This document shows positions 1 to 64,000 of a DNA stretch of 64,000 nucleotides, piece after piece. Numbering within the stretch: the first letter of the stretch is position 1; each line of letters starts with the position of its first letter. The translations under genes and the position numbers were made by a program. The DNA comes from Flavobacteriia bacterium. Its GTDB lineage: Bacteria > Bacteroidota > Bacteroidia > Flavobacteriales_D > Crocinitomicaceae. Below the pieces are notes generated by a model. The model was not told where the DNA came from, made no database searches, and saw only the letters and a program-made list of their open reading frames with translations. The DNA is taken from assembly GCA_947490145.1 (NCBI GenBank), contig CANLGD010000002.1, positions 1 through 64,000 on the forward strand. Direction: 5' to 3'.

Positions 1-429
1 TTTTTATTTCTAATTTTTGTAGTCTTTACAATCATAATTGCCGACGCAATCTCTGTTTATGCTTTAAAAGAACTAGTTCAACGTTACCGCCCGTCACATA
101 ATTTATTGATTAAAGATTCTTTGCACTTGTATAAAATTTCTGAAAATAATTTTTACGCAGGTGGAGATTATGGTTTTGTTTCTTCACACGCAACTAATTT
201 TTTTGTAATTGCCACTTGTTTTGCTTGTGTTTTTTGGAAGCAATACAAAAAAGTGTGCTATTTTTTATTTGGGATTGCATTATTGGTTTGTTATTCAAGG
301 ATGTATTTAGGAGTTCATTATTTAAGTGATATTCTTGGTGGGGCAATGTTGGGAATAAGTTTTTCTTTTCTGACTTATAAATTTATTTGGAAAAAGATCA
401 ACAAAGAAAAACCAGCAAAGCATATCTGA
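1..429 (+). CDS. PAP2-family membrane phosphatase, 5' end cut by the window
   Basis: The open frame runs in from base 1 and encodes at least 142 residues. All three PAP2 phosphatase signatures are visible: K-x6-RP (K23 to P31 of the visible part), a VSSHA block with the histidine near residue 63 in place of PSGH, and SR-x5-H-x3-D (S99 to D110) with the catalytic histidine. Hydrophobic stretches between the motifs fit a polytopic inner-membrane enzyme. The family removes phosphate from lipid phosphates such as undecaprenyl pyrophosphate, phosphatidate or phosphatidylglycerophosphate; the substrate cannot be told here. The first ATT in the stated frame at base 106 is not the true start because the K-x6-RP motif lies upstream of it. 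The 3' end overlaps the convergent DedA-like gene by 32 bases. Confidence 0.9.
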   Translation, partial: FLFLIFVVFTIIIADAISVYALKELVQRYRPSHNLLIKDSLHLYKISENNFYAGGDYGFVSSHATNFFVIATCFACVFWKQYKKVCYFLFGIALLVCYSRMYLGVHYLSDILGGAMLGISFSFLTYKFIWKKINKEKPAKHI

Positions 430-829
430 GAATTTTTCCCAAGCACATAAAAAATACTGTTTTCCAAAAGTGAGTTTTAAGAATTCCTAATGAAATTAAA
501 AGCGGATCTCCAATAATTGGAATCCAAGAAAAAAAAGCTGCATAGAATCCTTTCTTTTGAAAAAAAAGCAGTAATTTATTCTCGAAATTTACTTTTTTCA
601 AGAAATATTTATTACCGTAAAAACCTAATAAATAATTAGTCAAACCACCCAAACAATTTCCAAAGGAGGCAATCAATAATAACAAAAAAGGATCAAATAT
701 TCCTAAAGTCAAGAAATAGTAAAAAACTACTTCGGAACTTAGTGGCAATATGGTGGCTGAAAGGAAGCAAATAAAAAATAATCCAATTAAACCAAAATCC
801 ATAAAATGGAGTGTCAATGTTTCAAGCAT
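398..829 (-). CDS. DedA/YqaA-like (VTT domain) membrane protein
   Basis: A 143-residue, strongly hydrophobic protein with about four membrane segments and a central G-rich segment (FGNCLGGLTNYLLGFYG) typical of small YqaA/DedA-type VTT proteins. The family is linked to membrane homeostasis and lipid transport, but the activity of the short YqaA branch is not established. Its start overlaps the end of the omega-amidase gene by 8 bases, so it is probably the last gene of a three-gene operon with the transaminase and amidase. Its end overlaps the convergent PAP2 gene by 32 bases. Link to its operon partners is unclear. Confidence 0.8.
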   Translation of the reverse strand: MLETLTLHFMDFGLIGLFFICFLSATILPLSSEVVFYYFLTLGIFDPFLLLLIASFGNCLGGLTNYLLGFYGNKYFLKKVNFENKLLLFFQKKGFYAAFFSWIPIIGDPLLISLGILKTHFWKTVFFMCLGKILRYALLVFLC

Positions 830-1610
830 CTTTCAGAAAATTCAAAGAATTTCTTACATCAATTAAATCTTGCTTTTTAAGTAAAATTGTTTGAATAATT
901 TCTTGATGTGCATTTTTTGAATTTAAAGTTTCGCCTAAAGGATTTATAATTCGTGAATCTCCCGAATAAATCAACTCTTTTCCATCTTTTCCAATTCGAT
1001 TTACGCCAACAACAAAAGATTGGTTTTCGATTGCTCTGGCAGTTAAAAGTGATTTCCAATGGTGATTTCGTTTTTCAGGCCAATTTGCGATAAATAAACC
1101 TAAGTCATAGTCAACTGCTCCATCTTCATTCATTTTATTTCGTGAAAGCTCAGGAAAACGTAAATCGAAGCATATTTGTAAATTTATTTTCCAAGATTTA
1201 TACTCAACAATTACTTGCCGCAGTCCAGGAGAGAAAAATTCATCTTCCTTAGCTAAAGAAAAAAGCTTTCTTTTATCGTAAATTGTATAATTTCCTTCAG
1301 GAAAAACAAATATTCCTCGATTATAAAATTGATTTTTTTCTTTTACAATAAATGAAGTATAAATCGCTATTTTTTTTGATTTGGCAGTATTTTTTAACCA
1401 AGTGAGTGCCTGGGATTTTTCCATTTCTTCTGCTAAAATTTCAACATTCATAGAGAATCCTGTTTGAAACATTTCAGGTAAAATAATTAAATCAGTATCT
1501 GAAATTTGATTTAATAGGCTTTCAAAATGGATCAAATTTTTGGATTTATCTTCCCAAAATTGTTCACATTGAACGAGAGAAACTCTTAAATCATTACTTA
1601 AATTTGACAT
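822..1610 (-). CDS. Carbon-nitrogen hydrolase, probable omega-amidase (YafV/Nit2-like)
   Basis: 262 residues with the Glu-Lys-Cys triad of the nitrilase superfamily: E46 (LPEMFQTGF), K113 (YDKRKLFSLA) and C147 (QICFDLRFPE). The YDKR-x-LF and CFDLRFPE blocks are those of YafV/Nit2 omega-amidases, which hydrolyse alpha-ketoglutaramate and alpha-ketosuccinamate, the dead-end products of glutamine and asparagine transaminases. The upstream gene encodes exactly such a transaminase and the two frames overlap by 13 bases, so the pair probably works as a glutamine-transaminase/omega-amidase pathway in the cytoplasm. Function is inferred from family and context; a different small amide substrate is possible. 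Confidence 0.88.
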   Translation of the reverse strand: MSNLSNDLRVSLVQCEQFWEDKSKNLIHFESLLNQISDTDLIILPEMFQTGFSMNVEILAEEMEKSQALTWLKNTAKSKKIAIYTSFIVKEKNQFYNRGIFVFPEGNYTIYDKRKLFSLAKEDEFFSPGLRQVIVEYKSWKINLQICFDLRFPELSRNKMNEDGAVDYDLGLFIANWPEKRNHHWKSLLTARAIENQSFVVGVNRIGKDGKELIYSGDSRIINPLGETLNSKNAHQEIIQTILLKKQDLIDVRNSLNFLKDA

Positions 1611-2725
1611 AATTTTTCAGCAGCTTTTTCTAAGGTTAAATTGTCTTTTGCAAAACAAAAACGTAAAATTTGATTGTCTAAGTTGTTTTCATAAAAAACC
1701 GACATTGGAATTGCTGCAATACCATGATTTTTAACTAATTCTATTACAAAATCAGTATCTTTTTGTTTTGTTATATTTTTATATGAAAGTGCTTGAAAAA
1801 AACTTCCTTCGGAGGGCAAGATTTCAAATTTACTTCCCTGAATTAATGTTCTAAAATAATCTCTTTTTTCTTGATAAAAAGAACCAAGTGAATCAACATC
1901 AACAACTTGTAAATACTTTGCTAAACTCACTTGAGCTAAATTATTGACACAAAAAACCAAGAATTGATGTACTTTTTTGATTTCATTCATGATATTTTCT
2001 GGAGCAATCAAGTAGCCAATTTTCCATCCTGTAATGTGAAAAGTTTTTCCAAATGAAGAAACAATAATTGCTCTTTCTCGAATTTCTGGAATGGAATTTA
2101 TCGAAATGTGTTTTTCTTCAAAAGTGATGTATTCATACACTTCGTCTGAAAGTAAATAAAGCTGGTGATTTTTGATGAAAATTTGTTTTAAAGATTGAAT
2201 ATCTGCCTGTGTGAAAATTTTCCCAGAAGGATTATGCGGGTTATTTACAATCAACATTTTGGTTTTTGAATTGATAGCATGTTCAACTTTATTCCAATCA
2301 ACTGTGAAATCTGTTTCTAAAGAAACATGAACACATTTTCCGCCAACTAAATCTATTGCAGGCACGTAACAATCGTACGCTGGATCAATAATTACAACTT
2401 CATCGTCTTTAAAAACTAGAGCCTGAATAGCAGTAAAAATCGCCTGTGTTGCGCCAGCTGTAACTAAAATCTCTGCTGAGTCTATTTGTCTTCCGTATTG
2501 TTTTTGCGTTAATTTTATTATTTCCTCAATCAATAAAGGATTCCCAGCCATTGGTGCATATTGATGCACATTTTCGGAAAGAGAATCTTTAAATATGTCA
2601 ATTAATTTCTCGTCAACTGGAAAATTGGGAAAGCCTTGAGCCAGATTTATTGCTCCATAATCCAAAGCCATTTTTGACATGGTTGAAAAAATTGTTGTAC
2701 CTACATTTGGTAATTTTGATTGCAT
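1598..2725 (-). CDS. Class I/II aminotransferase, methionine/glutamine type (YbdL-like)
   Basis: 375 residues, full length for fold-type I PLP aminotransferases. N-terminal INLAQGFPNF block, NNPHNPSGK (about 161-169), SDEVYEY (about 203-209) and the PLP lysine K227 in SSFGKTFHITGWKIGY. This N-terminus and lysine context match the YbdL / kynurenine aminotransferase / glutamine transaminase K group, which prefers methionine and aromatic amino acids or glutamine. It may complete methionine salvage by aminating 4-methylthio-2-oxobutanoate, with the neighbouring omega-amidase removing the keto-amide when glutamine is donor. First gene of the operon that continues into the amidase and DedA-like genes. 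Confidence 0.9.
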   Translation of the reverse strand: MQSKLPNVGTTIFSTMSKMALDYGAINLAQGFPNFPVDEKLIDIFKDSLSENVHQYAPMAGNPLLIEEIIKLTQKQYGRQIDSAEILVTAGATQAIFTAIQALVFKDDEVVIIDPAYDCYVPAIDLVGGKCVHVSLETDFTVDWNKVEHAINSKTKMLIVNNPHNPSGKIFTQADIQSLKQIFIKNHQLYLLSDEVYEYITFEEKHISINSIPEIRERAIIVSSFGKTFHITGWKIGYLIAPENIMNEIKKVHQFLVFCVNNLAQVSLAKYLQVVDVDSLGSFYQEKRDYFRTLIQGSKFEILPSEGSFFQALSYKNITKQKDTDFVIELVKNHGIAAIPMSVFYENNLDNQILRFCFAKDNLTLEKAAEKLCQI

Positions 2726-2849
2726 TTATTTGTTTTTGATGATTACAAAAATACAATATAATTCAAATACAATTTATCCAAAGTAATTGAAGTTTTTTTA
2801 AATTTTAATTAGACTCTGCTGGTGTCGATAATTTGCATAAAAGTGCATT

Positions 2850-3623
2850 TTACGAAAAATGAATATCGTCTTCATTCAGCAAAGAATCGCCTCGCATTCT
2901 TAAAAATAATTGTGTTAAAGCTAATACGTCTTTTTCGCAATATGCTTTAATTCTTTCTAAACCAGAAGTGTAAGTGTCTTTTTCATTTCGATAATAAACG
3001 CGTGCCACATCCGCTCCTGAGATATCATCTTTGGGAGTTGGAATTCCAAAAACATGACATAATAGTGAAAGTGAAGTGTAAGCTTTATAATCGCCAAATT
3101 TCCATAACTCCATTGTATCTAAATGGGCTATTTCCCAAGGTTTTTTCCCTGCAATATCAAGAGCAAAAGGTAATTTTATTCCATTGATTAACAGTCTTCT
3201 GCAAATATAAGGGAAATCAAATTCCTTAGCATTATGACCGCATAAAATGTGATATGGGGTATTGTAATTTTCGTCGAGTAATTTAACAAATCCTTTTAAA
3301 AGTGTTTCTTCATCATCATGAAAAAAAGATTTCAAACGCAATTGTTTTCCACTTCTACTTTCTCGCACAAATCCAACAGTGATGCAAATTATTTTGCCAA
3401 ATTCCGCTAAAATTCCACCTGTCTGCTTAAAAACTTCTTCGTGAATTTCATCCTCTGTTTTACCTTTGAAATTTGGTTCTAAGCCTATACTATTAAATTT
3501 ACTTTTATTTTTAAGCGAAAATAATTTTTTGCCATTTTCATCCATTTCAGCAAAAGTTGAAGTTTGTGGAACAGTTTCAATATCTAAAAATAAGACTTTA
3601 TCCAGTTGTATTTTTTCTAACAT
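2850..3623 (-). CDS. Predicted DEDDy 3'-5' exonuclease (PolB-exonuclease-like, PF10108 type)
   Basis: 257 residues. The DEDDy metal residues are visible in order: FLDIETVP near the N-terminus (D,E), CGHNAKEFDFPYICRRL near residue 150 (D), and YCEKDVLALTQLFLRM near residue 228 (Y and D). A DTMELWKFGDYKAYTSLSLLC block sits between them, as in the stand-alone exonucleases related to the proofreading domain of family B DNA polymerases. Probable cytoplasmic nuclease acting on nucleic acid 3' ends; substrate unknown. Monocistronic by spacing: 77 bases from the regulator gene upstream and 124 bases from the transaminase gene downstream. Confidence 0.85.
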   Translation of the reverse strand: MLEKIQLDKVLFLDIETVPQTSTFAEMDENGKKLFSLKNKSKFNSIGLEPNFKGKTEDEIHEEVFKQTGGILAEFGKIICITVGFVRESRSGKQLRLKSFFHDDEETLLKGFVKLLDENYNTPYHILCGHNAKEFDFPYICRRLLINGIKLPFALDIAGKKPWEIAHLDTMELWKFGDYKAYTSLSLLCHVFGIPTPKDDISGADVARVYYRNEKDTYTSGLERIKAYCEKDVLALTQLFLRMRGDSLLNEDDIHFS

Positions 3624-3700
3624 AATTTTAAGTTGATTTAAGGTTTATAGTATGAAATTAAATAAAAAAATTGAATTGCCAATAAAAACTTTAATTTTTT

Positions 3701-4387
3701 TTAAGAAACAAATTTATAGCCTATTCCTCTAACACTGTGAAAATGAACGGGATTTTTTGGGTCCTTTTCAAAGATTTTTCTGAAAGCCAAAATATAGTTA
3801 TCAATTGTTCTAGATGTCGGAAATTGATCATCTTTCCAAAGTGCATCAAGAATTTCCTCTCTTGAAACAACAATGTTTTCTTTTGAATGAAATAATTTTA
3901 AAAATTCTATTTCACGTTTTGCAAGTTCAGATTTAAAACCAGAGAGCTTATTTTTAACAATAAAGGTCGTAAAATCTATTTCAAAATCTCCAATTATAAT
4001 CGATGAAATTTGTTCTTGTTGATTTTCAACGCCATCAATCAAAATTTGAACTCTTAAAAGTAATTCTTCTAAGTCGAATGGTTTTGGTAAATAATCGTTT
4101 GCCCCCGATTTTAAGCCCAAAATTCGATCCTGTGTTGTTCCTTTCGCAGAAAGAAATAAAATCGGAACCTTAGAATATTTTCGAATTTCCTTACAGATTG
4201 TTAGACCACTGACTTCTGGCAACATCACATCTAAAATCACCAGAGAAAATTTTTCCATATTTGACGCCTGCAAAAACGCCTCGGTTCCATGTTGAATTGT
4301 TTCCACAGAAAAACCTTCCAATTCCAAGTTCATTTTTATTAAATCGGATAAACTTTCTTCATCTTCTATAAGGCAAATTGATTTCAT
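3701..4387 (-). CDS. OmpR-family response regulator, no adjacent kinase
   Basis: 228 residues from the chosen start. N-terminal receiver domain with acidic pocket EDEE (about 8-11), phospho-acceptor D53 (VILDVMLPEVSG), a conserved T/S block (LFLSAKG) and the switch lysine in DYLPKPFDLEELL. C-terminal winged helix (about 130-228) ends in TIDNYILAFRKIFEKDP...SVRGIGYKF, the usual OmpR/PhoB DNA-binding signature. The reading frame is open for 33 more codons upstream, but those encode low-complexity sequence and the receiver fold begins at the ATG at 4387. No histidine kinase lies nearby, so it is an orphan regulator. It is divergent from the SGNH hydrolase gene across about 109 bases. Confidence 0.92.
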   Translation of the reverse strand: MKSICLIEDEESLSDLIKMNLELEGFSVETIQHGTEAFLQASNMEKFSLVILDVMLPEVSGLTICKEIRKYSKVPILFLSAKGTTQDRILGLKSGANDYLPKPFDLEELLLRVQILIDGVENQQEQISSIIIGDFEIDFTTFIVKNKLSGFKSELAKREIEFLKLFHSKENIVVSREEILDALWKDDQFPTSRTIDNYILAFRKIFEKDPKNPVHFHSVRGIGYKFVS

Positions 4388-4496
4388 TATAATTCGATTA
4401 TTGGGTAATTCGATTTTTAGATTATTCGACAAATTTGAATTAACAAATTTAAGAATTTTATTTACTTTTACAGAAATTCTTGTCATTGTTGAAAGT

Positions 4497-5633
4497 GTGA
4501 AAATCTATTTACTTTTTTTCTTGGTACTTTGCTCTTTTATTTTTAAAAAAAATGATAAATCAGAAGTTGTATATTTTGAGGAATTTAATGCGCTGGAAAA
4601 TGTTTCTCCAGAACTTTTAGAATATCTCGAAGAAGTTAAAGCTAAAAAAGATTCAGGGATTGACATTTTTCAAATTGGGGATTCTCATGTTCAAATCGGT
4701 GAATTTTCTAAAGGATTTTTAAATTATTTTAAGCAAAAAGATATTTTCATTCAGAAATCGTGGTATTTACCTAATTTAGTTTTCGAAGATTTATCGTTTG
4801 CTAATAAAAGTTTAAAAAAAGTAAAGGGAATTTTTGAAAATGAAAAAATCACCAAGAAGTTGAAAAATCTAAACATTGGATTAACAGGAAGGACATTTCG
4901 ATTTGCAAATGGTAAAACTATTTTAAAATTTAAGTATAAAGAAAAAATTAGTTCATTAGAGTTCTTGCATTCTTTTTCAGAAAAATTGACTTTTGAATCA
5001 AATAAAAAAATCAATTCTATAATTAATTTGATTTCTTTAAAAGAACAAATCAATTCGATTCGATTTAAAAAACTTAATTCAAGATTTAAGTTAACAATTA
5101 AAAATCCCTATAAAGAGTTGATTGAATTTTATGCCATGCGTCATAATTTTATTGAAAATAAACTTTCCTATTCAAATTTTGGCGTTGGAGGAGCGAAATT
5201 TCAAGATTTTATTTTCGCACCAAAGTTTTTTGAGCAATTAGATGCCTTAAAACCTGAAATAATTATTTTTACCTTAGGAACAAACGATTCCTATTACACA
5301 GAATTAAGCAAACAACAATTTTCAAAACAATTGGCTGAATTTATTGAAAAAATAAAAGACATCTCCCCAAAGACAGAATTGATTTTAATGAATGTTCCAG
5401 ATACTTATTTTAAAGGAGCCAAACCAAGTCATTTGGCTTTTGTAAATTCAGAAATTGAGCGTATTGCTGAAGATAAAAAGTGTGCTTTTTGGAACTGGAA
5501 TAAAATTATGGGCGGAAATGAATCTGTTCATAAATGGAAGAAAAGAAACTTAATGGATGAAGATTTACTTCATTTTTCAAGCGATGGATATTTATTACTG
5601 GGAGAATTATTTGGAAAAGCTTTTTTGAAATAA
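4497..5633 (+). CDS. SGNH/GDSL-family hydrolase, membrane-anchored or exported
   Basis: 378 residues from a GTG start at 4497, which places a hydrophobic signal/anchor (KIYLLFFLVLCSFIF) at the very N-terminus; the open frame upstream adds 32 unlikely residues. SGNH blocks: IGDSHVQIG with the serine nucleophile near residue 63, GVGGAKF (block II glycine), TLGTNDSYY (block III asparagine) and LLHFSSDGY (block V histidine). The block I GDSH and the C-terminal W..RNLMDEDLLHF segment match the two SGNH proteins at 17.6-20.4 kb, which sit with an MBOAT acyltransferase, so a role in adding or removing O-acetyl groups on an extracellular polymer is likely. Convergent with the lipoprotein gene one base downstream. 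Confidence 0.82.
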   Translation: MKIYLLFFLVLCSFIFKKNDKSEVVYFEEFNALENVSPELLEYLEEVKAKKDSGIDIFQIGDSHVQIGEFSKGFLNYFKQKDIFIQKSWYLPNLVFEDLSFANKSLKKVKGIFENEKITKKLKNLNIGLTGRTFRFANGKTILKFKYKEKISSLEFLHSFSEKLTFESNKKINSIINLISLKEQINSIRFKKLNSRFKLTIKNPYKELIEFYAMRHNFIENKLSYSNFGVGGAKFQDFIFAPKFFEQLDALKPEIIIFTLGTNDSYYTELSKQQFSKQLAEFIEKIKDISPKTELILMNVPDTYFKGAKPSHLAFVNSEIERIAEDKKCAFWNWNKIMGGNESVHKWKKRNLMDEDLLHFSSDGYLLLGELFGKAFLK

Positions 5634-5634
5634 T

Positions 5635-6078
5635 TCATTTTAGATTTAAATCTTTTCTTTTTGTATTTTCCCACTTTTCAAAAACATCTTTAAATAATTT
5701 TCTTACGGATTTTTTTTCACCATCAAAATAGGCTTTAAAACTAGTGCTGTCTTTTTTTGTAATTGTCATAAACGGCGCAAAAGTTAAACCTGCATAAACT
5801 ACCGTGTCAATGGAAATAATATCTTTATAGAAAGCTGAATTTGCCTCATTTTCTGCAGAATTATGTTTATCTTGCCAATAGGAAGCAATTCTTCTATCTG
5901 TGTAAAAATTACCAGAAACACTGTTCGAAGATTGTGAACTAAAAGCAATTACTTTTTCATCTTTTTCTAAAAGACCAAGTTTGTGAATTTTAAGAATTTC
6001 ATCTTTTGATAATTGATCGCCAGTTTTAATCGAATTACACGATAATAATACCAATAAGATAAGACACATTAACTTCAT
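5635..6078 (-). CDS. Small lipoprotein, unknown function
   Basis: 147 residues. The N-terminus MKLMCLILLVLLSCNS is a lipoprotein signal with the lipobox LLSC, so Cys14 is the likely acylated residue. The rest (KVIAFSSQSS...GNFYTDRRIASYW...FMTITKKDSTSFKAYFDGEKKSVRKLFKDVFEKW) alternates short strands and ends in a helix, a pattern resembling a small PH-like domain, but this is only an impression. I do not recognise the family. It stands alone between the SGNH hydrolase and the RprY-like gene, about 100 bases from the latter. Confidence 0.75.
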   Translation of the reverse strand: MKLMCLILLVLLSCNSIKTGDQLSKDEILKIHKLGLLEKDEKVIAFSSQSSNSVSGNFYTDRRIASYWQDKHNSAENEANSAFYKDIISIDTVVYAGLTFAPFMTITKKDSTSFKAYFDGEKKSVRKLFKDVFEKWENTKRKDLNLK

Positions 6079-6178
6079 AATTTACATTTGATATGGATTG
6101 ATTGTCTATTTATAAAATAAATTAAAAAACTAAGTCTAATGGGCATTTCGATGCTTTTTTGTGTTGTTCGATTAAATT

Positions 6179-6868
6179 TTATTTAATAATTAATTGAAAG
6201 CCTTTACCGTGAACATTCATGATTTCAATTCGATCATCTTCTCGCAGTAATTTCCTTAATTTTGCGATATAAACATCCATACTTCTTCCGTTAAAATAAT
6301 TGTCATCTCCCCAAATTGCTCTTAAAGTTGCTTGACGATCTAAAATTTCATTTTCATTTTTGCACAACAATTTTAACAATTGATTTTCTTTAGTGGTCAA
6401 TTTTGTTGGATGATCTTGAGTATACAACATGCGTGACTGCGCATCAAATTTAATTTTTCCAACCATAAAAACATCGTCTTCTAAAACTTGTGTTGTTTCA
6501 ACTCGACGCATAATTGCTTCAATTCTAGCCAACAATTCCTCCATTGAAAATGGTTTGGTCATATAATCGTCTGCTCCAAGCGAAAAACCTTCCAATTTAT
6601 CTTCTTTCATTGATTTAGCGGTTAAAAACAAAATAGGAACTTTTTTATCAATTTCTCTAATTTCTTTTGCTAAGGTAAAACCATCCATTTCTGGCATCAT
6701 CACGTCTAAAATGCAGAAATCAAAACTTGATAGATTGAATTTTTCAAAAGCTAATTTTCCGTTTCTTGCTAGTTCTACTAAAAATCCTTTTGATTTCAAA
6801 AATGAATGTAATAACAATCCTAAGTTATCATCATCTTCTGCTAGTAATATATTTAATTTCTTTTCCAT
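6179..6868 (-). CDS. rprY: RprY-like OmpR-family response regulator
   Basis: 229 residues. Receiver domain with acidic pocket AEDDD, phospho-acceptor D55 (FCILDVMMPEMDGF), LFLTAK and DYMTKPFSMEELLARIEAI. C-terminal winged helix with TTKENQLLKLL, RSMDVYIAKLRKLLREDDRIEI and VHGKGFQLI. This sequence type is the partner of RprX in Bacteroidota. It lies 50 bases downstream of the kinase gene on the same strand, so the two are co-transcribed. Target genes cannot be seen from the sequence. The symbol is assigned by resemblance and position, not by alignment. Confidence 0.88.
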   Translation of the reverse strand: MEKKLNILLAEDDDNLGLLLHSFLKSKGFLVELARNGKLAFEKFNLSSFDFCILDVMMPEMDGFTLAKEIREIDKKVPILFLTAKSMKEDKLEGFSLGADDYMTKPFSMEELLARIEAIMRRVETTQVLEDDVFMVGKIKFDAQSRMLYTQDHPTKLTTKENQLLKLLCKNENEILDRQATLRAIWGDDNYFNGRSMDVYIAKLRKLLREDDRIEIMNVHGKGFQLIIK

Positions 6869-6918
6869 AATATTTTTGGTGCATTTAATTTCTAATTTAG
6901 TTTTAACTATTTTATTAT

Positions 6919-8550
6919 TTACTTGTTTATTGGAATAACTAGCGTAAATGTGGAGCCTTCGTTTACTTTACTTTTGACTAAAATATTCCAATTGTTTAAT
7001 TTAACGATTGCTTTTACGTAACTTAAGCCTAAGCCAAAACCTTTCACGTTGTGCAAATTTCCTGTTGGAATTCGATATAGTTTTTCAAAAATTTTATCAA
7101 TATGTTCTTTAGCAATTCCAATTCCATGATCTTGAACACAAATCTGTACTTTTTGATTTTCTTTCTTTAGAAAAACATCAATTTTTGGTTCATTTTTACT
7201 ATATTTGATAGCATTGTCAATTAAATTTGAAATTATATTGGTTGTATGAACCCGATCTCCCATAACAAATAGTTGTTCATTTGGAATATGTTTCTCCACT
7301 TTTCCATTGATATTTGAAACACGGAATTGTGCATTGTTACAAATCTGAATGATGATTTCATTGAGATTTAATCGCTCGATTTTAAAATTTAATTCCGATT
7401 TATCCCCGCGATCTATTACAGCGCTTTGCAAAATACGTTCAACCAGCACTTCTAAGCGCTTGTTTTCATCTGCAATCATTTTAATGAAGGGCGAAGATTG
7501 TTGCGATTTATCATTAACCATATCAGAATCATTCAAGGCTTCGCAAGCTAAGGAAATAGTTGAAATTGGAGTTTTAAACTCATGGGTCATGTTCGATATA
7601 AAATCATTTTTCATTTCACTCAATTTTTTCTGAGTAATAATTGTTTTAAACATAAATGAAAAAGCAACAACAATTAAAAGTACCAAACCAATATTGACAA
7701 TTAGCATAGCACCCATTTCGCGAAAAACAAACGAATTTTCGGAAGGAAAACGGACGTATAAACTAATTTTTTCGTCCAAAATATTTTGTGGATAAAGCGT
7801 TGTATTTAAAGTTTTTAAACTATCTAAATTTACGCGATACTTTTGCGGTTGAAATTTAAATTTTATGGGTTCGTTGTTTCCATCAAGCAACATATATTCA
7901 TAATCCATTGGTAAATCCGCATGCTTCATTTCATAAGCAATTACGGAGTCTAAAAACTCAACATCAATCCGTTTTGAAGGATCATCATATACATTATCTC
8001 GGAAAGCTTCAACCATCATTTCATTGATGAATTTTGCTTTTTTAAAGATTTGCTGCATCACACGTTGATCTAATTGAATCGCCACAGAAGTTGAATCATT
8101 GTTGGGCAGAATTCCTGCTTCTTTATTGAAAAGTTGCCGAATATGTCTAACGTCTCTTGCCAAAACTTTATGTTCAGCCATTAATCCAGATAAGGAATCA
8201 AAAGATTTTCCTTGAATAATTAAGAATTTTTTTATTTCTCCATTCTCAAGAATCGTTGTGTCCTTAATTGAAATAGATTCTTGCGCGGCCAATAAATTTT
8301 GAAATTCTTTCTTTAATATATCTTTGTATTGTCCGCTAAAATCTTTGTTAACAACTTGTAGATATTTACGGATATCATCTGCTTTTTCGTGGTGTACGGC
8401 TATTCTATCTAATAAAGTTTGTACGTGATTTTTAAATTGTGTTGATTTTCTGTCGTATAATTGTGCAGTTTGAAACAATTGAATAAATAATAAAGCAATC
8501 ATTGCGATGCTCACTAGAACAACAATAAAATTTATTCGAATTTTTCTCAT
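6919..8550 (-). CDS. rprX: RprX-like sensor histidine kinase
   Basis: 543 residues. An N-terminal membrane helix (about 8-26), a periplasmic sensor region of about 245 residues rich in charged helices, a second membrane helix (about 278-300), then a HisKA domain with the phospho-histidine in NDFISNMTHEFKTPISTI, and a HATPase_c domain with NLIDNAIKYS (N box), DHGIGIAKEHIDKIFEKLYR (G1/F boxes) and GFGLGLSYVKAIV (G2). There is no visible HAMP domain. It is transcribed ahead of the RprY-like regulator and divergently from the glycosyltransferase at 8677. The periplasmic signal is unknown. Confidence 0.9.
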   Translation of the reverse strand: MRKIRINFIVVLVSIAMIALLFIQLFQTAQLYDRKSTQFKNHVQTLLDRIAVHHEKADDIRKYLQVVNKDFSGQYKDILKKEFQNLLAAQESISIKDTTILENGEIKKFLIIQGKSFDSLSGLMAEHKVLARDVRHIRQLFNKEAGILPNNDSTSVAIQLDQRVMQQIFKKAKFINEMMVEAFRDNVYDDPSKRIDVEFLDSVIAYEMKHADLPMDYEYMLLDGNNEPIKFKFQPQKYRVNLDSLKTLNTTLYPQNILDEKISLYVRFPSENSFVFREMGAMLIVNIGLVLLIVVAFSFMFKTIITQKKLSEMKNDFISNMTHEFKTPISTISLACEALNDSDMVNDKSQQSSPFIKMIADENKRLEVLVERILQSAVIDRGDKSELNFKIERLNLNEIIIQICNNAQFRVSNINGKVEKHIPNEQLFVMGDRVHTTNIISNLIDNAIKYSKNEPKIDVFLKKENQKVQICVQDHGIGIAKEHIDKIFEKLYRIPTGNLHNVKGFGLGLSYVKAIVKLNNWNILVKSKVNEGSTFTLVIPINK

Positions 8551-8676
8551 TTTTACGTTATAATCTAACTTAAGTTAACGAATGTATGTGAAACAAATTG
8601 TTTTTCAATAATGCTTAACTTTTTTTAACACTAAGTAGATTAATTTTTATAAGTTTGTAGGGGTTAATTCAGTTAA

Positions 8677-9582
8677 ATGTTAAGTATTTGTATTCCTATT
8701 CATAATTTTGATGTTCGGTCTCTTATTGAGGATTTACTTAGTCAAGGGAATAAGCTTGCGGTTCCTTTTGAATTAATTCTCATTGATGATTGCTCTGAAG
8801 AACGGTTCAAGAATATAAATAAATTTTCATGCGAAAAAGCAAGCTATATTGAACTTGATAAAAATATAGGGCGGTCAAAAATTAGAAATTTATTTTTAGA
8901 ATACGCGCAATTTGAGAATTTACTTTTTTTAGATTGTGATTCAATTATTTGTAAAAGTGATTTTTTAGAAATATATGTGCAGCAAATCTTAAAGGGAACT
9001 TATAATGTAATTTGCGGAGGCAGGATTTATCCTGAAAAATGTCCTGCTAGAAACAAAAGTTTAAGTTGGAAGTATGGCTCATTAATCGAAAGCAAAAATG
9101 AAGTTGAACGATCGAATAGCCATAACAATTCATTTATGTCCAATAATTTTATGATTAAAAAAGTTGTTTTTTTAAAGGTAAAATTTGACGAAAGTATTGT
9201 TACTTATGGTCATGAAGATACACTTTTTGGAATTGAGTTAGATCTTCGTAATCTTAAAGTATATCATATTTACAATCCCATTTTAAATGGTGATATTGAA
9301 TTAAATCATGTTTTTTTACTAAAAACGGAAGAGTCAATAATAAATTTAAATATTATTTATAAAAAACACAATTATGATAACTCTTTTGCTAAAAATGTTT
9401 TGCTGATTAATTTTTATCTAAAGTTGAAATCTAAAAAATTAATTCACATTGTCGATTTCTTTTTTTATTTGTGTAAATATCCAATAAAATTTTTGCTAAA
9501 ACAGGGGCTTATTAATTTAAAGTTGTTTAATTTTTACAAGCTAGGTTTTTTTTCCTCCATACAAAAAAATCAGTCTAAGTAA
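8677..9582 (+). CDS. Family 2 glycosyltransferase
   Basis: 301 residues. The N-terminal GT-A fold starts with MLSICIPIHNFD, then LILIDDCSEE, DKNIGRSKIRN and the metal-binding LLFLDCDSII. A YGHEDTLFGIELDLR block near residue 185 is typical of polysaccharide GT2 enzymes. The C-terminal third is basic and aromatic and may be peripheral to the membrane. It would transfer a sugar from a nucleotide donor in the cytoplasm; donor and acceptor are unknown. Its end overlaps by 13 bases the convergent GT4-type gene. Probably part of a surface glycan set with that neighbour, though the two are on opposite strands. Confidence 0.87.
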   Translation: MLSICIPIHNFDVRSLIEDLLSQGNKLAVPFELILIDDCSEERFKNINKFSCEKASYIELDKNIGRSKIRNLFLEYAQFENLLFLDCDSIICKSDFLEIYVQQILKGTYNVICGGRIYPEKCPARNKSLSWKYGSLIESKNEVERSNSHNNSFMSNNFMIKKVVFLKVKFDESIVTYGHEDTLFGIELDLRNLKVYHIYNPILNGDIELNHVFLLKTEESIINLNIIYKKHNYDNSFAKNVLLINFYLKLKSKKLIHIVDFFFYLCKYPIKFLLKQGLINLKLFNFYKLGFFSSIQKNQSK

Positions 9583-10664
9583 ATTTTTCTCAGGGCTTGA
9601 TTTTCATTTTCCCAACAAAATTCTTTGGCAGCAATTATGGTGTTTTCTTTCCAAAAATTCATTTTTGTTTTATTTTCAAGCATAAATTGAATTTTTTCAG
9701 CTATCACTCTTGGTTCAATTTCTGAAATTGTGATGCCAATATTAAATTTTTCAACTATGTTTTTAATTTCGATTAGATCACACGTTAGAACGGGCAAATT
9801 GCAAGAGATGTAATCAAACAGTTTATTTGGCAGGGCAAATTTATAGTTCAAATTGGTAGCTTTTTCAAGGGTAACACCAAGTTGCGCTTTTGAGGTGTAT
9901 TTTCTTAATTGTTCAAAGGGAATTTTATCTAAAAATGTTATTTTTTCACTTAATTTTAAGTCCAAAACTAATTTTTTCAAATCCTCAGTAAGATTTCCAT
10001 CCCCAGCAATTTGAAGCTGCACATTATCTAAAAAAGAAAAAGCTTGAATTAATTCTTCCAAACCCCTGTCTTTATTCAAAGCTCCTTGATAAAAAACTGT
10101 AGGAATATTATTTTTTTTTACTTTACTATTTTCGTAAAACTTAGGAACATTTTTAACCACTAAAACGTCAACTTTATATTTAGTTGAAAAAAGATTTGCC
10201 AAACTTTCATTTACAGTATAAACATGTTTCAATTTTGGGAAAATATATGCCTCAATTTTCTCCCAAATTCCTTTTACTTTTGGTCTGTTAAGTAGTTCTG
10301 GAACTTCTGTAAAATATTCATGGGAATCGTAAACCAATTTAACTTTCTTGATTTTTGAAACTAGATAGTTGGGAAGTAAAGTGTCTAAATCATTAGACAA
10401 TAAGACATGTGATTTATGAAACAATAAATAAAAGAATAAACGTAAATTATAATTTGCATAAAATAGCGCTCCTTTGGTAAATAGAAGCTTAAATCGCTTT
10501 GTATTGTAAACTCTATTTAATGTTAAAGAATTTTTTAATGTTCTGCCAATTAAAGTTACTTCAAAATCATTTTCATGCAAAAAAATACACACTTTATGAA
10601 CACGTTGGTCAGTAACTAAGTCATTCGTTACACTTACTAAAATTTTTTGCTTTTTTGCTTTCAA
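9570..10664 (-). CDS. GT4-like glycosyltransferase (GT-B fold)
   Basis: 364 residues. N-terminal Rossmann half begins with KILVSVTNDLVTDQRVHKVCIFL and contains VLLSNDLDTLLPNYL and LVYDSHEYFTEVPEL; the C-terminal half shows VFYQGALNKDRGLEELIQAF, LQIAGDGNLTEDL and FALPNKLFDYISCNLPVL, the usual GT4 nucleotide-sugar site. Cytoplasmic, with probable role in glycan or glycolipid synthesis. The ATG overlaps the hutI stop by four bases (10661-10664), so translation is probably coupled to hutI despite the unrelated function. Confidence 0.88.
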   Translation of the reverse strand: MKAKKQKILVSVTNDLVTDQRVHKVCIFLHENDFEVTLIGRTLKNSLTLNRVYNTKRFKLLFTKGALFYANYNLRLFFYLLFHKSHVLLSNDLDTLLPNYLVSKIKKVKLVYDSHEYFTEVPELLNRPKVKGIWEKIEAYIFPKLKHVYTVNESLANLFSTKYKVDVLVVKNVPKFYENSKVKKNNIPTVFYQGALNKDRGLEELIQAFSFLDNVQLQIAGDGNLTEDLKKLVLDLKLSEKITFLDKIPFEQLRKYTSKAQLGVTLEKATNLNYKFALPNKLFDYISCNLPVLTCDLIEIKNIVEKFNIGITISEIEPRVIAEKIQFMLENKTKMNFWKENTIIAAKEFCWENENQALRKIYLD

Positions 10665-11896
10665 AAGCCAATCGTTTTTTCAATGTGATTATCACCAAAA
10701 GCATATGGAATATAAGCCAAAGAAGGAATTTCTTTTGTTATAATAACATGTCCTTTTTTTCCTAAAGAAATGGATCCATGTGTTTCTGAAATTCCCATCG
10801 CATAAGCTGCGTTTATTGTCAAAGCATTAATGACTTCTTCCGGTGTCATTTTCATTTTTACGCAGGCTAAACTCAAAACTACTTGTAAATTTCCAGTTGG
10901 AGTTGTTCCTGGGTTAAAATCACTTGCTAAAGCTACAGGTAATCCAGCATCAATTATTTTTCGTGCATTTGCAAAAGGTATCGAAATAAAGTGTGAACAA
11001 CTTGGCAAAAGAGTAGGTATGCAAGTCGAATTTTTTAGTGCTTCAATGTCTTCATCTGAAATTTCTTCTAAATGATCTACTGACAAAGCTCCTAATTCGA
11101 TAGCTTTTGAAACTCCGCCCATAATTGAAAACTGGTTCACATGAACTTTTGGAATCAATCCATATTTTTTTCCTGCCAAAAGAATTTCTTCCATTTCTTC
11201 TAAAGAAAAATAATTTCGTTCACAAAAAACATCGATGTAATCCGCTAATTTTTCTTCAGCAATTTTTGGCAGCATTTTATTGATAATCAAATCAATATAT
11301 CCGCGATGATTTTCTTTAAACTCTGTTGGAAAAGCATGTGCACCTAAAAATGTTGCTTTTACTGGGAAACTTACATTTTTTTTAATTCTTTTAATTACAC
11401 GCAACATTTTTAATTCTGCCTCTACACTTAATCCATATCCTGATTTTATTTCCAAAGCTCCTGTTCCATAAGAATTTACCAATTTTACACGTTTCATTGC
11501 CTCTTCAAAAAGTTCGTCTTCGGATTTTTCGCTCAATCTTCTAGCAGAATTCAAAATTCCTCCGCCTTTTAATGCAATTTCTTCGTAAGTTAATCCTTTA
11601 ATCCGATCAACAAATTCTTCTTCCCTAGATTTTGCGAAAACAATATGTGTGTGGGAATCGCAAAATGCTGGTAAAACGTATTTTCCTTCAGCGTCAATAA
11701 CTTCAACATCTCGCCAATCAGTAATTCCGCCCCATTCATCCATCAAACCATATTCAACTATTAAATCATCTTCAATTGCTAAAAAGGCATTTTCAAGTAT
11801 AGGTAAATATTGCATATTGCTTCCTTTTACTAATTCAGAGAGATTTTCTCCGCTTTGCACCAAACCTTTTATGTTTTTTATTAAGATTTTTGACAT
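10661..11896 (-). CDS. hutI: Imidazolonepropionase
   Basis: 411 residues, the normal length. It is a metal-dependent amidohydrolase: HTHIVFAKSREEEF near residue 82 carries the metal-binding HxH, followed by EEIALKGGGILNSARR, the substrate-binding GTGALEIKSGYGL, LGAHAFP, VHVNQF, SVDHLEE and ASDFNPGTTPTGNL. It converts 4-imidazolone-5-propanoate to N-formimidoyl-glutamate, the third step of histidine breakdown. No hutH, hutU or hutG lies in the window, so the pathway is dispersed. The start is supported by a purine-rich AGGAAG stretch about 10 bases upstream. The gene leads into a glycosyltransferase by a four-base overlap. Confidence 0.95.
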   Translation of the reverse strand: MSKILIKNIKGLVQSGENLSELVKGSNMQYLPILENAFLAIEDDLIVEYGLMDEWGGITDWRDVEVIDAEGKYVLPAFCDSHTHIVFAKSREEEFVDRIKGLTYEEIALKGGGILNSARRLSEKSEDELFEEAMKRVKLVNSYGTGALEIKSGYGLSVEAELKMLRVIKRIKKNVSFPVKATFLGAHAFPTEFKENHRGYIDLIINKMLPKIAEEKLADYIDVFCERNYFSLEEMEEILLAGKKYGLIPKVHVNQFSIMGGVSKAIELGALSVDHLEEISDEDIEALKNSTCIPTLLPSCSHFISIPFANARKIIDAGLPVALASDFNPGTTPTGNLQVVLSLACVKMKMTPEEVINALTINAAYAMGISETHGSISLGKKGHVIITKEIPSLAYIPYAFGDNHIEKTIGF

Positions 11897-11998
11897 GTGT
11901 TCTTCCTAATTAAGTTACAAATTAACGATAAGAAAATGAAATTAGTGAATATTTATTGGTTTTTTTTCAATTTTAGTCCTTAAAATAAAAAATTCTAT

Positions 11999-12006
11999 TA
12001 CTTTTG
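11999..12006 (+). promoter_or_regulatory. -7 box of the tRNA-Leu promoter
   Basis: TACTTTTG matches the Bacteroidota -7 consensus TAnnTTTG and ends 43 bases before the mature tRNA 5' end. No good TTG -33 box is visible at the expected distance. Confidence 0.6.
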
Positions 12007-12049
12007 TAGTCCAATTAATAATTAGAAATTATTTTCTAAAAGATTAATT

Positions 12050-12131
12050 GCCCGAGTGGCGGAACTGGTAGACGCGCTGGATTCAAAATCCTGTACTTTC
12101 GGGTGTGCCGGTTCGATTCCGGCCTCGGGTA
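12050..12131 (+). tRNA. tRNA-Leu (anticodon CAA)
   Basis: The 82-base sequence folds as a class II tRNA: acceptor stem GCCCGAG with CTCGGGT (one G-U pair), D stem GCG/CGC, anticodon loop TTCAAAA with CAA in the middle, a long variable arm (TAC TTTCGG GTG) and a T arm GCCGG TTCGATT CCGGC. The discriminator is A, and the CCA end is not encoded (ACGC follows). The anticodon stem CTGGA/TCCTG has a T-T mismatch at its second pair. Confidence 0.95.
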
Positions 12132-12158
12132 CGCAAGTGGACGCTTCCAGTTCACGAG

Positions 12159-12205
12159 TAGCTTAAAGCCTTATTTTTCTTCGGAAATTTAAGGCTTTTG
12201 TTTTT
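12159..12205. terminator. Hairpin terminator shared by tRNA-Leu and the convergent HEAT-like gene
   Basis: AAAGCCTTA (12165-12173) pairs with TAAGGCTTT (12190-12198), followed by a T run on the plus strand; on the minus strand the arm lies inside the last codons and stop of the HEAT-like gene. It can end both transcripts. Confidence 0.7.
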
Positions 12206-12719
12206 TATCAAAGATTTTATGATAACTTTTCACTGAAGAAACCAATGCGGGAGAAGCATTATCAATTTGAATAGTTAAAACTTGATCTATTTCTTGTTTT
12301 AAATCTGGGTATTTTTTAATGAATTTAATCAACATTTGAATTGCACAAACATGTAAAGCAACTTTGTTATTTTTATCTAATATAAAATTGACCAATAAAT
12401 CAATAAATTCTGATTCCCTGTAATCACTCAATTTTAATTGATTAAGTGTATTCAAAACATTTCTTAAAACACTTTGATTATCGGTTTCAAATAAAATATC
12501 AATTAATAAACTTGATTTTTTTTGAGTCAAAGTAGGTTTTACTTTTGTAAAATGAGTTAAAATCCACGAAGCATGCTCAGAATAGGGATATTCTATTTTG
12601 TTTTTTATGATTTGAAATAAATCTTCTCGTAATTCAACATTTTCGGTAAATAATTCTGTCAAACCATCAAAATCTCTGTCTTTTCGAAAATGGTTGAGTA
12701 TTTGTTTTATTTCTTCCAA
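12189..12719 (-). CDS. Alpha-helical HEAT-like repeat protein, unknown role
   Basis: 176 residues, almost entirely predicted helix, with repeated helix pairs such as YSEHASWILTHF, SVLRNVLNTLNQLKL and VALHVCAIQMLIKFIKKYPDLKQEI that look like degenerate HEAT repeats, so a scaffold for protein binding is plausible. Such proteins are sometimes annotated as adenylosuccinate-lyase-associated in Bacteroidota, but nothing here supports a catalytic role. It lies 25 bases downstream of ppk1 on the same strand and is probably co-transcribed. The stop codon is part of the shared terminator hairpin. Confidence 0.72.
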   Translation of the reverse strand: MEEIKQILNHFRKDRDFDGLTELFTENVELREDLFQIIKNKIEYPYSEHASWILTHFTKVKPTLTQKKSSLLIDILFETDNQSVLRNVLNTLNQLKLSDYRESEFIDLLVNFILDKNNKVALHVCAIQMLIKFIKKYPDLKQEIDQVLTIQIDNASPALVSSVKSYHKIFDKKQKP

Positions 12720-12744
12720 AACTTAATTGTCTTAATGACATAGT

Positions 12745-14835
12745 TTATTGTAATTTACTTAAATAGTAGGCATACATTTCTTCTTGCGCATTATTGATTT
12801 TTGATTCATCTGTTTTTCTAAATTCATTTCTTTGTTTTCGATCAATAATTCGTGCTTTTTGGTTATCTTTCCATTGTGTATCAAAAATAAATTGAATTCC
12901 ATCTTGAATATTTTTTGCTAAAATTGGGACAGCAACTTCGATTCGTTTATCGAGATTTCGTTCCATTATATCGGCAGAGGTAAGGTAATATTTTTTTTTG
13001 CCACCATTGTTAAAAATCATAAATCGCGTATGTTCCAGATGGCGAGAAACAATGCTTATAACCTCAATATTTTCGCTCATTTTTTTCACACCAGGAAGTA
13101 AACAGCAAACACCTCTAATTATTAACTGAACTTTTACGCCAAATTTACTTGCTTCATACAATTTATCAATGATTTTTGAATCAACTAAATTATTCATTTT
13201 TAATTGTATCAAGGCATATTCTCCTTTTTTTGCCAAGTTAATTTCATGTTGAATCAAACTTGTAATTTTTTTACGGTTGTTAAAAGGTGAAACGAGTAAA
13301 TGATTAAACTCTGTGTTTTCACTTAAATTTTCTAAGACTCTGAAAACACGTTTTACTTCGTTTGAAATTGTTACTCGAGCTGTTAAAAGTCCAATATCAG
13401 TGTATATACGAGCTGTTTTTTCATGAAAATTTCCTGTACCGATGTAGCTTATAAGTTGTTCTTTATTTTTTGAAATACGTGTAATTTGAAATAATTTGGA
13501 GTGAACTTTTAAATTTTTATATCCGTAAATAACTTTTGCTCCACGTTCTTTTAATCTTTCAGCCCAAATAATATTATTTTCTTCGTCAAATCGTGCTTGT
13601 AATTCAAAAATAACAACTACTTCTTTGCCGTTTGAAACAGCACTCATTAAGGCATTTAAAATTTGGGAATCTTTTGCCACTCTGTAAATGTTAATTTTGA
13701 TAGACTTAACAAATGGATCTAAGGCTGATTCACGCAAAATATCTACCACGTAATCAAATGTCTGATAAGGGAAATGCAATAAAATATCTTTGTCTAAGAT
13801 TGCTTTTATTAAACTCCTTTTTCTTTCTAATTCAGGGTGAATAATCGGTTCTTGGTTGTGGTAAACTAATTTTTTATTCCCAAAATCTGGAAAACGACTA
13901 AAATCTTTAAAATTATGATATCTTCCTCCTGGTATTGTGTTTATTCCAGATTTTAAATTCAGTGCTTTCAATAAAAAATGTTGTAAATCTAGCGGCATTT
14001 CATGATCAAAAACAAAACGAACAGGATCTCCTTTTTTACGATTTTTTAGGCTCTTTTCCATCTTTTCAATGAAGGAAATAGAAATATCATCGTCTAAATT
14101 TAGTTCCGCATCACGCGTGAATTTAAAGGTATAAGCTTCTATTTCATCAAATTCAAATATTTGAAAAATGGATCTCAAATTTAAGCGAATGATGTCATCA
14201 ATTAAAATAAAATATTTTTTTTCTCCATCGCTCATTTGATAAAAGCGGTTGTAGTTTGTGGGAATTTGAATTAGTGCGTAAATTGGTTTTTTATCAATAG
14301 ATTTTTTTTGAGCATGAATTTTTACGGCTAAGTATATGTTTTTATCCCTTAATTTCGGGAAATTTGCATTCGTTTTTAAAATGATTGGTACGATAACGTG
14401 TTTGATTTCTTTGTGAAAAAAAGTGACCAATTCTTTTCGTTGAATTTCATGTAAATTATCTTCTTTTAATTGAAAAATATTGTTTTTTTCAAGTTCGAGT
14501 AGTAATTCTGCATAACAAGTTTCAAAGTTTTTTTGTTGTAAAATGACAATTTTTCTGATTTTTTCTAAAAGTTGAATCGCATTGCCTTGAAAGCCGTCAA
14601 ATCCATCAAAAATGGCATCACTTTTTTTTAACGAAATAATTCGTTTTATGTTGGCAACTCGAACCCTGAAAAATTCATCCATGTTGTTGGAATAAATCCC
14701 TAAAAAACGAAAGCGTTCAACCAGAGGATTTCTTTCGTCTTGAGCTTCTTGCAGAACACGTTCATTAAAACTTAGCCAACTTAATTCTCTGTTTATCATA
14801 CTATGATTCAAAGTTGCTAATTTTTTCTCTATCAT
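12745..14835 (-). CDS. ppk1: Polyphosphate kinase 1
   Basis: 696 residues from the ATG at 14835. The family N-terminus MINRELSWLSFNERVLQEAQDERNPLVERFRFLGIYSNNMDEFF is clear. The catalytic half shows IYRVAKDSQILNAL, KVHSKLFQI with the autophosphorylated histidine, YIGTGNFHEKTARIYTDIGLLTA and a second phospholipase-D-like block. It polymerises the ATP gamma-phosphate into inorganic polyphosphate and works at the inner membrane. An ATG at 14862 would add nine residues (MQLFDKIFC) that do not look like the family; the internal ATG before INREL is a third option. The HEAT-like gene follows. Confidence 0.95.
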   Translation of the reverse strand: MIEKKLATLNHSMINRELSWLSFNERVLQEAQDERNPLVERFRFLGIYSNNMDEFFRVRVANIKRIISLKKSDAIFDGFDGFQGNAIQLLEKIRKIVILQQKNFETCYAELLLELEKNNIFQLKEDNLHEIQRKELVTFFHKEIKHVIVPIILKTNANFPKLRDKNIYLAVKIHAQKKSIDKKPIYALIQIPTNYNRFYQMSDGEKKYFILIDDIIRLNLRSIFQIFEFDEIEAYTFKFTRDAELNLDDDISISFIEKMEKSLKNRKKGDPVRFVFDHEMPLDLQHFLLKALNLKSGINTIPGGRYHNFKDFSRFPDFGNKKLVYHNQEPIIHPELERKRSLIKAILDKDILLHFPYQTFDYVVDILRESALDPFVKSIKINIYRVAKDSQILNALMSAVSNGKEVVVIFELQARFDEENNIIWAERLKERGAKVIYGYKNLKVHSKLFQITRISKNKEQLISYIGTGNFHEKTARIYTDIGLLTARVTISNEVKRVFRVLENLSENTEFNHLLVSPFNNRKKITSLIQHEINLAKKGEYALIQLKMNNLVDSKIIDKLYEASKFGVKVQLIIRGVCCLLPGVKKMSENIEVISIVSRHLEHTRFMIFNNGGKKKYYLTSADIMERNLDKRIEVAVPILAKNIQDGIQFIFDTQWKDNQKARIIDRKQRNEFRKTDESKINNAQEEMYAYYLSKLQ

Positions 14836-14968
14836 GCAAAATATTTTATCAAATAGTTGCAAAATAAGCTAATTAAGGTAAACAGTGGATTAGCGTTGAA
14901 TTATGAAATTGTTAAGAAAATTGGATTTTAACATATTAATCCGCCTTTGCGGAAGGAGATATTAAGGC

Positions 14969-15904
14969 TTAATCAACTTTGATAAAAAATTTAGTTTGTT
15001 CCTTTTTTGTTAGAAATGTCCAAGCAACAAAGCGACTTATTTTTTGTCCTTGTTTCATTTCTATGGTTTTTATTTCCAAAGCTTCCATTTTTTTGAGGTG
15101 ATAATAAATGGATGGAAGTGTTGTTTTTTTGGAAACCAGCGTTGTAAACCACAAGCAATTTTTTGCAAATTCTTTGCTTTCAATTATCATTTTGCGACAA
15201 AATTCACTTTCACCTCCTTCGCACCAAAGTTCATTACTTTGTCCTCCAAAATTTAGTCTTTCAGAATTAAATTTTGAAATCTTTAAATTTTTTAACTTTC
15301 TATTAGTTCCAAATTCCGCTTCTTCCGCAGAAGCATGAAAAGGTGGGTTACACATAGTTAAATGTATTTTTTTGTCTTTTTCAATAATTCCTATAAAAAT
15401 GTCTTCTGGATTATTTTGTAAGCTTAAATTAATTTTGTCCTTCAGAATTTCGTTTGCCTGAATGATTTTCTGAGCCGAATTGATGGAAATTAAATCAATG
15501 TCTGATCCAATAAAATGCCAATTGTATTCTCGATTTCCAATCAGTGGATAAACACAATTTGCACCAGTTCCAATATCTAAAACAGTAATTTTATTTCCGT
15601 CAGGAATTTTTCCATTATTCGTTTCTTGCAATAAATCAGCTAAATAATGAATATAATCAGCTCTTCCAGGAATTGGTGGGCATAAGTAATTACTTGGGAT
15701 ATCCCAATGATTGATACCGTAAAAATGCTTTAGTAAGGCTTTATTTAAACATCTAACTGCATTTTTATCACTAAAATCAATTGATTTGTTTCCAAATTTA
15801 TTGATGATAACAAACGGAAGCAGTCCAGGTAAAGATTTACTTAATTCGCAGAAATCATAGCCAAAGCGATGGATATTTCTTTTGTGCAAAATGCTTTTTT
15901 CCAT
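14969..15904 (-). CDS. rlmF: 23S rRNA (adenine-1618-N6)-methyltransferase
   Basis: 311 residues from the ATG at 15904. N-terminal HKRNIHRFGYDFCELSKSLP block, PPIPGRADYIHYLADLL, the SAM-binding VLDIGTGANCVYPLIG and the catalytic N6-adenine motif MCNPPFHASAEEA are all diagnostic of RlmF (YbiN). It modifies A1618 of 23S rRNA. Ten residues further upstream an ATG would overlap the MBOAT gene by 20 bases; the internal start leaves a 10-base gap and fits the family N-terminus. It follows the MBOAT gene on the same strand and may be read through from it. Confidence 0.95.
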   Translation of the reverse strand: MEKSILHKRNIHRFGYDFCELSKSLPGLLPFVIINKFGNKSIDFSDKNAVRCLNKALLKHFYGINHWDIPSNYLCPPIPGRADYIHYLADLLQETNNGKIPDGNKITVLDIGTGANCVYPLIGNREYNWHFIGSDIDLISINSAQKIIQANEILKDKINLSLQNNPEDIFIGIIEKDKKIHLTMCNPPFHASAEEAEFGTNRKLKNLKISKFNSERLNFGGQSNELWCEGGESEFCRKMIIESKEFAKNCLWFTTLVSKKTTLPSIYYHLKKMEALEIKTIEMKQGQKISRFVAWTFLTKKEQTKFFIKVD

Positions 15905-15914
15905 TTGTTGTTTC

Positions 15915-17582
15915 TCAAAAAACCAAATAGGCAAATCCTTTGGAAGTATCAGAAACTAATTGATATACCAGAACGATAATCAAAACAACTGAAATTACTT
16001 GATAATAGATTGGCATTCTGGTATATTTTTCCTCTACTTTGTTTTTCCAAAGAGCTGGTAACCAATGAAGAATAAATCCGCATAGAACGATAACTATAAC
16101 ATGGTAAAATGCTCCTATGAAGTTGCCAAATATTTCCCCTGAAAATTGAAATTTAGAATAAATGTGATCCAAAAATTTTCCTGGGGCAGCTTTTTCTTGA
16201 AAAACAAACCATATCCGTGTGAAAGTGATAAAATTAAAAGTGATAAAAATCTTCCAAAAACGGGTAAGTAAAAGTTTTGAATTTTCATAAGGACTAATCT
16301 TTTTCCAATAATTGTAAACGACCAAGGCAATTCCATTCATGGTTCCCCAAATGACAAAACTTTCACTTGGCCCATGCCATAAACCTCCAACAATCATGGT
16401 GATTAATAAATTCAAATCTCGATGAACAAACTTTTTGAAATTTGGAATAAAAAATAATAGTATCAAATACAAAGCGGTAATTCCTATATAAATATAAATT
16501 AATTCATACCATTGTGTGATGAAAATTAAAAAGAATAAAATCACAAAAATCATAATGTATGATCCAATACCTCCCGTTTTATTTCCACCTAATGGAATGT
16601 ACAAATATTCTCTAAAAAACGCTCCCAACGAACGGTGCCACCTTCTCCAAAACTCTCCTACATTGATTGCCTTGTAAGGTGAATTAAAGTTTTTTGTCAA
16701 ATTAAACCCCATCAAACGTGCAATTCCAGTTGCGATGTCGGTGTAACCAGAAAAATCTCCATAAATGTAAAGTGAATAAGACCACATGGCAATAATTCCT
16801 ACAAATCCTGGATAAGCCTCTGGAGTATCAACAACTTTATCAATAAAATGCACGGCGATATAATCTGCAAAGATTAATTTTTTAATTAAACCCTTTACAA
16901 TTTGAATACTAGCCCATGAAAAATCAATTTTATCTAAATGATACGGCCTGTAAATCTGGGGAATAAAATCTTTAGCTTTTGCAATTGGACCTAAAACTAC
17001 TTGTGGAAAAAATGTGGCATAAAAAGTATAATCGAATACATTTTTTACAGGATCAACCTCTTTTCTGTAAACATCTACAATATAGGAAATACTCTGGAAA
17101 GTGATGAATGAAACTCCCGCTGCTGCAAATAATTTTGTGTCGAATGAACCTTTTCCAAAGAAGCCATTTCCCCATAAAGCAAATTGATTTAAGAGTTCAA
17201 ATTTTGTGTGGAATAAAGCATTAAATGATTCTGTGAAAAAGAATCCATATTTGAAGTAAATTAGCAGCAAAATATTTAACGAAACACCAATAATTAAAGT
17301 TTTTTTACGTTTTTTTATGTCATCTGATTTTGAAATCCAATTCCCGATAGCAAAATTCCAAAACATACTTCCTATCAGAAATAAAACAAATAATTTTGCA
17401 GTCTTATAATAAAAAAATATGGAAACAAGAGTTATGAAAATGCTTTTCACCAATTTTTTTTGGTGAAGAAATGAAAAGACAAAAAGCATCAAAATAAAGA
17501 ACAACCAAAAATCTAAAACGGTGAACGTTAAGGGCTTTAGAGTTCTTAAATCAATGTTAAATATTTGATAAATCCGATCCAT
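15915..17582 (-). CDS. MBOAT-family O-acyltransferase (AlgI/PatA-like)
   Basis: 555 residues with about eleven membrane segments. Signature blocks are SYIVDVYRK, YATFFPQVVLGPIAKAKDFIPQI, YSLYIYGDFSGYTDIATGIARLMGF, NFNSPYKAINVGEFWRRWHRSLGAFFREYLYIPLGG, and the catalytic-histidine block MIVGGLWHGPSESFVIWG. These enzymes pass acetyl groups across the inner membrane to extracytoplasmic polysaccharide or peptidoglycan, working with an SGNH-type partner. Two SGNH genes lie directly upstream (8-base gap), so the three form an O-acetylation operon. The polymer is unknown. Confidence 0.93.
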   Translation of the reverse strand: MDRIYQIFNIDLRTLKPLTFTVLDFWLFFILMLFVFSFLHQKKLVKSIFITLVSIFFYYKTAKLFVLFLIGSMFWNFAIGNWISKSDDIKKRKKTLIIGVSLNILLLIYFKYGFFFTESFNALFHTKFELLNQFALWGNGFFGKGSFDTKLFAAAGVSFITFQSISYIVDVYRKEVDPVKNVFDYTFYATFFPQVVLGPIAKAKDFIPQIYRPYHLDKIDFSWASIQIVKGLIKKLIFADYIAVHFIDKVVDTPEAYPGFVGIIAMWSYSLYIYGDFSGYTDIATGIARLMGFNLTKNFNSPYKAINVGEFWRRWHRSLGAFFREYLYIPLGGNKTGGIGSYIMIFVILFFLIFITQWYELIYIYIGITALYLILLFFIPNFKKFVHRDLNLLITMIVGGLWHGPSESFVIWGTMNGIALVVYNYWKKISPYENSKLLLTRFWKIFITFNFITFTRIWFVFQEKAAPGKFLDHIYSKFQFSGEIFGNFIGAFYHVIVIVLCGFILHWLPALWKNKVEEKYTRMPIYYQVISVVLIIVLVYQLVSDTSKGFAYLVF

Positions 17583-17590
17583 TTCTGATC

Positions 17591-18937
17591 TTAATTTGTT
17601 TTCTTGTAGAATGAATTATTTTCTCTCAATTGCATTTGCTCCAGCCATTTAAGAAAAGATTCAAAAAACATGTCTCCTTTCAGTCGATAGCCAGAAGCTG
17701 TAAAATGCACTAAATCATCTCTCATCAAACCTCCTCTACTCCAGGTTTTAGAAGAACCTAATTCTCCCATAATTCCATACATATCCCAAACAGCTGCTTC
17801 GTATTTTTTAGCCAATTGAATAATCATTTCTCTTTCTCTCTCCACATTTTTATTCAAATATTTCTTTTGGTAATAAGCATCATTTGGAACTGTCAAAAGA
17901 ATCGCACAATTTGGATTTGCACGCATAACTATTTGTAAAACAGAATCTAAATTTGCTCTAAAAACTTCAGGACGAAAACTTGCATACGGAACATTTGCAT
18001 CATTTGTACCAATTGAAAAGGCGAAGAAATCTGGTGGAAACTCTTTTAATTGTTCTTCAAAATATTTGTTTTTCAAATAAGTAGGTAAGGAAGCTCCATT
18101 TACACCTATTGTATTATATGAAATTCCAGGTTCTTTATTTGATAATTGAAAACCAAAGATTTTCACAGTATAATCCATTATTGTATCACGAGTGAAAAGC
18201 AAATCAAAACGCTCCATTTTGTCTGTGAAATATACATCTGTGTAGCCTATAAGTGGATTTTTTTGTTTTCTTAAAACAAAAATTTCATCTTCTCCAAAAT
18301 TTAATTCATAAGGAAAATATCCTTTATTGTGGTAAATCCGCATACGATCAAATCCTGGTTTTACATCTGTTTTATCGTAAGCAAAACTAAGTTGAATTAC
18401 TGAATCTGGACATGCTACAATAGCTCCCATCAAACCGTAATCAATTGAATCTGGACGGTCAACAGGGCTTCTGTAATTGATCCATTTATTTGGAGATTTA
18501 AAAACGTAATTCCATGGATTATTTGTTCTAGCCAAATCAAAAGGAAAAATTAAACCTCTTTCTCCTTCCAAGCCTTCCCAATTTGTTTGAAGATACGTTC
18601 GCATTTCATGCGTGTAAATATCTGCTTGTAAGTGAGATCCTCCAATGTGGTAAAAATTCAATTTTCGATCCTTGAACTGAATCATTTGTTGAAAATTGTA
18701 AAACAATTTCTCAAAATTGGTACTATTCTCCGTAAAAAATTGGTAATGATTTCTTTCAAAATGAATGAAAGGATATTTTTTAGTTAAGGTTGAATCAATA
18801 ACCCCAAAAAATACTCGATTTTTATAATTATTCAAAGAATTACTCTTACGTAAGGTATCTTGCCCTTGAGAATTACACGAAATTAATGATACGACAATGA
18901 GTAAACTTCCTAGTATTTGCATAATTATTTTTTTCAT
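17591..18937 (-). CDS. SGNH hydrolase-like lipoprotein, acetyltransferase partner of the MBOAT protein
   Basis: 448 residues from the ATG at 18937. The signal MKKIIMQILGSLLIVVSLISC carries a lipobox, so it is a periplasm-facing lipoprotein. SGNH blocks: HIGGSHLQADIYT (GGS in place of GDS, serine kept), GVNGASLP (block II), FSIGTNDANVP (block III) and RDDLVHFTASGY (block V Asp/His). The ATG overlaps the stop of the next upstream gene by four bases, which favours it over an ATG 12 bases further upstream. Likely acts with the MBOAT enzyme as AlgX/AlgJ or PatB do, moving acetyl groups to a polymer; an esterase role is the alternative. Confidence 0.85.
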   Translation of the reverse strand: MKKIIMQILGSLLIVVSLISCNSQGQDTLRKSNSLNNYKNRVFFGVIDSTLTKKYPFIHFERNHYQFFTENSTNFEKLFYNFQQMIQFKDRKLNFYHIGGSHLQADIYTHEMRTYLQTNWEGLEGERGLIFPFDLARTNNPWNYVFKSPNKWINYRSPVDRPDSIDYGLMGAIVACPDSVIQLSFAYDKTDVKPGFDRMRIYHNKGYFPYELNFGEDEIFVLRKQKNPLIGYTDVYFTDKMERFDLLFTRDTIMDYTVKIFGFQLSNKEPGISYNTIGVNGASLPTYLKNKYFEEQLKEFPPDFFAFSIGTNDANVPYASFRPEVFRANLDSVLQIVMRANPNCAILLTVPNDAYYQKKYLNKNVEREREMIIQLAKKYEAAVWDMYGIMGELGSSKTWSRGGLMRDDLVHFTASGYRLKGDMFFESFLKWLEQMQLRENNSFYKKTN

Positions 18938-20400
18938 TTTAATTTCCATTTTGCATATTCAGCGGCAAATGCTTCGTAAAATAATTGCGATGCTATACTT
19001 GACCCTCGTGGGCTAAAATGAATGTAATCTTTTCCTGCTAAACCTCGTTCAACCCATGAAGGCATTGAGTTTAATCCTCCCATTGCTTCAAATAAATCCC
19101 AATATCCTGCTCCCATATCTTGTGTGGCCTTTTTCATTGAACGCACCAAAACTGGCAAAAATGGATAAGTTTCATAAGCTCCTTCGTAAAAACGAGACAT
19201 ATCGCTTGGTCCAATAACCAATATCATGGCATTAGGTCTTATTCTTTTTAATGTTTGTAATTGTCCTTTAAATTGTTTTGCATAATTTCTGGCAGCATCA
19301 CTATCTTTGAAAAAGGGAACAGAATTCCCACCAAATTGCATGATTACAAGTTCGACGTTTAAATCCGAATACATTTTACCTAACAGTTGCTGGTCTAAGT
19401 TACCAAAAAACGTACCACTAGAGCCACGCATGGCAATATTATCAACTTGAACACCGTTATCTCCTTCCAAAGAAAAGCCTAAAATCGTAGGACTAACAGT
19501 ACTTGAAAAAATATACTTTAATTTTCCTGCTGAAGCATCAAAGCTCATCGGAAAAATATGGTATTTACCATCTTGTTGCAAATTATCTTGGCGAATTACT
19601 TCACCATTTTGAATAATTTTTATTGAACATGGAGTAAAACAAGAAGTGTAAAATAAATTAACATTGTTGTAAGATTTGGAACGACCAAAAGCAGAACGAG
19701 AAGGTTCAACTTCAATCCATCCTTCTTGAATTGTTGTTCTTGACGCTCTTACGGCAGAATCCATATACTCAGGAGTAAATCTTCCTGCACTTCCCATGGC
19801 ACCATATCGTTTGGACTTCAATTTAGCACCACCAAAAACAGTATATCTGGTAAAATTTGGTGAATACATTTGTTTGAAACTTGGCGTATCGTAGACATTT
19901 ACAGTTGGAACTAAACCTGGCCCATTTCCTCCAAATTGCTCTTGAATTCTCTGACGAATATATCCTGTCATTCGGTCACCTTCTATCTGAGAATCACCAT
20001 AATGTAAAATTCTAATTTTATTATTGGTAGCGTTTTCTAATTTTTCAAAAAATAAATGCAATTTTGATAATCCAGATTCCGCCAAATGAATTTGTGTTGC
20101 ACTTGCAGTAATTAATTTTCTTCTGGATGGTTTTCCTATCGAGCCTCTGTCATTGCTATGCTTTTCAAGTGAATCTAAAATAGGTTCTTCCAAATTTAAA
20201 GTATCCACTTTTTGTATAAACTTTGTTATATCTTTTGATTTTTTTGATTTTGGATGAAGCGCCTTATCCCATGATAGAAATCGAATTTTCATTCCGCCTG
20301 CATTCCACCCTTCTATTGGTACAAAGTAAGATATACTTGTCAGAATTACAAAAACTGCAAGAATAAAGAATGAAATATGTATCGGTTTGTAACTCTTCAT
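18934..20400 (-). CDS. SGNH hydrolase-like protein with one N-terminal membrane anchor
   Basis: 488 residues. One N-terminal membrane helix (about 8-26), a linker rich in Lys/Ser, then SGNH blocks ILHYGDSQIEGDRMTGYIR (block I serine), NIAMRGSSGTFF (block II), IMQFGGNSVPF (block III asparagine) and KDYIHFSPRGSSIASQLFYEAF (block V histidine). A beta-rich insertion separates blocks I and II, as in two-domain acetyltransferases with a carbohydrate-binding part. First gene of the operon SGNH-SGNH-MBOAT, overlapping the next gene by ATGA. Probable role: periplasmic O-acetylation of a polysaccharide together with the two downstream products. Confidence 0.85.
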   Translation of the reverse strand: MKSYKPIHISFFILAVFVILTSISYFVPIEGWNAGGMKIRFLSWDKALHPKSKKSKDITKFIQKVDTLNLEEPILDSLEKHSNDRGSIGKPSRRKLITASATQIHLAESGLSKLHLFFEKLENATNNKIRILHYGDSQIEGDRMTGYIRQRIQEQFGGNGPGLVPTVNVYDTPSFKQMYSPNFTRYTVFGGAKLKSKRYGAMGSAGRFTPEYMDSAVRASRTTIQEGWIEVEPSRSAFGRSKSYNNVNLFYTSCFTPCSIKIIQNGEVIRQDNLQQDGKYHIFPMSFDASAGKLKYIFSSTVSPTILGFSLEGDNGVQVDNIAMRGSSGTFFGNLDQQLLGKMYSDLNVELVIMQFGGNSVPFFKDSDAARNYAKQFKGQLQTLKRIRPNAMILVIGPSDMSRFYEGAYETYPFLPVLVRSMKKATQDMGAGYWDLFEAMGGLNSMPSWVERGLAGKDYIHFSPRGSSIASQLFYEAFAAEYAKWKLK

Positions 20401-20528
20401 TATGAATAATAGCTAGCAAAAGTACAAAGAAATTTTGAGAGAAAAAGACAGAATATTGAATTTAAAGATATTTGTCCATCGTGTTTTATTTTGAATTCAA
20501 TTTTACTAATTTGAACGATATTTATTTT

Positions 20529-20536
20529 TACTTTTG
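20529..20536 (+). promoter_or_regulatory. -7 box directly upstream of the GNAT gene
   Basis: TACTTTTG, a perfect TAnnTTTG, ends only four bases before the ATG at 20541. Transcription would start at or within a few bases of the ATG, implying a leaderless mRNA. Confidence 0.6.
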
Positions 20537-20540
20537 GTGC

Positions 20541-21032
20541 ATGGAAAATGCAATTAATTACAGAAAAATTGAAGAAAAAGACAATGTAAAAGTTGCGAAA
20601 TTAATAAGAGATGTTTTAATTGAGCATGAATTAAATCAGCCAGGAACAGTTTATTTTGACCCAACTACGGATGCCTTATTTGAATTATTTCAAATCGCAA
20701 ACAGTTGCTATTTTATTGCTGAAAATTCAAGTAAAATACTAGGAGCTTGTGGAATATTTCCAACGGAAGGTTTACCTGAAAATCACATTGAATTGGTTAA
20801 ATTTTATGTTCATGCTGATTTTAGAGGAAAAAGTATTGGCAAAAAGTTAATGGAATTAAGTTTAGATGAGGCGAAAAAATCGGGATTTAAAAAAGTTTAC
20901 TTGGAGTCTTTGCCTGAACTAAAAAAAGCTGTTGGCATGTATGAAAGATTTGGTTTTAAACACATTCCTAAACGATTAGGAAATTCCGGTCATTTTGCAT
21001 GCAATATATTAATGTTAAAAGAATTAGATTAA
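20541..21032 (+). CDS. GNAT-family N-acetyltransferase
   Basis: 163 residues from the ATG at 20541. Acetyl-CoA-binding segment VKFYVHADFRGKSIGKKLMELSLDEAKKSGFKKVYLES (about 90-125, with the R-G-x-G/S-I-G P-loop) and a C-terminal YERFGFKHIPKR are classic GNAT features. The substrate is unknown; this size is common in small-molecule or peptide acetyltransferases. The frame is open 23 codons further upstream, but that part is hydrophobic non-GNAT sequence and contains the promoter -7 box. Its 3' end overlaps the convergent Hsp15-like gene by four bases. Confidence 0.88.
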   Translation: MENAINYRKIEEKDNVKVAKLIRDVLIEHELNQPGTVYFDPTTDALFELFQIANSCYFIAENSSKILGACGIFPTEGLPENHIELVKFYVHADFRGKSIGKKLMELSLDEAKKSGFKKVYLESLPELKKAVGMYERFGFKHIPKRLGNSGHFACNILMLKELD

Positions 21033-21400
21033 AAATCCAAAAATTCATCGATATCTCTTCGATCTTTTTTACTTGGTTTTCCAGATCCATTTTCTCGATA
21101 AATACTTTGTGCTAATTGATATTGTTTGTGACGTTCAATTTCTTCAGGTTTCGTAATGTCTAAAATGTAATTTTCAACAAGTTTCGCACCAAGTCTTTTA
21201 TCAATTAAATCTTTCACTTTGTATTCAAAAACGGCTGCATTTTTATGAATAGAAATAACATCTGTTATTTTTACTTCTCTAGAAGATTTTACCTGATTTT
21301 GATTTAATTTCACTTTTCCTTTTGAAATCAATTCAGAAGCTTGAGAACGTGTTTTTGCTAAACGCACACACCATAAATACTTGTCAAAACGTATAGCCAT
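21029..21400 (-). CDS. hslR: S4-domain RNA-binding protein, Hsp15-like
   Basis: 123 residues. The S4 RNA-binding domain is at the N-terminus (MAIRFDKYLWCVRLAKTRSQASELISKGKVKLNQNQVKSSREVKITD), as in Hsp15, followed by a basic C-terminal tail (GSGKPSKKDRRDIDEF). In Escherichia coli Hsp15 binds stalled 50S subunits carrying a peptidyl-tRNA and helps recycle them. It sits 9 bases downstream of the MmcQ/YjbR gene, so the two are probably one transcript. The symbol is given by family resemblance. Confidence 0.88.
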   Translation of the reverse strand: MAIRFDKYLWCVRLAKTRSQASELISKGKVKLNQNQVKSSREVKITDVISIHKNAAVFEYKVKDLIDKRLGAKLVENYILDITKPEEIERHKQYQLAQSIYRENGSGKPSKKDRRDIDEFLDF

Positions 21401-21409
21401 CTTCGTAAT

Positions 21410-21757
21410 TCAATTTAATGTGTCTTTAAATTTCTTTGGTAAGAAAGAAAAAACCAAATCGTAAGAATATTTTGTCAATTCAAAAATCATTAAATCATCA
21501 ACATCAGAATTTACAGCTACTGTATTCCAATGCTTTTTGCTCATGTGATAACCTGGATTTATTCCGTAAAATCGTTCTCTCAAATCTAAAGCTTTTTCGG
21601 GATCACACTTTAAGTTTATTCCTTCAAATTTATCCACGTCAAATAAAGCAAACATTTTCCCATAAACTTTTAAAACTAGAGTAGATTTATCAAAAGGAAA
21701 ACCTTCTGTTACGCCATCTAATTTAAGGCAAAAATTGGTATACTCTTCTATGTTCAT
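21410..21757 (-). CDS. MmcQ/YjbR-family protein
   Basis: 115 residues, the usual length. Typical YjbR blocks are visible: KLDGVTEGFPFDKSTLVLKVYGKMFAL, INLKCDPEKALDLRERFYGINPGYHMSKKHWNTV and the C-terminal LTKYSYDLVFSFLPKK. The fold is CyaY-like and DNA binding has been proposed, but the function is unknown. Operon with the Hsp15-like gene downstream. Confidence 0.87.
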   Translation of the reverse strand: MNIEEYTNFCLKLDGVTEGFPFDKSTLVLKVYGKMFALFDVDKFEGINLKCDPEKALDLRERFYGINPGYHMSKKHWNTVAVNSDVDDLMIFELTKYSYDLVFSFLPKKFKDTLN

Positions 21758-21966
21758 TTTTGGATATAAAGGTCTGAGGACATTAAGATTTTGATTTATT
21801 CAGCTACAAAATTTAATTTTAGAGAAGGACAAAAATCAAAAAGATTCAAAAGTCAAGGAAATCTATGTCTTGTCTTTTGAATCTTCATTATGAAATTAAG
21901 ATTTTTATTTACTAAAAATGATAGTTTTATGTCTTTCGTTCGGCCATTACTGAACTTACTGTCTAT

Positions 21967-23073
21967 TTAATGTATAGCTGGAGCAAAATCTTTATTTCCC
22001 AAATCTCTCAACATTTTTGTATGTTCTCTTAATGCATCAGCAAACGTCACTTGAGAAATGTAAGGTAAATTAAATTCCTCAGCAGTTGATTTTACAATTT
22101 TCGCTAATTTATTGTAGTGCACGTGACAAATATTTGGAAATAAATGATGCTCAATTTGAAAATTTAAACCTCCAACATACCAAGAAAATAATTTTGCTTT
22201 GGGAGCAAAGTTTGCAGTGTTATACAATTGATTTACAGCCCAATCCGCATCAATTACGCCGCTGTCGTCTGGTACAGGGTAATTAGATGTTGGAACAACG
22301 TGAGCTGGTTGAAATATCATACCTAAAATTAACCCAGCAATAAAATGCATCATTAAGAAACACAATACAGTAGCCCACCAAGATAGAGGAGAAAAAATAA
22401 ATGGTAAAGTAAAAATGATAGCAAAATATAAAACTTTGGTAACTCCAATTTGAAATAGCAATAAACCCAAAGTAGTATTCTGTGTTTTCATTAAATCTTG
22501 TTTGCTGTATTTAAAAGCTTGACGGTAATCTTTTACAGTAGCCCACATTAAAGTCATTAAACCATATAAGAACCAAGCGTAAACGTGCTGATATTTATGC
22601 ATCCGCAATCTTTCCTCATTAGGAGAAAAACGCATCACTTTTCCAGGATTAATATCATCATCCATTCCTGTAACATTGGTGTATGTATGGTGTAAAACGT
22701 TGTGTTGAATTCTCCAGTTTGTAGCACTTCCACCCGCACTATTTATTAAGCAACCAAGAAAATAATTTACGTAATTATTTTTTGAATAAGAACCATGAGT
22801 TGCATCATGCATGATAGATAAACCGACCCCCGCAACTCCAAAACCCATCAAAGCCCACATCAAGACAATCATCGCGGTACTTTCAAAATAGGTAACAATT
22901 AAAATAAAAGGAACGACATATAATGAAATCATGAAGATGGTTTTTAACACCATGTTCGTATTTGCAAAACGAGAAATGTTTTTTTCTTTGAAGTAATCTC
23001 TAACTCGACCTTGCAATGTTTTGTAAAAATCAGCGTTGTGTGATTTAGAAAATGTAATGTTTTGTAAACTCAT
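21967..23073 (-). CDS. Membrane fatty acid desaturase, front-end (linoleoyl-CoA desaturase-like)
   Basis: 368 residues with four or more membrane segments and the three histidine boxes of acyl-lipid/acyl-CoA desaturases: HDATHGS (about residue 88), HNVLHHTYTN (about 124) and QIEHHLFP (about 306). The glutamine in the third box (QxxHH) is characteristic of front-end delta-5/delta-6 type enzymes. No fused cytochrome b5 domain is present. It introduces a double bond into membrane acyl chains, using an unknown electron donor. A -7 box lies 20 bases upstream and the gene is divergent from ispG, so both promoters share a short region. Confidence 0.92.
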   Translation of the reverse strand: MSLQNITFSKSHNADFYKTLQGRVRDYFKEKNISRFANTNMVLKTIFMISLYVVPFILIVTYFESTAMIVLMWALMGFGVAGVGLSIMHDATHGSYSKNNYVNYFLGCLINSAGGSATNWRIQHNVLHHTYTNVTGMDDDINPGKVMRFSPNEERLRMHKYQHVYAWFLYGLMTLMWATVKDYRQAFKYSKQDLMKTQNTTLGLLLFQIGVTKVLYFAIIFTLPFIFSPLSWWATVLCFLMMHFIAGLILGMIFQPAHVVPTSNYPVPDDSGVIDADWAVNQLYNTANFAPKAKLFSWYVGGLNFQIEHHLFPNICHVHYNKLAKIVKSTAEEFNLPYISQVTFADALREHTKMLRDLGNKDFAPAIH

Positions 23074-23092
23074 TTTTTAATAATTTAATGAA

Positions 23093-23100
23093 CAAAATTA
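23093..23100 (-). promoter_or_regulatory. -7 box of the desaturase promoter
   Basis: TAATTTTG on the minus strand matches TAnnTTTG and lies 20 bases upstream of the desaturase ATG. It is back-to-back with the ispG promoter. Confidence 0.6.
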
Positions 23101-23184
23101 AAGTTTTTTTTTAGTTTGAAAAATTTTTTCTACCAAAATTAACAATATATGTGATAAACAGCTTTTGTATAAACATTAATATAC

Positions 23185-23192
23185 TAATTTTG
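23185..23192 (+). promoter_or_regulatory. -7 box of the ispG promoter
   Basis: TAATTTTG matches TAnnTTTG, with a TTTG at 23164-23167 as possible -33 box 17 bases upstream. The box ends 21 bases before the ispG ATG at 23214 and rules out the ATG/GTG-like starts upstream of it. Confidence 0.65.
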
Positions 23193-23213
23193 TTTTGTCT
23201 AAAAAAAATTAAA

Positions 23214-25142
23214 ATGCAAGTAAGCTCTAAATTTCCATATTGTGAAAATTATTTTTCTAGAATAAAAAATCCAACGATAGAAATTACCATCGGAAATTTA
23301 AAACTTGGTGAAGAAAATCCGATTCGAGTTCAATCGATGACTACAACCGACACAATGAATACCGAAGGATCTGTAGAACAATCCATTCGAATGATAGATG
23401 CTGGTTGTGAATTGGTTAGACTAACAGCTCCAAGTAAAAATGAAGCAATTAATTTGGGCGAAATTAAAAGAATATTGAATGAAAAAGGATATTACGCTCC
23501 TTTAGTAGCTGATATTCATTTTACGCCAAATGCAGCAGAAATAGCTGCTAAATTAATTGAAAAAGTTAGGGTAAATCCGGGGAATTATGCTGATAAAAAG
23601 AAATTTGAAGAAATTGATTACACGAATGATTCTTATGAAAAAGAACTAATTAGAATAGAACAAAAATTTACACCTTTAATAAACATTTGCAAAGAATACG
23701 GCACAGCAATGAGAATAGGAACAAACCATGGCTCGCTGTCAGATCGGATTTTAAGCCGTTTTGGTGATACACCCGAAGGAATGGTGGAATCAGCTATGGA
23801 ATTTTTGCGTATTTGTATAAAGAATGATTATCATAATTTAGTCATTTCCATGAAGGCTAGTAATACTTTAGTGATGGTTCAAGCTTATAGATTGTTGGTT
23901 TCCACAATGAAAAAAGAGGGAATGAAATTTCCTTTACATTTAGGTGTTACTGAAGCTGGCGATGGCGAAGATGGAAGAATAAAATCGGCTGTAGGTATTG
24001 GAGCATTGATGGAAGATGGTTTGGGAGATACGATTCGAGTTTCTTTAACAGAAGATCCAGAATTCGAAATTCCAGTTGCCAGAAAACTAATTGAAAAGTA
24101 TGAAAACTATTCTAATGTTAAATTAGTTGAAACTAATAATAATTTAACTTATAATCCATTTGAATACAACAAAAGATTAAGTTTTGAAAATAAAAATATT
24201 GGAGGAAAAAATCATCCAATTGTATTTGCTGACTTGTCAAAAAAAGAAGAAATTAATCCTGCAAATTTTTTCGGTTTTGGTTATTCTTATTCTGTTCAAT
24301 TAGATAAATGGAATTTACAAGATTTGGCAGCAGATTATGTTTTTTTGGGAAATAAAGAGTTGAATTTTGAAATCCCTGGAACTTTAGGTGCAGTTTTTAA
24401 TGCTGAAATTTGGTCAGAAAAGTACCAAAAACAAAAACATTGTTTTCCAATTTTTAGCACAAAAAATATTCAAAAATTTGATGTTTCCAATTTAGACCTA
24501 TACTTTTTAGAACTTGATTTAAAACAAGATAATTATGAATTAATAAAATTAAATTCAAAAGCAATTTTAGTTGTAACTACAAAATTAGACAACAAGACAC
24601 AACTTTTGAGAAATTTTAGATGTCAATTGGATTTAAATAAAATTGAAAATCCTATTATCATAAAAACTGATTATGAGTCAAATGACTTAGAACGTTTTCA
24701 ACTTAATTCTTCGGCAGATCTTGGAATCCATTTTATTGATGGTTTTGGTGATGGATTGTGGATTACAGGTAATCATCCAATAAAAGATATTAATTCTTTG
24801 AGTTTTGGTATTTTACAAGCCACAAGAACGAGAATTTCAAAAACCGAATACATTTCTTGTCCATCTTGTGGAAGAACATTATTCGATTTACAAGAAACAA
24901 CACAAAAAATTCGCTTAAGAACTTCGCATTTAAAGGGTTTAAAAATTGGAATCATGGGTTGCATTGTAAATGGACCTGGAGAGATGGCTGATGCAGATTA
25001 TGGTTATGTTGGAACTGGACCGGGAAAAATAAATTTATACAAAGAAAAAACTGTTGTTCGCAAGAATGTTGATGAAAGTAATGCTGTAGATGCTTTGATT
25101 GACGTGATCAAGGAAAATGGGGATTGGATTGACATTAAGTGA
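23214..25142 (+). CDS. ispG: 4-hydroxy-3-methylbut-2-enyl diphosphate synthase, long (insert-containing) form
   Basis: 642 residues, far longer than the roughly 370 of the E. coli enzyme, as in plants and Bacteroidota. The N-terminal TIM barrel shows VQSMTTTDTMNT, LVRLTAPS, VADIHFTPNAA, VRVNPGNYA and HLGVTEAGDGEDG. A middle insertion of about 230 residues (about 325-550) follows, then the 4Fe-4S domain with CPSCGR and GCIVNGPGEMADADYGYVG. It makes HMBPP in the penultimate step of the MEP isoprenoid pathway, and ispD later in the window belongs to the same route. The start at 23214 follows the -7 box; the longer upstream frame encodes an unlikely hydrophobic leader. Confidence 0.95.
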   Translation: MQVSSKFPYCENYFSRIKNPTIEITIGNLKLGEENPIRVQSMTTTDTMNTEGSVEQSIRMIDAGCELVRLTAPSKNEAINLGEIKRILNEKGYYAPLVADIHFTPNAAEIAAKLIEKVRVNPGNYADKKKFEEIDYTNDSYEKELIRIEQKFTPLINICKEYGTAMRIGTNHGSLSDRILSRFGDTPEGMVESAMEFLRICIKNDYHNLVISMKASNTLVMVQAYRLLVSTMKKEGMKFPLHLGVTEAGDGEDGRIKSAVGIGALMEDGLGDTIRVSLTEDPEFEIPVARKLIEKYENYSNVKLVETNNNLTYNPFEYNKRLSFENKNIGGKNHPIVFADLSKKEEINPANFFGFGYSYSVQLDKWNLQDLAADYVFLGNKELNFEIPGTLGAVFNAEIWSEKYQKQKHCFPIFSTKNIQKFDVSNLDLYFLELDLKQDNYELIKLNSKAILVVTTKLDNKTQLLRNFRCQLDLNKIENPIIIKTDYESNDLERFQLNSSADLGIHFIDGFGDGLWITGNHPIKDINSLSFGILQATRTRISKTEYISCPSCGRTLFDLQETTQKIRLRTSHLKGLKIGIMGCIVNGPGEMADADYGYVGTGPGKINLYKEKTVVRKNVDESNAVDALIDVIKENGDWIDIK

Positions 25143-25304
25143 TGAGTTTTGAACGATGAGTTATGAGCGTTGCGTATGTAGTAACTAAAATAAGTTATTA
25201 GTTGAATATTTATCCATAACTTAATAATCATAATTCATAACTATTTACATTTTTTTCACTTTTATATGTTGATATAATAAGATTATTATTAATTTGGCAC
25301 TTGT

Positions 25305-25967
25305 ATGATAGCAAAAGATTTAATAACAGACGAAATCCCTCCGTTGAAGCACACAGATACTGGTGAAACTGCTTTACGTTGGATGGACGAATTTAAGGTT
25401 TCACACCTTCCTGTTTTGAAAAATGATAATTTTGTGGGTTTAATTTCGGAAAGTGACATATTGGATAGACAAGATTTAGAGCAATCTTTGGATGTTTTGT
25501 TTGATCATTTGCCTAGACCTTATGTAAAGGAAAATGCGCATATCTATGAAGTTCTTTTCAAGGTTGCTGAACATAAAATTTCTGTAATTCCAATTCTTCA
25601 TGAAGACGAAACCTATGCAGGTTGTACAAGTATTCATCAATTAATCATGTTGATTGCAAATACGGGAAGCATAAAAGAAACGGGTGGAATAATTGTTTTG
25701 GAAGTAAATGAAATTGATTATTCTTTGGCTCAAATTGCACAAATCGTTGAGAGTAATAATGCGAAAATTTTGAGTTCTTACATATTTTCTTCACCAGATT
25801 CTACAAAACTAGAAGTAACTTTAAAAATTAATAAAATTGAATTGGATAGTATAATTCGAACTTTTGAACGATACGATTATATAATAAGTGCTTCCTATCA
25901 AAAAAGTAATTCTGATGAAGATTTACAGATGAGGTATGATGCCGTAATTAATTTTCTCAAGTTCTGA
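25305..25967 (+). CDS. CBS-domain protein with ACT-like C-terminus
   Basis: 220 residues. Two CBS repeats (about 1-60 with HLPVLKNDNFVGLISESDIL, and about 68-125 with ISVIPILHEDETYAGCTSIHQLI) are followed by an ACT-like segment (GGIIVLEVNEIDYSLAQIAQIVESNNAKILSS). CBS pairs bind adenylates such as AMP, ATP or SAM and usually regulate. From family knowledge this gene precedes nadK in many Flavobacteriia, as here (153 bases apart), which suggests a role tied to NAD(P) or envelope synthesis. The last nine codons form one arm of a perfect 26-bp palindrome, and the stop codon lies in its loop. Confidence 0.88.
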   Translation: MIAKDLITDEIPPLKHTDTGETALRWMDEFKVSHLPVLKNDNFVGLISESDILDRQDLEQSLDVLFDHLPRPYVKENAHIYEVLFKVAEHKISVIPILHEDETYAGCTSIHQLIMLIANTGSIKETGGIIVLEVNEIDYSLAQIAQIVESNNAKILSSYIFSSPDSTKLEVTLKINKIELDSIIRTFERYDYIISASYQKSNSDEDLQMRYDAVINFLKF

Positions 25968-25995
25968 AAAACTTGAGAAAATTAATTACGGCATC
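25938..25995 (+). repeat. Perfect 26-bp inverted repeat spanning the CBS gene stop codon
   Basis: Left arm 25938-25963 and right arm 25970-25995 are exact reverse complements, separated by the six bases CTGAAA. The left arm is coding (DAVINFLK of the CBS protein); the TGA stop (25965-25967) is in the loop. There is no long T run afterwards, so it is not a standard terminator, although an RNA hairpin this strong should halt or protect transcripts. Confidence 0.95.
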
Positions 25996-26034
25996 GAAGA
26001 TTGCAGATTATAAATTGCTTCGCATTGCAATCTA
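25996..26034 (+). repeat. Dispersed palindromic repeat, family R2, copy 1
   Basis: GAAGATTGCAGATTA is followed by a TTGCTTCGC block and ends in TGCAATCT, which pairs with AGATTGCA at the start. A 37-base stretch matches the R2 copy at 61.88 kb closely (GAAGATTGCAGATTA-[TC]A-[AG]-ATTGCT-[TC]-CGC). It sits between the CBS gene palindrome and nadK. Confidence 0.7.
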
Positions 26035-26120
26035 TTTTAAATTAAGGTGTCTAAAATTAAATTATGGATTTATAAAAATCTAGTCTAAAGTCTTTTCTCT
26101 AATAATCTAAAAATCTAATT

Positions 26121-26999
26121 TTGAATATAGCTATATACGGTAGAAAAATTTCCAAGCAAAATACCTCCTATTTTGAAAACATTCTAAAAACACTTGACGT
26201 ATTGGGTTGGAATGCTGTTTTGGAAAAAGATTTAAAGGATCAACTTGAAAAAAAGGTTGGTATTTCTGATAAATACAAAACCTTTGAAACTTTCCACGAT
26301 TTAAAAAAAGGAATTGATTTGGCTGTAAGTGTAGGTGGTGATGGAACTTTCATTCAAATGGTAAAATACGTTCGGGATAGTGAAGTTCCAATTACTGGAG
26401 TTAATATGGGACGTTTGGGATTTTTAGCGAATGTGAATCCAGAAAATTTTGAACTAACGATGCAAATGGTGAAAGACAAAAAGTACGAATTCCAAAAACG
26501 TTCTTTGCTGAGAGTTCATACAAATGAAGACCTATTTGGAGAAGACAACATTGCCTTAAACGAAGTTACTTTGCACAAAAAAGATACTTCATCCATGATT
26601 ACAGTTCATGCAAGTTTGAACGATAATTATTTAAATTCTTATTGGGCAGACGGCTTGATTGTTGCAACACCAACTGGTTCAACAGCTTATAATTTAAGTT
26701 GTGGAGGACCAATTATCACTCCGGGTTGTCAAGTTCACATTCTTACTCCAATTGCACCGCATAATTTGAATGTTCGACCAATGGTTGTTCCGGATAATTT
26801 CCCCATAAAATTAAGCATTGAAGGTCGCGATCGAAAATACCTTATTAATTTAGATTCTAATTCAAAAAGTATTGCTCAAGAGGAAGAAGTAACTATTACC
26901 AAAGCAGAATTTTTAATAAATGTTGTCAAATTTGATGATAATAATTTTTTAGATACGATTAGAAATAAGATGTCTTGGGGAGTTGATAAGAGGAATTAG
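26121..26999 (+). CDS. nadK: NAD kinase
   Basis: 292 residues. The NAD kinase signature VSVGGDGTFIQM (G72-T76, with catalytic D74), GVNMGRLGFLA, NEVTLHKKDTSSM and WADGLIVATPTGSTAYNLSCGGPII are all present. It phosphorylates NAD to NADP in the cytoplasm. The start is a TTG at 26121; no ATG is available that keeps the family N-terminus (IAIYGR). The TTG is the end of a TAATTTTG sequence that looks like a -7 box, which would put the transcription start after the start codon, so that match is probably accidental. A 470-base gene-free stretch follows. Confidence 0.95.
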   Translation: MNIAIYGRKISKQNTSYFENILKTLDVLGWNAVLEKDLKDQLEKKVGISDKYKTFETFHDLKKGIDLAVSVGGDGTFIQMVKYVRDSEVPITGVNMGRLGFLANVNPENFELTMQMVKDKKYEFQKRSLLRVHTNEDLFGEDNIALNEVTLHKKDTSSMITVHASLNDNYLNSYWADGLIVATPTGSTAYNLSCGGPIITPGCQVHILTPIAPHNLNVRPMVVPDNFPIKLSIEGRDRKYLINLDSNSKSIAQEEEVTITKAEFLINVVKFDDNNFLDTIRNKMSWGVDKRN

Positions 27000-27469
27000 T
27001 AATTTACTTTTTTTAAAAACATTCTCCAAAATAATTTCTTTCCCAATTCAATCTCAGATTTAAAAGGGAAAGGCATGATGATTCAGTTTACAAATGGTAA
27101 ATCAAGACATCAATCTCTGTTTGATTATTAATTCTTGTTAAGAAAACCATAAATGTTCAGATTTGAAAAAGGAAAGAGAAGAACACGAAGTCTCAGCGAA
27201 GCTAAATAGCGGGTTATTTAAAGATTTTTTATGAAAAAGAATTCCAATAAGTAGAACAATGAATCCAATTTTGAAAAAGACTTTAGGGCGTCAGGCTCTA
27301 TTACGACTGAAAATTTAAGACTAAAACTTTGTGAAATATTAAATTTTTATTTAAAGTGATATAGTCTTGACTTGTGACCTTTGAACGCCTATTTCTATTT
27401 TATTAAATCTTTCATCTAAATTAGGTCAAAGTTTAAATATCTTAAAGCCCTAATATCCAGATATTCAAC
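27000..27469. other. Gene-free stretch after nadK
   Basis: 470 bases with no open frame of coding quality on either strand. Short readable pieces occur (for example EEHEVSAKLNSGLFKDF on the plus strand near 27175) but are broken by stops and match nothing I know. A GC-richer patch (27290-27320, GGGCGTCAGGCTCTATTACG) stands out from the surroundings. It may be decayed coding sequence. Confidence 0.5.
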
Positions 27470-28051
27470 TCATCCATGTATCGTTTCCTCTTTTCCATAT
27501 CGAGAAATCACTTCAGACTCAAAAGTAAGCCATTCGTTCCATCGTTTATTCACATCCACTTTTTCTGCATATTTGCGAGCAAACCCAATAAAAGTGCTGT
27601 AATGTCCAGCCTCACTAACCATTAAATCGTAGTAAAATTTTGACAATTCTGGGTCTGAAATTCTTTCTGAAAGCAATTTGAATCGTTCACAACTTCTTGC
27701 TTCAATCATTGCTGAAAATAACAAACGATCAACCAAACGTTGTTGTTTACTTCCGCCAGTCATCATAAATTTATACAATTCGTTAACGTAACTGTCTTTT
27801 CGCTCGGCTCCCAAAACAAAACCTCGTTTTTTGATTAACTCATGAACCAATTGAAAATGTTCGATTTCTTCCTTTGCCAAAGCCAATAGATCGGTCACTA
27901 ATTCTTCGTGTTCTGAATTATTCGCAATAATTGTGATAGCGTTTGTTGCAGCTTTTTGCTCGCACCAAGCGTGATCGGTCAAGATTTCTTCAATATTTGA
28001 TTCAACAATATTTACCCATCTTGGGTCTGTGGTAAGTTTTAATCCTAACAT
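27470..28051 (-). CDS. miaE: tRNA-(ms[2]io[6]A)-hydroxylase, MiaE-like
   Basis: 193 residues, a ferritin-like four-helix di-iron protein. The iron ligands are seen as E in ILTDHAWCEQKAA, EExxH in LAKEEIEHFQLV, E in MIEARSCERF and ExxH in VSEAGHYSTF. LKLTTDPRWVN at the start and SAMIEARSCERFKLL are diagnostic for MiaE, which hydroxylates the isopentenyl group on A37 of tRNAs. The dimethylallyl donor comes from the isoprenoid route to which ispG and ispD belong. It has its own -7 box upstream, so it is transcribed separately from the acyltransferase gene. Confidence 0.93.
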   Translation of the reverse strand: MLGLKLTTDPRWVNIVESNIEEILTDHAWCEQKAATNAITIIANNSEHEELVTDLLALAKEEIEHFQLVHELIKKRGFVLGAERKDSYVNELYKFMMTGGSKQQRLVDRLLFSAMIEARSCERFKLLSERISDPELSKFYYDLMVSEAGHYSTFIGFARKYAEKVDVNKRWNEWLTFESEVISRYGKEETIHG

Positions 28052-28067
28052 TTGTTTCGTTTTTGTA

Positions 28068-28075
28068 CAAAGTTA
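28068..28075 (-). promoter_or_regulatory. -7 box of the miaE promoter
   Basis: TAACTTTG on the minus strand matches TAnnTTTG and ends 16 bases before the miaE ATG (28051). Confidence 0.55.
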
Positions 28076-28087
28076 ATTAAAAAATAT

Positions 28088-28693
28088 TCACTTCTCAAAA
28101 AGAACAATAACTGCTTCTGGTAAATCTTTATAACAAAACGACTCTGAATTTTCAGCAATTTTAAATCCAAATTTACGGTAATAACGCGCTAATTTTTTGG
28201 TACATAAACCAAATGCAGCTTTAAAGTTTTGTACTTCTTTTAAATATGCTATTAATGATGAAATTAAATTATCAAGGACTTCTCCTGCGTTTCTATAGTC
28301 TTTTGCGATAGCAAGTTTTCCAACTTCACCTACTTTTGATTCTTTAAAACCTTTTAAAAAATCAGTAATCCAAACTTTATTTGGATAATAAATTTGCAGT
28401 GGGAAAATTTCATTAATTGCATTCAATATAATTTTATTTTCGCTAATTAATTCTTCAACCCAAGCAGTAAAAATGGTTTTAGAATCACAAATAATTCGAA
28501 TGTAAGCAATTGGTTTTTCCGCATCAAATGCACCAAAATGTATTGCATTTAAATCAAAATTATTAATTTCAAAATCCAAATCACTTGAAATCATTGATCT
28601 TAAATCTTGATCTTCTGAATAAATTTTATGACGCAATCGAAAAAGACTTTCCAACTCGTTTTTCGATTTCACTTCTCGGTAAATTATATCCAT
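28088..28693 (-). CDS. GNAT/acyl-homoserine-lactone-synthase-fold acyltransferase, unknown substrate
   Basis: 201 residues from the ATG at 28693. The N-terminal LFRLRHKIYSED resembles the RYxxY/F region of N-acyl amino acid synthases, followed by IHFGAFD..PIAYIRIICDS and VGEVGKLAIAKDYRNAGEVLDNLISSLIAYLK, a GNAT-like acyl-donor site, and KLARYYRKFGFKI. This order fits FeeM/LuxI-fold acyltransferases that use acyl carrier protein or CoA, but a plain N-acetyltransferase is also possible. A TTG codon nine bases upstream is a weaker start: the -7 box TATATTTG ends six bases before the ATG, which again implies a leaderless or very short leader. Confidence 0.7.
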   Translation of the reverse strand: MDIIYREVKSKNELESLFRLRHKIYSEDQDLRSMISSDLDFEINNFDLNAIHFGAFDAEKPIAYIRIICDSKTIFTAWVEELISENKIILNAINEIFPLQIYYPNKVWITDFLKGFKESKVGEVGKLAIAKDYRNAGEVLDNLISSLIAYLKEVQNFKAAFGLCTKKLARYYRKFGFKIAENSESFCYKDLPEAVIVLFEK

Positions 28694-28699
28694 ACAAAA

Positions 28700-28707
28700 C
28701 AAATATA
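28700..28707 (-). promoter_or_regulatory. -7 box upstream of the acyltransferase gene
   Basis: TATATTTG on the minus strand matches TAnnTTTG and ends six bases before the ATG at 28693, so the mRNA would have almost no leader. Confidence 0.5.
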
Positions 28708-28865
28708 GCTAGAGTTTATTTATCAAGTTCTCCTTTTTCGTTATTTTTAGTAACATTTTTGTTATTTACATGAGAAAACTTCAAAACTGTGACTTCAAAA
28801 ATGCCCAAAAGGAAAATTTTCTAAACAATCTCTGAAACTTTTGTTCGACGCATGAGTGATTTTTT

Positions 28866-28873
28866 TAATTTTG
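28866..28873 (+). promoter_or_regulatory. -7 box of the YyaL-type gene
   Basis: TAATTTTG matches TAnnTTTG; a TTTTG at 28839-28843 lies 22 bases upstream as a -33 candidate. The ATG follows 16 bases later. Confidence 0.65.
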
Positions 28874-28889
28874 TAAGAAATCCTATGCA

Positions 28890-30899
28890 ATGCACAAATT
28901 CACCAATGATTTAATAAAAGAAACAAGTCCATATTTATTGCAGCATGCACACAATCCAGTAAATTGGTTGCCTTGGTCTGAAGATGCTTTCAAAAAAGCC
29001 GAAGAGGAAGGAAAACTTGTATTGGTAAGTATCGGATATTCTGCCTGTCATTGGTGCCACGTTATGGAATATGAATCTTTTGAAGATGAGGAAGTTGCAA
29101 CTTGGATGAACCGTTATTTTGTGTGTATAAAAGTGGATCGTGAAGAGCGACCAGATGTGGATCAAGTTTACATGACGGCAGTGCAATTAATGACACAAAG
29201 AGGTGGTTGGCCTTTAAATTGTTTCACTTTACCTAACGGAAAACCAATTTATGGTGGAACTTATTTTCAAAAAGATCAATGGATTCAAATTCTTAAAAGC
29301 CTTGAGCAGACTTATAAAAATAAAAAAGCCGAAGTTCTAAATTATGCCGAAAAACTTACTGAAGGTGTTAATCAAAGTGAAGTTTTTAATGTGGCAAAAG
29401 CGTTTGAACCTTTTTCAAGAGAAAAATTAGATGAATTAATACTTCGTTGGACACATATATTTGATTCACTAGAAGGTGGAAATAATCGTGCTCCAAAATT
29501 TCCATTGCCAAATAATTGTGAATTTTTATTGCGTTTTGCAGTAACAAATAAAAATGAAAAAATATTAAACCATGTTTATTTGACTTTAGACAAAATGGCG
29601 TTTGGTGGAATTTTTGATCAAGTTGGTGGCGGATTTTCTCGATATTCGGTTGATGTCTTATGGAAAGTTCCTCATTTTGAAAAAATGCTATACGACAATG
29701 CACAATTGGTAAGTTTGTATTCAAAGGCATATCAATATTCTAAAAATGAAACATATAAACAAATTGTTATTCAAACTTTAGCTTGGACAGAAAGAGAAAT
29801 GACAAACGAAATTGGTGCTTTTTATAGTGCTTTGGATGCTGATTCTGAAGGTGTTGAGGGGAAATTTTATGTTTGGTCAGAAAAAGAGCTCAAAAATCTA
29901 TTGGAAGAAGATTATTCTTGGGTAAAAGAATTTTATAATGTCAATCAACTAGGTCATTGGGAAGAAGGAAATTATATTTTAATGAAAACTTCTCACAACA
30001 AAGATTTTGCAAAAAAAATGAAATTTTCTGAGGAAGAATTTTCTGTAAAAATCGCAAAAATAAATCAAATTTTACTTAACGAAAGAAGTTTACGCATATG
30101 TCCAGGATTAGATAACAAATGTTTAACTTCATGGAATGCAATGCAATTGAAAGGATATGTTGATGCTTATTTAGCATTTAATGATGAAACGTATTTGTTG
30201 GCCGCACTTAAAAATGCACGTTGGATTTTAAAACATCAATTAAAACAAGACGGAACACTTTTTCATAATTTTAACGCTGGAAAAAGTTCAATCAATGGTT
30301 TTTTAGAAGATTACGTGCATGTAGTTGCAGCATTTATTTCTCTTTATCAAGCTACTTTTGATGAAGATTGGCTTTTAAAAGCAAAAGATTTAAACGAAAC
30401 TACAATCAAATTATTTCAAGATAAGAAAAGTTTGATGTTTTATTTCACGGATGAAAACTCAGAATTAATTGCAAGACAGATGGATGTAAACGATAACGTT
30501 CTTCCTGCAACAAATAGTGTGATGTGTAAAAATTTGTTTGAAATCGGAACTTATTTTCATGAAGAAAATCTAATTGATCAGGCAAAACAGATGCTGATGA
30601 ATGTTTACGACGGAATGGAAAATTATGGCTCTGGATATTCTAATTGGGCTTTGTGTTTGATGAATTTCACTTCACCATTTTCAGAAATTTGCATCACTGG
30701 AAATAATTGGAAAAAGAATCTTTTAAAAATAAACGAAAACTACCTTCCAAATACTCTTTTTTCAGGAGGAAATAGAAGTAATTTACCAAGTTCAATAGGG
30801 AAGGATTTAAGCAAAGATTTCTTTTTTATCTGCGAAAATAAAACTTGTTCTTTACCCGAGGAAAATTTGGAGGAGTTTATAAAATCTATTTGTCTGTAA
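28890..30899 (+). CDS. Thioredoxin-domain protein of the YyaL/SSP411 family (DUF255)
   Basis: 669 residues. The N-terminal thioredoxin-like domain has the diagnostic [35 protein letters not shown] (redox C53 and C56) and [14 protein letters not shown] blocks, then GGWPLNCF. The C-terminal two thirds form an alpha/alpha barrel like N-acyl-glucosamine 2-epimerases ([51 protein letters not shown]). The family is widespread but has no proven activity. Cytoplasmic, with no signal peptide. Its own promoter is seen upstream; the next gene is 89 bases away. Confidence 0.92.
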
Positions 30900-30976
30900 T
30901 TTACGTTCTAAAGCAAAATTTTTACTTTTTTGTGAAAAATATTATTAAATCCAAATAAAAACTAAGTTTTTAATGT

Positions 30977-30984
30977 TATTTTTG
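30977..30984 (+). promoter_or_regulatory. -7 box directly upstream of a small membrane protein gene
   Basis: TATTTTTG fits TAnnTTTG and ends four bases before the ATG at 30989, implying a leaderless mRNA. The sequence is in an AT-rich context, so a chance match is possible. Confidence 0.5.
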
Positions 30985-30988
30985 TGAC

Positions 30989-31309
30989 ATGAGAATTTTA
31001 CTTCAAAAAGCAATTTTGATTGTACTTTTATTTTCGCTTTCGGCTTTGGTACTGAAAATGAATTTAAGACTATTCTCAGATTTCAATGAAGAATTATTGG
31101 AAGAAATATTGGACACTGATGAAAAAGATTCCAGTGATGAATCTGATGAAATGAAAATTTTTCATTTTCAGTCAGATTACAGGTTCATAACAAACGCAAA
31201 TCCAAGTTTTTATGTTTTTAATTCAAGTTTATTAAAAAAAGTTTGCTCATTAAAATACTGCGAACCAAACTTGGATAATCCTTTTTCTCCTCCAGAATTA
31301 ATAAGCTAA
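30989..31309 (+). CDS. Small acidic exported or membrane-anchored protein, unknown
   Basis: 106 residues. One N-terminal hydrophobic helix (ILLQKAILIVLLFSLSALVL), then a strongly acidic stretch (EELLEEILDTDEKDSSDESDE), and a C-terminal part with two cysteines (KVCSLKYCEPN) ending in NPFSPPELIS. Small proteins of this design are common before transporter genes in Bacteroidota and probably face the periplasm. No family is recognised. It precedes the SulP transporter by 240 bases, so a functional link is only a guess. Confidence 0.7.
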   Translation: MRILLQKAILIVLLFSLSALVLKMNLRLFSDFNEELLEEILDTDEKDSSDESDEMKIFHFQSDYRFITNANPSFYVFNSSLLKKVCSLKYCEPNLDNPFSPPELIS

Positions 31310-31549
31310 ATAAAATTTATTTTAATAACCGTTTTTGTCGTTGTTTTAAGTCTTAAATTTTACATTAGCCTTAGCTAACTTAAAAATCTAAAACTCTAAA
31401 ACGCCTAAAAACCATTTCTTAAAATTAAATGTTGATTTCTTGAATTGATTTAATTTAAATTCCTTACAAAGTAATTTTTAAATTTTTTTTGATTCTTGTT
31501 TTTCGTTCTATTTTGCAAAATCACTTTGCAAGCTTATTAATCAAATTTT

Positions 31550-33157
31550 ATGAATAAATTTTTTAAAAATTGGCGTTCTGACCTACCTGCCAGTTTGGTT
31601 GTTTTTTTGGTCGCTTTACCCTTATGTTTGGGTATTGCTTTAGCTTCAACAGGCGATGAACCAAGACTTTTTTCTGGAATTATTGCTGGAGTTGTTGGAG
31701 GAATTGTTGTTGGTTTTGCCAGTGGTTCAAAACTAGGGGTTTCTGGCCCCGCAGCTGGTTTGATAACAATTGTTATTGCTACAATCACAACTTTAGGAAG
31801 TTTTGAAGCTTTTCTTTTAGCAGTTGTTTTGTCTGGAGTTATTCAATTAATCGCAGGATTTCTAAAAGCTGGTGTAATCGGAAATTATTTTCCATCATCA
31901 GTAATTAAAGGAATGTTGGCTGCAATTGGGTTGACATTAATTCTAAAAGAAATTCCACATGCAGTTGGATATGATGTTGATTTTGTGGGAGATGAAGCTT
32001 TTTTTCAAGTTGATGGGCACAATACATTTTCAGAAATTTTCCTTGCACTTAACAAAATTAGTCCAGGAGCAATAATCATTAGCGTTATATCAATTCTGAT
32101 TTTAATTTTATTTGATAAACCATTTTTAAAAAAAATTGCACTATTCAAAATTCTTCCAGGAGCATTATTTGTTGTGCTTTTAGGGATTGGAACGAATTTA
32201 TTTTTCCAATGGTTTTATCCAGATTTATACCTAAATTCTAAACATTTAGTTACACTTCCTAAAGCAAATTCTTGGTCGGATTTTGTATCTTTCTTCACTT
32301 TTCCAGATTTTTCCGCCTTAAAAAACCCACAAGTTTATATTGTTGCAGGAACGATTGCACTTGTGGGAAGTATCGAAACCTTGCTAAGTGCTGAAGCAAC
32401 AGACAAATTAGATCCAGAAAAAAATCATACTTCTAGAGACAAAGAACTAAAAGCACAAGGTCTTGGAAATATTATTTCTGGTTTACTTGGAGGCTTACCT
32501 ATTACTCAAGTTATTGTAAGGAGTTCAGCAAATATAAATTCTGGTGGGAAATCAAAACTTTCAGCAATTTTGCATGGCTTTTTCCTTTTTTCATCCGTAC
32601 TATTAATTCCAAGTATATTAAATTTAATTCCATTAGCATCGTTGGCTGGACTTCTTGTAATGGTTGGTTATAAATTATCAAATATTAATTTATTTAAACA
32701 AATGTATAAACTTGGTTGGGATCAATTTTTGCCTTTTTTGTCAACGATCATTGCAATTCTACTAACAGATTTATTGCGTGGAATCGGAATCGGAATGCTA
32801 TTTGCCTTATTATTAGCAATATATAGTAAATCACAAAAATTTAAAAATTACCAGCAAGCATTTTTATATTTTATCCATTTTATATGGAAAAGAGAATTTA
32901 AGAAAAATTTAATTATTCAAAAAAGGAATAGCGAAGTTTCATTAATTCTGTTAAATAAAATTACTTTTTTAAATAAATTAAGACTTAATCAAGTTTTAGA
33001 TCGAATTAGCGAAAATGGAAAAATCATAATCGATGGAACCAATTGCAAAAAAATTGACATTGATATTCTTGAAATAATTCAAAATTTTATTAATCACCGG
33101 GCTCAAGAAAAATATATTCAAGTTGAAATAATAAACATCGAAAAAATAAAAAAATAA
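31550..33157 (+). CDS. SulP-family anion transporter with C-terminal STAS-like tail
   Basis: 535 residues. About eleven to fourteen membrane segments, with the SulP signature near the N-terminus (DLPASLVVFLVALPLCLGIALASTG), GVSGPAAGL, and GSIETLLSAEATDKLDPEKNHTSRDKELKAQGLGNIISGLLGGLPITQVIVRSSANI. The last 100 residues form a short STAS-like region (NKITFLNKLRLNQVLDRI..IIDGTNCKKIDIDILEII). The carbonic anhydrase gene starts 19 bases downstream, a pairing known for SulP bicarbonate carriers (BicA-like), so bicarbonate uptake or exchange is likely. Sulfate is the alternative substrate. Confidence 0.93.
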   Translation: MNKFFKNWRSDLPASLVVFLVALPLCLGIALASTGDEPRLFSGIIAGVVGGIVVGFASGSKLGVSGPAAGLITIVIATITTLGSFEAFLLAVVLSGVIQLIAGFLKAGVIGNYFPSSVIKGMLAAIGLTLILKEIPHAVGYDVDFVGDEAFFQVDGHNTFSEIFLALNKISPGAIIISVISILILILFDKPFLKKIALFKILPGALFVVLLGIGTNLFFQWFYPDLYLNSKHLVTLPKANSWSDFVSFFTFPDFSALKNPQVYIVAGTIALVGSIETLLSAEATDKLDPEKNHTSRDKELKAQGLGNIISGLLGGLPITQVIVRSSANINSGGKSKLSAILHGFFLFSSVLLIPSILNLIPLASLAGLLVMVGYKLSNINLFKQMYKLGWDQFLPFLSTIIAILLTDLLRGIGIGMLFALLLAIYSKSQKFKNYQQAFLYFIHFIWKREFKKNLIIQKRNSEVSLILLNKITFLNKLRLNQVLDRISENGKIIIDGTNCKKIDIDILEIIQNFINHRAQEKYIQVEIINIEKIKK

Positions 33158-33176
33158 AACTTTAAAACACAAAAAT

Positions 33177-33812
33177 ATGGAAAATTTTTATAAACAATTA
33201 TTAGAAAAAAACAAAGATTGGGTTGCGAAAAAATTAGATGAAAATCCTGAATTTTTTGATAATTTGGCTCAAGGACAAAAACCGCCGCTTTTATGGATAG
33301 GATGCTCAGATAGCCGGGTCCCTGCAAATGAGATTATTGGAGCTCCTCCAGGTGAAGTTTTTGTGCATAGAAACATTGCAAATATGGTAATTCATACTGA
33401 CATGAGTATGTTAAGTGTGCTGGATTACGCGGTTAATGCATTAAAAGTAAAGCACATAATTGTTTGTGGACATTATGGTTGCGGTGGTGTAAAAGCTGCA
33501 TTGACAAATGACTCAATAGGAATTATTGACAACTGGATTCGACACATCAAAGATGTTTACCGCTTTCATCACAAAGAATTGGATTTAATGAAAGATGAAA
33601 CAGAGCGTTTTAATCGTTTTGTGGAGTTAAACATTGTAGAACAAGTATACGATTTGGCAAAAACATCCATCGTCCAAAAAGCATGGGAAAGTGGACAAGA
33701 ATTAATGATTCATGGCTGGGTTTATGGGGTTCATAATGGATTGGTTAAAGATTTAAATCTTACAATGAAAGATAATAACTCTTTAGCTGAAGTGTATCAA
33801 TTAGATTTTTGA
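33177..33812 (+). CDS. can: Beta-class carbonic anhydrase
   Basis: 211 residues. The zinc ligands and catalytic dyad are present: C43, D45 and R47 in WIGCSDSRVPANE, and H99 and C102 in VCGHYGCGG. It interconverts CO2 and bicarbonate in the cytoplasm. Directly follows the SulP gene and is followed by a strong terminator, so the two form an operon for inorganic carbon uptake and conversion or pH control. The symbol is by family. Confidence 0.96.
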   Translation: MENFYKQLLEKNKDWVAKKLDENPEFFDNLAQGQKPPLLWIGCSDSRVPANEIIGAPPGEVFVHRNIANMVIHTDMSMLSVLDYAVNALKVKHIIVCGHYGCGGVKAALTNDSIGIIDNWIRHIKDVYRFHHKELDLMKDETERFNRFVELNIVEQVYDLAKTSIVQKAWESGQELMIHGWVYGVHNGLVKDLNLTMKDNNSLAEVYQLDF

Positions 33813-33829
33813 CTTTCAAACACATTTCC

Positions 33830-33860
33830 AAAGCCATCAGTTTATTTGGATGGCTTTTTT
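33830..33860 (+). terminator. Rho-independent terminator after the SulP-carbonic anhydrase operon
   Basis: AAAGCCATC (33830-33838) pairs with GATGGCTTT (33849-33857), loop AGTTTATTTG, followed by T residues. Confidence 0.85.
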
Positions 33861-33914
33861 GAAATTTTGTGAATTCTTAATTATTGGTATTGTTTTTGAA
33901 AGCTGTTTTTTTGT

Positions 33915-33922
33915 TAAATTTG
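33915..33922 (+). promoter_or_regulatory. -7 box upstream of the 33985 lipoprotein gene
   Basis: TAAATTTG matches TAnnTTTG, with TTTG at 33895-33898 as possible -33 box 16 bases upstream. It gives a leader of roughly 55 bases. Confidence 0.5.
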
Positions 33923-33984
33923 CAAAACAATATTTTGACTAAAATTATTAAGAGTCAACTTATAAAAAAAGCTGTTCTATAAAA

Positions 33985-34665
33985 ATGAAAAAATTATTCT
34001 TTTTGCTTTTTCTTCCTTTAATTTTCACATCTTGTATTGAGATTATTGACGATATTTCAATAAATTCTGATGGTAGTGGAAATTTTAAATATGTCGTTAA
34101 TTTGAGTGATAGTAAATTAAAAGTAAATTCAATTTTAGCACTTGATAGTTTGGATGGAAAAAAGGTTCCAAGTATTGAAGAAATAAAAAATATTGTTGCC
34201 GAGTATCAAGATAAATTAGAGCAGAAAGAAGGAATTTCTAACGTAAAAGTTGAAACTGATTATGTCAATTTCATTTTAAAATTTCAATGTGATTTTAAAA
34301 GTGTAAATGATTTGCAAAATGCGATTAAAGAAATTGCTATCGAAAAAGATAGAAAACAAGAATTAAAAGAAATGCAAGAAAATTGGTTATCGTGGGATGG
34401 ATCAAAACTAATTCGTTCTGTTCCAACTTTAACTACCGAAACAACTCAAAAATTAAAAAAGGAGGAAGCAGATGCATTAAAAATGGGCACTTATACTTCA
34501 ATTACCCGCTTTGATAGACTAATTGATAAAGTTGAAAACCCGAAGGCGACACTCTCAAAAAGTAATTTAGCTTGTATGATTAAAACCAATCCCCATGCTT
34601 TAATACAAAATTTAAGCATTTTAGAAAACACGATTTACCTTACAAATACTAAAAAACCACAATAA
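33985..34665 (+). CDS. Lipoprotein of unknown function
   Basis: 226 residues. Signal MKKLFFLLFLPLIFTSC has a lipobox (FTSC), giving Cys17 as the lipidated residue. The mature part starts IEIIDDISINSDGSGNFKYVVNLSDSK, a pattern found in small Bacteroidota lipoproteins, followed by a charged helical middle (IKEIAIEKDRKQELKEMQENW). No catalytic motif. It probably resides in the envelope. It precedes the DUF4836-like pair by 87 bases but a separate -7 box sits in between, so they are likely separate units. Confidence 0.8.
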   Translation: MKKLFFLLFLPLIFTSCIEIIDDISINSDGSGNFKYVVNLSDSKLKVNSILALDSLDGKKVPSIEEIKNIVAEYQDKLEQKEGISNVKVETDYVNFILKFQCDFKSVNDLQNAIKEIAIEKDRKQELKEMQENWLSWDGSKLIRSVPTLTTETTQKLKKEEADALKMGTYTSITRFDRLIDKVENPKATLSKSNLACMIKTNPHALIQNLSILENTIYLTNTKKPQ

Positions 34666-34702
34666 ATTTATTTATTTTTTCGGTTTAAACAATAAAATAA
34701 AT

Positions 34703-34710
34703 TATTTTTG
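34703..34710 (+). promoter_or_regulatory. -7 box of the DUF4836-like operon
   Basis: TATTTTTG fits TAnnTTTG and ends 42 bases before the ATG at 34753. The context is AT-rich. Confidence 0.5.
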
Positions 34711-34752
34711 TAACTTGCGTTTATAAACTTACCAAACGCTATTTTCTCTGAC

Positions 34753-36660
34753 ATGAAAAACAACATTTTTTTTATCCTTTTTTCCTTAGTTTTTTTAATA
34801 AATACTAATATTAACGCTCAATTATCCGAAGATTTTATACCAAAAGACGCCGTTACAGTTTTTAGCATAAATAACATCGCTTTGCTAAAAAAAGTGTCAA
34901 TGGATGAGCTGATTCAATATGATTTCATGACTGAAGTGCAGGCAGAATTATTTGATGGTTCCACAAGTGGTAAAAGTTTAAAAGATTCAGGGATTGATTT
35001 TGATCAAAAATTAAATGTTTTTTACGGAAAAAATCAAGATTATGAAGTGGCCGGTTTTTCTTTTGGAATCAATGATAAAATGAAATTATTTACCGTTTTT
35101 GATGATTTTGAAAGACAGGAAACGCAAATTAAAGGGATTGAGTTATATTCAAGTTATTTCAATCATTTGATTATCAAAGGAAATATTGGAATGGTTTTGA
35201 GAGTAGATCCAACCTATGAAAAAATTTCTGTTTTGACAGATTCAATTTGGATGGCTCGCGGGTATGGTTACTTTTATGATGGATACGATAATTCTTATGA
35301 TGAAAAATTGATCGAACCAGACGATGAAGAGGAAGAATCTATGAAAGAGGATGGAAATTTTCAAGAAGAGGAAATTTTTGAGGAGACAGAAGAAATGCTA
35401 GATTCAATTTCTTCAGAAAATTTAAATGATTTTGATTTAATGAATAAAAATTATTGGGAAATGCGTGATAGCATCACAAATGAACTTCAATATGATTATT
35501 TTGTGAAAATATTGGACGAAATTTATCTAAATAATATTCACTTAAAAAACAATGATGAAAAATTTGCCAGTCAATTATTACATGAATCGGATGGAATTTT
35601 TTATTTAGATAATTCAAGAAATTTCAACAACGCAAAAGGTTTGTGGTATTTTCAATCAATTATGCCTGAATTATACACAGATTTTCAGCAATTATATACT
35701 GGAAATGTGATGTTGGGAGATATTATGTTAAACGAAAATTCCGTGGACATTTATTTTGAAGCAAACTATGGAGAATCTTTAGGAACCATTTATGAAAAAT
35801 TAAACGGAACTAAATTCGACAAAAATGTTTTGAAATACATTCACCAAAATTCAACTGGTTTTTTCACATACAACATTAATTTAAAGGAAGGATATAATCA
35901 AGCTTACGATATAATTATTCCTATTTTGAGTCAAGAAAAAGATCCACGCGTTTCAAGTAATGTATTAATGGCTGAGTTGATAAATGAATTTGTTGATGTT
36001 GATGCTGTTTTTGACACCTACAAAGGAAGCATGTTTGGAAGTTTTAATGGAATTAAAAAAGTAAAAACAACGAAAATCGAATTTTTCTACGATGAAGAAA
36101 CCTTTGAATATGGTGAAAAAGAAATTCAAGGAGAAGAAGATATGCCTATTTTCACGCTAGGATTCTCAACAAACAGAAGTGATATTCCGGAAAAAGTTCT
36201 AAACCATTTTGGTAGAATGACTTCTCGCTTTAAAAACATGGGAACTTATTGGATTATTGAGGACGCCATATTTAATTCTGTGCCATTGTATATTATTAGT
36301 AATAATGATTTATTGATTTTCACAAATGACGAGGATTTAGCGAAAAATCACAATGCTGGTTATGGTTCTCAATCCCTAAAAGGTCCAAAAGCAAAAGCAG
36401 CTAAGAAAAGTAAATTCATGTATGCTTATTTCGATTGGGGATTAGCACTAAATAATTTACCAAAAGAAATGTTTGATACGAAACAAAACGAAATTCTAGA
36501 TGCAATGCGGGGAAAATCTGGAGTTATTGAATTAAAATCTTCAAAAACAACTAAAGAAAAAACAAGCTTCGATGTTTCCTATAAATTTGAAGGTGATTTT
36601 GAAAACTCGGGAAAATATTTATTGGACTTAGTAAATTCAATTTACGTTTTATCTAAATAA
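34753..36660 (+). CDS. Exported DUF4836-like protein
   Basis: 635 residues. Signal peptide MKNNIFFILFSLVFLINTNINAQ, then LSEDFIPKDAVTVFSINNIALLKKVSMDELIQYDF, the N-terminal pattern of the Bacteroidota DUF4836 family. A very acidic segment (about 193-220, LIEPDDEEEESMKEDGNFQEEE) is inserted before the second half. Repeated statements of the type 'FTLGFSTNRSDIPEKVLNHFGRM' and 'FDTKQNEILDAMRGKSGVIEL' hint at two similar domains. Function unknown; probably periplasmic or outer-membrane associated. Operon with the next gene (18-base gap), which looks distantly related. Confidence 0.8.
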   Translation: MKNNIFFILFSLVFLINTNINAQLSEDFIPKDAVTVFSINNIALLKKVSMDELIQYDFMTEVQAELFDGSTSGKSLKDSGIDFDQKLNVFYGKNQDYEVAGFSFGINDKMKLFTVFDDFERQETQIKGIELYSSYFNHLIIKGNIGMVLRVDPTYEKISVLTDSIWMARGYGYFYDGYDNSYDEKLIEPDDEEEESMKEDGNFQEEEIFEETEEMLDSISSENLNDFDLMNKNYWEMRDSITNELQYDYFVKILDEIYLNNIHLKNNDEKFASQLLHESDGIFYLDNSRNFNNAKGLWYFQSIMPELYTDFQQLYTGNVMLGDIMLNENSVDIYFEANYGESLGTIYEKLNGTKFDKNVLKYIHQNSTGFFTYNINLKEGYNQAYDIIIPILSQEKDPRVSSNVLMAELINEFVDVDAVFDTYKGSMFGSFNGIKKVKTTKIEFFYDEETFEYGEKEIQGEEDMPIFTLGFSTNRSDIPEKVLNHFGRMTSRFKNMGTYWIIEDAIFNSVPLYIISNNDLLIFTNDEDLAKNHNAGYGSQSLKGPKAKAAKKSKFMYAYFDWGLALNNLPKEMFDTKQNEILDAMRGKSGVIELKSSKTTKEKTSFDVSYKFEGDFENSGKYLLDLVNSIYVLSK

Positions 36661-36678
36661 AAATCGCTTGTAAAAATT

Positions 36679-38010
36679 ATGTTAGCAAGAAAAGGTCTTT
36701 TTATTGTGTGTTTAATTTCTCTTATTGGCGGGTATTTTTATTTCCGACCATTTTTTTCAGGTGCAGAAGAAGAACCAACAATTTTAGATAGATTACCAAC
36801 AGGAGATTTTTTAGGAAGAGTTTATGTTTTAGATGTTGCGAGAGAAACAAATTCATTTTTGTATTATAATAAACTTCCATTTCGTGATTTTTTAACCTCT
36901 GAATTTTTACTTGCTCAGGGAAAAAATTATGGTTTAAATTTGCAAAAACCAGCTTATTTTTTCTCCAACGAATCCGGCGAATGGGGTTCAATTGTTTCTG
37001 TAAGTGACAGCAGTAAAATTCTATCAGGTTTGGTTAGAATTAAGCAAAATATGGATTTGGAAGATACGCTGGTTGGGGGTCAAAAAGTGACAAAAATTTT
37101 AAGGGAAAATATCTACATGACTTATGGAAAAAATTGGCTTTTTGTTTATCATGGAAAGCAACTTCCAAAAAGAATGTACCATGTAATTTACTCCAAAAAA
37201 AACGACATTCATCCCTTATGGAAAGATTTTACTGAAAATAAACAATTCAAAAACGAAAGCATTGTTGTTTATTCAAATTGGGAAAAAATAAAAAACAATG
37301 GAATAGAAAAAGCATTTTTTTCTTTTGATTGCGATTCTATTCAATTTCATTTAAAAACTTATTTCAAAAGTAAAGATCCGTTAAATTTATCAGTAAAAGA
37401 CAGTGGAATGGCACTTGTTCCAAAAATGGATATGGATAAATATTTGAGTTTACATTTAAACGTTTCGAAATTAAGAAATAATCCATCAGATCCATTGGTT
37501 AAATGGCTAACTAGACTCGGAAAAAGAGTAAGTTTCCCTATCAATGATTTTCTTAAAGCTTGGGAAGGTGATTTAACGCTTCAAGAAGGAGGTTTACAGA
37601 CAATTAAGCAATCCTACATTGAAACTGAATTTGATGAGGAATTTAACGCACAAGAAGTACGGAAAGAAAAGGAAATTTTAGTTCCTGGATATTCCGTATT
37701 ACTCTCCATGAACAGTTTTCAGAAAGAATTTGTATCACATTTATTTGCCAAAGGAATTATGCGCAAAGAAAATAATCGTTTTCACATTCTTTCCTCTCCA
37801 CCTTTGCACATCAATCAAAAACCAAATTATTTGATGTTGTATTCTGCAGATCACCCGCCAAAAATCACAATTAATAAAGAGAATGAAAGTTGCTGGAAAT
37901 ATCAAAAAATCAAGTATTTCTTTAATTTAGATTCATTAACCAAACACGAAGTTTATTTTTCTGTTCACTTCCCAGCAATAAGTTTGTTAAGAAAAAATAA
38001 GTTATTTTAG
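36679..38010 (+). CDS. Membrane-anchored protein, partner of the DUF4836-like protein
   Basis: 443 residues. One N-terminal membrane anchor ([17 protein letters not shown]). The rest shares layout features with the gene before it: an opening that compares thresholds ([22 protein letters not shown]), a middle W-x-G-x-L-T block ([15 protein letters not shown]) and regularly spaced strands. I see no enzyme motif. Co-transcribed with the DUF4836-like gene, so the two products likely act together in the periplasm. The relation is an impression from reading, not an alignment. Confidence 0.72.
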
Positions 38011-38051
38011 ATAGAAAGTTACTCAACTTCGAGAATTTCTCTAAATTTCTA

Positions 38052-38059
38052 TACCTTTG
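38052..38059 (+). promoter_or_regulatory. -7 box of the metG promoter
   Basis: TACCTTTG matches TAnnTTTG and ends 16 bases before the metG ATG. Confidence 0.6.
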
Positions 38060-38075
38060 TAGTTCAATTTACACA

Positions 38076-40184
38076 ATGTTAAAACAACGATATACAGTCA
38101 CAGCAGCTTTGCCCTACACAAACGGACCTCTGCATTTAGGTCACGTTGCTGGGGTTTATTTACCAGCAGATATTTTTGTGCGTTTTTTACGCATGAATCA
38201 GCACGATGTTGCTTTTATTTGTGGAAGCGATGAACACGGTGCTGCAATTACTTTAAGAGCTAAAAAAGAGGGAATTACACCGCAAGAAATTGTGGATAAA
38301 TACAATAAAATTATAGCAAATTCCTTTAAAGATTTTGATATTTCATTCGATATATTTCACCGAACTTCATCTGAATTACACCATAAAACAGCACAAGATT
38401 TTTTCTTGAAATTACACGAAAAAGGAAAATTAACTGAAGATACCAGCGAACAATACTACGACGAAGATTACAATCAATTTTTGGCAGATCGATACATTAC
38501 GGGTGAATGTCCAAAATGTCAAAATCCAAATGCTTACGGTGATCAATGCGAAAAATGCGGCTCTGATTTAAGTCCAACGGATTTGATAAATCCTAAATCG
38601 ACTTTAAGTGGAAAAATGCCAATTTTAAAAACTACTTCTCACTGGTATTTACCAATGAATCAACATGAAGATTGGTTGAGAGAATGGATCAAGAATGGCG
38701 TTTTAGATGGAGAAAAGCAACACGAACCAAAAGCATGGAGAAATCAAGTTTTAGGTCAATGTATGTCTTGGATTGATGGAGGTTTACACGCTCGTGCCAT
38801 GACACGTGATTTAGATTGGGGAGTGAAAGTTCCCTTGCTAAATTCGGAAGGAAAAGTATTGTATGTGTGGCTCGATGCTCCAATTGGATATATTTCTGCT
38901 ACAAAACAATGGGCAAAAGACAACAATAAAAATTGGGAAGATTACTGGTTAAAGAAAGAATTAGGAACAAATCGAACAGGTGAAGAATCAAAATTAGTTC
39001 ATTTCATCGGAAAAGATAATATCGTTTTTCATGCAATCATTTTTCCAATAATCTTAAAAGATCACGGAGATTTTATCCTTCCAGATAATGTTCCAGCTTA
39101 TGAATTTTTGAATTTAGAAGGCGATAAATTTTCAACTTCAAGAAATTGGGCTGTTTGGTTGCACGAATACTTAGTTCGCTACCCAGAAAAAATTGATGAA
39201 TTAAAATATACCTTAACAGCAATCGCACCTGAAAATAAAGACAGCGAATTTACATGGAAAGAATTTCAAGCAAGAGTTAACAATGAATTAGCAGATGTAC
39301 TTGGTAATTTTGTGAACAGAGCTTTGGTTTTGACGCAAAAGTATTACTACGGAAAAGTTCCAGCTTTGGGCACTTTAACAGATGTTGATTTACAAGTTTT
39401 AGCTGATTTAAAAGCAGCTCCAGAAAAAATTTCAAAATTAGTTTTTGCCTATAAATTACGTGATGCACAAACAGAAGTATTGAATGTGGCGCGAATTGGA
39501 AATAAATATTTAGCTGACCAAGAACCTTGGAAATTAATTAAAACCGACGAAAAGCGTGTTGAAACAATTATGTATATCGCTTTACAAATTACAGCGCAAT
39601 TGAGTCAACTTTTGGCACCATTTTTACCAAAATCAGCAGCTAAAATGCGACATTTTTTGAACATTGATATAGAAAACTGGGAAAGTTTAGGAAAAACAGA
39701 CTTAATACCTGAAGGACATCAAACAAATCAGCCAGAAATTCTTTTTCAGAAAATTGAAGATTCTTTGGTTGAAAGTGAAGTTGCAATTTTAAATGAAATT
39801 AAAATTCAACATGAAGCTGAAAAAGTGGCTGATAATTATCAGCCAGCAGTTCAAAAAGAGAATATCAGTTTCGATGATTTCACGAAATTAGACATTCGTT
39901 TGGGAACAATTTTAGAAGCGATTAAAGTTCCAAAAGCAGATAAATTGTTGCAACTAAAAGTTGATACAGGAATTGACATTAGAACAATCGTTTCAGGCAT
40001 TGCACAACATTATTCACCTGAAGAAGTTGTCGGTAAAACGGTTTCTGTTTTATTAAACCTTGAACCAAGAAAAATAAAAGGAGTAGAATCCCAAGGAATG
40101 ATTTTGATGGCAGAAAATTCAGAAGGAAAATTATGTTTTGTTCTTCCGGAAAAAGGATTTGAAGCTGGTGCTGAGATAAGGTAG
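38076..40184 (+). CDS. metG: Methionyl-tRNA synthetase with C-terminal tRNA-binding domain
   Basis: 702 residues. HIGH-type motif [14 protein letters not shown] near the N-terminus, a zinc knuckle ([18 protein letters not shown], about 148-165), the KMSKS-equivalent loop reads KFSTSRNW (a natural variant), and the C-terminal EMAP-II/OB-fold domain (about 595-702) with [17 protein letters not shown] and [14 protein letters not shown]. It charges initiator and elongator tRNA-Met. The C-terminal domain improves tRNA binding or dimerisation. A promoter box is seen 16 bases upstream. Confidence 0.97.
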
Positions 40185-40406
40185 TTTTTATTATTTTAAA
40201 ACTTCTTTTTAATAAAATGAAGTATTTTTTATCATTTTTTAATGTTGATATTTGATGAAATATTCATTTTATGAAAACTAACGACCTCATTTTCTTGCTT
40301 TTTACTTCTATTTTAACTTTTTCTTAACTTGAAAAATCGTACAATTCAATAGAAAGTCTTAATTAATTTTATATCCAATTAGCGATAAAATTCAATTCAA
40401 AAATAA

Positions 40407-40682
40407 TGCAAGAAATTTGAAAATACAAAAAAGGACACAGATTCAATTACAAAATGTGAAATAAAAAACACGAGCGAAAACTTTGTCGAAGGAGAAGTTT
40501 CCGCAGCTTCCGACACAATATTTCAAAATAAAAATCATTCTAAAAAAAACTTCTTAAAGGAAAAGGAATTAAGTAACCAAGTCATTTAGCAAAAAGTGCT
40601 AAAAGGCGATGTAGTGGTAGAACCAGAAATTCAGCATAAAACTACAGGTATTCCTATGATTGATGACTATCGTTTGGACTAA
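40407..40682 (+). pseudogene. Remnant of an unknown coding sequence with internal stop
   Basis: One frame reads protein-like for 91 codons, interrupted by TAG at 40587-40589: a charged stretch (DTDSITKCEIKNTSENF, VEGEVSAASDTIF) and, after the stop, KVLKGDVVVEPEIQHKTTG and IPMIDDYRLD ending in TAA at 40680. No start codon fits and the frame is closed upstream at 40404. I do not recognise the family. It could be the tail of a decayed gene between metG and the convergent metH. Confidence 0.5.
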
Positions 40683-40761
40683 ATATTCAAAGAATTTTAA
40701 TACCTAAATAAGTCCTTTTCTATACTAGAAATAAATGCTTAAAATCCTAATATCCCAACGT

Positions 40762-43434
40762 TTAAAGAATAACACTTCCCAACCAACGTTCCATTTCTTC
40801 AAAGGTTTTCCCTTTTCTTTCAGCAATTGATTTTACTTGCTCTTCATTGATTTTTCCTAAACCAAAATATTTGCTTTGAGGATGTGCAAAATACCAACCT
40901 GAAACAGAAGCTGTTGGCAACATTGCCAAACTTTCGGTCAAACTTACTCCGGTTAGTTTCCTTGCATCAAGTAAATCAAACAAAGTAACTTTTTCAGTAT
41001 GATCCGGACAAGCAGGATAACCAGGAGCAGGACGAATTCCTTTGTATTTTTCTTTGATTAATTCTTCGTTTTCCAATTTTTCGTCAAATGCATATCCCCA
41101 ATAATCTTTTCGAACGATTTCATGCAAATGTTCAGCAAAAGCTTCTGCCAATCGATCTCCAAGTGCTTTTAATAAAATGGAAGAGTAATCGTCGTGATCT
41201 TTTTCAAATTCAGCTACTTTTTCATCTAAACCGTGACCTGTCGTAACAACAAAAGCTCCAACATAATCTTTTAATTTCGTTTTTTTTGGTGCGATAAAAT
41301 CAGCCAAAGCTAAATTAGCAATTCCGCTTGCTTTCTTCGTTTGTTGACGCAAAGAATGTTGGATGTATTTTACTTGTGAACGAGTTTCATCAGAATAAAT
41401 TTCAATATCGTCTCCAATAGAGTTTGCCGGAAAAACACCAAAAACTGCATTTGCTTGTAACCATTTTTCAGAAATAATTTTTGATAACATTTCTTTCGCG
41501 TCAGCAAAAAGTTTTGTTGCAGCATCTCCAACAACTTCGTCTGATAAAATATTTGGATAACGTCCGTGCAATTCCCATGCTTGGAAAAAAGGTGTCCAAT
41601 CAATGTACGGAACTAATTTTTCTAAAGGATAATTTTTTAGTTCTTGAATACCAGTTTTGCTTGGAGAAATTAAATCTTCTTGTTTAAACTCAATTTGAAA
41701 TTTATTTTTTTGTGCTTGTTCTAAAGTCAACAAGTTTTTTTCTGCTCTGTGTTTTTCATGATGTTCACGTAACTTTTGATAATCATTTTTTAAATCAATT
41801 ACAAAGGCGTCTTTTTTATGCCCTAATAAGGTTTCAACAACTGTAACTGCTCTAGAAGCATCTAAGACGTGAACTGTTTGACCTTTCGTGTAATTTTGCT
41901 CAATTTTCACAGCTGTATGTACACGTGAAGTTGTTGCTCCACCAATCATCAAAGGAATCGATAAATTTGCACGTTCCATTTCTTTCGCCATGTGAACCAT
42001 TTCATCCAAAGATGGTGTAATCAATCCACTCAAACCAATCACATCAACCTTTTCACGAATTGCTGCTTCAATGATTTTATCAGCTGAAACCATTACACCT
42101 AAATCTAGAACTTCATAATTGTTACAACCCAAAACTACCCCAACAATATTTTTTCCAATATCGTGAACATCTCCTTTTACAGTTGCCATCAAAACTTTTC
42201 CAGCAGAGGAACTACCTCCAGATTTTTCTTCTTCAATATAAGGAAGTAAAATTGCAACGGCTTTTTTCATTACTCGGGCAGATTTTACAACTTGTGGTAA
42301 AAACATTTTACCACTTCCGAATAAATCTCCAACAATGTTCATACCGTCCATCAACGGTCCTTCGATGACTTCAATTGGACGCTTATATAATTTTCGACAT
42401 TCTTCCGTGTCTTCCTCAATAAATTCAACAATTCCTTTTACCAAAGCATGTGCTAAGCGATCTTGCACAGAAACATTTCTCCATGATAAGTCAATTTCTT
42501 TTTTAGTTCCATCACCTTTTACAGTTTCTGCTAATTCCAATAAACGTTCTGTTGCATCAGGTCTTCGATTTAACATTACATCTTCCACGTGTTCCAATAA
42601 ATCTTTTGGAATATCATCGTAAATCTCAATCATACTTGGATTTACAATTCCCATATCCATTCCGTTTTTAATCGCATGATATAAAAACACAGAATGCATG
42701 GCTTCACGCATTTTGTTATTTCCTCTAAAAGAGAAAGAAACGTTAGAAACTCCACCACTGACATGTGCTCCAGGGAGATTTTCTCGAATCCATTTTGTTG
42801 CATTAAAAAAGTCTAAAGCATTGTTGTTATGCTCTTCCATTCCTGTCGCAACGGGGAAAATATTTGGATCAAAAATAATATCTTGTGCAGGAAAATTAAC
42901 TTTATCAACTAAAACCCGATATGAACGTTCGCAGATTTCAATTCTACGTTCGTATGAATCTGCTTGTCCTTTTTCATCAAAGGCCATAACAATAACTGCT
43001 GCTCCGTAACGTTTAATTTTCCTTGCTTGAGCTATGAAATTTTCTTCACCTTCTTTCAAAGATATTGAGTTAACAATTCCTTTTCCTTGAATGCATTGCA
43101 AACCAGCTTCAATAATTTCCCATTTCGAACTATCAATCATGACTGGAATGCGAGAAATGTCTGGTTCAGAAGCCATTAAATTTAAAAATTTAACCATTGC
43201 TTCTTTTCCATCAATCATTCCCTCATCCATGTTGACATCAATAACTTGCGCTCCGCCTTGAACCTGCTCTAAAGCTACAGATAAGGCGTCTTCAAAACGA
43301 TTTTCTTGAATCATTTTTAAAAATGCACGAGATCCAGTTACATTTGTTCTTTCACCAATATTGATAAAGTTCGATTCCTTCGTAACTACTAATGGTTCAA
43401 GACCAGATAATTTTAATGGAGGGAGATTTTTCAT
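40762..43434 (-). CDS. metH: Methionine synthase, cobalamin-dependent, C-terminal part (pterin-, B12- and SAM-binding domains)
   Basis: 890 residues. It begins at the pterin-binding domain ([41 protein letters not shown]), continues with the cap and B12-binding domain ([24 protein letters not shown], His as lower cobalt ligand, then [13 protein letters not shown] and [15 protein letters not shown]), and ends with the reactivation domain ([35 protein letters not shown]). The homocysteine-binding domain is missing and is encoded by the next gene upstream. Transfers the methyl group of methyl-tetrahydrofolate to homocysteine with the partner. Likely controlled by the SAM-I riboswitch at 44.7 kb. 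An R2/R1-type repeat lies in the 138-base gap between the halves. Confidence 0.95.
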
Positions 43435-43466
43435 TTATTTTATTAGAGGGTTAATGTTTTTGACGT

Positions 43467-43563
43467 CTCCTCCCTTGAGGGAGGGAAGGGTGAGTGACTT
43501 TTTCTTCTATTACTTATAATTAAATTGTGTCACCTCCTTAATCCATCCTCAAGGAGGGAAACC
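43467..43563. repeat. Dispersed palindromic repeat, family R1, copy 1
   Basis: Two G/C-rich parts (CTCCCTTGAGGGAGGG near 43470 and CCTCAAGGAGGGAAAC near 43548), each partly self-complementary, joined by a short AT-rich spacer, with GTGAC on the left facing GTCAC on the right. The second copy is at 53.6 kb. It lies between the two metH halves and is the most GC-rich intergenic sequence nearby. Confidence 0.75.
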
Positions 43564-43572
43564 TCATTGTCA

Positions 43573-44574
43573 TTAAACTAAAATTTCTATTTTTCTTGGT
43601 TTGTATTGTTTCGCTAAATCTGCTATCACCCTTATATGTTCTGGAGTTGTTCCACAGCAACCACCAATAATATTAACAAGACTTTCATCTAAAAAAGTTT
43701 TGATTTGCTCACCCATTAATTCAGCCGTTTCATCATACTGACCAAATTCGTTTGGTAATCCAGCATTTGGATGCGCAGAAACTCCAAAAGGTGATTCTTT
43801 GTCTAGAATCTGCAGGTACGGACGCATCATGTTTGCGCCTAAAGCACAATTTAAGCCAATACTTAGAAGAGGCATGTGAGAAACGGAAATCAAAAATGCC
43901 TCTGTCGTTTGGCCTGTTAATGTTCTACCGCTTTGATCAGTGATTGTTCCAGAAACCATAATTGGAATTTTGATTTTTCTTTGTTCAAATACTTCAGCGA
44001 TTGCATATAATGCAGCTTTCGCATTTAAGGTGTCAAAAACTGTTTCAACCAATAGAATATCAACTCCTCCATCCATCAGAGCATTCACTTGTTGTATGTA
44101 TGCATCAACTAATTCTTGAAAAGTAATTCCTCTGAAACCAGGATCGTTGACATCTGGTGAAATACTTGCCGTTCTGTTTGTTGGACCAATTGATCCAGCA
44201 ACAAAGCGAGGTTTATTTGGATCCAACGCGGTAAATTCATCTGCTACTTTTTTAGCAATTTTTGCAGAATGGAAATTTATATCATAAACAGCATCTTGCA
44301 AATCGTAATCTGCTTGAGCTATTGTTGTCCCAGAAAAGGTATTTGTTTCGGCAATATCTGCACCAGCTTCAAAATATTGACGGTGAATGTCTTCTATAAT
44401 TTCTGGACGAGTTAAAGAAAGTAAATCGTTGTTTCCCTTTAAAGATTTATGATGAGATTCGAACCAGCCTTTGCGGAAATCATCTTCAGTCAATACATGA
44501 CGTTGAATCATTGTTCCCATTGCTCCGTCTAATACTAGGATTCTTTCTTTTAGGATTTCTTCAATTTTGATCAT
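43573..44574 (-). CDS. metH: Methionine synthase, homocysteine-binding domain as a separate protein
   Basis: 333 residues, a stand-alone homocysteine S-methyltransferase domain: VLDGAMGTMIQRH at the start, ADIAETNTFSGTT, and the zinc cysteines near the C-terminus (GLNCALGANMM and IGGCCGTTPEHI). It equals the first domain of E. coli MetH, and the second gene of the unit carries the remaining domains, so the two chains must assemble or cooperate. It is the first gene after the SAM-I riboswitch. The split arrangement is known in Bacteroidota; the symbol covers the pair. Confidence 0.93.
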   Translation of the reverse strand: MIKIEEILKERILVLDGAMGTMIQRHVLTEDDFRKGWFESHHKSLKGNNDLLSLTRPEIIEDIHRQYFEAGADIAETNTFSGTTIAQADYDLQDAVYDINFHSAKIAKKVADEFTALDPNKPRFVAGSIGPTNRTASISPDVNDPGFRGITFQELVDAYIQQVNALMDGGVDILLVETVFDTLNAKAALYAIAEVFEQRKIKIPIMVSGTITDQSGRTLTGQTTEAFLISVSHMPLLSIGLNCALGANMMRPYLQILDKESPFGVSAHPNAGLPNEFGQYDETAELMGEQIKTFLDESLVNIIGGCCGTTPEHIRVIADLAKQYKPRKIEILV

Positions 44575-44654
44575 TTTTCTAAATTTTATATTTTAAAATA
44601 CACAAATTAAGAGAGTTGATGAACAAACACTTATCTTTTCCAACAAAAATAAAT

Positions 44655-44752
44655 TTTTATTGAATCGGAATTGGCACCTTTTTAGATTAATCTACTAGGT
44701 TGCCAAGGTATCGTAGGGCCTTGTCCCTCCACCTTTCTTAATAAGTTATATA
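44655..44752 (-). ncRNA. SAM-I riboswitch (S-box) in the metH leader
   Basis: On the minus strand the S-box core is clear: AGGTGGAGGGAC, then GGCCCTACGATACC, TTGGCAACC and, after a short hairpin (TAGATTAATCTA), AGGTGCCAATTCC. These are the conserved P2/P3/P4 elements that bind S-adenosylmethionine. An outer stem can form from TTATT before the core and AATAA after it. It lies about 80 bases upstream of the first metH gene, behind a -7 box. No clear terminator with a T run lies between, so translation control may be used. Confidence 0.93.
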
Positions 44753-44766
44753 GTAAAGAACTTTTG

Positions 44767-44774
44767 CAAAGGTA
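44767..44774 (-). promoter_or_regulatory. -7 box of the metH operon
   Basis: TACCTTTG on the minus strand matches TAnnTTTG and lies immediately upstream of the riboswitch, giving a leader of about 185 bases. Confidence 0.65.
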
Positions 44775-44823
44775 ATAAAACTTTTTTAAGTAGTATAAAT
44801 TTTAGAACCCGTATTTACTGATA

Positions 44824-45310
44824 TTAAAATATTAAAAAATTTAATATTTCAATTTTTGTTGATTTTATAATTACAATTCCATTACTAGGATTCTGAGAAA
44901 CACGGATTTGTGCATCAGAACAATTTAATACATTGATATCTGAATAAGTAAATTTACCTTCAAAATCTGTTTGTTTCTATCTTAAATAGTTTTCTTTTTT
45001 ATTTACAAGTGAAGAATAATTTAGAGGTGAACTAGAATGGCTGGCTCCTTTTGATTTAAGTAGAGCACTAAACGAAAAACCATCAATACTATATTTTAAG
45101 TTAAAATAATCGTTACTTCTTTCTGGGCTAGTTTGCCAAGAAACATTTGTATCTTCAATAAAACATGTTGAGATGAAGGAAGTTTATTCTATTGAAATTA
45201 AGGCTGCGAATCCTGTTGCATTGCCACATGCGCATATTTTCATCCGCAGTAAATGCTGCACAACCTGCCTCATTCTCTGTATTAACATTACTTGAGACAA
45301 TTGTTACTTG
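44824..45310 (-). pseudogene. Decayed T9SS cargo protein, C-terminal end
   Basis: A single minus-strand frame (45237 to the TAA at 44824-44826) reads CACGNATGFAALISIE, stop, then EDTNVSWQTSPERSNDYFNL, KYSIDGFSF, a stop where Leu is expected (YLR-stop-KQTDFEGKFTYSD) and QNPSNGIVIIKSTKIEI. This is the typical last module of Bacteroidota secreted proteins followed by a type-A sorting domain with the PNPSNG motif. Another frame upstream (EAGCAAFTADE, about 45240-45300) suggests a frameshift. Two stops and a frameshift show that the gene is dead and the 5' part is lost. Confidence 0.75.
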
Positions 45311-45377
45311 CGACTGTTGATTATTTAAAAAGAATCAATAGCAAATGTTAGTGGGATTCGTTTAAAAATTATTTTCT

Positions 45378-45559
45378 ATGAATAAATTTAACGCCTTGGA
45401 CAATTATTTAAAACTTTGGAAACTATCCTACCTGAAATCGTAATTGAGCATTTTTACATCGTTAAAGTTACTGCTCCAAAATGCCTTCCAAAAGCTCAAC
45501 AAGTTACAGACCGTTTTCATGTTCAAAAAATTATATTTCAGCATTACATTCAGTTTTAG
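45378..45559 (+). mobile_element. Transposase fragment of a decayed insertion sequence (ISL3/ISAon1-like)
   Basis: In one frame (45416-45559) the sequence reads PKAQQVTDRFHVQKIIF followed by HYIQF and a stop, matching the Bacteroidota transposase block with the consensus FP.A.QVTDRFHVQKL. Only about 48 codons of this frame remain; a second frame starts at the ATG at 45378 (MNKFNALDNYL), so a frameshift is likely. No terminal repeats are obvious. It lies next to the dead T9SS cargo gene. Confidence 0.6.
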
Positions 45560-45713
45560 CCGAATATATGAGTTTGACCAAATTAATATTTAATTAAATC
45601 CAATTAAAAGCTTAAAATTAAAGCTCAAAATCTATATATCAATTGATGAATGTCAAAAATAAATCTCATTTTTCAAAAAATTACATTTTTTCCTTTATTC
45701 AAGATTTTATAAA

Positions 45714-45721
45714 TACTTTTG
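45714..45721 (+). promoter_or_regulatory. -7 box upstream of the glycosyltransferase pair
   Basis: TACTTTTG matches TAnnTTTG and ends 20 bases before the ATG at 45742, which supports this start over the longer frame. Confidence 0.6.
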
Positions 45722-45741
45722 TAAGAAAACATTTTTCTCAA

Positions 45742-46506
45742 ATGAACAAACTTTCAGCTGTAATAATAACTTTTAATGAAGAGCGTAATATATTACATTG
45801 TTTGAATTCATTGCAAGGAATTGTGGACGAAATAATTGTTGTCGATTCATTTTCCTTTGATAAAACAGAAGAAATTTGCAAAAATTTTGGCGTTTCTTTC
45901 ATCCAATCTGCATGGAAAGGATATTCTGAAAGTAAAAATTTTGCAAATTCTCAAGCGAATTTTGATTGGATTTTATCTTTAGATGCAGACGAAGTACTTT
46001 CTAAAGATTTACAAAAATCAATTTTAGAAGAAAAAAGGATAGGTTTTTCTGCAAATTATGAATTTAATCGCTTAACAAATTATTGCGGAAAATGGATTAG
46101 GCACGGTGGTTGGTATCCAGACAAAAAGGTCAGACTTTTTGAAAAAGAGTTCACATCTTGGGCCGGAGAAATTCATGAGGAATTAATTTTTAAACAAAGC
46201 AAAGAAATAAAATTTTTGAAAGGAGATTGCTTGCACTACAGTTATTACAGCTTGTCCCAACATTACAATCAGGCCCAAAAATTTACGACAATTGCAGCCA
46301 AAGATTTAGTTGCAAGAGGAAAAAAAGCTCCTCTCTATAAACTTATTTTTAGTCCGATTGTGAAATTCATTCGAGATTATTTCTTAAAATTAGGTTTTTT
46401 AGACGGCAAATATGGATTTATTGTAGCTCGCATTTCTGCTTATGCAACTTATTTAAAATACAAAAAAATCAGACAGTTTTCCAAACTGAAAACAACTAAA
46501 ATATAA
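45742..46506 (+). CDS. Family 2 glycosyltransferase (WaaE/KdtX-like)
   Basis: 254 residues from the ATG at 45742. KLSAVIITFNEERNILHCLNSLQGIVDEIIVVDSFSFDKTEEICKNFG, then DWILSLDADEVLS (DxD), YCGKWIRHGGWYPDKKVRLFEKE and HEELIFK form the signature of LPS core beta-glycosyltransferases such as WaaE. A frame open 33 codons upstream encodes a membrane-like stretch and contains the -7 box, so the later start is preferred. Followed 4 bases later by a GT9 gene on the same strand, so lipopolysaccharide core or lipid A-linked glycan synthesis is likely. Confidence 0.9.
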   Translation: MNKLSAVIITFNEERNILHCLNSLQGIVDEIIVVDSFSFDKTEEICKNFGVSFIQSAWKGYSESKNFANSQANFDWILSLDADEVLSKDLQKSILEEKRIGFSANYEFNRLTNYCGKWIRHGGWYPDKKVRLFEKEFTSWAGEIHEELIFKQSKEIKFLKGDCLHYSYYSLSQHYNQAQKFTTIAAKDLVARGKKAPLYKLIFSPIVKFIRDYFLKLGFLDGKYGFIVARISAYATYLKYKKIRQFSKLKTTKI

Positions 46507-46510
46507 TAAA

Positions 46511-47518
46511 ATGTCAAAAATCATTGACTTAGCAAATAAGACAATTTTAATTAGTCGAACTGATAGCATTGGAGATATCGTTTTGACTTTGCCTCTTTGT
46601 GTCTGGATAAAATCTCATTTTCCAAGTTGTAAAATTATTTTTTTAGGCAATACCTATACAAAACCTGTAATCTTATGTTTGAAAGAAATAGATTTAGTTG
46701 TCTGTTGGAAAGATATTGAAAATTTACCATATAATGAAAAAGTCCAAAAAATAATTGATTTAAAAATTGATGTTTGCTTGCACGTTTTTCCAAAAAAGGA
46801 AATTGCTTCTTTGATGAAAAAAGCAAAAATCAAAGATCGAATTGGAACATCACATCGAGCTTATCATTTATTGACGTGCAACCACCGATTAAATTTCACG
46901 CGAAAAAAATCCGATTTACATGAAGCACAATTGAATTTTGAATTATTAAAACCTTTCGGATTAACTGAAATTTCAACTTTTGAAGAAATTTCAACTAGTA
47001 TAAGTAAAAGCTTTACTTTTCCAACAATCGCCTTAGAGAAAGATTTTTTCAACATAAAGAATGCTGTAATTCTGCATCCAAAATCTCAAGGAAGTGCTTT
47101 GGAATGGCCCTTGGAAAAGTATAAAATTTTAGCAGAAAAATTAATTGAAAATGGCGAAATTGTGGTTTTCACAGGAACAGAAAATGAAGGGAAATTGATT
47201 AAATCTTTCATTCCTCATCATGAAAACTGTTATGATTTGACAGGAAAAATGTCTTTGGAAGAATTAATTGTTTTTATTTCTCAAAGTAAAACATTGGTTG
47301 CTTGTAGCACTGGGCCTCTGCATTTGGCTGGAATATTAGGGATTCAAACCATTGGTTTGTTTTCATCCAGAAAACCAATTCATCCAGGAAGATGGAAAGC
47401 ATTAGGAAAAAATGTAACCATTTTGGAATTCGATTCAAATTGCGAGGAATGCAAAAAAAGTAAAACTTGTTCCTGCATACAAAATATCAAGGTAGAAAGT
47501 ATTCTAAAATTGATTTGA
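46511..47518 (+). CDS. Family 9 glycosyltransferase (heptosyltransferase-like)
   Basis: 335 residues. GT9 features: IDLANKTILISRTDSIGDIVLTLPLCVWIKSHFPSCKIIFLGN at the N-terminus, and in the C-terminal half ILHPKSQGSALEWPLEKYKILAEKLIENG, VFTGTENEGK, LTGKMSLEELIVFISQSKTLVACSTGPLHLAGILGIQTIGLFSSRKPIHPGRW. It transfers a sugar (often a heptose) to the LPS core. Three C-terminal cysteines (CEECKKSKTCSC) are unusual and may bind metal. Operon with the GT2 gene. Confidence 0.92.
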   Translation: MSKIIDLANKTILISRTDSIGDIVLTLPLCVWIKSHFPSCKIIFLGNTYTKPVILCLKEIDLVVCWKDIENLPYNEKVQKIIDLKIDVCLHVFPKKEIASLMKKAKIKDRIGTSHRAYHLLTCNHRLNFTRKKSDLHEAQLNFELLKPFGLTEISTFEEISTSISKSFTFPTIALEKDFFNIKNAVILHPKSQGSALEWPLEKYKILAEKLIENGEIVVFTGTENEGKLIKSFIPHHENCYDLTGKMSLEELIVFISQSKTLVACSTGPLHLAGILGIQTIGLFSSRKPIHPGRWKALGKNVTILEFDSNCEECKKSKTCSCIQNIKVESILKLI

Positions 47519-47664
47519 TTTTCAATACGTTGACTTAGAATTTAAATTAAATTTAAAAAAATCATTTTCTTCTGTAACTTTTATAAGAGTTCTAAGTCTT
47601 ACATCAAAACGAACTAGTTTAGATTTAAAAATGAAGTACAAAATAATTTAAAAACATATAAAAA

Positions 47665-48483
47665 ATGAAAAAAGTAATACTATCAGCATTTGTTTTAAGT
47701 GGACTTTTAACTTTTGCTCAGGAAAATGAAAAAGATACTACAAGATTAAATTTAGGTGAGACAGAACTTTTGATTATCAGCAAAAAAGGAAAATTAGATG
47801 TTGATAATAAAACAGTTTTAGATACAATTGACGCTTCGGACACTGAAAATGAAGATGATAAGCACGATAGTCACTGGGGCGGAATAGATTTTGGTTATGT
47901 AACTTTTTTAAATGCACAAAATGGCACAGATATAGGTTCTAATCCTTATTTTGATAATATTTTGTCTAATGCTAGCATTGTTTCCGTAAATATTTTTGAC
48001 CACAAATTTAGAATTTACAAAAATTATTTTGGCATTACAACCGGATTTGGTATGAGTTTTTATAATTTTTCTATAAAAAACAACAATTTATTATATTCAA
48101 GTGGGGATTCTGTAATCGTAATTACTGATACTTTAGACAAGTTTAAAGTAAATGGACTAAATTCGTCGTATTTAAATATTCCTTTGTTACTTGAATTGAA
48201 TTCTAAAGAAGGCAATGATAAATCTTATTACATTCAAGCTGGTGTTATCGGTGGATATAATGTTGGTAGCTCAGTATTTAGAAAAATAAAACGTGATGGT
48301 TTCAAAAGTAAAGAACGTATACGTGGGGATTATGCTTTTAAAGATTTTAAATTAGATGCTGCACTTCGCATGGGTTATGGTAATTATGGGGTTTATGTGA
48401 ATTACGCCTTAATGCCACTATTCAATACAAAGAACTATGAGGCAATATATCCTTTATCTTTTGGTGTGACAATGAATTTTTAA
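47665..48483 (+). CDS. Outer-membrane beta-barrel protein, small (PorT-like layout)
   Basis: 272 residues. Signal peptide MKKVILSAFVLSGLLTFAQ, an acidic linker (about 55-70), then alternating strands (GGIDFGYVTFLNAQNG, FRIYKNYFGITTGFGMSFYNFSI, YIQAGVIGGYNVGS, LDAALRMGYGNYGVYVNYALMPLF) that end in F (TMNF), as outer-membrane barrels do. The layout resembles the PorT-like/OMP_b-brl_2 group of about eight strands. The actual role is unknown. Monocistronic, followed by a shared terminator. Confidence 0.8.
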   Translation: MKKVILSAFVLSGLLTFAQENEKDTTRLNLGETELLIISKKGKLDVDNKTVLDTIDASDTENEDDKHDSHWGGIDFGYVTFLNAQNGTDIGSNPYFDNILSNASIVSVNIFDHKFRIYKNYFGITTGFGMSFYNFSIKNNNLLYSSGDSVIVITDTLDKFKVNGLNSSYLNIPLLLELNSKEGNDKSYYIQAGVIGGYNVGSSVFRKIKRDGFKSKERIRGDYAFKDFKLDAALRMGYGNYGVYVNYALMPLFNTKNYEAIYPLSFGVTMNF

Positions 48484-48566
48484 AATCATTCTAAAATTTA
48501 TATCACAAAATCATTTTTTACTAACTAAGCATACATAAAACATAGATTTAGTATTAATCTTTAAAT

Positions 48567-48607
48567 TAAAAAAAAGCCAACATTCTAACTTAAGAGTGCT
48601 GGCTTTT
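48567..48607. terminator. Bidirectional hairpin terminator
   Basis: AAAAGCCAACATTCT pairs with AGAGTGCTGGCTTTT around the loop AACTTA, with one mismatch and one G-U pair. A and T runs flank both sides, so it can end the barrel gene and the convergent helical-protein gene. Confidence 0.8.
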
Positions 48608-48623
48608 CCATTTATAATTTTTT

Positions 48624-48974
48624 TTAATTCCAATTTATAAAATGATTTCCTTGCAAAGATTTATTAAATGCTTTTCTCATCATGACAATTTTTCGTCCAG
48701 CCTCAGCGTCACCATCCAAAGCTTTTCGTTTCAATTTATAGTACAAATCCAGACTTAAGCCAAACAAATCATGTTCTAATTGCTTTTTAAGTTCTGCGAT
48801 TTTTCCATTTATTTCGATTAAAAAATATTCTAATTCTCCTAATTCTCCTAATTCATCTTTAGAAATATCCTTTTTTTTGACCAAATCTATATAACGTGGC
48901 AAAGTGACTTGCAACAATTCTATGAATCGTTCCAACTCTTTATTTATTTGCGCTTGATATGTTTTGTTATACAT
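48624..48974 (-). CDS. Small helical protein, unknown
   Basis: 116 residues, nearly all helix and highly charged (QAQINKELERFIELLQ, LEYFLIEINGKIAELKKQLEHDL, KIVMMRKAFNKSL), without membrane segments. A coiled-coil is likely. A 9-bp tandem repeat (TAATTCTCC, at 48831-48854) encodes the run DELGELGELE, so its copy number may vary. No family recognised. Confidence 0.65.
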   Translation of the reverse strand: MYNKTYQAQINKELERFIELLQVTLPRYIDLVKKKDISKDELGELGELEYFLIEINGKIAELKKQLEHDLFGLSLDLYYKLKRKALDGDAEAGRKIVMMRKAFNKSLQGNHFINWN

Positions 48975-49120
48975 TTCTAGTCATTAATAGATAGTTAAAT
49001 ATAAACTTAATTTTTGAAATACAAAATTTTTAATTTATTTTTTCAATTAATTTATTAAAAAAGACATAAAACTACATTTTTATAAACACTTTTGTATCAA
49101 AAAAGTTTATCCTAGATTTT

Positions 49121-50242
49121 ATGGCGGGCATTTACATTCACATTCCTTTTTGTAAACAAAAATGTACCTATTGTGATTTTCACTTTAGTACAAGTTTTGA
49201 TTCTTATAGAATTAAAATGCTCGATTGGATGCTACATGAGTTGGAATTACGAAAATCAGAACTCAAAAATGAACTAATTGAAACTATTTATTTTGGCGGT
49301 GGAACACCAAGCTTATTAACTCAGGAGGAAATTTCAAGTTTTATTCAAAAAATCAGAAAAATTCATTCTGTTTGTGTAAATGTTGAAATTACATTAGAGG
49401 CAAATCCTGACGATATTGGAGAAGAATCAGTTTCAAGTTGGAAAAAAGTGGGGGTTAACCGCTTAAGTATTGGACTTCAGTCGTTTGATGATGAAGATCT
49501 AAGTTGGATGAATCGTGCGCACAATTCTGCGGAAAGTTTGAAAGCAGTTCAAATTGCGCAAAATGCAGGAATCATAAACATTAGCATTGATTTAATTTAT
49601 GGTTTGCCAAACATGAATGCTCAACGCTGGGAAAAACAATTAGAAATAGCAATTCAATTAAATGTTTCACATATCTCTGCATACTGTTTAACAATTGAAG
49701 AAAAAACAGTGCTTTATAAATTAGTTCAAAACAAAAAAATTATTCCTTCAGAAAATGAGATTCAAGCAATTCATTTTGAAATTTTACAGAATAAATTAAA
49801 AAAAGCAGGATTCATTCAATATGAAATTTCCAATTTTGCGAAAGAAAATTTCTATTCAAAACACAATAGTTCCTATTGGAAAGGTGAAAAATATCAAGGG
49901 ATTGGACCTTCAGCACATTCTTTTGATCGAAAAAGTCGCTCCTGGAATATTGCGAATAATCATCAATACATTTCAAGATTATCAGAAAATATACTTCCTT
50001 TAGACAAAGAGGAATTAAGTAGTAAAGACCTTTTTAACGAAATGCTTTTAATCGGATTGAGAACAATTTGGGGAGTTTCATTTGAAAAATTAGCAGACAT
50101 TAAACCCTTAACCGAGAATTTTACTTCAAAAGTGAATCAGTTAATTCTAGAGGAAAAAGCACAAATTAAGAATAACTGCATGATATTAAATCCGAAAGGA
50201 ATGTTATTTGCTGATGCAATTGCTCAGGATTTATTTATTTGA
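49121..50242 (+). CDS. hemW: Radical SAM heme chaperone HemW
   Basis: 373 residues. MAGIYIHIPFCKQKCTYCDFHFS carries the radical SAM cluster cysteines C11, C15 and C18. It continues with ETIYFGGGTPSLL, NRLSIGLQSFDDEDLSWMNRAH, SIDLIYGLPN, QYEISNFAKENFYSKHN and YWKGEKYQGIGPSAHSF. The extra cysteine that follows the CxxxCxxC motif in coproporphyrinogen dehydrogenase HemN is absent (F20), which is the HemW signature. It hands heme to respiratory enzymes. Confidence 0.93.
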   Translation: MAGIYIHIPFCKQKCTYCDFHFSTSFDSYRIKMLDWMLHELELRKSELKNELIETIYFGGGTPSLLTQEEISSFIQKIRKIHSVCVNVEITLEANPDDIGEESVSSWKKVGVNRLSIGLQSFDDEDLSWMNRAHNSAESLKAVQIAQNAGIINISIDLIYGLPNMNAQRWEKQLEIAIQLNVSHISAYCLTIEEKTVLYKLVQNKKIIPSENEIQAIHFEILQNKLKKAGFIQYEISNFAKENFYSKHNSSYWKGEKYQGIGPSAHSFDRKSRSWNIANNHQYISRLSENILPLDKEELSSKDLFNEMLLIGLRTIWGVSFEKLADIKPLTENFTSKVNQLILEEKAQIKNNCMILNPKGMLFADAIAQDLFI

Positions 50243-50446
50243 ACCTTTTAAAAAGTTGATTGTAAGAACAAGAAATCAATGTTTAGATTTCGAAATTAAT
50301 TATTCTGAGGCATGAAATTGAATATTTAATAAATTCTTAATATTCAATTACATCAGCAAAATCGTCAAACGATACAGATTAGTCAAAAAAAGCATTTTTT
50401 TTAAAAAAACTCAATGATTAACTTGCAAGTTTAAAATTATTTGATG

Positions 50447-50454
50447 TATGTTTG
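50447..50454 (+). promoter_or_regulatory. -7 box of the exbB-exbD-tonB operon
   Basis: TATGTTTG matches TAnnTTTG, with TTG at 50423-50425 as -33 box 21 bases upstream. The first ATG of the frame (50448) lies inside the box, so translation must start at 50487. Confidence 0.7.
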
Positions 50455-50486
50455 TAAAAAATTATAAAAACGTAAAATTTAAAGTA

Positions 50487-51293
50487 ATGAGCAAAAACAA
50501 AAAAACAGCAGGTGGTTTTACCTCTTTAATGGCGTCAATCGCTATCGTGATTTCATTAGTAATTGGAATTATAATTTACAAATTCATCTTTGGTGATCCA
50601 AGTCATTTCGTTGACGGAGACAATACTGCTGAGCCATTAGAAGGAAATTTAATGGGAACAATCTACAAAGGAGGATTTATTGTTCCAATTTTATTAGCAA
50701 TGAATTTAATCATTATCATCTTCTCAATCGAAAGATTTGTGACTCTTGCAATGGCAAAAGGTAAAGGTGGAACTGATAAATTTGTTGGAAGTATTCGCAC
50801 AATGTTAGAAAATAAAGAAATAAATGAAGCAATTGAGGTTTGTGATAAACAAAAAGGATCTTTAGCAAACGTTGTTCGTGCTGGTCTAACAAAATATGAG
50901 CATATTGCAAGTGATGATTCTAAAACAAAAGAGCAAAAAGTTGAGTCTATGACGAAAGAATTAGAGGAAGCTACGGCATTAGAATTACCAATGTTATCTA
51001 AAAATTTAGGTGTATTATCAACATCAGCTTCTATTTCAACTTTGATTGGTTTGATTGGAACGGTATTAGGTATGATCAATGCCTTTAAAGCATTATCTTC
51101 AGGTACACCAGATCCAGGAGCATTAGCAACAGGTATTTCTGAAGCACTTATCAATACTGCATTCGGTATTATTGGTTCTACTTTAGCGATTATTATGTAT
51201 AACTTCTTTTCAACTAAAATTGATACTATGACTTATAGTATGGATGAAGCAAGTTATTCAATTGTACAAGATTTTTCTACAAACACTAAATAA
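50487..51293 (+). CDS. exbB: ExbB/MotA/TolQ-family proton channel
   Basis: 268 residues from the ATG at 50487. Three membrane segments: one near the N-terminus (TSLMASIAIVISLVIGIIIY), one near residue 65 (GGFIVPILLAMNLIIIIFSIERF), and a C-terminal pair (LGVLSTSASISTLIGLIGTVLGMINAFKAL and GISEALINTAFGIIGSTLAIIMYNFFS), the MotA/TolQ/ExbB signature. It forms the proton path with ExbD and TonB to power outer-membrane receptors. The last two segments fit ExbB. The upstream ATG at 50448 falls in the promoter -7 box. Confidence 0.93.
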   Translation: MSKNKKTAGGFTSLMASIAIVISLVIGIIIYKFIFGDPSHFVDGDNTAEPLEGNLMGTIYKGGFIVPILLAMNLIIIIFSIERFVTLAMAKGKGGTDKFVGSIRTMLENKEINEAIEVCDKQKGSLANVVRAGLTKYEHIASDDSKTKEQKVESMTKELEEATALELPMLSKNLGVLSTSASISTLIGLIGTVLGMINAFKALSSGTPDPGALATGISEALINTAFGIIGSTLAIIMYNFFSTKIDTMTYSMDEASYSIVQDFSTNTK

Positions 51294-51299
51294 TTCCTT

Positions 51300-51345
51300 T
51301 TTGGGGATTGTAGATTGGAAGATTGCTTCGGATTCAGGAAAATCC
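51300..51345. repeat. Dispersed palindromic repeat, family R2, copy 2 (partial)
   Basis: GATTGTAGATTGGAAGATTG, then CTTCG, shares the ATTGGAAGATTGC and TTGCTTCG blocks with the R2 copies at 26.0 and 61.9 kb. It sits in the 108-base gap between exbB and the first exbD. Confidence 0.55.
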
Positions 51346-51401
51346 ATTTGTTATACTTCCAATAAAAGTTCTAGAAAATAATTAATTAAACATAATATAA
51401 G

Positions 51402-52064
51402 ATGTCTAAAATAAAAATACCAAAACATTCACCGTCGATCGATATGACACCGATGGTAGATTTGGCATTCTTGCTTGTGACTTTCTTTATGCTTGCAGCC
51501 AGTATTAGAAATCCTGAACCTGTTGAAGTTGTAACTCCTTCAAGTATCAGTGATAAAATTATTCCAGAAAAGATTCTATTGGTTACAATAGATAAAGGTG
51601 GAAGGGTTTTTCTAAATTTATCTGGAATTGAGGCAAGAAAGGAACTCATTCAAAATATGAGTGCAAAATACAAAGTTGGATTCAATGAAAAGCAAATAGA
51701 AACTTTTGCTTACATGACCACTTTTGGATGTACAATGAAAGAACTTCCAGGTTATTTAGATATGCCTGCTGAAGATAGAAAAAAATATGAAACGAAAGGA
51801 ATTCCATCAGATACAACAAACAATCAATTAAAAGACTGGATTTTCTATGGAAATATTGCCGCCCTTAATTCTGGAAAAACAGATTATGAAAACGCCAAAT
51901 TAGAAGGGAAAAATCCTGACATTAACGATTTCAAACCTAAATTTGTCCTAAGAGTTGACGGTAAGGCGGTGTATGTGCACGCTCAGAATGTAATCGATGT
52001 TTTCAGAGATTTACGTTTAAACAACTTGAATTTTGTTACATCAGCGGAGACAGCTCCAAATTAA
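51402..52064 (+). CDS. exbD: ExbD-family biopolymer transporter, first copy
   Basis: 220 residues. The ExbD N-terminus is clear: SPSIDMTPMVDLAFLLVTFFMLAAS, with the proton-carrying Asp in TPMVDLAFLL on the membrane helix. The following periplasmic part is about 80 residues longer than in E. coli ExbD, with an insertion around 95-165 (TTFGCTMKELPGYLDMPAEDRKKY...). The C-terminal ExbD fold (FVLRVDGKAVYVHAQNVIDVFRDLRLNNLNFVTSAE) is intact. Co-transcribed with the second exbD (12-base gap). Confidence 0.93.
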   Translation: MSKIKIPKHSPSIDMTPMVDLAFLLVTFFMLAASIRNPEPVEVVTPSSISDKIIPEKILLVTIDKGGRVFLNLSGIEARKELIQNMSAKYKVGFNEKQIETFAYMTTFGCTMKELPGYLDMPAEDRKKYETKGIPSDTTNNQLKDWIFYGNIAALNSGKTDYENAKLEGKNPDINDFKPKFVLRVDGKAVYVHAQNVIDVFRDLRLNNLNFVTSAETAPN

Positions 52065-52076
52065 AATTAAGAAAAG

Positions 52077-52730
52077 ATGGCAGAAATAGCAGAAGGCGGC
52101 GGAAACGAAAAGGGTGGTAAAAAAAGAGCCAAGAAGAGTTCTACGCGAGTAGATATGACCCCGATGGTAGATTTAGCGTTCCTTTTATTGACATTCTTTG
52201 TAATGACATCAACTTTTAACAAACCTAAAGTTATGAGTTTGGTGTATCCGGCAAAGATTGAAGATGAACCAAACCCACCAAAACAACCTCAAATTAATAA
52301 TGCAGTTACTTTTTTATTGACAGAAGATAAAATTTATTACTACGAGGGTCAATATTTTTCAGCAGGAAATCCGCAAGGTAAACCTGCAACTGTTTTATCA
52401 GAAACTAATTTTGGTCCGAATGGTGTTCGTAAATATTTAGCAGAAAGAAATGCTTACGTTATAAAAAACGTTGAACAACTTGACAGTAAATTGACAAGAG
52501 AGCAGAAAAAACTGATGGCAGAAGGTGAAAAAGATACCATTTACGAACGTAAGGTTATTGAATTCAAAAAGCATAAAGATGCTCTAAAAGTACTTGTTAA
52601 AACTGACGATAAAGCAACATGTAAAAACTTCATCGATTTAATTGATGAGTTAAAAATTGCTCAAATTGGTGTAATTGCACCAGTTGATTTGTTAGCAAGT
52701 GAGTTAGAATTAATAAAAGCTAAAAAATAA
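52077..52730 (+). CDS. exbD: ExbD-family biopolymer transporter, second copy
   Basis: 217 residues. It has a Lys/Arg-rich cytoplasmic start (GGNEKGGKKRAKKSSTRVDMTPMVDLAFLLLTFFVMTS) with the same proton-carrying Asp motif, and a long periplasmic domain ending DKATCKNFIDLIDELKIAQIGVIAPVDLLASELE. It differs from the first copy over most of its length, so the two are paralogues and not a recent duplication. The pair could form a heterodimer in the ExbB pore. TonB follows four bases later. Confidence 0.92.
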   Translation: MAEIAEGGGNEKGGKKRAKKSSTRVDMTPMVDLAFLLLTFFVMTSTFNKPKVMSLVYPAKIEDEPNPPKQPQINNAVTFLLTEDKIYYYEGQYFSAGNPQGKPATVLSETNFGPNGVRKYLAERNAYVIKNVEQLDSKLTREQKKLMAEGEKDTIYERKVIEFKKHKDALKVLVKTDDKATCKNFIDLIDELKIAQIGVIAPVDLLASELELIKAKK

Positions 52731-52734
52731 GAGT

Positions 52735-53586
52735 ATGACAGTAATTTTAGTTCTTGTCCTTATTATAGCGGGAGTGACTCTTTACGATTACTTCAGCGCT
52801 AGAAAATGGCAGCAGGTAACATCTGTAAGTAGAAACGAAATTGTTTTTGAACACAGAAATCAGGAATACGGTGCATATACATTGCGTCGTGACTATGATA
52901 GAAATATGGTCTTCATTATGTTGGGTCTTTTTCTTTCTATTGGCATCACATTTGGAATTTACTCATTTATCCAAAATATGCCAGAGGAAGTAATTGCTCC
53001 ACCAAAAGTGGACACAACAAACATTGCAATTCCTGCTCCACCAGAGGAAGAAGTTCCACCACCACCAAAGGAAGAACTTCCGCCGCCAGAGGAGAAAACA
53101 GTAGCGTTTATGCCACCAGTTGTTGTTGATATTCCAGTTGAGGATGAAATTCCGCCTCAAGATGAAATGGTTGATACAAAAGCTAGTGACAAAACAAATG
53201 ATACGGAAAATGAAAACTTTGAACCACCAGTAATCGGTGATGATAAAGTGGAAGTTGTAGAGAAAAAAGAAGAAGAAATTTTGACTTTTGTTGACGAAGA
53301 AGCACAATTCAATGGTAGTTTAAACGAATTTATTGTAAAAAAATTAGTTTATCCTCAAACTGCAATTGAAATGGGAGTTCAAGGAAAATGTTACCTGAAA
53401 TTTGTTGTAAATACAAATGGATCAGTTTCAGACGTAGTTGTTGCAAGAGGAGTTCCAGATTGTCCAGAATGTGATAAGGAAGCTCTCCGTGTAATTAGAG
53501 CTATGCCAGCATGGAAACCAGGAAAAAATAATGGTAAGGCTGTTAGAACTTATATGCAGGTGCCGATTAACTTTACTTTACAGTAG
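52735..53586 (+). CDS. tonB: Energy transducer TonB, first copy
   Basis: 283 residues. An N-terminal hydrophobic segment (about 1-18), then the Bacteroidota-type FEHRNQEYGAYTLRRDYDRNM motif, a membrane helix (about 60-80), a proline-rich spacer (about 88-140, PAPPEEEVPPPPKEELPPPEE) and a C-terminal TonB domain (about 190-283) with FIVKKLVYPQTAIEMGVQGKCYLKFVVNTNGSVSDVVVARG and AWKPGKNNGKAVRTYMQVPINFTLQ. It carries energy from the ExbBD complex to outer-membrane receptors. A CPEC pair (CxxC) in the C-terminal domain is shared with the second TonB. Confidence 0.93.
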   Translation: MTVILVLVLIIAGVTLYDYFSARKWQQVTSVSRNEIVFEHRNQEYGAYTLRRDYDRNMVFIMLGLFLSIGITFGIYSFIQNMPEEVIAPPKVDTTNIAIPAPPEEEVPPPPKEELPPPEEKTVAFMPPVVVDIPVEDEIPPQDEMVDTKASDKTNDTENENFEPPVIGDDKVEVVEKKEEEILTFVDEEAQFNGSLNEFIVKKLVYPQTAIEMGVQGKCYLKFVVNTNGSVSDVVVARGVPDCPECDKEALRVIRAMPAWKPGKNNGKAVRTYMQVPINFTLQ

Positions 53587-53594
53587 ATAAAGCT

Positions 53595-53668
53595 TTCTCC
53601 TTTGAGGAAGGATTGAGGAAGGTGACAATTAAAATCACCTCCCTTAAGTCCTTCTTAAGGAGGGAAAC
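53595..53668. repeat. Dispersed palindromic repeat, family R1, copy 2
   Basis: CTCCTTTGAGGAAGG on the left, GGTGAC and TCACC facing each other, then CCTTAAG and CTTAAGGAGGGAAAC on the right. It shares block order and the ending AAGGAGGGAAAC with the copy between the metH halves. It sits directly after the first tonB stop. Confidence 0.75.
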
Positions 53669-53944
53669 TAATCTTAGTAAAAAACAATAATTTATTTACT
53701 AAGACATAATGTTAAAACCAAAATCCAATAATAAAACTAGATAAACTTTTTAAAAAACGATTTAAAAAGAAAACACTACACTTTATTCGAGTAAACAACA
53801 TTTTAAAGAATTAAACCAACTTTAAAAGTTTATTTAAAAAAAGTTTTTTGATTAAAAATACAAGAAATTTTGAAATCACATTTCGTTTAAGCTAAGTGAA
53901 TTCAAATATAAGTAGATTAATTAATAATTAAAAAAAGTAGTATT
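53669..53944 (+). other. AT-rich leader region of the second tonB
   Basis: 276 bases with runs of A and T, no open frame and no clear TAnnTTTG box. One short inverted sequence (AACTTTAAAAGTT, near 53819) is seen. Nothing else can be supported. Confidence 0.4.
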
Positions 53945-54799
53945 ATGGAAGTTATCTTAAGCATTGTTGCTGTGATTGCAGGAGTATCAATCTATGATTT
54001 TTATTCAGCTCGCAAATGGCAACTCGTAACATCGGAAATTAGAAATGACGTCGTCTTTCAGAACCGAAATCAAAAGTATGGAGCATACGTCATTCGACGT
54101 GATTATGACAGAAATATGGTTTACATTATGTTGGGAGTGATTTGTTCAATTGGATTACTAGTTGGAGGTTTCGTGTATTTTAAGTCAAAACCAACTTTGG
54201 AAAAGACTCAGATTATTCCTAGTGAAGTTTTAATTCCTTATGTAATTCCTTCGGTGAAACCAGATCCACCATTAAAACCTACAGATAAAGTCACACCAGA
54301 TTTGAAAAGTGATAATATTGCACCTCCAGAAGTTGTGGATGAATTAATTAAAGATAAGCCATTAACTGAGGATGAACTTGCGAAACTAAAAATGGGTAAA
54401 AAAAATGATGGAAAAGATTCTGTTGGCCTTTTTCGCGAACCAATAAAAGTTATTATTCCGCCAGTAATTATTGTAAAACCAAAAGTTGACGAAGCTTCCG
54501 AAATTCCTGATGTCGATCCAAGTTTTCCAAATATGGCTCCTTTTATTCAGAAAAAATTAAATTATCCAGAAGAGGCAATTCAATTACAAAAAGAAGGTAA
54601 ATGCTATCTGAAATTTGTCGTTAACTTAGACGGTTCAGTGTCTGAGGTTTCAATTTTACGGGGAGTTCCAGATTGTCCTGAATGCGACAAAGAAGCGATG
54701 AGAGTTGTTCGTTTGATGAAAAATTGGGAACCTGGAACAATAAACGGAAAACCAGTAAGATCTTGGATGCGTTTGCCAATAAATTTCAAATTAGAGTAA
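53945..54799 (+). CDS. tonB: Energy transducer TonB, second copy
   Basis: 284 residues with the same order as the first copy: VILSIVAVIAGVSIYDFYSARKWQLVTSEIRNDVVFQNRNQKYGAYVIRRDYDRNM, a membrane helix (about 60-80), a Pro/Lys-rich spacer, and the C-terminal TonB domain with GKCYLKFVVNLDGSVSEVSILRGVPDCPECDKEA. The two N-terminal and C-terminal parts are very similar while the spacer has diverged, so the genes come from a duplication. It lies 358 bases after the first tonB and probably has its own promoter or relies on read-through past the R1 element. Overlaps the end of the decayed kelch gene. Confidence 0.92.
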   Translation: MEVILSIVAVIAGVSIYDFYSARKWQLVTSEIRNDVVFQNRNQKYGAYVIRRDYDRNMVYIMLGVICSIGLLVGGFVYFKSKPTLEKTQIIPSEVLIPYVIPSVKPDPPLKPTDKVTPDLKSDNIAPPEVVDELIKDKPLTEDELAKLKMGKKNDGKDSVGLFREPIKVIIPPVIIVKPKVDEASEIPDVDPSFPNMAPFIQKKLNYPEEAIQLQKEGKCYLKFVVNLDGSVSEVSILRGVPDCPECDKEAMRVVRLMKNWEPGTINGKPVRSWMRLPINFKLE

Positions 54800-55033
54800 A
54801 AAATAATTTTCTGGATGTAAAATCGCTGGATTTATTGAAAAATCTGTTGAAAGGTAAATTTTTCCCTCAATCTAAAAACAAAGTTGATCACGTTTTCCGA
54901 TTGATGGAACTGATGGTAAATTTTGCCAAGTTTCCGAAATGAAATCAAATTTCCATGGGTCATTTAAACTTGAAGTTGGTGTTGACCCACGAAAAACATA
55001 GGTTGAGTTGTCCGTTACGGCTGAAGTGGCAGG
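54791..55033 (-). pseudogene. Remnant of a kelch-repeat protein gene
   Basis: A minus-strand frame reads PATSAVTDNSTYVFRG, STPTSSLNDPWKFDFISETW, QNLPSVPSIGKRDQLCF, a TAG stop (54872-54874), then IEGKIYLSTDFSINPAILHP and a normal stop at 54791. The pattern YVF-G-x5-LNDxWKFD-x5-TW-x-LP is a kelch repeat. The frame is closed upstream at 55034-55036 by TAA, so only about one and a half repeats survive. The 3' end overlaps the tonB stop region. Confidence 0.65.
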
Positions 55034-55176
55034 TTACTCCTGCTAGACTGTGAAATGAATCTAGTTTCTGCCGTGAATCAGGGAGTGAATTGTATTGATA
55101 GAAATCATTTTATGGAATATTATCTTTACTTGTACCTAAAAAAATATGGGCAAAATTTTGTAAAATAGATTTAAAT

Positions 55177-55206
55177 AAAAAATCCAGCATAATTTTATGC
55201 TGGATA
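55177..55206 (-). terminator. Terminator downstream of tRNA-Arg
   Basis: On the minus strand ATCCAGCAT pairs with ATGCTGGAT around AAAATT and is followed by a T run. It starts about 8 bases past the tRNA 3' end. Confidence 0.8.
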
Positions 55207-55213
55207 AATTTTG

Positions 55214-55287
55214 TGACCGCGACAGGATTCAAACCTGTAACCCTCAGAGCCGAAATCTGATGCGCTATTCAATTGCGCCACGCAGCC
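55214..55287 (-). tRNA. tRNA-Arg (anticodon TCG)
   Basis: 74 bases, read on the minus strand. Acceptor stem GGCTGCG with CGCGGTC (two G-U pairs), D stem GCGC/GCGC, anticodon stem TCAGA/TCTGA with loop TTTCGGC giving anticodon TCG (bases 55251-55253), T stem ACAGG/CCTGT with loop TTTGAAT. Discriminator A, and CCA not encoded. It reads CGA codons. Confidence 0.93.
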
Positions 55288-55504
55288 CGATTATTCAAAT
55301 ATTTAATTTCAGCTCAAGGTGGCATAAACAAAAATTATAATTGTTTCCACCCTACACTATCTAAAGATCCTAGAAATCTCGTCCAAAAATAAGTAAAATA
55401 TTCTCTTACTTTACCTTTAAAGAATCTTTTTTATAGAAAAAGAAATTTTTTTGGTGGAAATTAAAAAAAAATACTTTCCTTTGTAAAATATTAAATAGTA
55501 TATT
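55288..55504. other. Spacer between tRNA-Arg and the small membrane protein gene
   Basis: 217 bases, AT-rich, without open frame. It contains no clear promoter box for the small protein; TTCCTTTG at 55478 deviates from TAnnTTTG at the first two bases. Confidence 0.4.
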
Positions 55505-55702
55505 ATGATTTTAGGTGGTTCTTCAGATGTTTTTTATTCACTAGGTGATTTCTTTCAAACGATATTTTTATTCTTTGACTGGGTTCAAAATAAATTTAAT
55601 ACGATTTTATTATTATTAGGATTTTTTGGTTTTGCTTATTGGATGAATGTTCAACGTAAAGAAAATATAAAAGCAAAAAATAATCCAAATCAAATTAAAT
55701 AA
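55505..55702 (+). CDS. Small membrane protein, one or two helices
   Basis: 65 residues. MILGGSSDVFYSLGDFFQTIFLFFDWVQNKFNTILLLLGFFGFAYWMNVQRKENIKAKNN shows one membrane helix near the C-terminus (about 35-52), an amphipathic first half and a basic cytoplasmic tail. It looks like the short conserved inner-membrane proteins of Flavobacteriia (DUF6341-like), but I cannot confirm it. It lies 67 bases before ispD, separated from it by a terminator. Confidence 0.65.
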   Translation: MILGGSSDVFYSLGDFFQTIFLFFDWVQNKFNTILLLLGFFGFAYWMNVQRKENIKAKNNPNQIK

Positions 55703-55723
55703 TTTAGATATTTTATATACTTT

Positions 55724-55751
55724 AAAGCTTGCTTGCGCAGGCTTTTTTTTT
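55724..55751 (+). terminator. Rho-independent terminator before ispD
   Basis: AAGCTTGC (55725-55732) pairs with GCAGGCTT (55737-55744) with one G-U pair, loop TTGC, then eight or more T residues. Confidence 0.85.
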
Positions 55752-55769
55752 GCTTAAATTTATATTTTT

Positions 55770-56438
55770 ATGATAAAGAAAACTGTTATAATTACCGCTG
55801 GAGGAATTGGTAAACGAATGAATTCTGATTTACCAAAACAGTTTATTGAAATACGTGAAAAATCAATTTTAGCTCAAACAATAGAATGTTTTCATGCGTT
55901 TGATTCACAAATTCAAATTTTAGTCACTCTACCATCAGAGTGGATTGAATATTGGAACAGTTGGTGCTTGACAAAATCATTTCAAATTAAACATGAAATT
56001 ATTGAAGGAGGAAATGAACGTTATCATTCGATTAAAAACGCTTTAAATCATGCTAAAGGAGGCTTAATTGCAATTCATGATGGAGTTAGACCTTTGGTTT
56101 CAAGTGCAACAATTACAAAAGCATTTGAATTAGCCAATGAAAAAGGAAATGCTGTTCCTGTTTTTCCAGTTAAGGAGTCTATCCGATTTATTAACGAAAA
56201 TGAAACAAATTCTTTGGATAGAAAAAACTATTTTATCGTTCAAACTCCACAGGTTTTTGGTTCTGAACTAATTAGAAAAGCTTACGAAAGAAATTTTCAT
56301 GATTCTATCACAGATGACGCTTCATTGGTGGAAGAATTGAATGAAAAAATTTACACTTTTGAAGGAAATGAAGAAAATATCAAAATTACAACGCCTTTCG
56401 ATTTAAGTTTGATGTCAATGATTTTGGAGAAGAAATAA
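55770..56438 (+). CDS. ispD: 2-C-methyl-D-erythritol 4-phosphate cytidylyltransferase
   Basis: 222 residues. MIKKTVIITAGGIGKRMNSDLPKQFIEI is the nucleotide-binding signature (G-x-G-x-R-M, then the conserved lysine in PKQF). IHDGVRPLVS, AVPVFPVKESIR, IVQTPQVFGSELIRKAY, TDDASLVEELN and NIKITTPFDL are all IspD blocks. Uses CTP and MEP to form CDP-ME. It works with ispG of this window in the MEP pathway. Transcribed right after a terminator, from a promoter that is not obvious. Confidence 0.95.
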   Translation: MIKKTVIITAGGIGKRMNSDLPKQFIEIREKSILAQTIECFHAFDSQIQILVTLPSEWIEYWNSWCLTKSFQIKHEIIEGGNERYHSIKNALNHAKGGLIAIHDGVRPLVSSATITKAFELANEKGNAVPVFPVKESIRFINENETNSLDRKNYFIVQTPQVFGSELIRKAYERNFHDSITDDASLVEELNEKIYTFEGNEENIKITTPFDLSLMSMILEKK

Positions 56439-56440
56439 AA

Positions 56441-58753
56441 TCAATTCAAAATTACAACTTTACCAACTTTTCTTCCTTTTTCTGTATTAGACGCAGTCCA
56501 AATAAGGTAAGTTCCTGCTTTAACTTTTTCACCCTTCAGGTTTTTTCCGTTCCAAGTAGCTGTGCCACCATTTGAAGTAGTTTGAAAAACAAGGTTTCCT
56601 GCTGCATCTGTAAATTTAACATCAGAATCATACTTGATTCCTTGAATCGTTATTAGACCATTAAAATCTGGTTTCACTGGATTAGGAAAAGCGATTACCT
56701 CTTTGTATTCAGAATCACCACCAGACGAATTTGTGCGCAAAGAAACTAAGCCAATATCTGTAATGATAAATAATTCGCCGGTTTTTGAATTAAATTGCAT
56801 ATCAACAATGTTATTTGAAATTAAAGGGCTATTATCTGTTGTATAACTTTCTAAAATCTCCAAACCATCAGCTGAAAGTAGAAAAATTCCTGCATTCGAA
56901 GTACCAATCCATTTCCTGTTTCCTCCATCAACTTCAATATCAGCAATTCCCGTATTTCCAAGCAAATACTCAACATTTCCCTCAAAATCTATTTTTATTC
57001 GTTGGCTATTGTATTCGCCTGGAGCAGCTTCAAATGCATTTTGTGAATTATATAAAATAGAAAAACCATTAGAAGTTCCAATCCAAATTTCATTGTCAAA
57101 ATCAACTGCAATTGCGGTCACATTTGCATCAGGAAGTGCTCCCGTATTTTCCCCTTCGTTGAGCTGAATGTATTTGTCGTCAGAAATGTCGTCTAAGGTG
57201 CCATTATCATTAAAACCTATCAAACCTTCGTCTAAAACAGAAAACCACTTGTTACCATTGTAATCAATCGTGATTTCTCCTGAAAATTTAGTAGCCAGAT
57301 TTGATCCGCAGTAAAACTCATACCAAACTTTATCTTTCGTCAATACTTTTAATGGGTTGGTTTCGTTACAACTGACAATCCATAAATTTCCTTTTGCGTC
57401 GTATTGAACATCTGAGATACATGTTTTATTCTCGACATCAGTTATAAATGGGGCATTTTGAAAATCATACGTTTCAGTTATGTTAATACCATCACTCGAA
57501 ATAGAAAGGGGAATTTCACTTCTAGAACCAATTGCGATTTCAGCTGAATTCAAAGGGTTAATTGAAATGGAAGACACGTCAAAAACTTTTTTGTTATTCC
57601 ACAAAGTTTGATTGTACTTATCAAAAAGCGTCCAATTTTCATTGTCAAGCACATAAGCACCAGAAATATTGTATTTTGGATCAGTTTTATTTAAAGTTCC
57701 TCCTGCAATAGCAATTAAACTTTTATCTCCACCAAGTGCATAGAAGCTATTCTTAGGAGGTCCATTTTCAGTAATTCTTTTTCCTGCACCTTGATTAAAC
57801 TCAATTATTCCGAAATCAAAATCAGCTAAATAGTATTTTGAGTCAAAGAAAACTGCATTATTTGTTCTGAAAGCTTTGTTATTGAATTTATTATAAACTT
57901 CTGAAAAAACAAAGTCATTATCTAAAACTATTAGACCATCATCTAATGTCATTAATATTCTGTCTGAATAAACTTTTAAATTTTTCACCTCCAGTCCGAA
58001 ACTGAAACTTACAACACTCACAAAACCCACGTCTGTTATTTGAAAAATGGAATCTAATCTAAAAGCAGGATTTTTTAGTACGAGGAATTTTTCTCCCTTA
58101 TTAAAAATTAAATTTTCGTAATAACTTGAATCAATTTGAATTGGAACGTTAGAATTGATTTTCCATTGATTAGGATCAGCTAAAACTGAATTTGAAGCCT
58201 TTGCTTGATATAATTTTGTAGGCGTTAAGGCGTATATTGAATCATTAGCAAAAACAACATTTTGAATTTTTTCTAATGAATTTGTTGGATAATATGTATC
58301 TTTAATCTCGTTGTTTTCGGTATTAATAACAACAATTCCGAAAGCTGTTGATGCATAAACAAATTTTCCACTGGAAGTAAAACTTGAAATTGATTTATCT
58401 CCTTGCAGTTGCGAAAGTTTTATTGCGGGGATATTTGTGACTTCATTTCCAGAAATGCGATCTACATTTCCATTTCGATAACCTACGAAAAATGATTTAG
58501 AAGTTTCATCAAAATAAACACACGAAATATTAATATCAGAAAGTGAATTGACATTTGTCCACAGCGAGGATTCAGTAGCAAGAATATCATATTCCAGCAA
58601 ACCAGTTTCAAGTGCAGCATAAACTAGTCCATTTCCAGCAGCAATATCAATTGCCTTGTTTGCGATATGCATTCTCCATTCTCCAGTTCCAATTTGAGAA
58701 AAAAGAGGAAATTGAATAGAAAAAATTAAAATTAATTTAAATAAATTTTGCAT
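56441..58753 (-). CDS. porZ: PorZ-like beta-propeller protein of the type IX secretion system
   Basis: 770 residues. Signal peptide MQNLFKLILIFSIQFPLFSQ, then IGTGEWRMHIANKAIDIAAGNGLVYAALETGLLEYDI, the N-terminal PorZ domain pattern. Multiple propeller blades of the type DNEIWIGTSNGFSILYN, GNKWFSVLDEGLIGFND and NRKWIGTSNAGIFLLSADG follow. The C-terminal type-A sorting domain (about 690-770) has VIAFPNPVKPDFNGLITIQG, DAAGNLVFQT and GKNLKGEKVKAGTYLIWTAS. PorZ binds A-LPS and belongs to the T9SS attachment complex on the cell surface. Convergent with ispD (2-base gap). Confidence 0.9.
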   Translation of the reverse strand: MQNLFKLILIFSIQFPLFSQIGTGEWRMHIANKAIDIAAGNGLVYAALETGLLEYDILATESSLWTNVNSLSDINISCVYFDETSKSFFVGYRNGNVDRISGNEVTNIPAIKLSQLQGDKSISSFTSSGKFVYASTAFGIVVINTENNEIKDTYYPTNSLEKIQNVVFANDSIYALTPTKLYQAKASNSVLADPNQWKINSNVPIQIDSSYYENLIFNKGEKFLVLKNPAFRLDSIFQITDVGFVSVVSFSFGLEVKNLKVYSDRILMTLDDGLIVLDNDFVFSEVYNKFNNKAFRTNNAVFFDSKYYLADFDFGIIEFNQGAGKRITENGPPKNSFYALGGDKSLIAIAGGTLNKTDPKYNISGAYVLDNENWTLFDKYNQTLWNNKKVFDVSSISINPLNSAEIAIGSRSEIPLSISSDGINITETYDFQNAPFITDVENKTCISDVQYDAKGNLWIVSCNETNPLKVLTKDKVWYEFYCGSNLATKFSGEITIDYNGNKWFSVLDEGLIGFNDNGTLDDISDDKYIQLNEGENTGALPDANVTAIAVDFDNEIWIGTSNGFSILYNSQNAFEAAPGEYNSQRIKIDFEGNVEYLLGNTGIADIEVDGGNRKWIGTSNAGIFLLSADGLEILESYTTDNSPLISNNIVDMQFNSKTGELFIITDIGLVSLRTNSSGGDSEYKEVIAFPNPVKPDFNGLITIQGIKYDSDVKFTDAAGNLVFQTTSNGGTATWNGKNLKGEKVKAGTYLIWTASNTEKGRKVGKVVILN

Positions 58754-58851
58754 AATTTAAAAACGCTATATTTTTAAGAATATTTTGTATTAGATATATT
58801 TTTTTGAATTTTTGTAAAGTTAACATAAATTCAAAAACAGAAAAAAATCCT

Positions 58852-58859
58852 TACTTTTG
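58852..58859 (+). promoter_or_regulatory. -7 box of the cystathionine gamma-synthase-type gene
   Basis: TACTTTTG matches TAnnTTTG and ends 19 bases before the ATG at 58879, supporting that start. The open frame extends 25 codons further upstream but over the box. Confidence 0.65.
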
Positions 58860-58878
58860 TAAATCTAAACAAGAACTC

Positions 58879-60018
58879 ATGAAATTCGGTACAAAAGCAA
58901 TACACGCAGGTGTTCATCCTGATCCAACAACTGGGGCGATTATGACTCCAATTTTTCAAACATCAACTTATGTTCAAGAATCTCCTGGAACCAACAAAGG
59001 TTATGGTTATGCGAGAGGGAAAAACCCAACGAGAGAAGCTTTACAAGATAATATTGCTGCCTTAGAAAACGGAAAACATTGTGTTTGTTTTAGCAGTGGA
59101 ATGGGTGCAACAGATGCTGTTATGAAAACTTTACGTCCTGGTGATGAGGTTATTACGGGCGATGATTTATACGGTGGTTCTTACAGAATTTTTACTAAAA
59201 TTTATGAAGCATTTGGAATTAAATTTCATTTCATTGATTTGACTGATGCAAATAACATCAAAAAATATATAAATTCAAACACCAAAATGATTTGGGCAGA
59301 AACGCCAACAAATCCTACGATGCAAATTATTGACATTGTTGCTTGTGCAGAAATTTCAAAAACAAATAACTTAACCTTGGTTGTTGACAATACTTTTGCT
59401 TCTCCATATTTACAAAACCCGTTGGATTTAGGAGCTGATATTGTAATGCATTCTGTAACCAAATATTTAGGCGGACACAGCGATGTTGTAATGGGAGCAT
59501 TGATCACAAACGACGATGCAATTCACGAAAAATTATATTTTATTTTAAACAGTACGGGAGCAAATCCTGGTCCTATGGATTGTTTTTTGGTAATTCGTGG
59601 AATCAAAACTTTGCATTTAAGAATGGAAAGACATTGTTTTAACGGAAGAAAAGTTGCTGAATACCTAAAAAATCACCCAAAAATTGATAAAATTTACTGG
59701 CCAGGTTTTCCTGAACATCCAAATCATGAAATTGCAAAAAAACAAATGCGTGATTTTGGAGGAATGATTTCTATCGTTTTAAAAGACAAAACAATTGAAA
59801 ACACATTTAAAGTTGCTTCGTCATTTAAAGTGTTTTCACTTGCTGAATCGCTTGGTGGTGTTGAATCTTTGATTAATCATCCTGCAACGATGACTCACGG
59901 AGCAATTCCAAAAGAAGAACGCGAAAAAGTTGGAGTTGTTGATTCACTTTTACGCTTAAGCGTTGGAGTTGAAGATATTGAAGATATTTTAGCCGATTTA
60001 GAACAAGCTTTAGCTTAG
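58879..60018 (+). CDS. Cystathionine gamma-synthase / trans-sulfuration PLP enzyme
   Basis: 379 residues from the ATG at 58879. Cys/Met metabolism PLP family: MKFGTKAIHAGVHPDPTTGAIMTPIFQTSTYVQ, YARGKNPTREALQDNIAALE, FSSGMGATDAVM, VVDNTFASPYLQNPLDLGADIVMHSVTKYLGGHSDVVMGAL with the PLP lysine K195, and ESLGGVESLINHPATMTHGAIP. It could act as cystathionine gamma-synthase or as gamma-lyase; sequence reading does not separate them. A role in methionine/cysteine supply fits the metH genes. No S-box is seen before it. Terminator follows. Confidence 0.92.
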   Translation: MKFGTKAIHAGVHPDPTTGAIMTPIFQTSTYVQESPGTNKGYGYARGKNPTREALQDNIAALENGKHCVCFSSGMGATDAVMKTLRPGDEVITGDDLYGGSYRIFTKIYEAFGIKFHFIDLTDANNIKKYINSNTKMIWAETPTNPTMQIIDIVACAEISKTNNLTLVVDNTFASPYLQNPLDLGADIVMHSVTKYLGGHSDVVMGALITNDDAIHEKLYFILNSTGANPGPMDCFLVIRGIKTLHLRMERHCFNGRKVAEYLKNHPKIDKIYWPGFPEHPNHEIAKKQMRDFGGMISIVLKDKTIENTFKVASSFKVFSLAESLGGVESLINHPATMTHGAIPKEEREKVGVVDSLLRLSVGVEDIEDILADLEQALA

Positions 60019-60037
60019 TTTTTTCAAATTATCATTT

Positions 60038-60077
60038 TAAAAAGCAGTTATTGAATTCGTTTGATAGCTGCTTTTTT
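60038..60077 (+). terminator. Terminator of the trans-sulfuration gene
   Basis: AAAAAGCAG and TAT pair with ATA and CTGCTTTTTT around TGAATTCGTTTG, with a T-G pair, followed by T residues. Confidence 0.8.
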
Positions 60078-60256
60078 GGTTTTTACAGTTTTTGGTTCCT
60101 AATATTTATTAACAGGTTGGCGTTATTTTTAAAACCGATGATACACATATGACTATTCTATATTAGGATAATTGTATCTGAAATGTGAAAGTATTTTTAG
60201 TATTAATATACATCTTTTTGACTTTATTTTAAATAATCACTGAAAATTTTTTCGTG

Positions 60257-60290
60257 CAAAAAAAAGCCATCTGAATTAACAAATGGCTTT
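60257..60290 (-). terminator. Terminator of the T9SS cargo gene
   Basis: On the minus strand AAAGCCAT pairs with ATGGCTTT, followed by a run of eight T residues. It begins 22 bases past the stop codon of the gene at 60312. Confidence 0.8.
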
Positions 60291-60311
60291 GAGATATTTT
60301 TTTAGATTTAA

Positions 60312-61058
60312 TCAATGTCTGATCACAATTCTTTTTGAAGTACTAATTCCATTCGATGTTAAAACTAAAACGTAAACTCCGTTTTTAAACTCTTCAACAT
60401 CAAATTTTCTTGAGCCATAAATTCTTTCTTCCAAAACAACTTTTCCTAAAACATCAGTTATTTTTATCGAACCTTCAGCTTGGTTTGACTGTAAAGTAAC
60501 AGTTAAAGTATTATCCGCTGGATTTGGATACGTTGTTAAAACAGGTGAATTTGTTTTGATTTCTTTCACTGCTAAAGTTGTTGTTGTAACTAAAACATCT
60601 ACAGAATCTTCTGGAGTATCTTCATATTCACCTACATAATATCTGTAATGGCAAGAACCATTTAATAAGTCACTAGGATTAATGTGAATTGCAATTAGAC
60701 CTGCTGCGTTATTAGCAATAATTTTTCCTCCTGAACTCCAAGTTGTCATATTCATTGCTGAAGCGGGATAGCACATTCCTCCAAATGGATCACCTTCCTC
60801 TCCCCAACATAAATAATCTGACCAATCTAGTGGCGAAGGTGTGATTCTTTTTCGAGTAACTTTCCAAGATTTATCTCCTCCAGTTAAGTTATGAGCCAAA
60901 ACATCTATAATTTGTTCATCACCATTTGTAATAGTTACATTGTGAACTGTCCCAGAAATATTAGTGGATGATCCTTGTAATGTCATTTCAGTAGTTTGCG
61001 AAAAACTAAGTGAAGTAACAAATAAAAAACATCCTATGAAAAGTATTTTTTTAAGCAT
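60312..61058 (-). CDS. Small secreted protein with T9SS type-A sorting domain
   Basis: 248 residues. Signal peptide MLKKILFIGCFLFVTSLSFSQ, a central beta-sandwich-like region of about 140 residues (IIDVLAHNLTGGDKSWKVTRKRI...CWGEEGDPFGGMCYPASAMNMTTW...GSCHYRYYVGEYEDTPEDSVDVLVTT), and a C-terminal sorting domain from about 170 with TYPNPADNTLTVTL, IKITDVLGKVVLEE and NGVYVLVLTSNGISTSKRIVIR. The protein is thus exported by the T9SS and anchored on or released from the surface. The middle part resembles a C-rich cleavage-prone domain; function unknown. Confidence 0.88.
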   Translation of the reverse strand: MLKKILFIGCFLFVTSLSFSQTTEMTLQGSSTNISGTVHNVTITNGDEQIIDVLAHNLTGGDKSWKVTRKRITPSPLDWSDYLCWGEEGDPFGGMCYPASAMNMTTWSSGGKIIANNAAGLIAIHINPSDLLNGSCHYRYYVGEYEDTPEDSVDVLVTTTTLAVKEIKTNSPVLTTYPNPADNTLTVTLQSNQAEGSIKITDVLGKVVLEERIYGSRKFDVEEFKNGVYVLVLTSNGISTSKRIVIRH

Positions 61059-61282
61059 GACTTTTAATTTTTTAAATTATAATTACAAAGGTATAGAAAA
61101 AAATATATCAAAAAACAAATATTTCAAATGAAAAAAGTATAAGATTGCAATTGCATAATTTTTACAAAGGTTCGAAAACATTAAAAAAAATTGAAATTTA
61201 TAGATTGAAAATTTATATTTTATACTAGTAGGAATGCAAGAGTTAATTTAAAAAAAGTATGATTTGTAATGTGAAAATATAC

Positions 61283-61290
61283 TACTTTTG
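61283..61290 (+). promoter_or_regulatory. -7 box of the TlpA-DUF6029-Omp28 cluster
   Basis: TACTTTTG matches TAnnTTTG, with TTTG at 61263-61266 sixteen bases upstream. It ends 55 bases before the ATG at 61346. Confidence 0.6.
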
Positions 61291-61345
61291 AAAAATGGTA
61301 ACAAATTTGTTATGTTAATACTCGATATAATTTAATATAGAAAAT

Positions 61346-61861
61346 ATGAAAACCCTTTTTTTTGGAATTTTATTCTCAGCACTCTCAGCACAATTTGTAG
61401 CTCAAGAAACTCATATTGAAAATATTAAGAAACTTCCTTCAGTGAAATTGAAAGATATGGAAGGAAACGATATTAATACCGCTGAATTAGGCGTAAAAGG
61501 TCCAATTATTTTTAGTTTTTGGGCAACTTGGTGCGCTCCTTGTAAAAGAGAACTAAATACTATTCATGAAGTTTACCAAGATTGGGTTGAGGAAACTGGT
61601 GTTACATTAGTTGCTGTTTCGATAGATGATGAAAAAACAAAAAATTCAGTTCCTGTTTACGTAAATGGAAAAGCTTGGGATTATATGGTTTTGATGGATT
61701 CAAATTGGGATTTCAAAAGAGCAATGGGTGTAAACAATGTTCCGCACACTTTTTTAGTTGATGTTGATGGAACTATCGTTTATTCACACAATAGTTATTC
61801 TCCTGGAGATGAAGATTTATTGCATCAAGAATTATTGAAATTAGTAAAAAAAAGTAATTAA
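61346..61861 (+). CDS. TlpA-like periplasmic thiol-disulfide oxidoreductase
   Basis: 171 residues. Signal peptide (MKTLFFGILFSALSAQFVAQ), then a thioredoxin fold with the redox motif FWATWCAPCKREL (WCAPC, about 60-64), VTLVAVSIDDEK, MVLMDSNWDFKRAMGVNNVPHTFLVDVDGTIVYSHNSY (cis-Pro in VPHTF). It probably reduces or oxidises exported proteins. The next two genes are a DUF6029-like outer-membrane protein and an Omp28-like lipoprotein with its own CxxC, so the three may form one redox or surface module. Confidence 0.93.
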   Translation: MKTLFFGILFSALSAQFVAQETHIENIKKLPSVKLKDMEGNDINTAELGVKGPIIFSFWATWCAPCKRELNTIHEVYQDWVEETGVTLVAVSIDDEKTKNSVPVYVNGKAWDYMVLMDSNWDFKRAMGVNNVPHTFLVDVDGTIVYSHNSYSPGDEDLLHQELLKLVKKSN

Positions 61862-61876
61862 ACATAAATTACAAAT

Positions 61877-61940
61877 TGGAAGATTGCAGATTACAGATTG
61901 CTCCGCTTTCAAATTAATTTTCTTGAAAGCGAAGCAATCT
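61877..61940 (+). repeat. Dispersed palindromic repeat, family R2, copy 3
   Basis: The left arm AGATTGCTCCGCTTTCAA (61895-61912) and the right arm TTGAAAGCGAAGCAATCT (61923-61940) form an 18-bp inverted repeat with a single mismatch, loop of 10. It is preceded by TTGGAAGATTGCAGATTACAG, shared with R2 copies 1 and 2. It sits in the 120-base gap between the TlpA-like and DUF6029-like genes. Confidence 0.85.
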
Positions 61941-61981
61941 TGACAATTTTACAATCAAGACAATTTTTACAATCCTAAAAT

Positions 61982-63655
61982 ATGGCAATAAAAAAAATAG
62001 CATTAATAATTTTCAGTTCTGTTCTTTCATTTTATGATTTTTCTCAAAACAATGACTTAAACATTACTGGGAACATCGAAAGTCAGTTTCAATATTTGAA
62101 TGAAGATACATTAATTGGGGCAAATGAGCCAGCTGAAAAAGCCTTGTTAAATTCCTACATGAATGTTTTTATCACCAAAGGAAATTTTAAAGCTGGAGCA
62201 AGATTTGAATCTTATTTACCAAGAATTCAAGGTTATCCAAATCGTTTTGATGGAACTGGAATTGGAATGCGTTATATTGGCTATGAAAATAAATTTGTTG
62301 ATGTAACAATTGGTTCATTTTACGAGCAATTTGGTTCTGGAATTGCCCTTAGAACTTATGAAGACAGAGCTTTAGGTTATGATAATTTACTAGATGGATT
62401 TAGATTAAAACTAAATTTATACAAGGGAATTACTCTTAAAGGGGTTTATGGAAAACAACGTTTGTCTTTTCAAAATGGTCAAATTGAACATGCAGCTGGA
62501 ATCGTTCGAGGTTTTGATACAGAATTTCCTTTAAATGAATTTATTGGTTTTTTAAAAGATAAAAAATTAAATATTACATTGGGAACTTCTTTAGTAAGCA
62601 AATATCAAGCAGATGACAATGAAACGTTTATACTTCCCGAAAATATTGGACTTTATGGAGGTCGTGTAAAATTGCGTTATGGAAAATTCACTTTAGATGG
62701 AGAATACGTAATGAAAGATAATGATCCTTCCGCTGACAATGTTTATATTTATAACCCCGGTCATGCAGCTATTGCTAATTTTAGCTATACAAAAAAAGGT
62801 TTTGGTTTATTGATTTCCGCTAAATCTGTTGACAATATGAGTTTTCGTTCAGATAGAACAAAAGCCTTGCAAGATGTTTTTATCAACTATTTGCCAGCGA
62901 TGAATAAGACACATTCTTATAATTTAGTTGCATCGCTATATCCTTACGCAACGCAACCTTTGGGAGAAGTTGCATTTCAAGCAGAAGTGGTTTACACTTT
63001 ACCAAAAGAAAAAAATTGGGGAAAAAAGTTAGGTGGAAAATACGGAACATCTATCAATGCGAATGTATCAACTGCCTACAAACCAATGCAACATAAAACG
63101 ACACAATATGAAGTTGATTCAAATAGAGTTACCTATTCCGGAAAACCTTTTGATTTAAGCGATAGTTTATACTGGAGAGATATTAATGTGAGCATCACTC
63201 GAAAAATGAATAAAAATTTGAATTTTATTTTGAGTTATTACAACATTTCTATCAACAATGATGTCGCAAAAATTACGGGTGATGCAAAAGGAATTATTCA
63301 TTCAAACATTTCTATTTTAGAAACAGGATATAAATTTAATTCAAAACATTCGATAAGAACAGAACTTCAAACTTTATTTACCGAAAAAGACAAAGGAAAT
63401 TGGGCTACTGCGGTTGTTGAATATAACTTTGGCTCGCATTTATTTTTAGGAATAATGGATCAATACAATTATGGAAATCCAAATGAAAAATTACAAATAC
63501 ATTACATTATTGGAACAGTAGGATACGTGAAAGAATCCACAAGATTGACCTTTTCTTATGGAAGACAAAGAGCAGGATTATTTTGTGTAGGTGGGGTTTG
63601 TAGATTTGTTCCAGCTTCAAATGGTTTGACTTTTTCATTCACTCAGAGCTTTTAA
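61982..63655 (+). CDS. DUF6029-like outer-membrane protein
   Basis: 557 residues. Signal peptide MAIKKIALIIFSSVLSFYDFSQN. The mature part is a regular series of beta strands (GNIESQFQYLNEDTL, GARFESYLPRIQGY, VTIGSFYEQFGSGIALRTYEDRALGYDNLLDGFRLKLNLYKGITLKGVYG, NVSTAYKPMQHKTTQYE) and ends in the aromatic TFSFTQSF, so it is an outer-membrane beta barrel of about 20 strands. The GSFYEQFGSGIALRTYEDR block fits DUF6029 of Bacteroidota. Function is unknown; the flanking redox-like genes suggest a joint task. Confidence 0.85.
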   Translation: MAIKKIALIIFSSVLSFYDFSQNNDLNITGNIESQFQYLNEDTLIGANEPAEKALLNSYMNVFITKGNFKAGARFESYLPRIQGYPNRFDGTGIGMRYIGYENKFVDVTIGSFYEQFGSGIALRTYEDRALGYDNLLDGFRLKLNLYKGITLKGVYGKQRLSFQNGQIEHAAGIVRGFDTEFPLNEFIGFLKDKKLNITLGTSLVSKYQADDNETFILPENIGLYGGRVKLRYGKFTLDGEYVMKDNDPSADNVYIYNPGHAAIANFSYTKKGFGLLISAKSVDNMSFRSDRTKALQDVFINYLPAMNKTHSYNLVASLYPYATQPLGEVAFQAEVVYTLPKEKNWGKKLGGKYGTSINANVSTAYKPMQHKTTQYEVDSNRVTYSGKPFDLSDSLYWRDINVSITRKMNKNLNFILSYYNISINNDVAKITGDAKGIIHSNISILETGYKFNSKHSIRTELQTLFTEKDKGNWATAVVEYNFGSHLFLGIMDQYNYGNPNEKLQIHYIIGTVGYVKESTRLTFSYGRQRAGLFCVGGVCRFVPASNGLTFSFTQSF

Positions 63656-63656
63656 A

Positions 63657-63696
63657 TAAAATGGTGACTTCGAGAGCCTCAATCACCATTTTTTTA
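63657..63696 (+). terminator. Terminator after the DUF6029-like gene, loop complementary to the next hairpin
   Basis: AAAATGGTGA (63658-63667) pairs perfectly with TCACCATTTT (63683-63692), loop of 15, then T residues. The loop sequence CTTCGAGAGCCT (63668-63679) is complementary to 63726-63737 in the next hairpin, with one G-U pair. Confidence 0.85.
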
Positions 63697-63713
63697 ATTA
63701 AAAATATAAAAGT

Positions 63714-63746
63714 AAGTACAGACTAAGGTTCTCGAAGTCAGTACTT
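63714..63746 (+). terminator. Second hairpin upstream of the Omp28-like gene
   Basis: AGTACAGACT (63715-63724) pairs with AGTCAGTACT (63736-63745), one mismatch, loop AAGGTTCTCGA, followed by TTTTTA. It ends 18 bases before the ATG of the Omp28-like gene. Its loop complements the loop of the first hairpin, so the two may compete or form a kissing pair. Confidence 0.6.
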
Positions 63747-63763
63747 TTTAAAAATTACAAATT

Positions 63764-64000
63764 ATGAAAAACTTACTTTATTTAGGTTTAATTCTTTTTA
63801 TCTTCGCATCTTGCGATAAAGTTGAACATCCTTATCCGCCAAGTATAAATCTAGATACAACGATTTATCCTGGGAATTGGTCAGAATATGAATCAACTGT
63901 TTGGCCAACATTTTCAGCAAATACGAATACAAATAGAAATGTATTAATTGAAGATTTTACTGGACATAAATGTATTTATTGTCCTGCAGCAGGTGCTTTG
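63764..64000 (+). CDS. Omp28-like lipoprotein, 3' end outside the window
   Basis: 79 codons are visible. Signal MKNLLYLGLILFIFASC has a lipobox (FASC), so Cys17 is lipidated. The mature part reaches NVLIEDFTGHKCIYCPAAGAL, where the CxxC (KCIYC) in a thioredoxin-like 'EDFTGxxCxxCP' block is typical of Omp28-related outer-membrane proteins. The gene runs past base 64000. It follows the DUF6029-like gene and lies in the same cluster as the TlpA-like gene. Confidence 0.85.
   Translation, partial: MKNLLYLGLILFIFASCDKVEHPYPPSINLDTTIYPGNWSEYESTVWPTFSANTNTNRNVLIEDFTGHKCIYCPAAGAL

Follow-up and report, generated by a model that had tools for sequence, protein, structure and literature searches.

A perfect 26-bp palindrome around the stop codon of a CBS-domain gene in a Crocinitomicaceae genome, and its probable origin by template switching

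A perfect palindrome with 26-bp arms encloses the stop codon of a CBS-domain protein gene in a Crocinitomicaceae MAG of an apparently freshwater bacterium, and comparison with related genomes indicates that it is lineage-specific and recent. We hold, with middling confidence, that an imperfect palindrome made up of the gene end and the end of an adjacent dispersed repeat (R2) was perfected by replication template switching. Template switching in general, which also takes in a simpler fold-back event discussed below, is in our judgement quite probable.

Geometry and rarity of the palindrome

The CBS-domain gene (25305..25967, + strand) codes for a protein of 220 amino acids (Pfam CBS, E=6e-12), and its final 27 coding nucleotides lie inside the palindrome. 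All palindrome features are given on the + strand. The left arm, GATGCCGTAATTAATTTTCTCAAGTT (25938-25963), is coding and comprises DAVINFLK plus two nucleotides of the final F codon. The 6-nt loop CTGAAA (25964-25969) holds the TGA stop codon at 25965-25967, and the final 11 nt (25985-25995) of the right arm, AACTTGAGAAAATTAATTACGGCATC (25970-25995), coincide with the 5′ end of the R2 repeat. The two arms are exact reverse complements at 26/26 pairs, confirming the palindrome described in the initial annotation of this DNA. The accompanying view that such a structure is hard to obtain by chance also held: arms of at least 26 with a spacer up to 40 are expected about 1e-6 times in the 3.08-Mb genome on base composition, and the longest arms in ten order-2 Markov shuffles of the window (the whole 64-kb stretch analysed, 30.6% GC) were 10-14. 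The runner-up perfect arm in the window itself is 11 (spacer up to 20).

The palindrome scan covered 518 kb of the MAG (the window and 454 kb of other stretches, about one sixth of the genome), in which this is the longest perfect palindrome. The runners-up have perfect arms of 21, 20, 19 and 19 (spacer up to 40), and these 19-21 arms are copies from two dispersed repeat families. A second dispersed palindromic repeat besides R2, with arms AGATTCAAAAGTCAAGACT / AGTCTTGACTTTTGAATCT, was seen at L040:10496-10552, L040:7625-7701 and L039:16424-16470 (contig C2 of this MAG). The palindrome sequence is present in a single copy in the genome; with no second copy and no element, it was rejected as an attachment site of an integrative element. 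A genome-wide class of gene-end palindromes was likewise rejected, as only 3 of the 22 perfect palindromes in the 518 kb (arms of at least 12, spacer no longer than 15) span a stop codon, and the other two have 12-bp arms. A shorter natural parallel is found at L148:2893-2926, a 12-bp perfect hairpin across a stop codon with 22 coding nucleotides inside.

Fold-back chimeras are a known library artefact and the MAG is a 127-contig draft, both of which speak for a snap-back chimera introduced in library preparation or assembly. However, the contig runs unbroken from CBS through the palindrome and R2 to nadK, with the genes ordered as in the sister species, a chimera would need to be dominant and correctly rejoined, and the left arm itself differs from that of the sister. 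We therefore regard an artefact as very unlikely.

Distribution among relatives

By annotation, the related loci come from MAGs of Crocinitomicaceae, Fluviicola and Flavobacteriales, many of them apparently freshwater. The nearest genome is that of a sister species (G003), whose CBS protein is 99% identical and whose CBS gene is about 92% identical in DNA (50 differences in 660). The sister gene has the same last codon, a TAA stop and a different spacer; no palindrome is present at its end, which folds no better than shuffles (z +1.2). Among 71 loci of relatives taken from genome_contigs, of which about 69 had a correctly placed gene end, no such palindrome was found; within 45 nt of the stop, perfect arms reached at most 10. 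The check proposed in the initial annotation, whether close relatives lack the right arm, thus came out as a recent copy event would have it, with the sister and some 69 other relatives lacking the arm, in a comparison that includes one genome of this species.

The downstream gene, nadK (NAD kinase; 26121..26999, + strand), follows the CBS gene after a spacer of 153 nt. In most relatives nadK starts about 0-45 nt after the CBS stop, the two genes nearly abutting, and among close relatives the spacer has grown only in the pair formed by this MAG and its sister. The apparent nadK start codon is TTG in both members of the pair and ATG in most relatives. The palindrome is thus confined to this lineage and of recent date, which speaks against a regulatory role maintained by conservation. 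On the comparison with the sister and some 69 other relatives, we rejected the reading of it as a conserved regulatory hairpin.

Overlap with the R2 repeat

R2, a palindromic element about 80-105 bp long, is dispersed in some 30-40 copies per genome in this MAG and its sister, with the structure ATTACAAATTGGCAGATTACA...GATTGCTTCGCTTTC...GAAAGCGAAGCAATCTGTAAT... (example copy, 61868-61960). Its core occurs exactly in both of these genomes and is absent in 3/3 other congeners, and R2 looks like a young REP/MITE-like family. Mobilization by an adjacent RAYT-like transposase was rejected, as two Y1-transposase matches have no strong R2 copy within 1.5 kb. At 4879-5157 of contig C106 of this MAG (L239) lies a small transposase of the Y1 type, whose 192-aa open frame makes it RAYT-like in size and which has no R2 copy within 1.5 kb.

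Next to the palindrome, a degenerate, partial R2 copy (25985..26036, + strand) was detected with nhmmer at E=1.3e-8 using a profile from which the window copy had been excluded. It represents the left half of the element, the matching right half being absent. The initial annotation had placed R2 directly after the palindrome; R2 does adjoin it, but its 5′ end overlaps the right arm at 25985-25995. Only 25985-26036 aligns to R2, and the palindrome as a whole, being single copy, was rejected as a member of the R2 family.

The outer end of the right arm is ungapped and in register with the R2 5′ end. The first bases of R2 are ATTAC or ATTGC, and in 52 of 56 other arm sequences from the two genomes, a count in which both ends of one copy may figure, the next six are A(A/G)ATT(G/A). 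The copy at 61861 on the same contig reads ...AATTAC-AAATTG-GAAGATTGCAGATTACAGATTGCTCCGC, and the window copy ...AATTAC-GGCATC-GAAGATTGCAGATTATAAATTGCTTCGC. ATTAC is kept, and since it is in register with other R2 copies such as that at 61861, 25985-25989 is probably the R2 terminus. At 25990-25995, GGCATC stands in place of the consensus AAATTG/AGATTG with the length unchanged, and is the exact complement of GATGCC in the CBS gene. Read against the other copies, this points, with moderate strength, to a six-base in-register replacement within the R2 end. When the R2 profile was carried on into the right arm, the score rose by only 2.1 bits (23.5 versus 21.4), a small gain because ATTAC is short and AT-rich, and the inferred R2 overlap is accordingly held at moderate strength. 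Near the R2 copy at 61861, the R2 start (AATTAC) likewise has an inverted match in the end of the upstream gene (AGTAATTAA), so that 61846-61885 is possibly an imperfect palindrome of the precursor kind postulated below.

Synonymous changes in the left arm

The left arm (25938..25963) shows five differences from the sister in 26 nt, all synonymous (GCA/GCC, TTC/TTT, TTG/CTC, AAA/AAG), and a level of five differences is reached by just 7 of 635 overlapping 26-nt windows of the CBS gene. It carries the rarer codons GCC (9.5% of alanine), CTC (2% of leucine) and AAG (12.8% of lysine). Of the 8-codon windows in 363 ORFs, 98% use commoner codons than the eight of this arm, with the sister version at the median. 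The clustering of synonymous changes is only an event of about 1-2%, and its polarity comes from few close relatives. The ACTTG that follows the CBS stop also stands just after the stop in the sister spacer, to which the right arm shows some similarity (shuffle p=0.03). Taken together, the synonymous cluster, the rare codons and the shared ACTTG suggest that the gene end was itself rewritten, in its inner part, from the spacer side.

Origin of the palindrome

The simplest account of 26 perfect pairs and a 6-nt loop is a single fold-back, in which a short AACTT/AAGTT match would have let the nascent strand fold just past the stop codon. Some 21 nt of the gene end would then have been copied in inverted orientation before synthesis resumed in the R2 copy. 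Such one-event changes have been described (PMC8794818), and the lineage restriction of the palindrome fits them. However, a plain fold-back leaves the cluster of rare synonymous codons in the left arm without an account, as it does the exact register of ATTAC with the R2 terminus, which would be a coincidence of about 1 in 450 (an estimate for ATTAC at a fixed offset by base composition). We consider it a serious alternative of lesser probability, differing from the quasi-palindrome account only in that ATTAC and the left-arm changes would be coincidence.

In the quasi-palindrome account, an R2 copy would have come to sit directly after the CBS stop codon. The R2 end together with the adjoining spacer (AAATTAATTAC) would by chance have been the reverse complement of the gene end (GTAATTAATTT), giving an imperfect palindrome whose right arm, before correction, would have held the intact R2 start ATTACAAATTG. 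During replication the nascent strand would then have folded back on the core and copied the opposite arm, which would have replaced A(A/G)ATTG in R2 by GGCATC at unchanged length. CTC-AAG-TT was probably also written into the gene end, synonymously and with the protein left intact, and the outcome would be the perfect 26-bp stem. The perfect arms, their confinement to one lineage, the register with R2, the GGCATC replacement and the synonymous cluster are observed; from them we infer the ancestral sequence, the number, order and direction of the events and the polymerase mechanism.

Because the sister spacer differs and the ancestral spacer is not preserved, the precursor that we evaluated is a construct, combining the sister left arm with the R2 consensus. 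It has an 11-bp uninterrupted core, is complementary at 17 of 26 positions and folds as an imperfect hairpin of -9.7 kcal/mol. In E. coli, template switching is reported to turn quasipalindromes into perfect or more nearly perfect ones (PMC7202029), and a single such event is described as sufficient to produce a perfect stem (PMC8794818). The pattern seen here is of that kind: the arms are perfect in this genome while relatives lack them, and the clustered in-register changes (GGCATC and the inner left-arm cluster) are the complement of the partner arm. Template switching, which the initial annotation had put forward, is thus retained as the best explanation for a lineage-restricted arm, but a plain copy of coding sequence is probably an incomplete picture given the R2 overlap and the altered left arm.

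RNA structure and possible effects on the mRNA

As RNA, a 131-nt stretch is predicted to fold at -48.1 kcal/mol (z -8.5), and the palindrome as a DNA fold gives z -12.9, in both cases with the stop codon in the loop. A weaker secondary hairpin (AGATTGCA...TGCAATCT; 25998..26033, + strand) is predicted in the R2 copy. No terminator-like site was found in 25000-27500, and the stem is directly followed by GAAGATTG; lacking a U-tract, it does not qualify as an intrinsic terminator of the canonical kind. Nor was there an Rfam match at gathering score, and a known RNA family was rejected. The suggested roles of the stem as a transcription stop, as protection of the mRNA 3′ end or as a block to read-through consequently found no support: it has neither a U-tract nor conservation, and CBS and nadK nearly abut without a hairpin in most relatives.

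A perfect stem of 26 bp is the sort of double-stranded RNA that RNase III cuts. As the genome also encodes this enzyme, the mRNA may be cut between CBS and nadK. One could accordingly suppose a selected hairpin, a stem built or kept for an action on the mRNA, such as an RNase III site or a 3′-end barrier separating CBS from nadK. The high stability of the RNA, the RNase III gene and the growth of the CBS-nadK spacer in this lineage favor this reading. Against it, no relative, the sister included, has a comparable hairpin there, a U-tract and any terminator-like match are lacking, and at 26 bp the perfect stem exceeds in length the terminator-like hairpins seen in this genome. We think selection improbable, and any effect on the mRNA would be a by-product of mutation, without sign of selection.

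Returning to the quasi-palindrome account, a more general proposal, which we offer tentatively, is that a repeat arriving beside a stop codon may seed a quasi-palindrome that replication perfects in both directions in one mutational step. If true, synonymous sites in the last codons of the host gene would be overwritten and a new mRNA hairpin created, a route by which small dispersed repeats could make new 3′ structures and may help mutation to build hairpins. Read as a product of template switching, the palindrome records a short switch, fixed in nature in an uncultured bacterium, that left the protein unchanged while giving its mRNA a perfect 26-bp stem. It is also a case of a strong hairpin that sits where a gene ends without being a conserved terminator.

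Comparison with known systems

Intrinsic (Rho-independent) terminators likewise place a hairpin at the 3′ end of a gene, but the stem described here has no U-tract on either side, is much longer, starts within the coding region and is absent in relatives. Small palindromic intergenic repeats of the REP/MITE-like kind are represented by the adjacent R2, a dispersed palindromic element, whereas the 26-bp palindrome itself is single copy and is not an R2 hairpin. Other parallels are found among products of template switching. RNA hairpins attributed to this process (PMC8794818) share a perfect stem that is confined to one lineage and implausible by point mutation; those cases concern RNA genes, while the present one concerns the stop region of a protein gene with no known RNA function. 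In the quasipalindrome mutations of E. coli (PMC7202029), multi-base changes in register, taken from the other arm, similarly perfect an imperfect repeat. The E. coli changes were found in selected revertants, whereas here the sequence is natural and fixed and its precursor is reconstructed; moreover, the palindrome joins a coding arm to one that falls in part within a dispersed repeat. The mutational process is already known, and the palindrome is a clean example of it, with the overlap of coding sequence and repeat as its uncommon twist.
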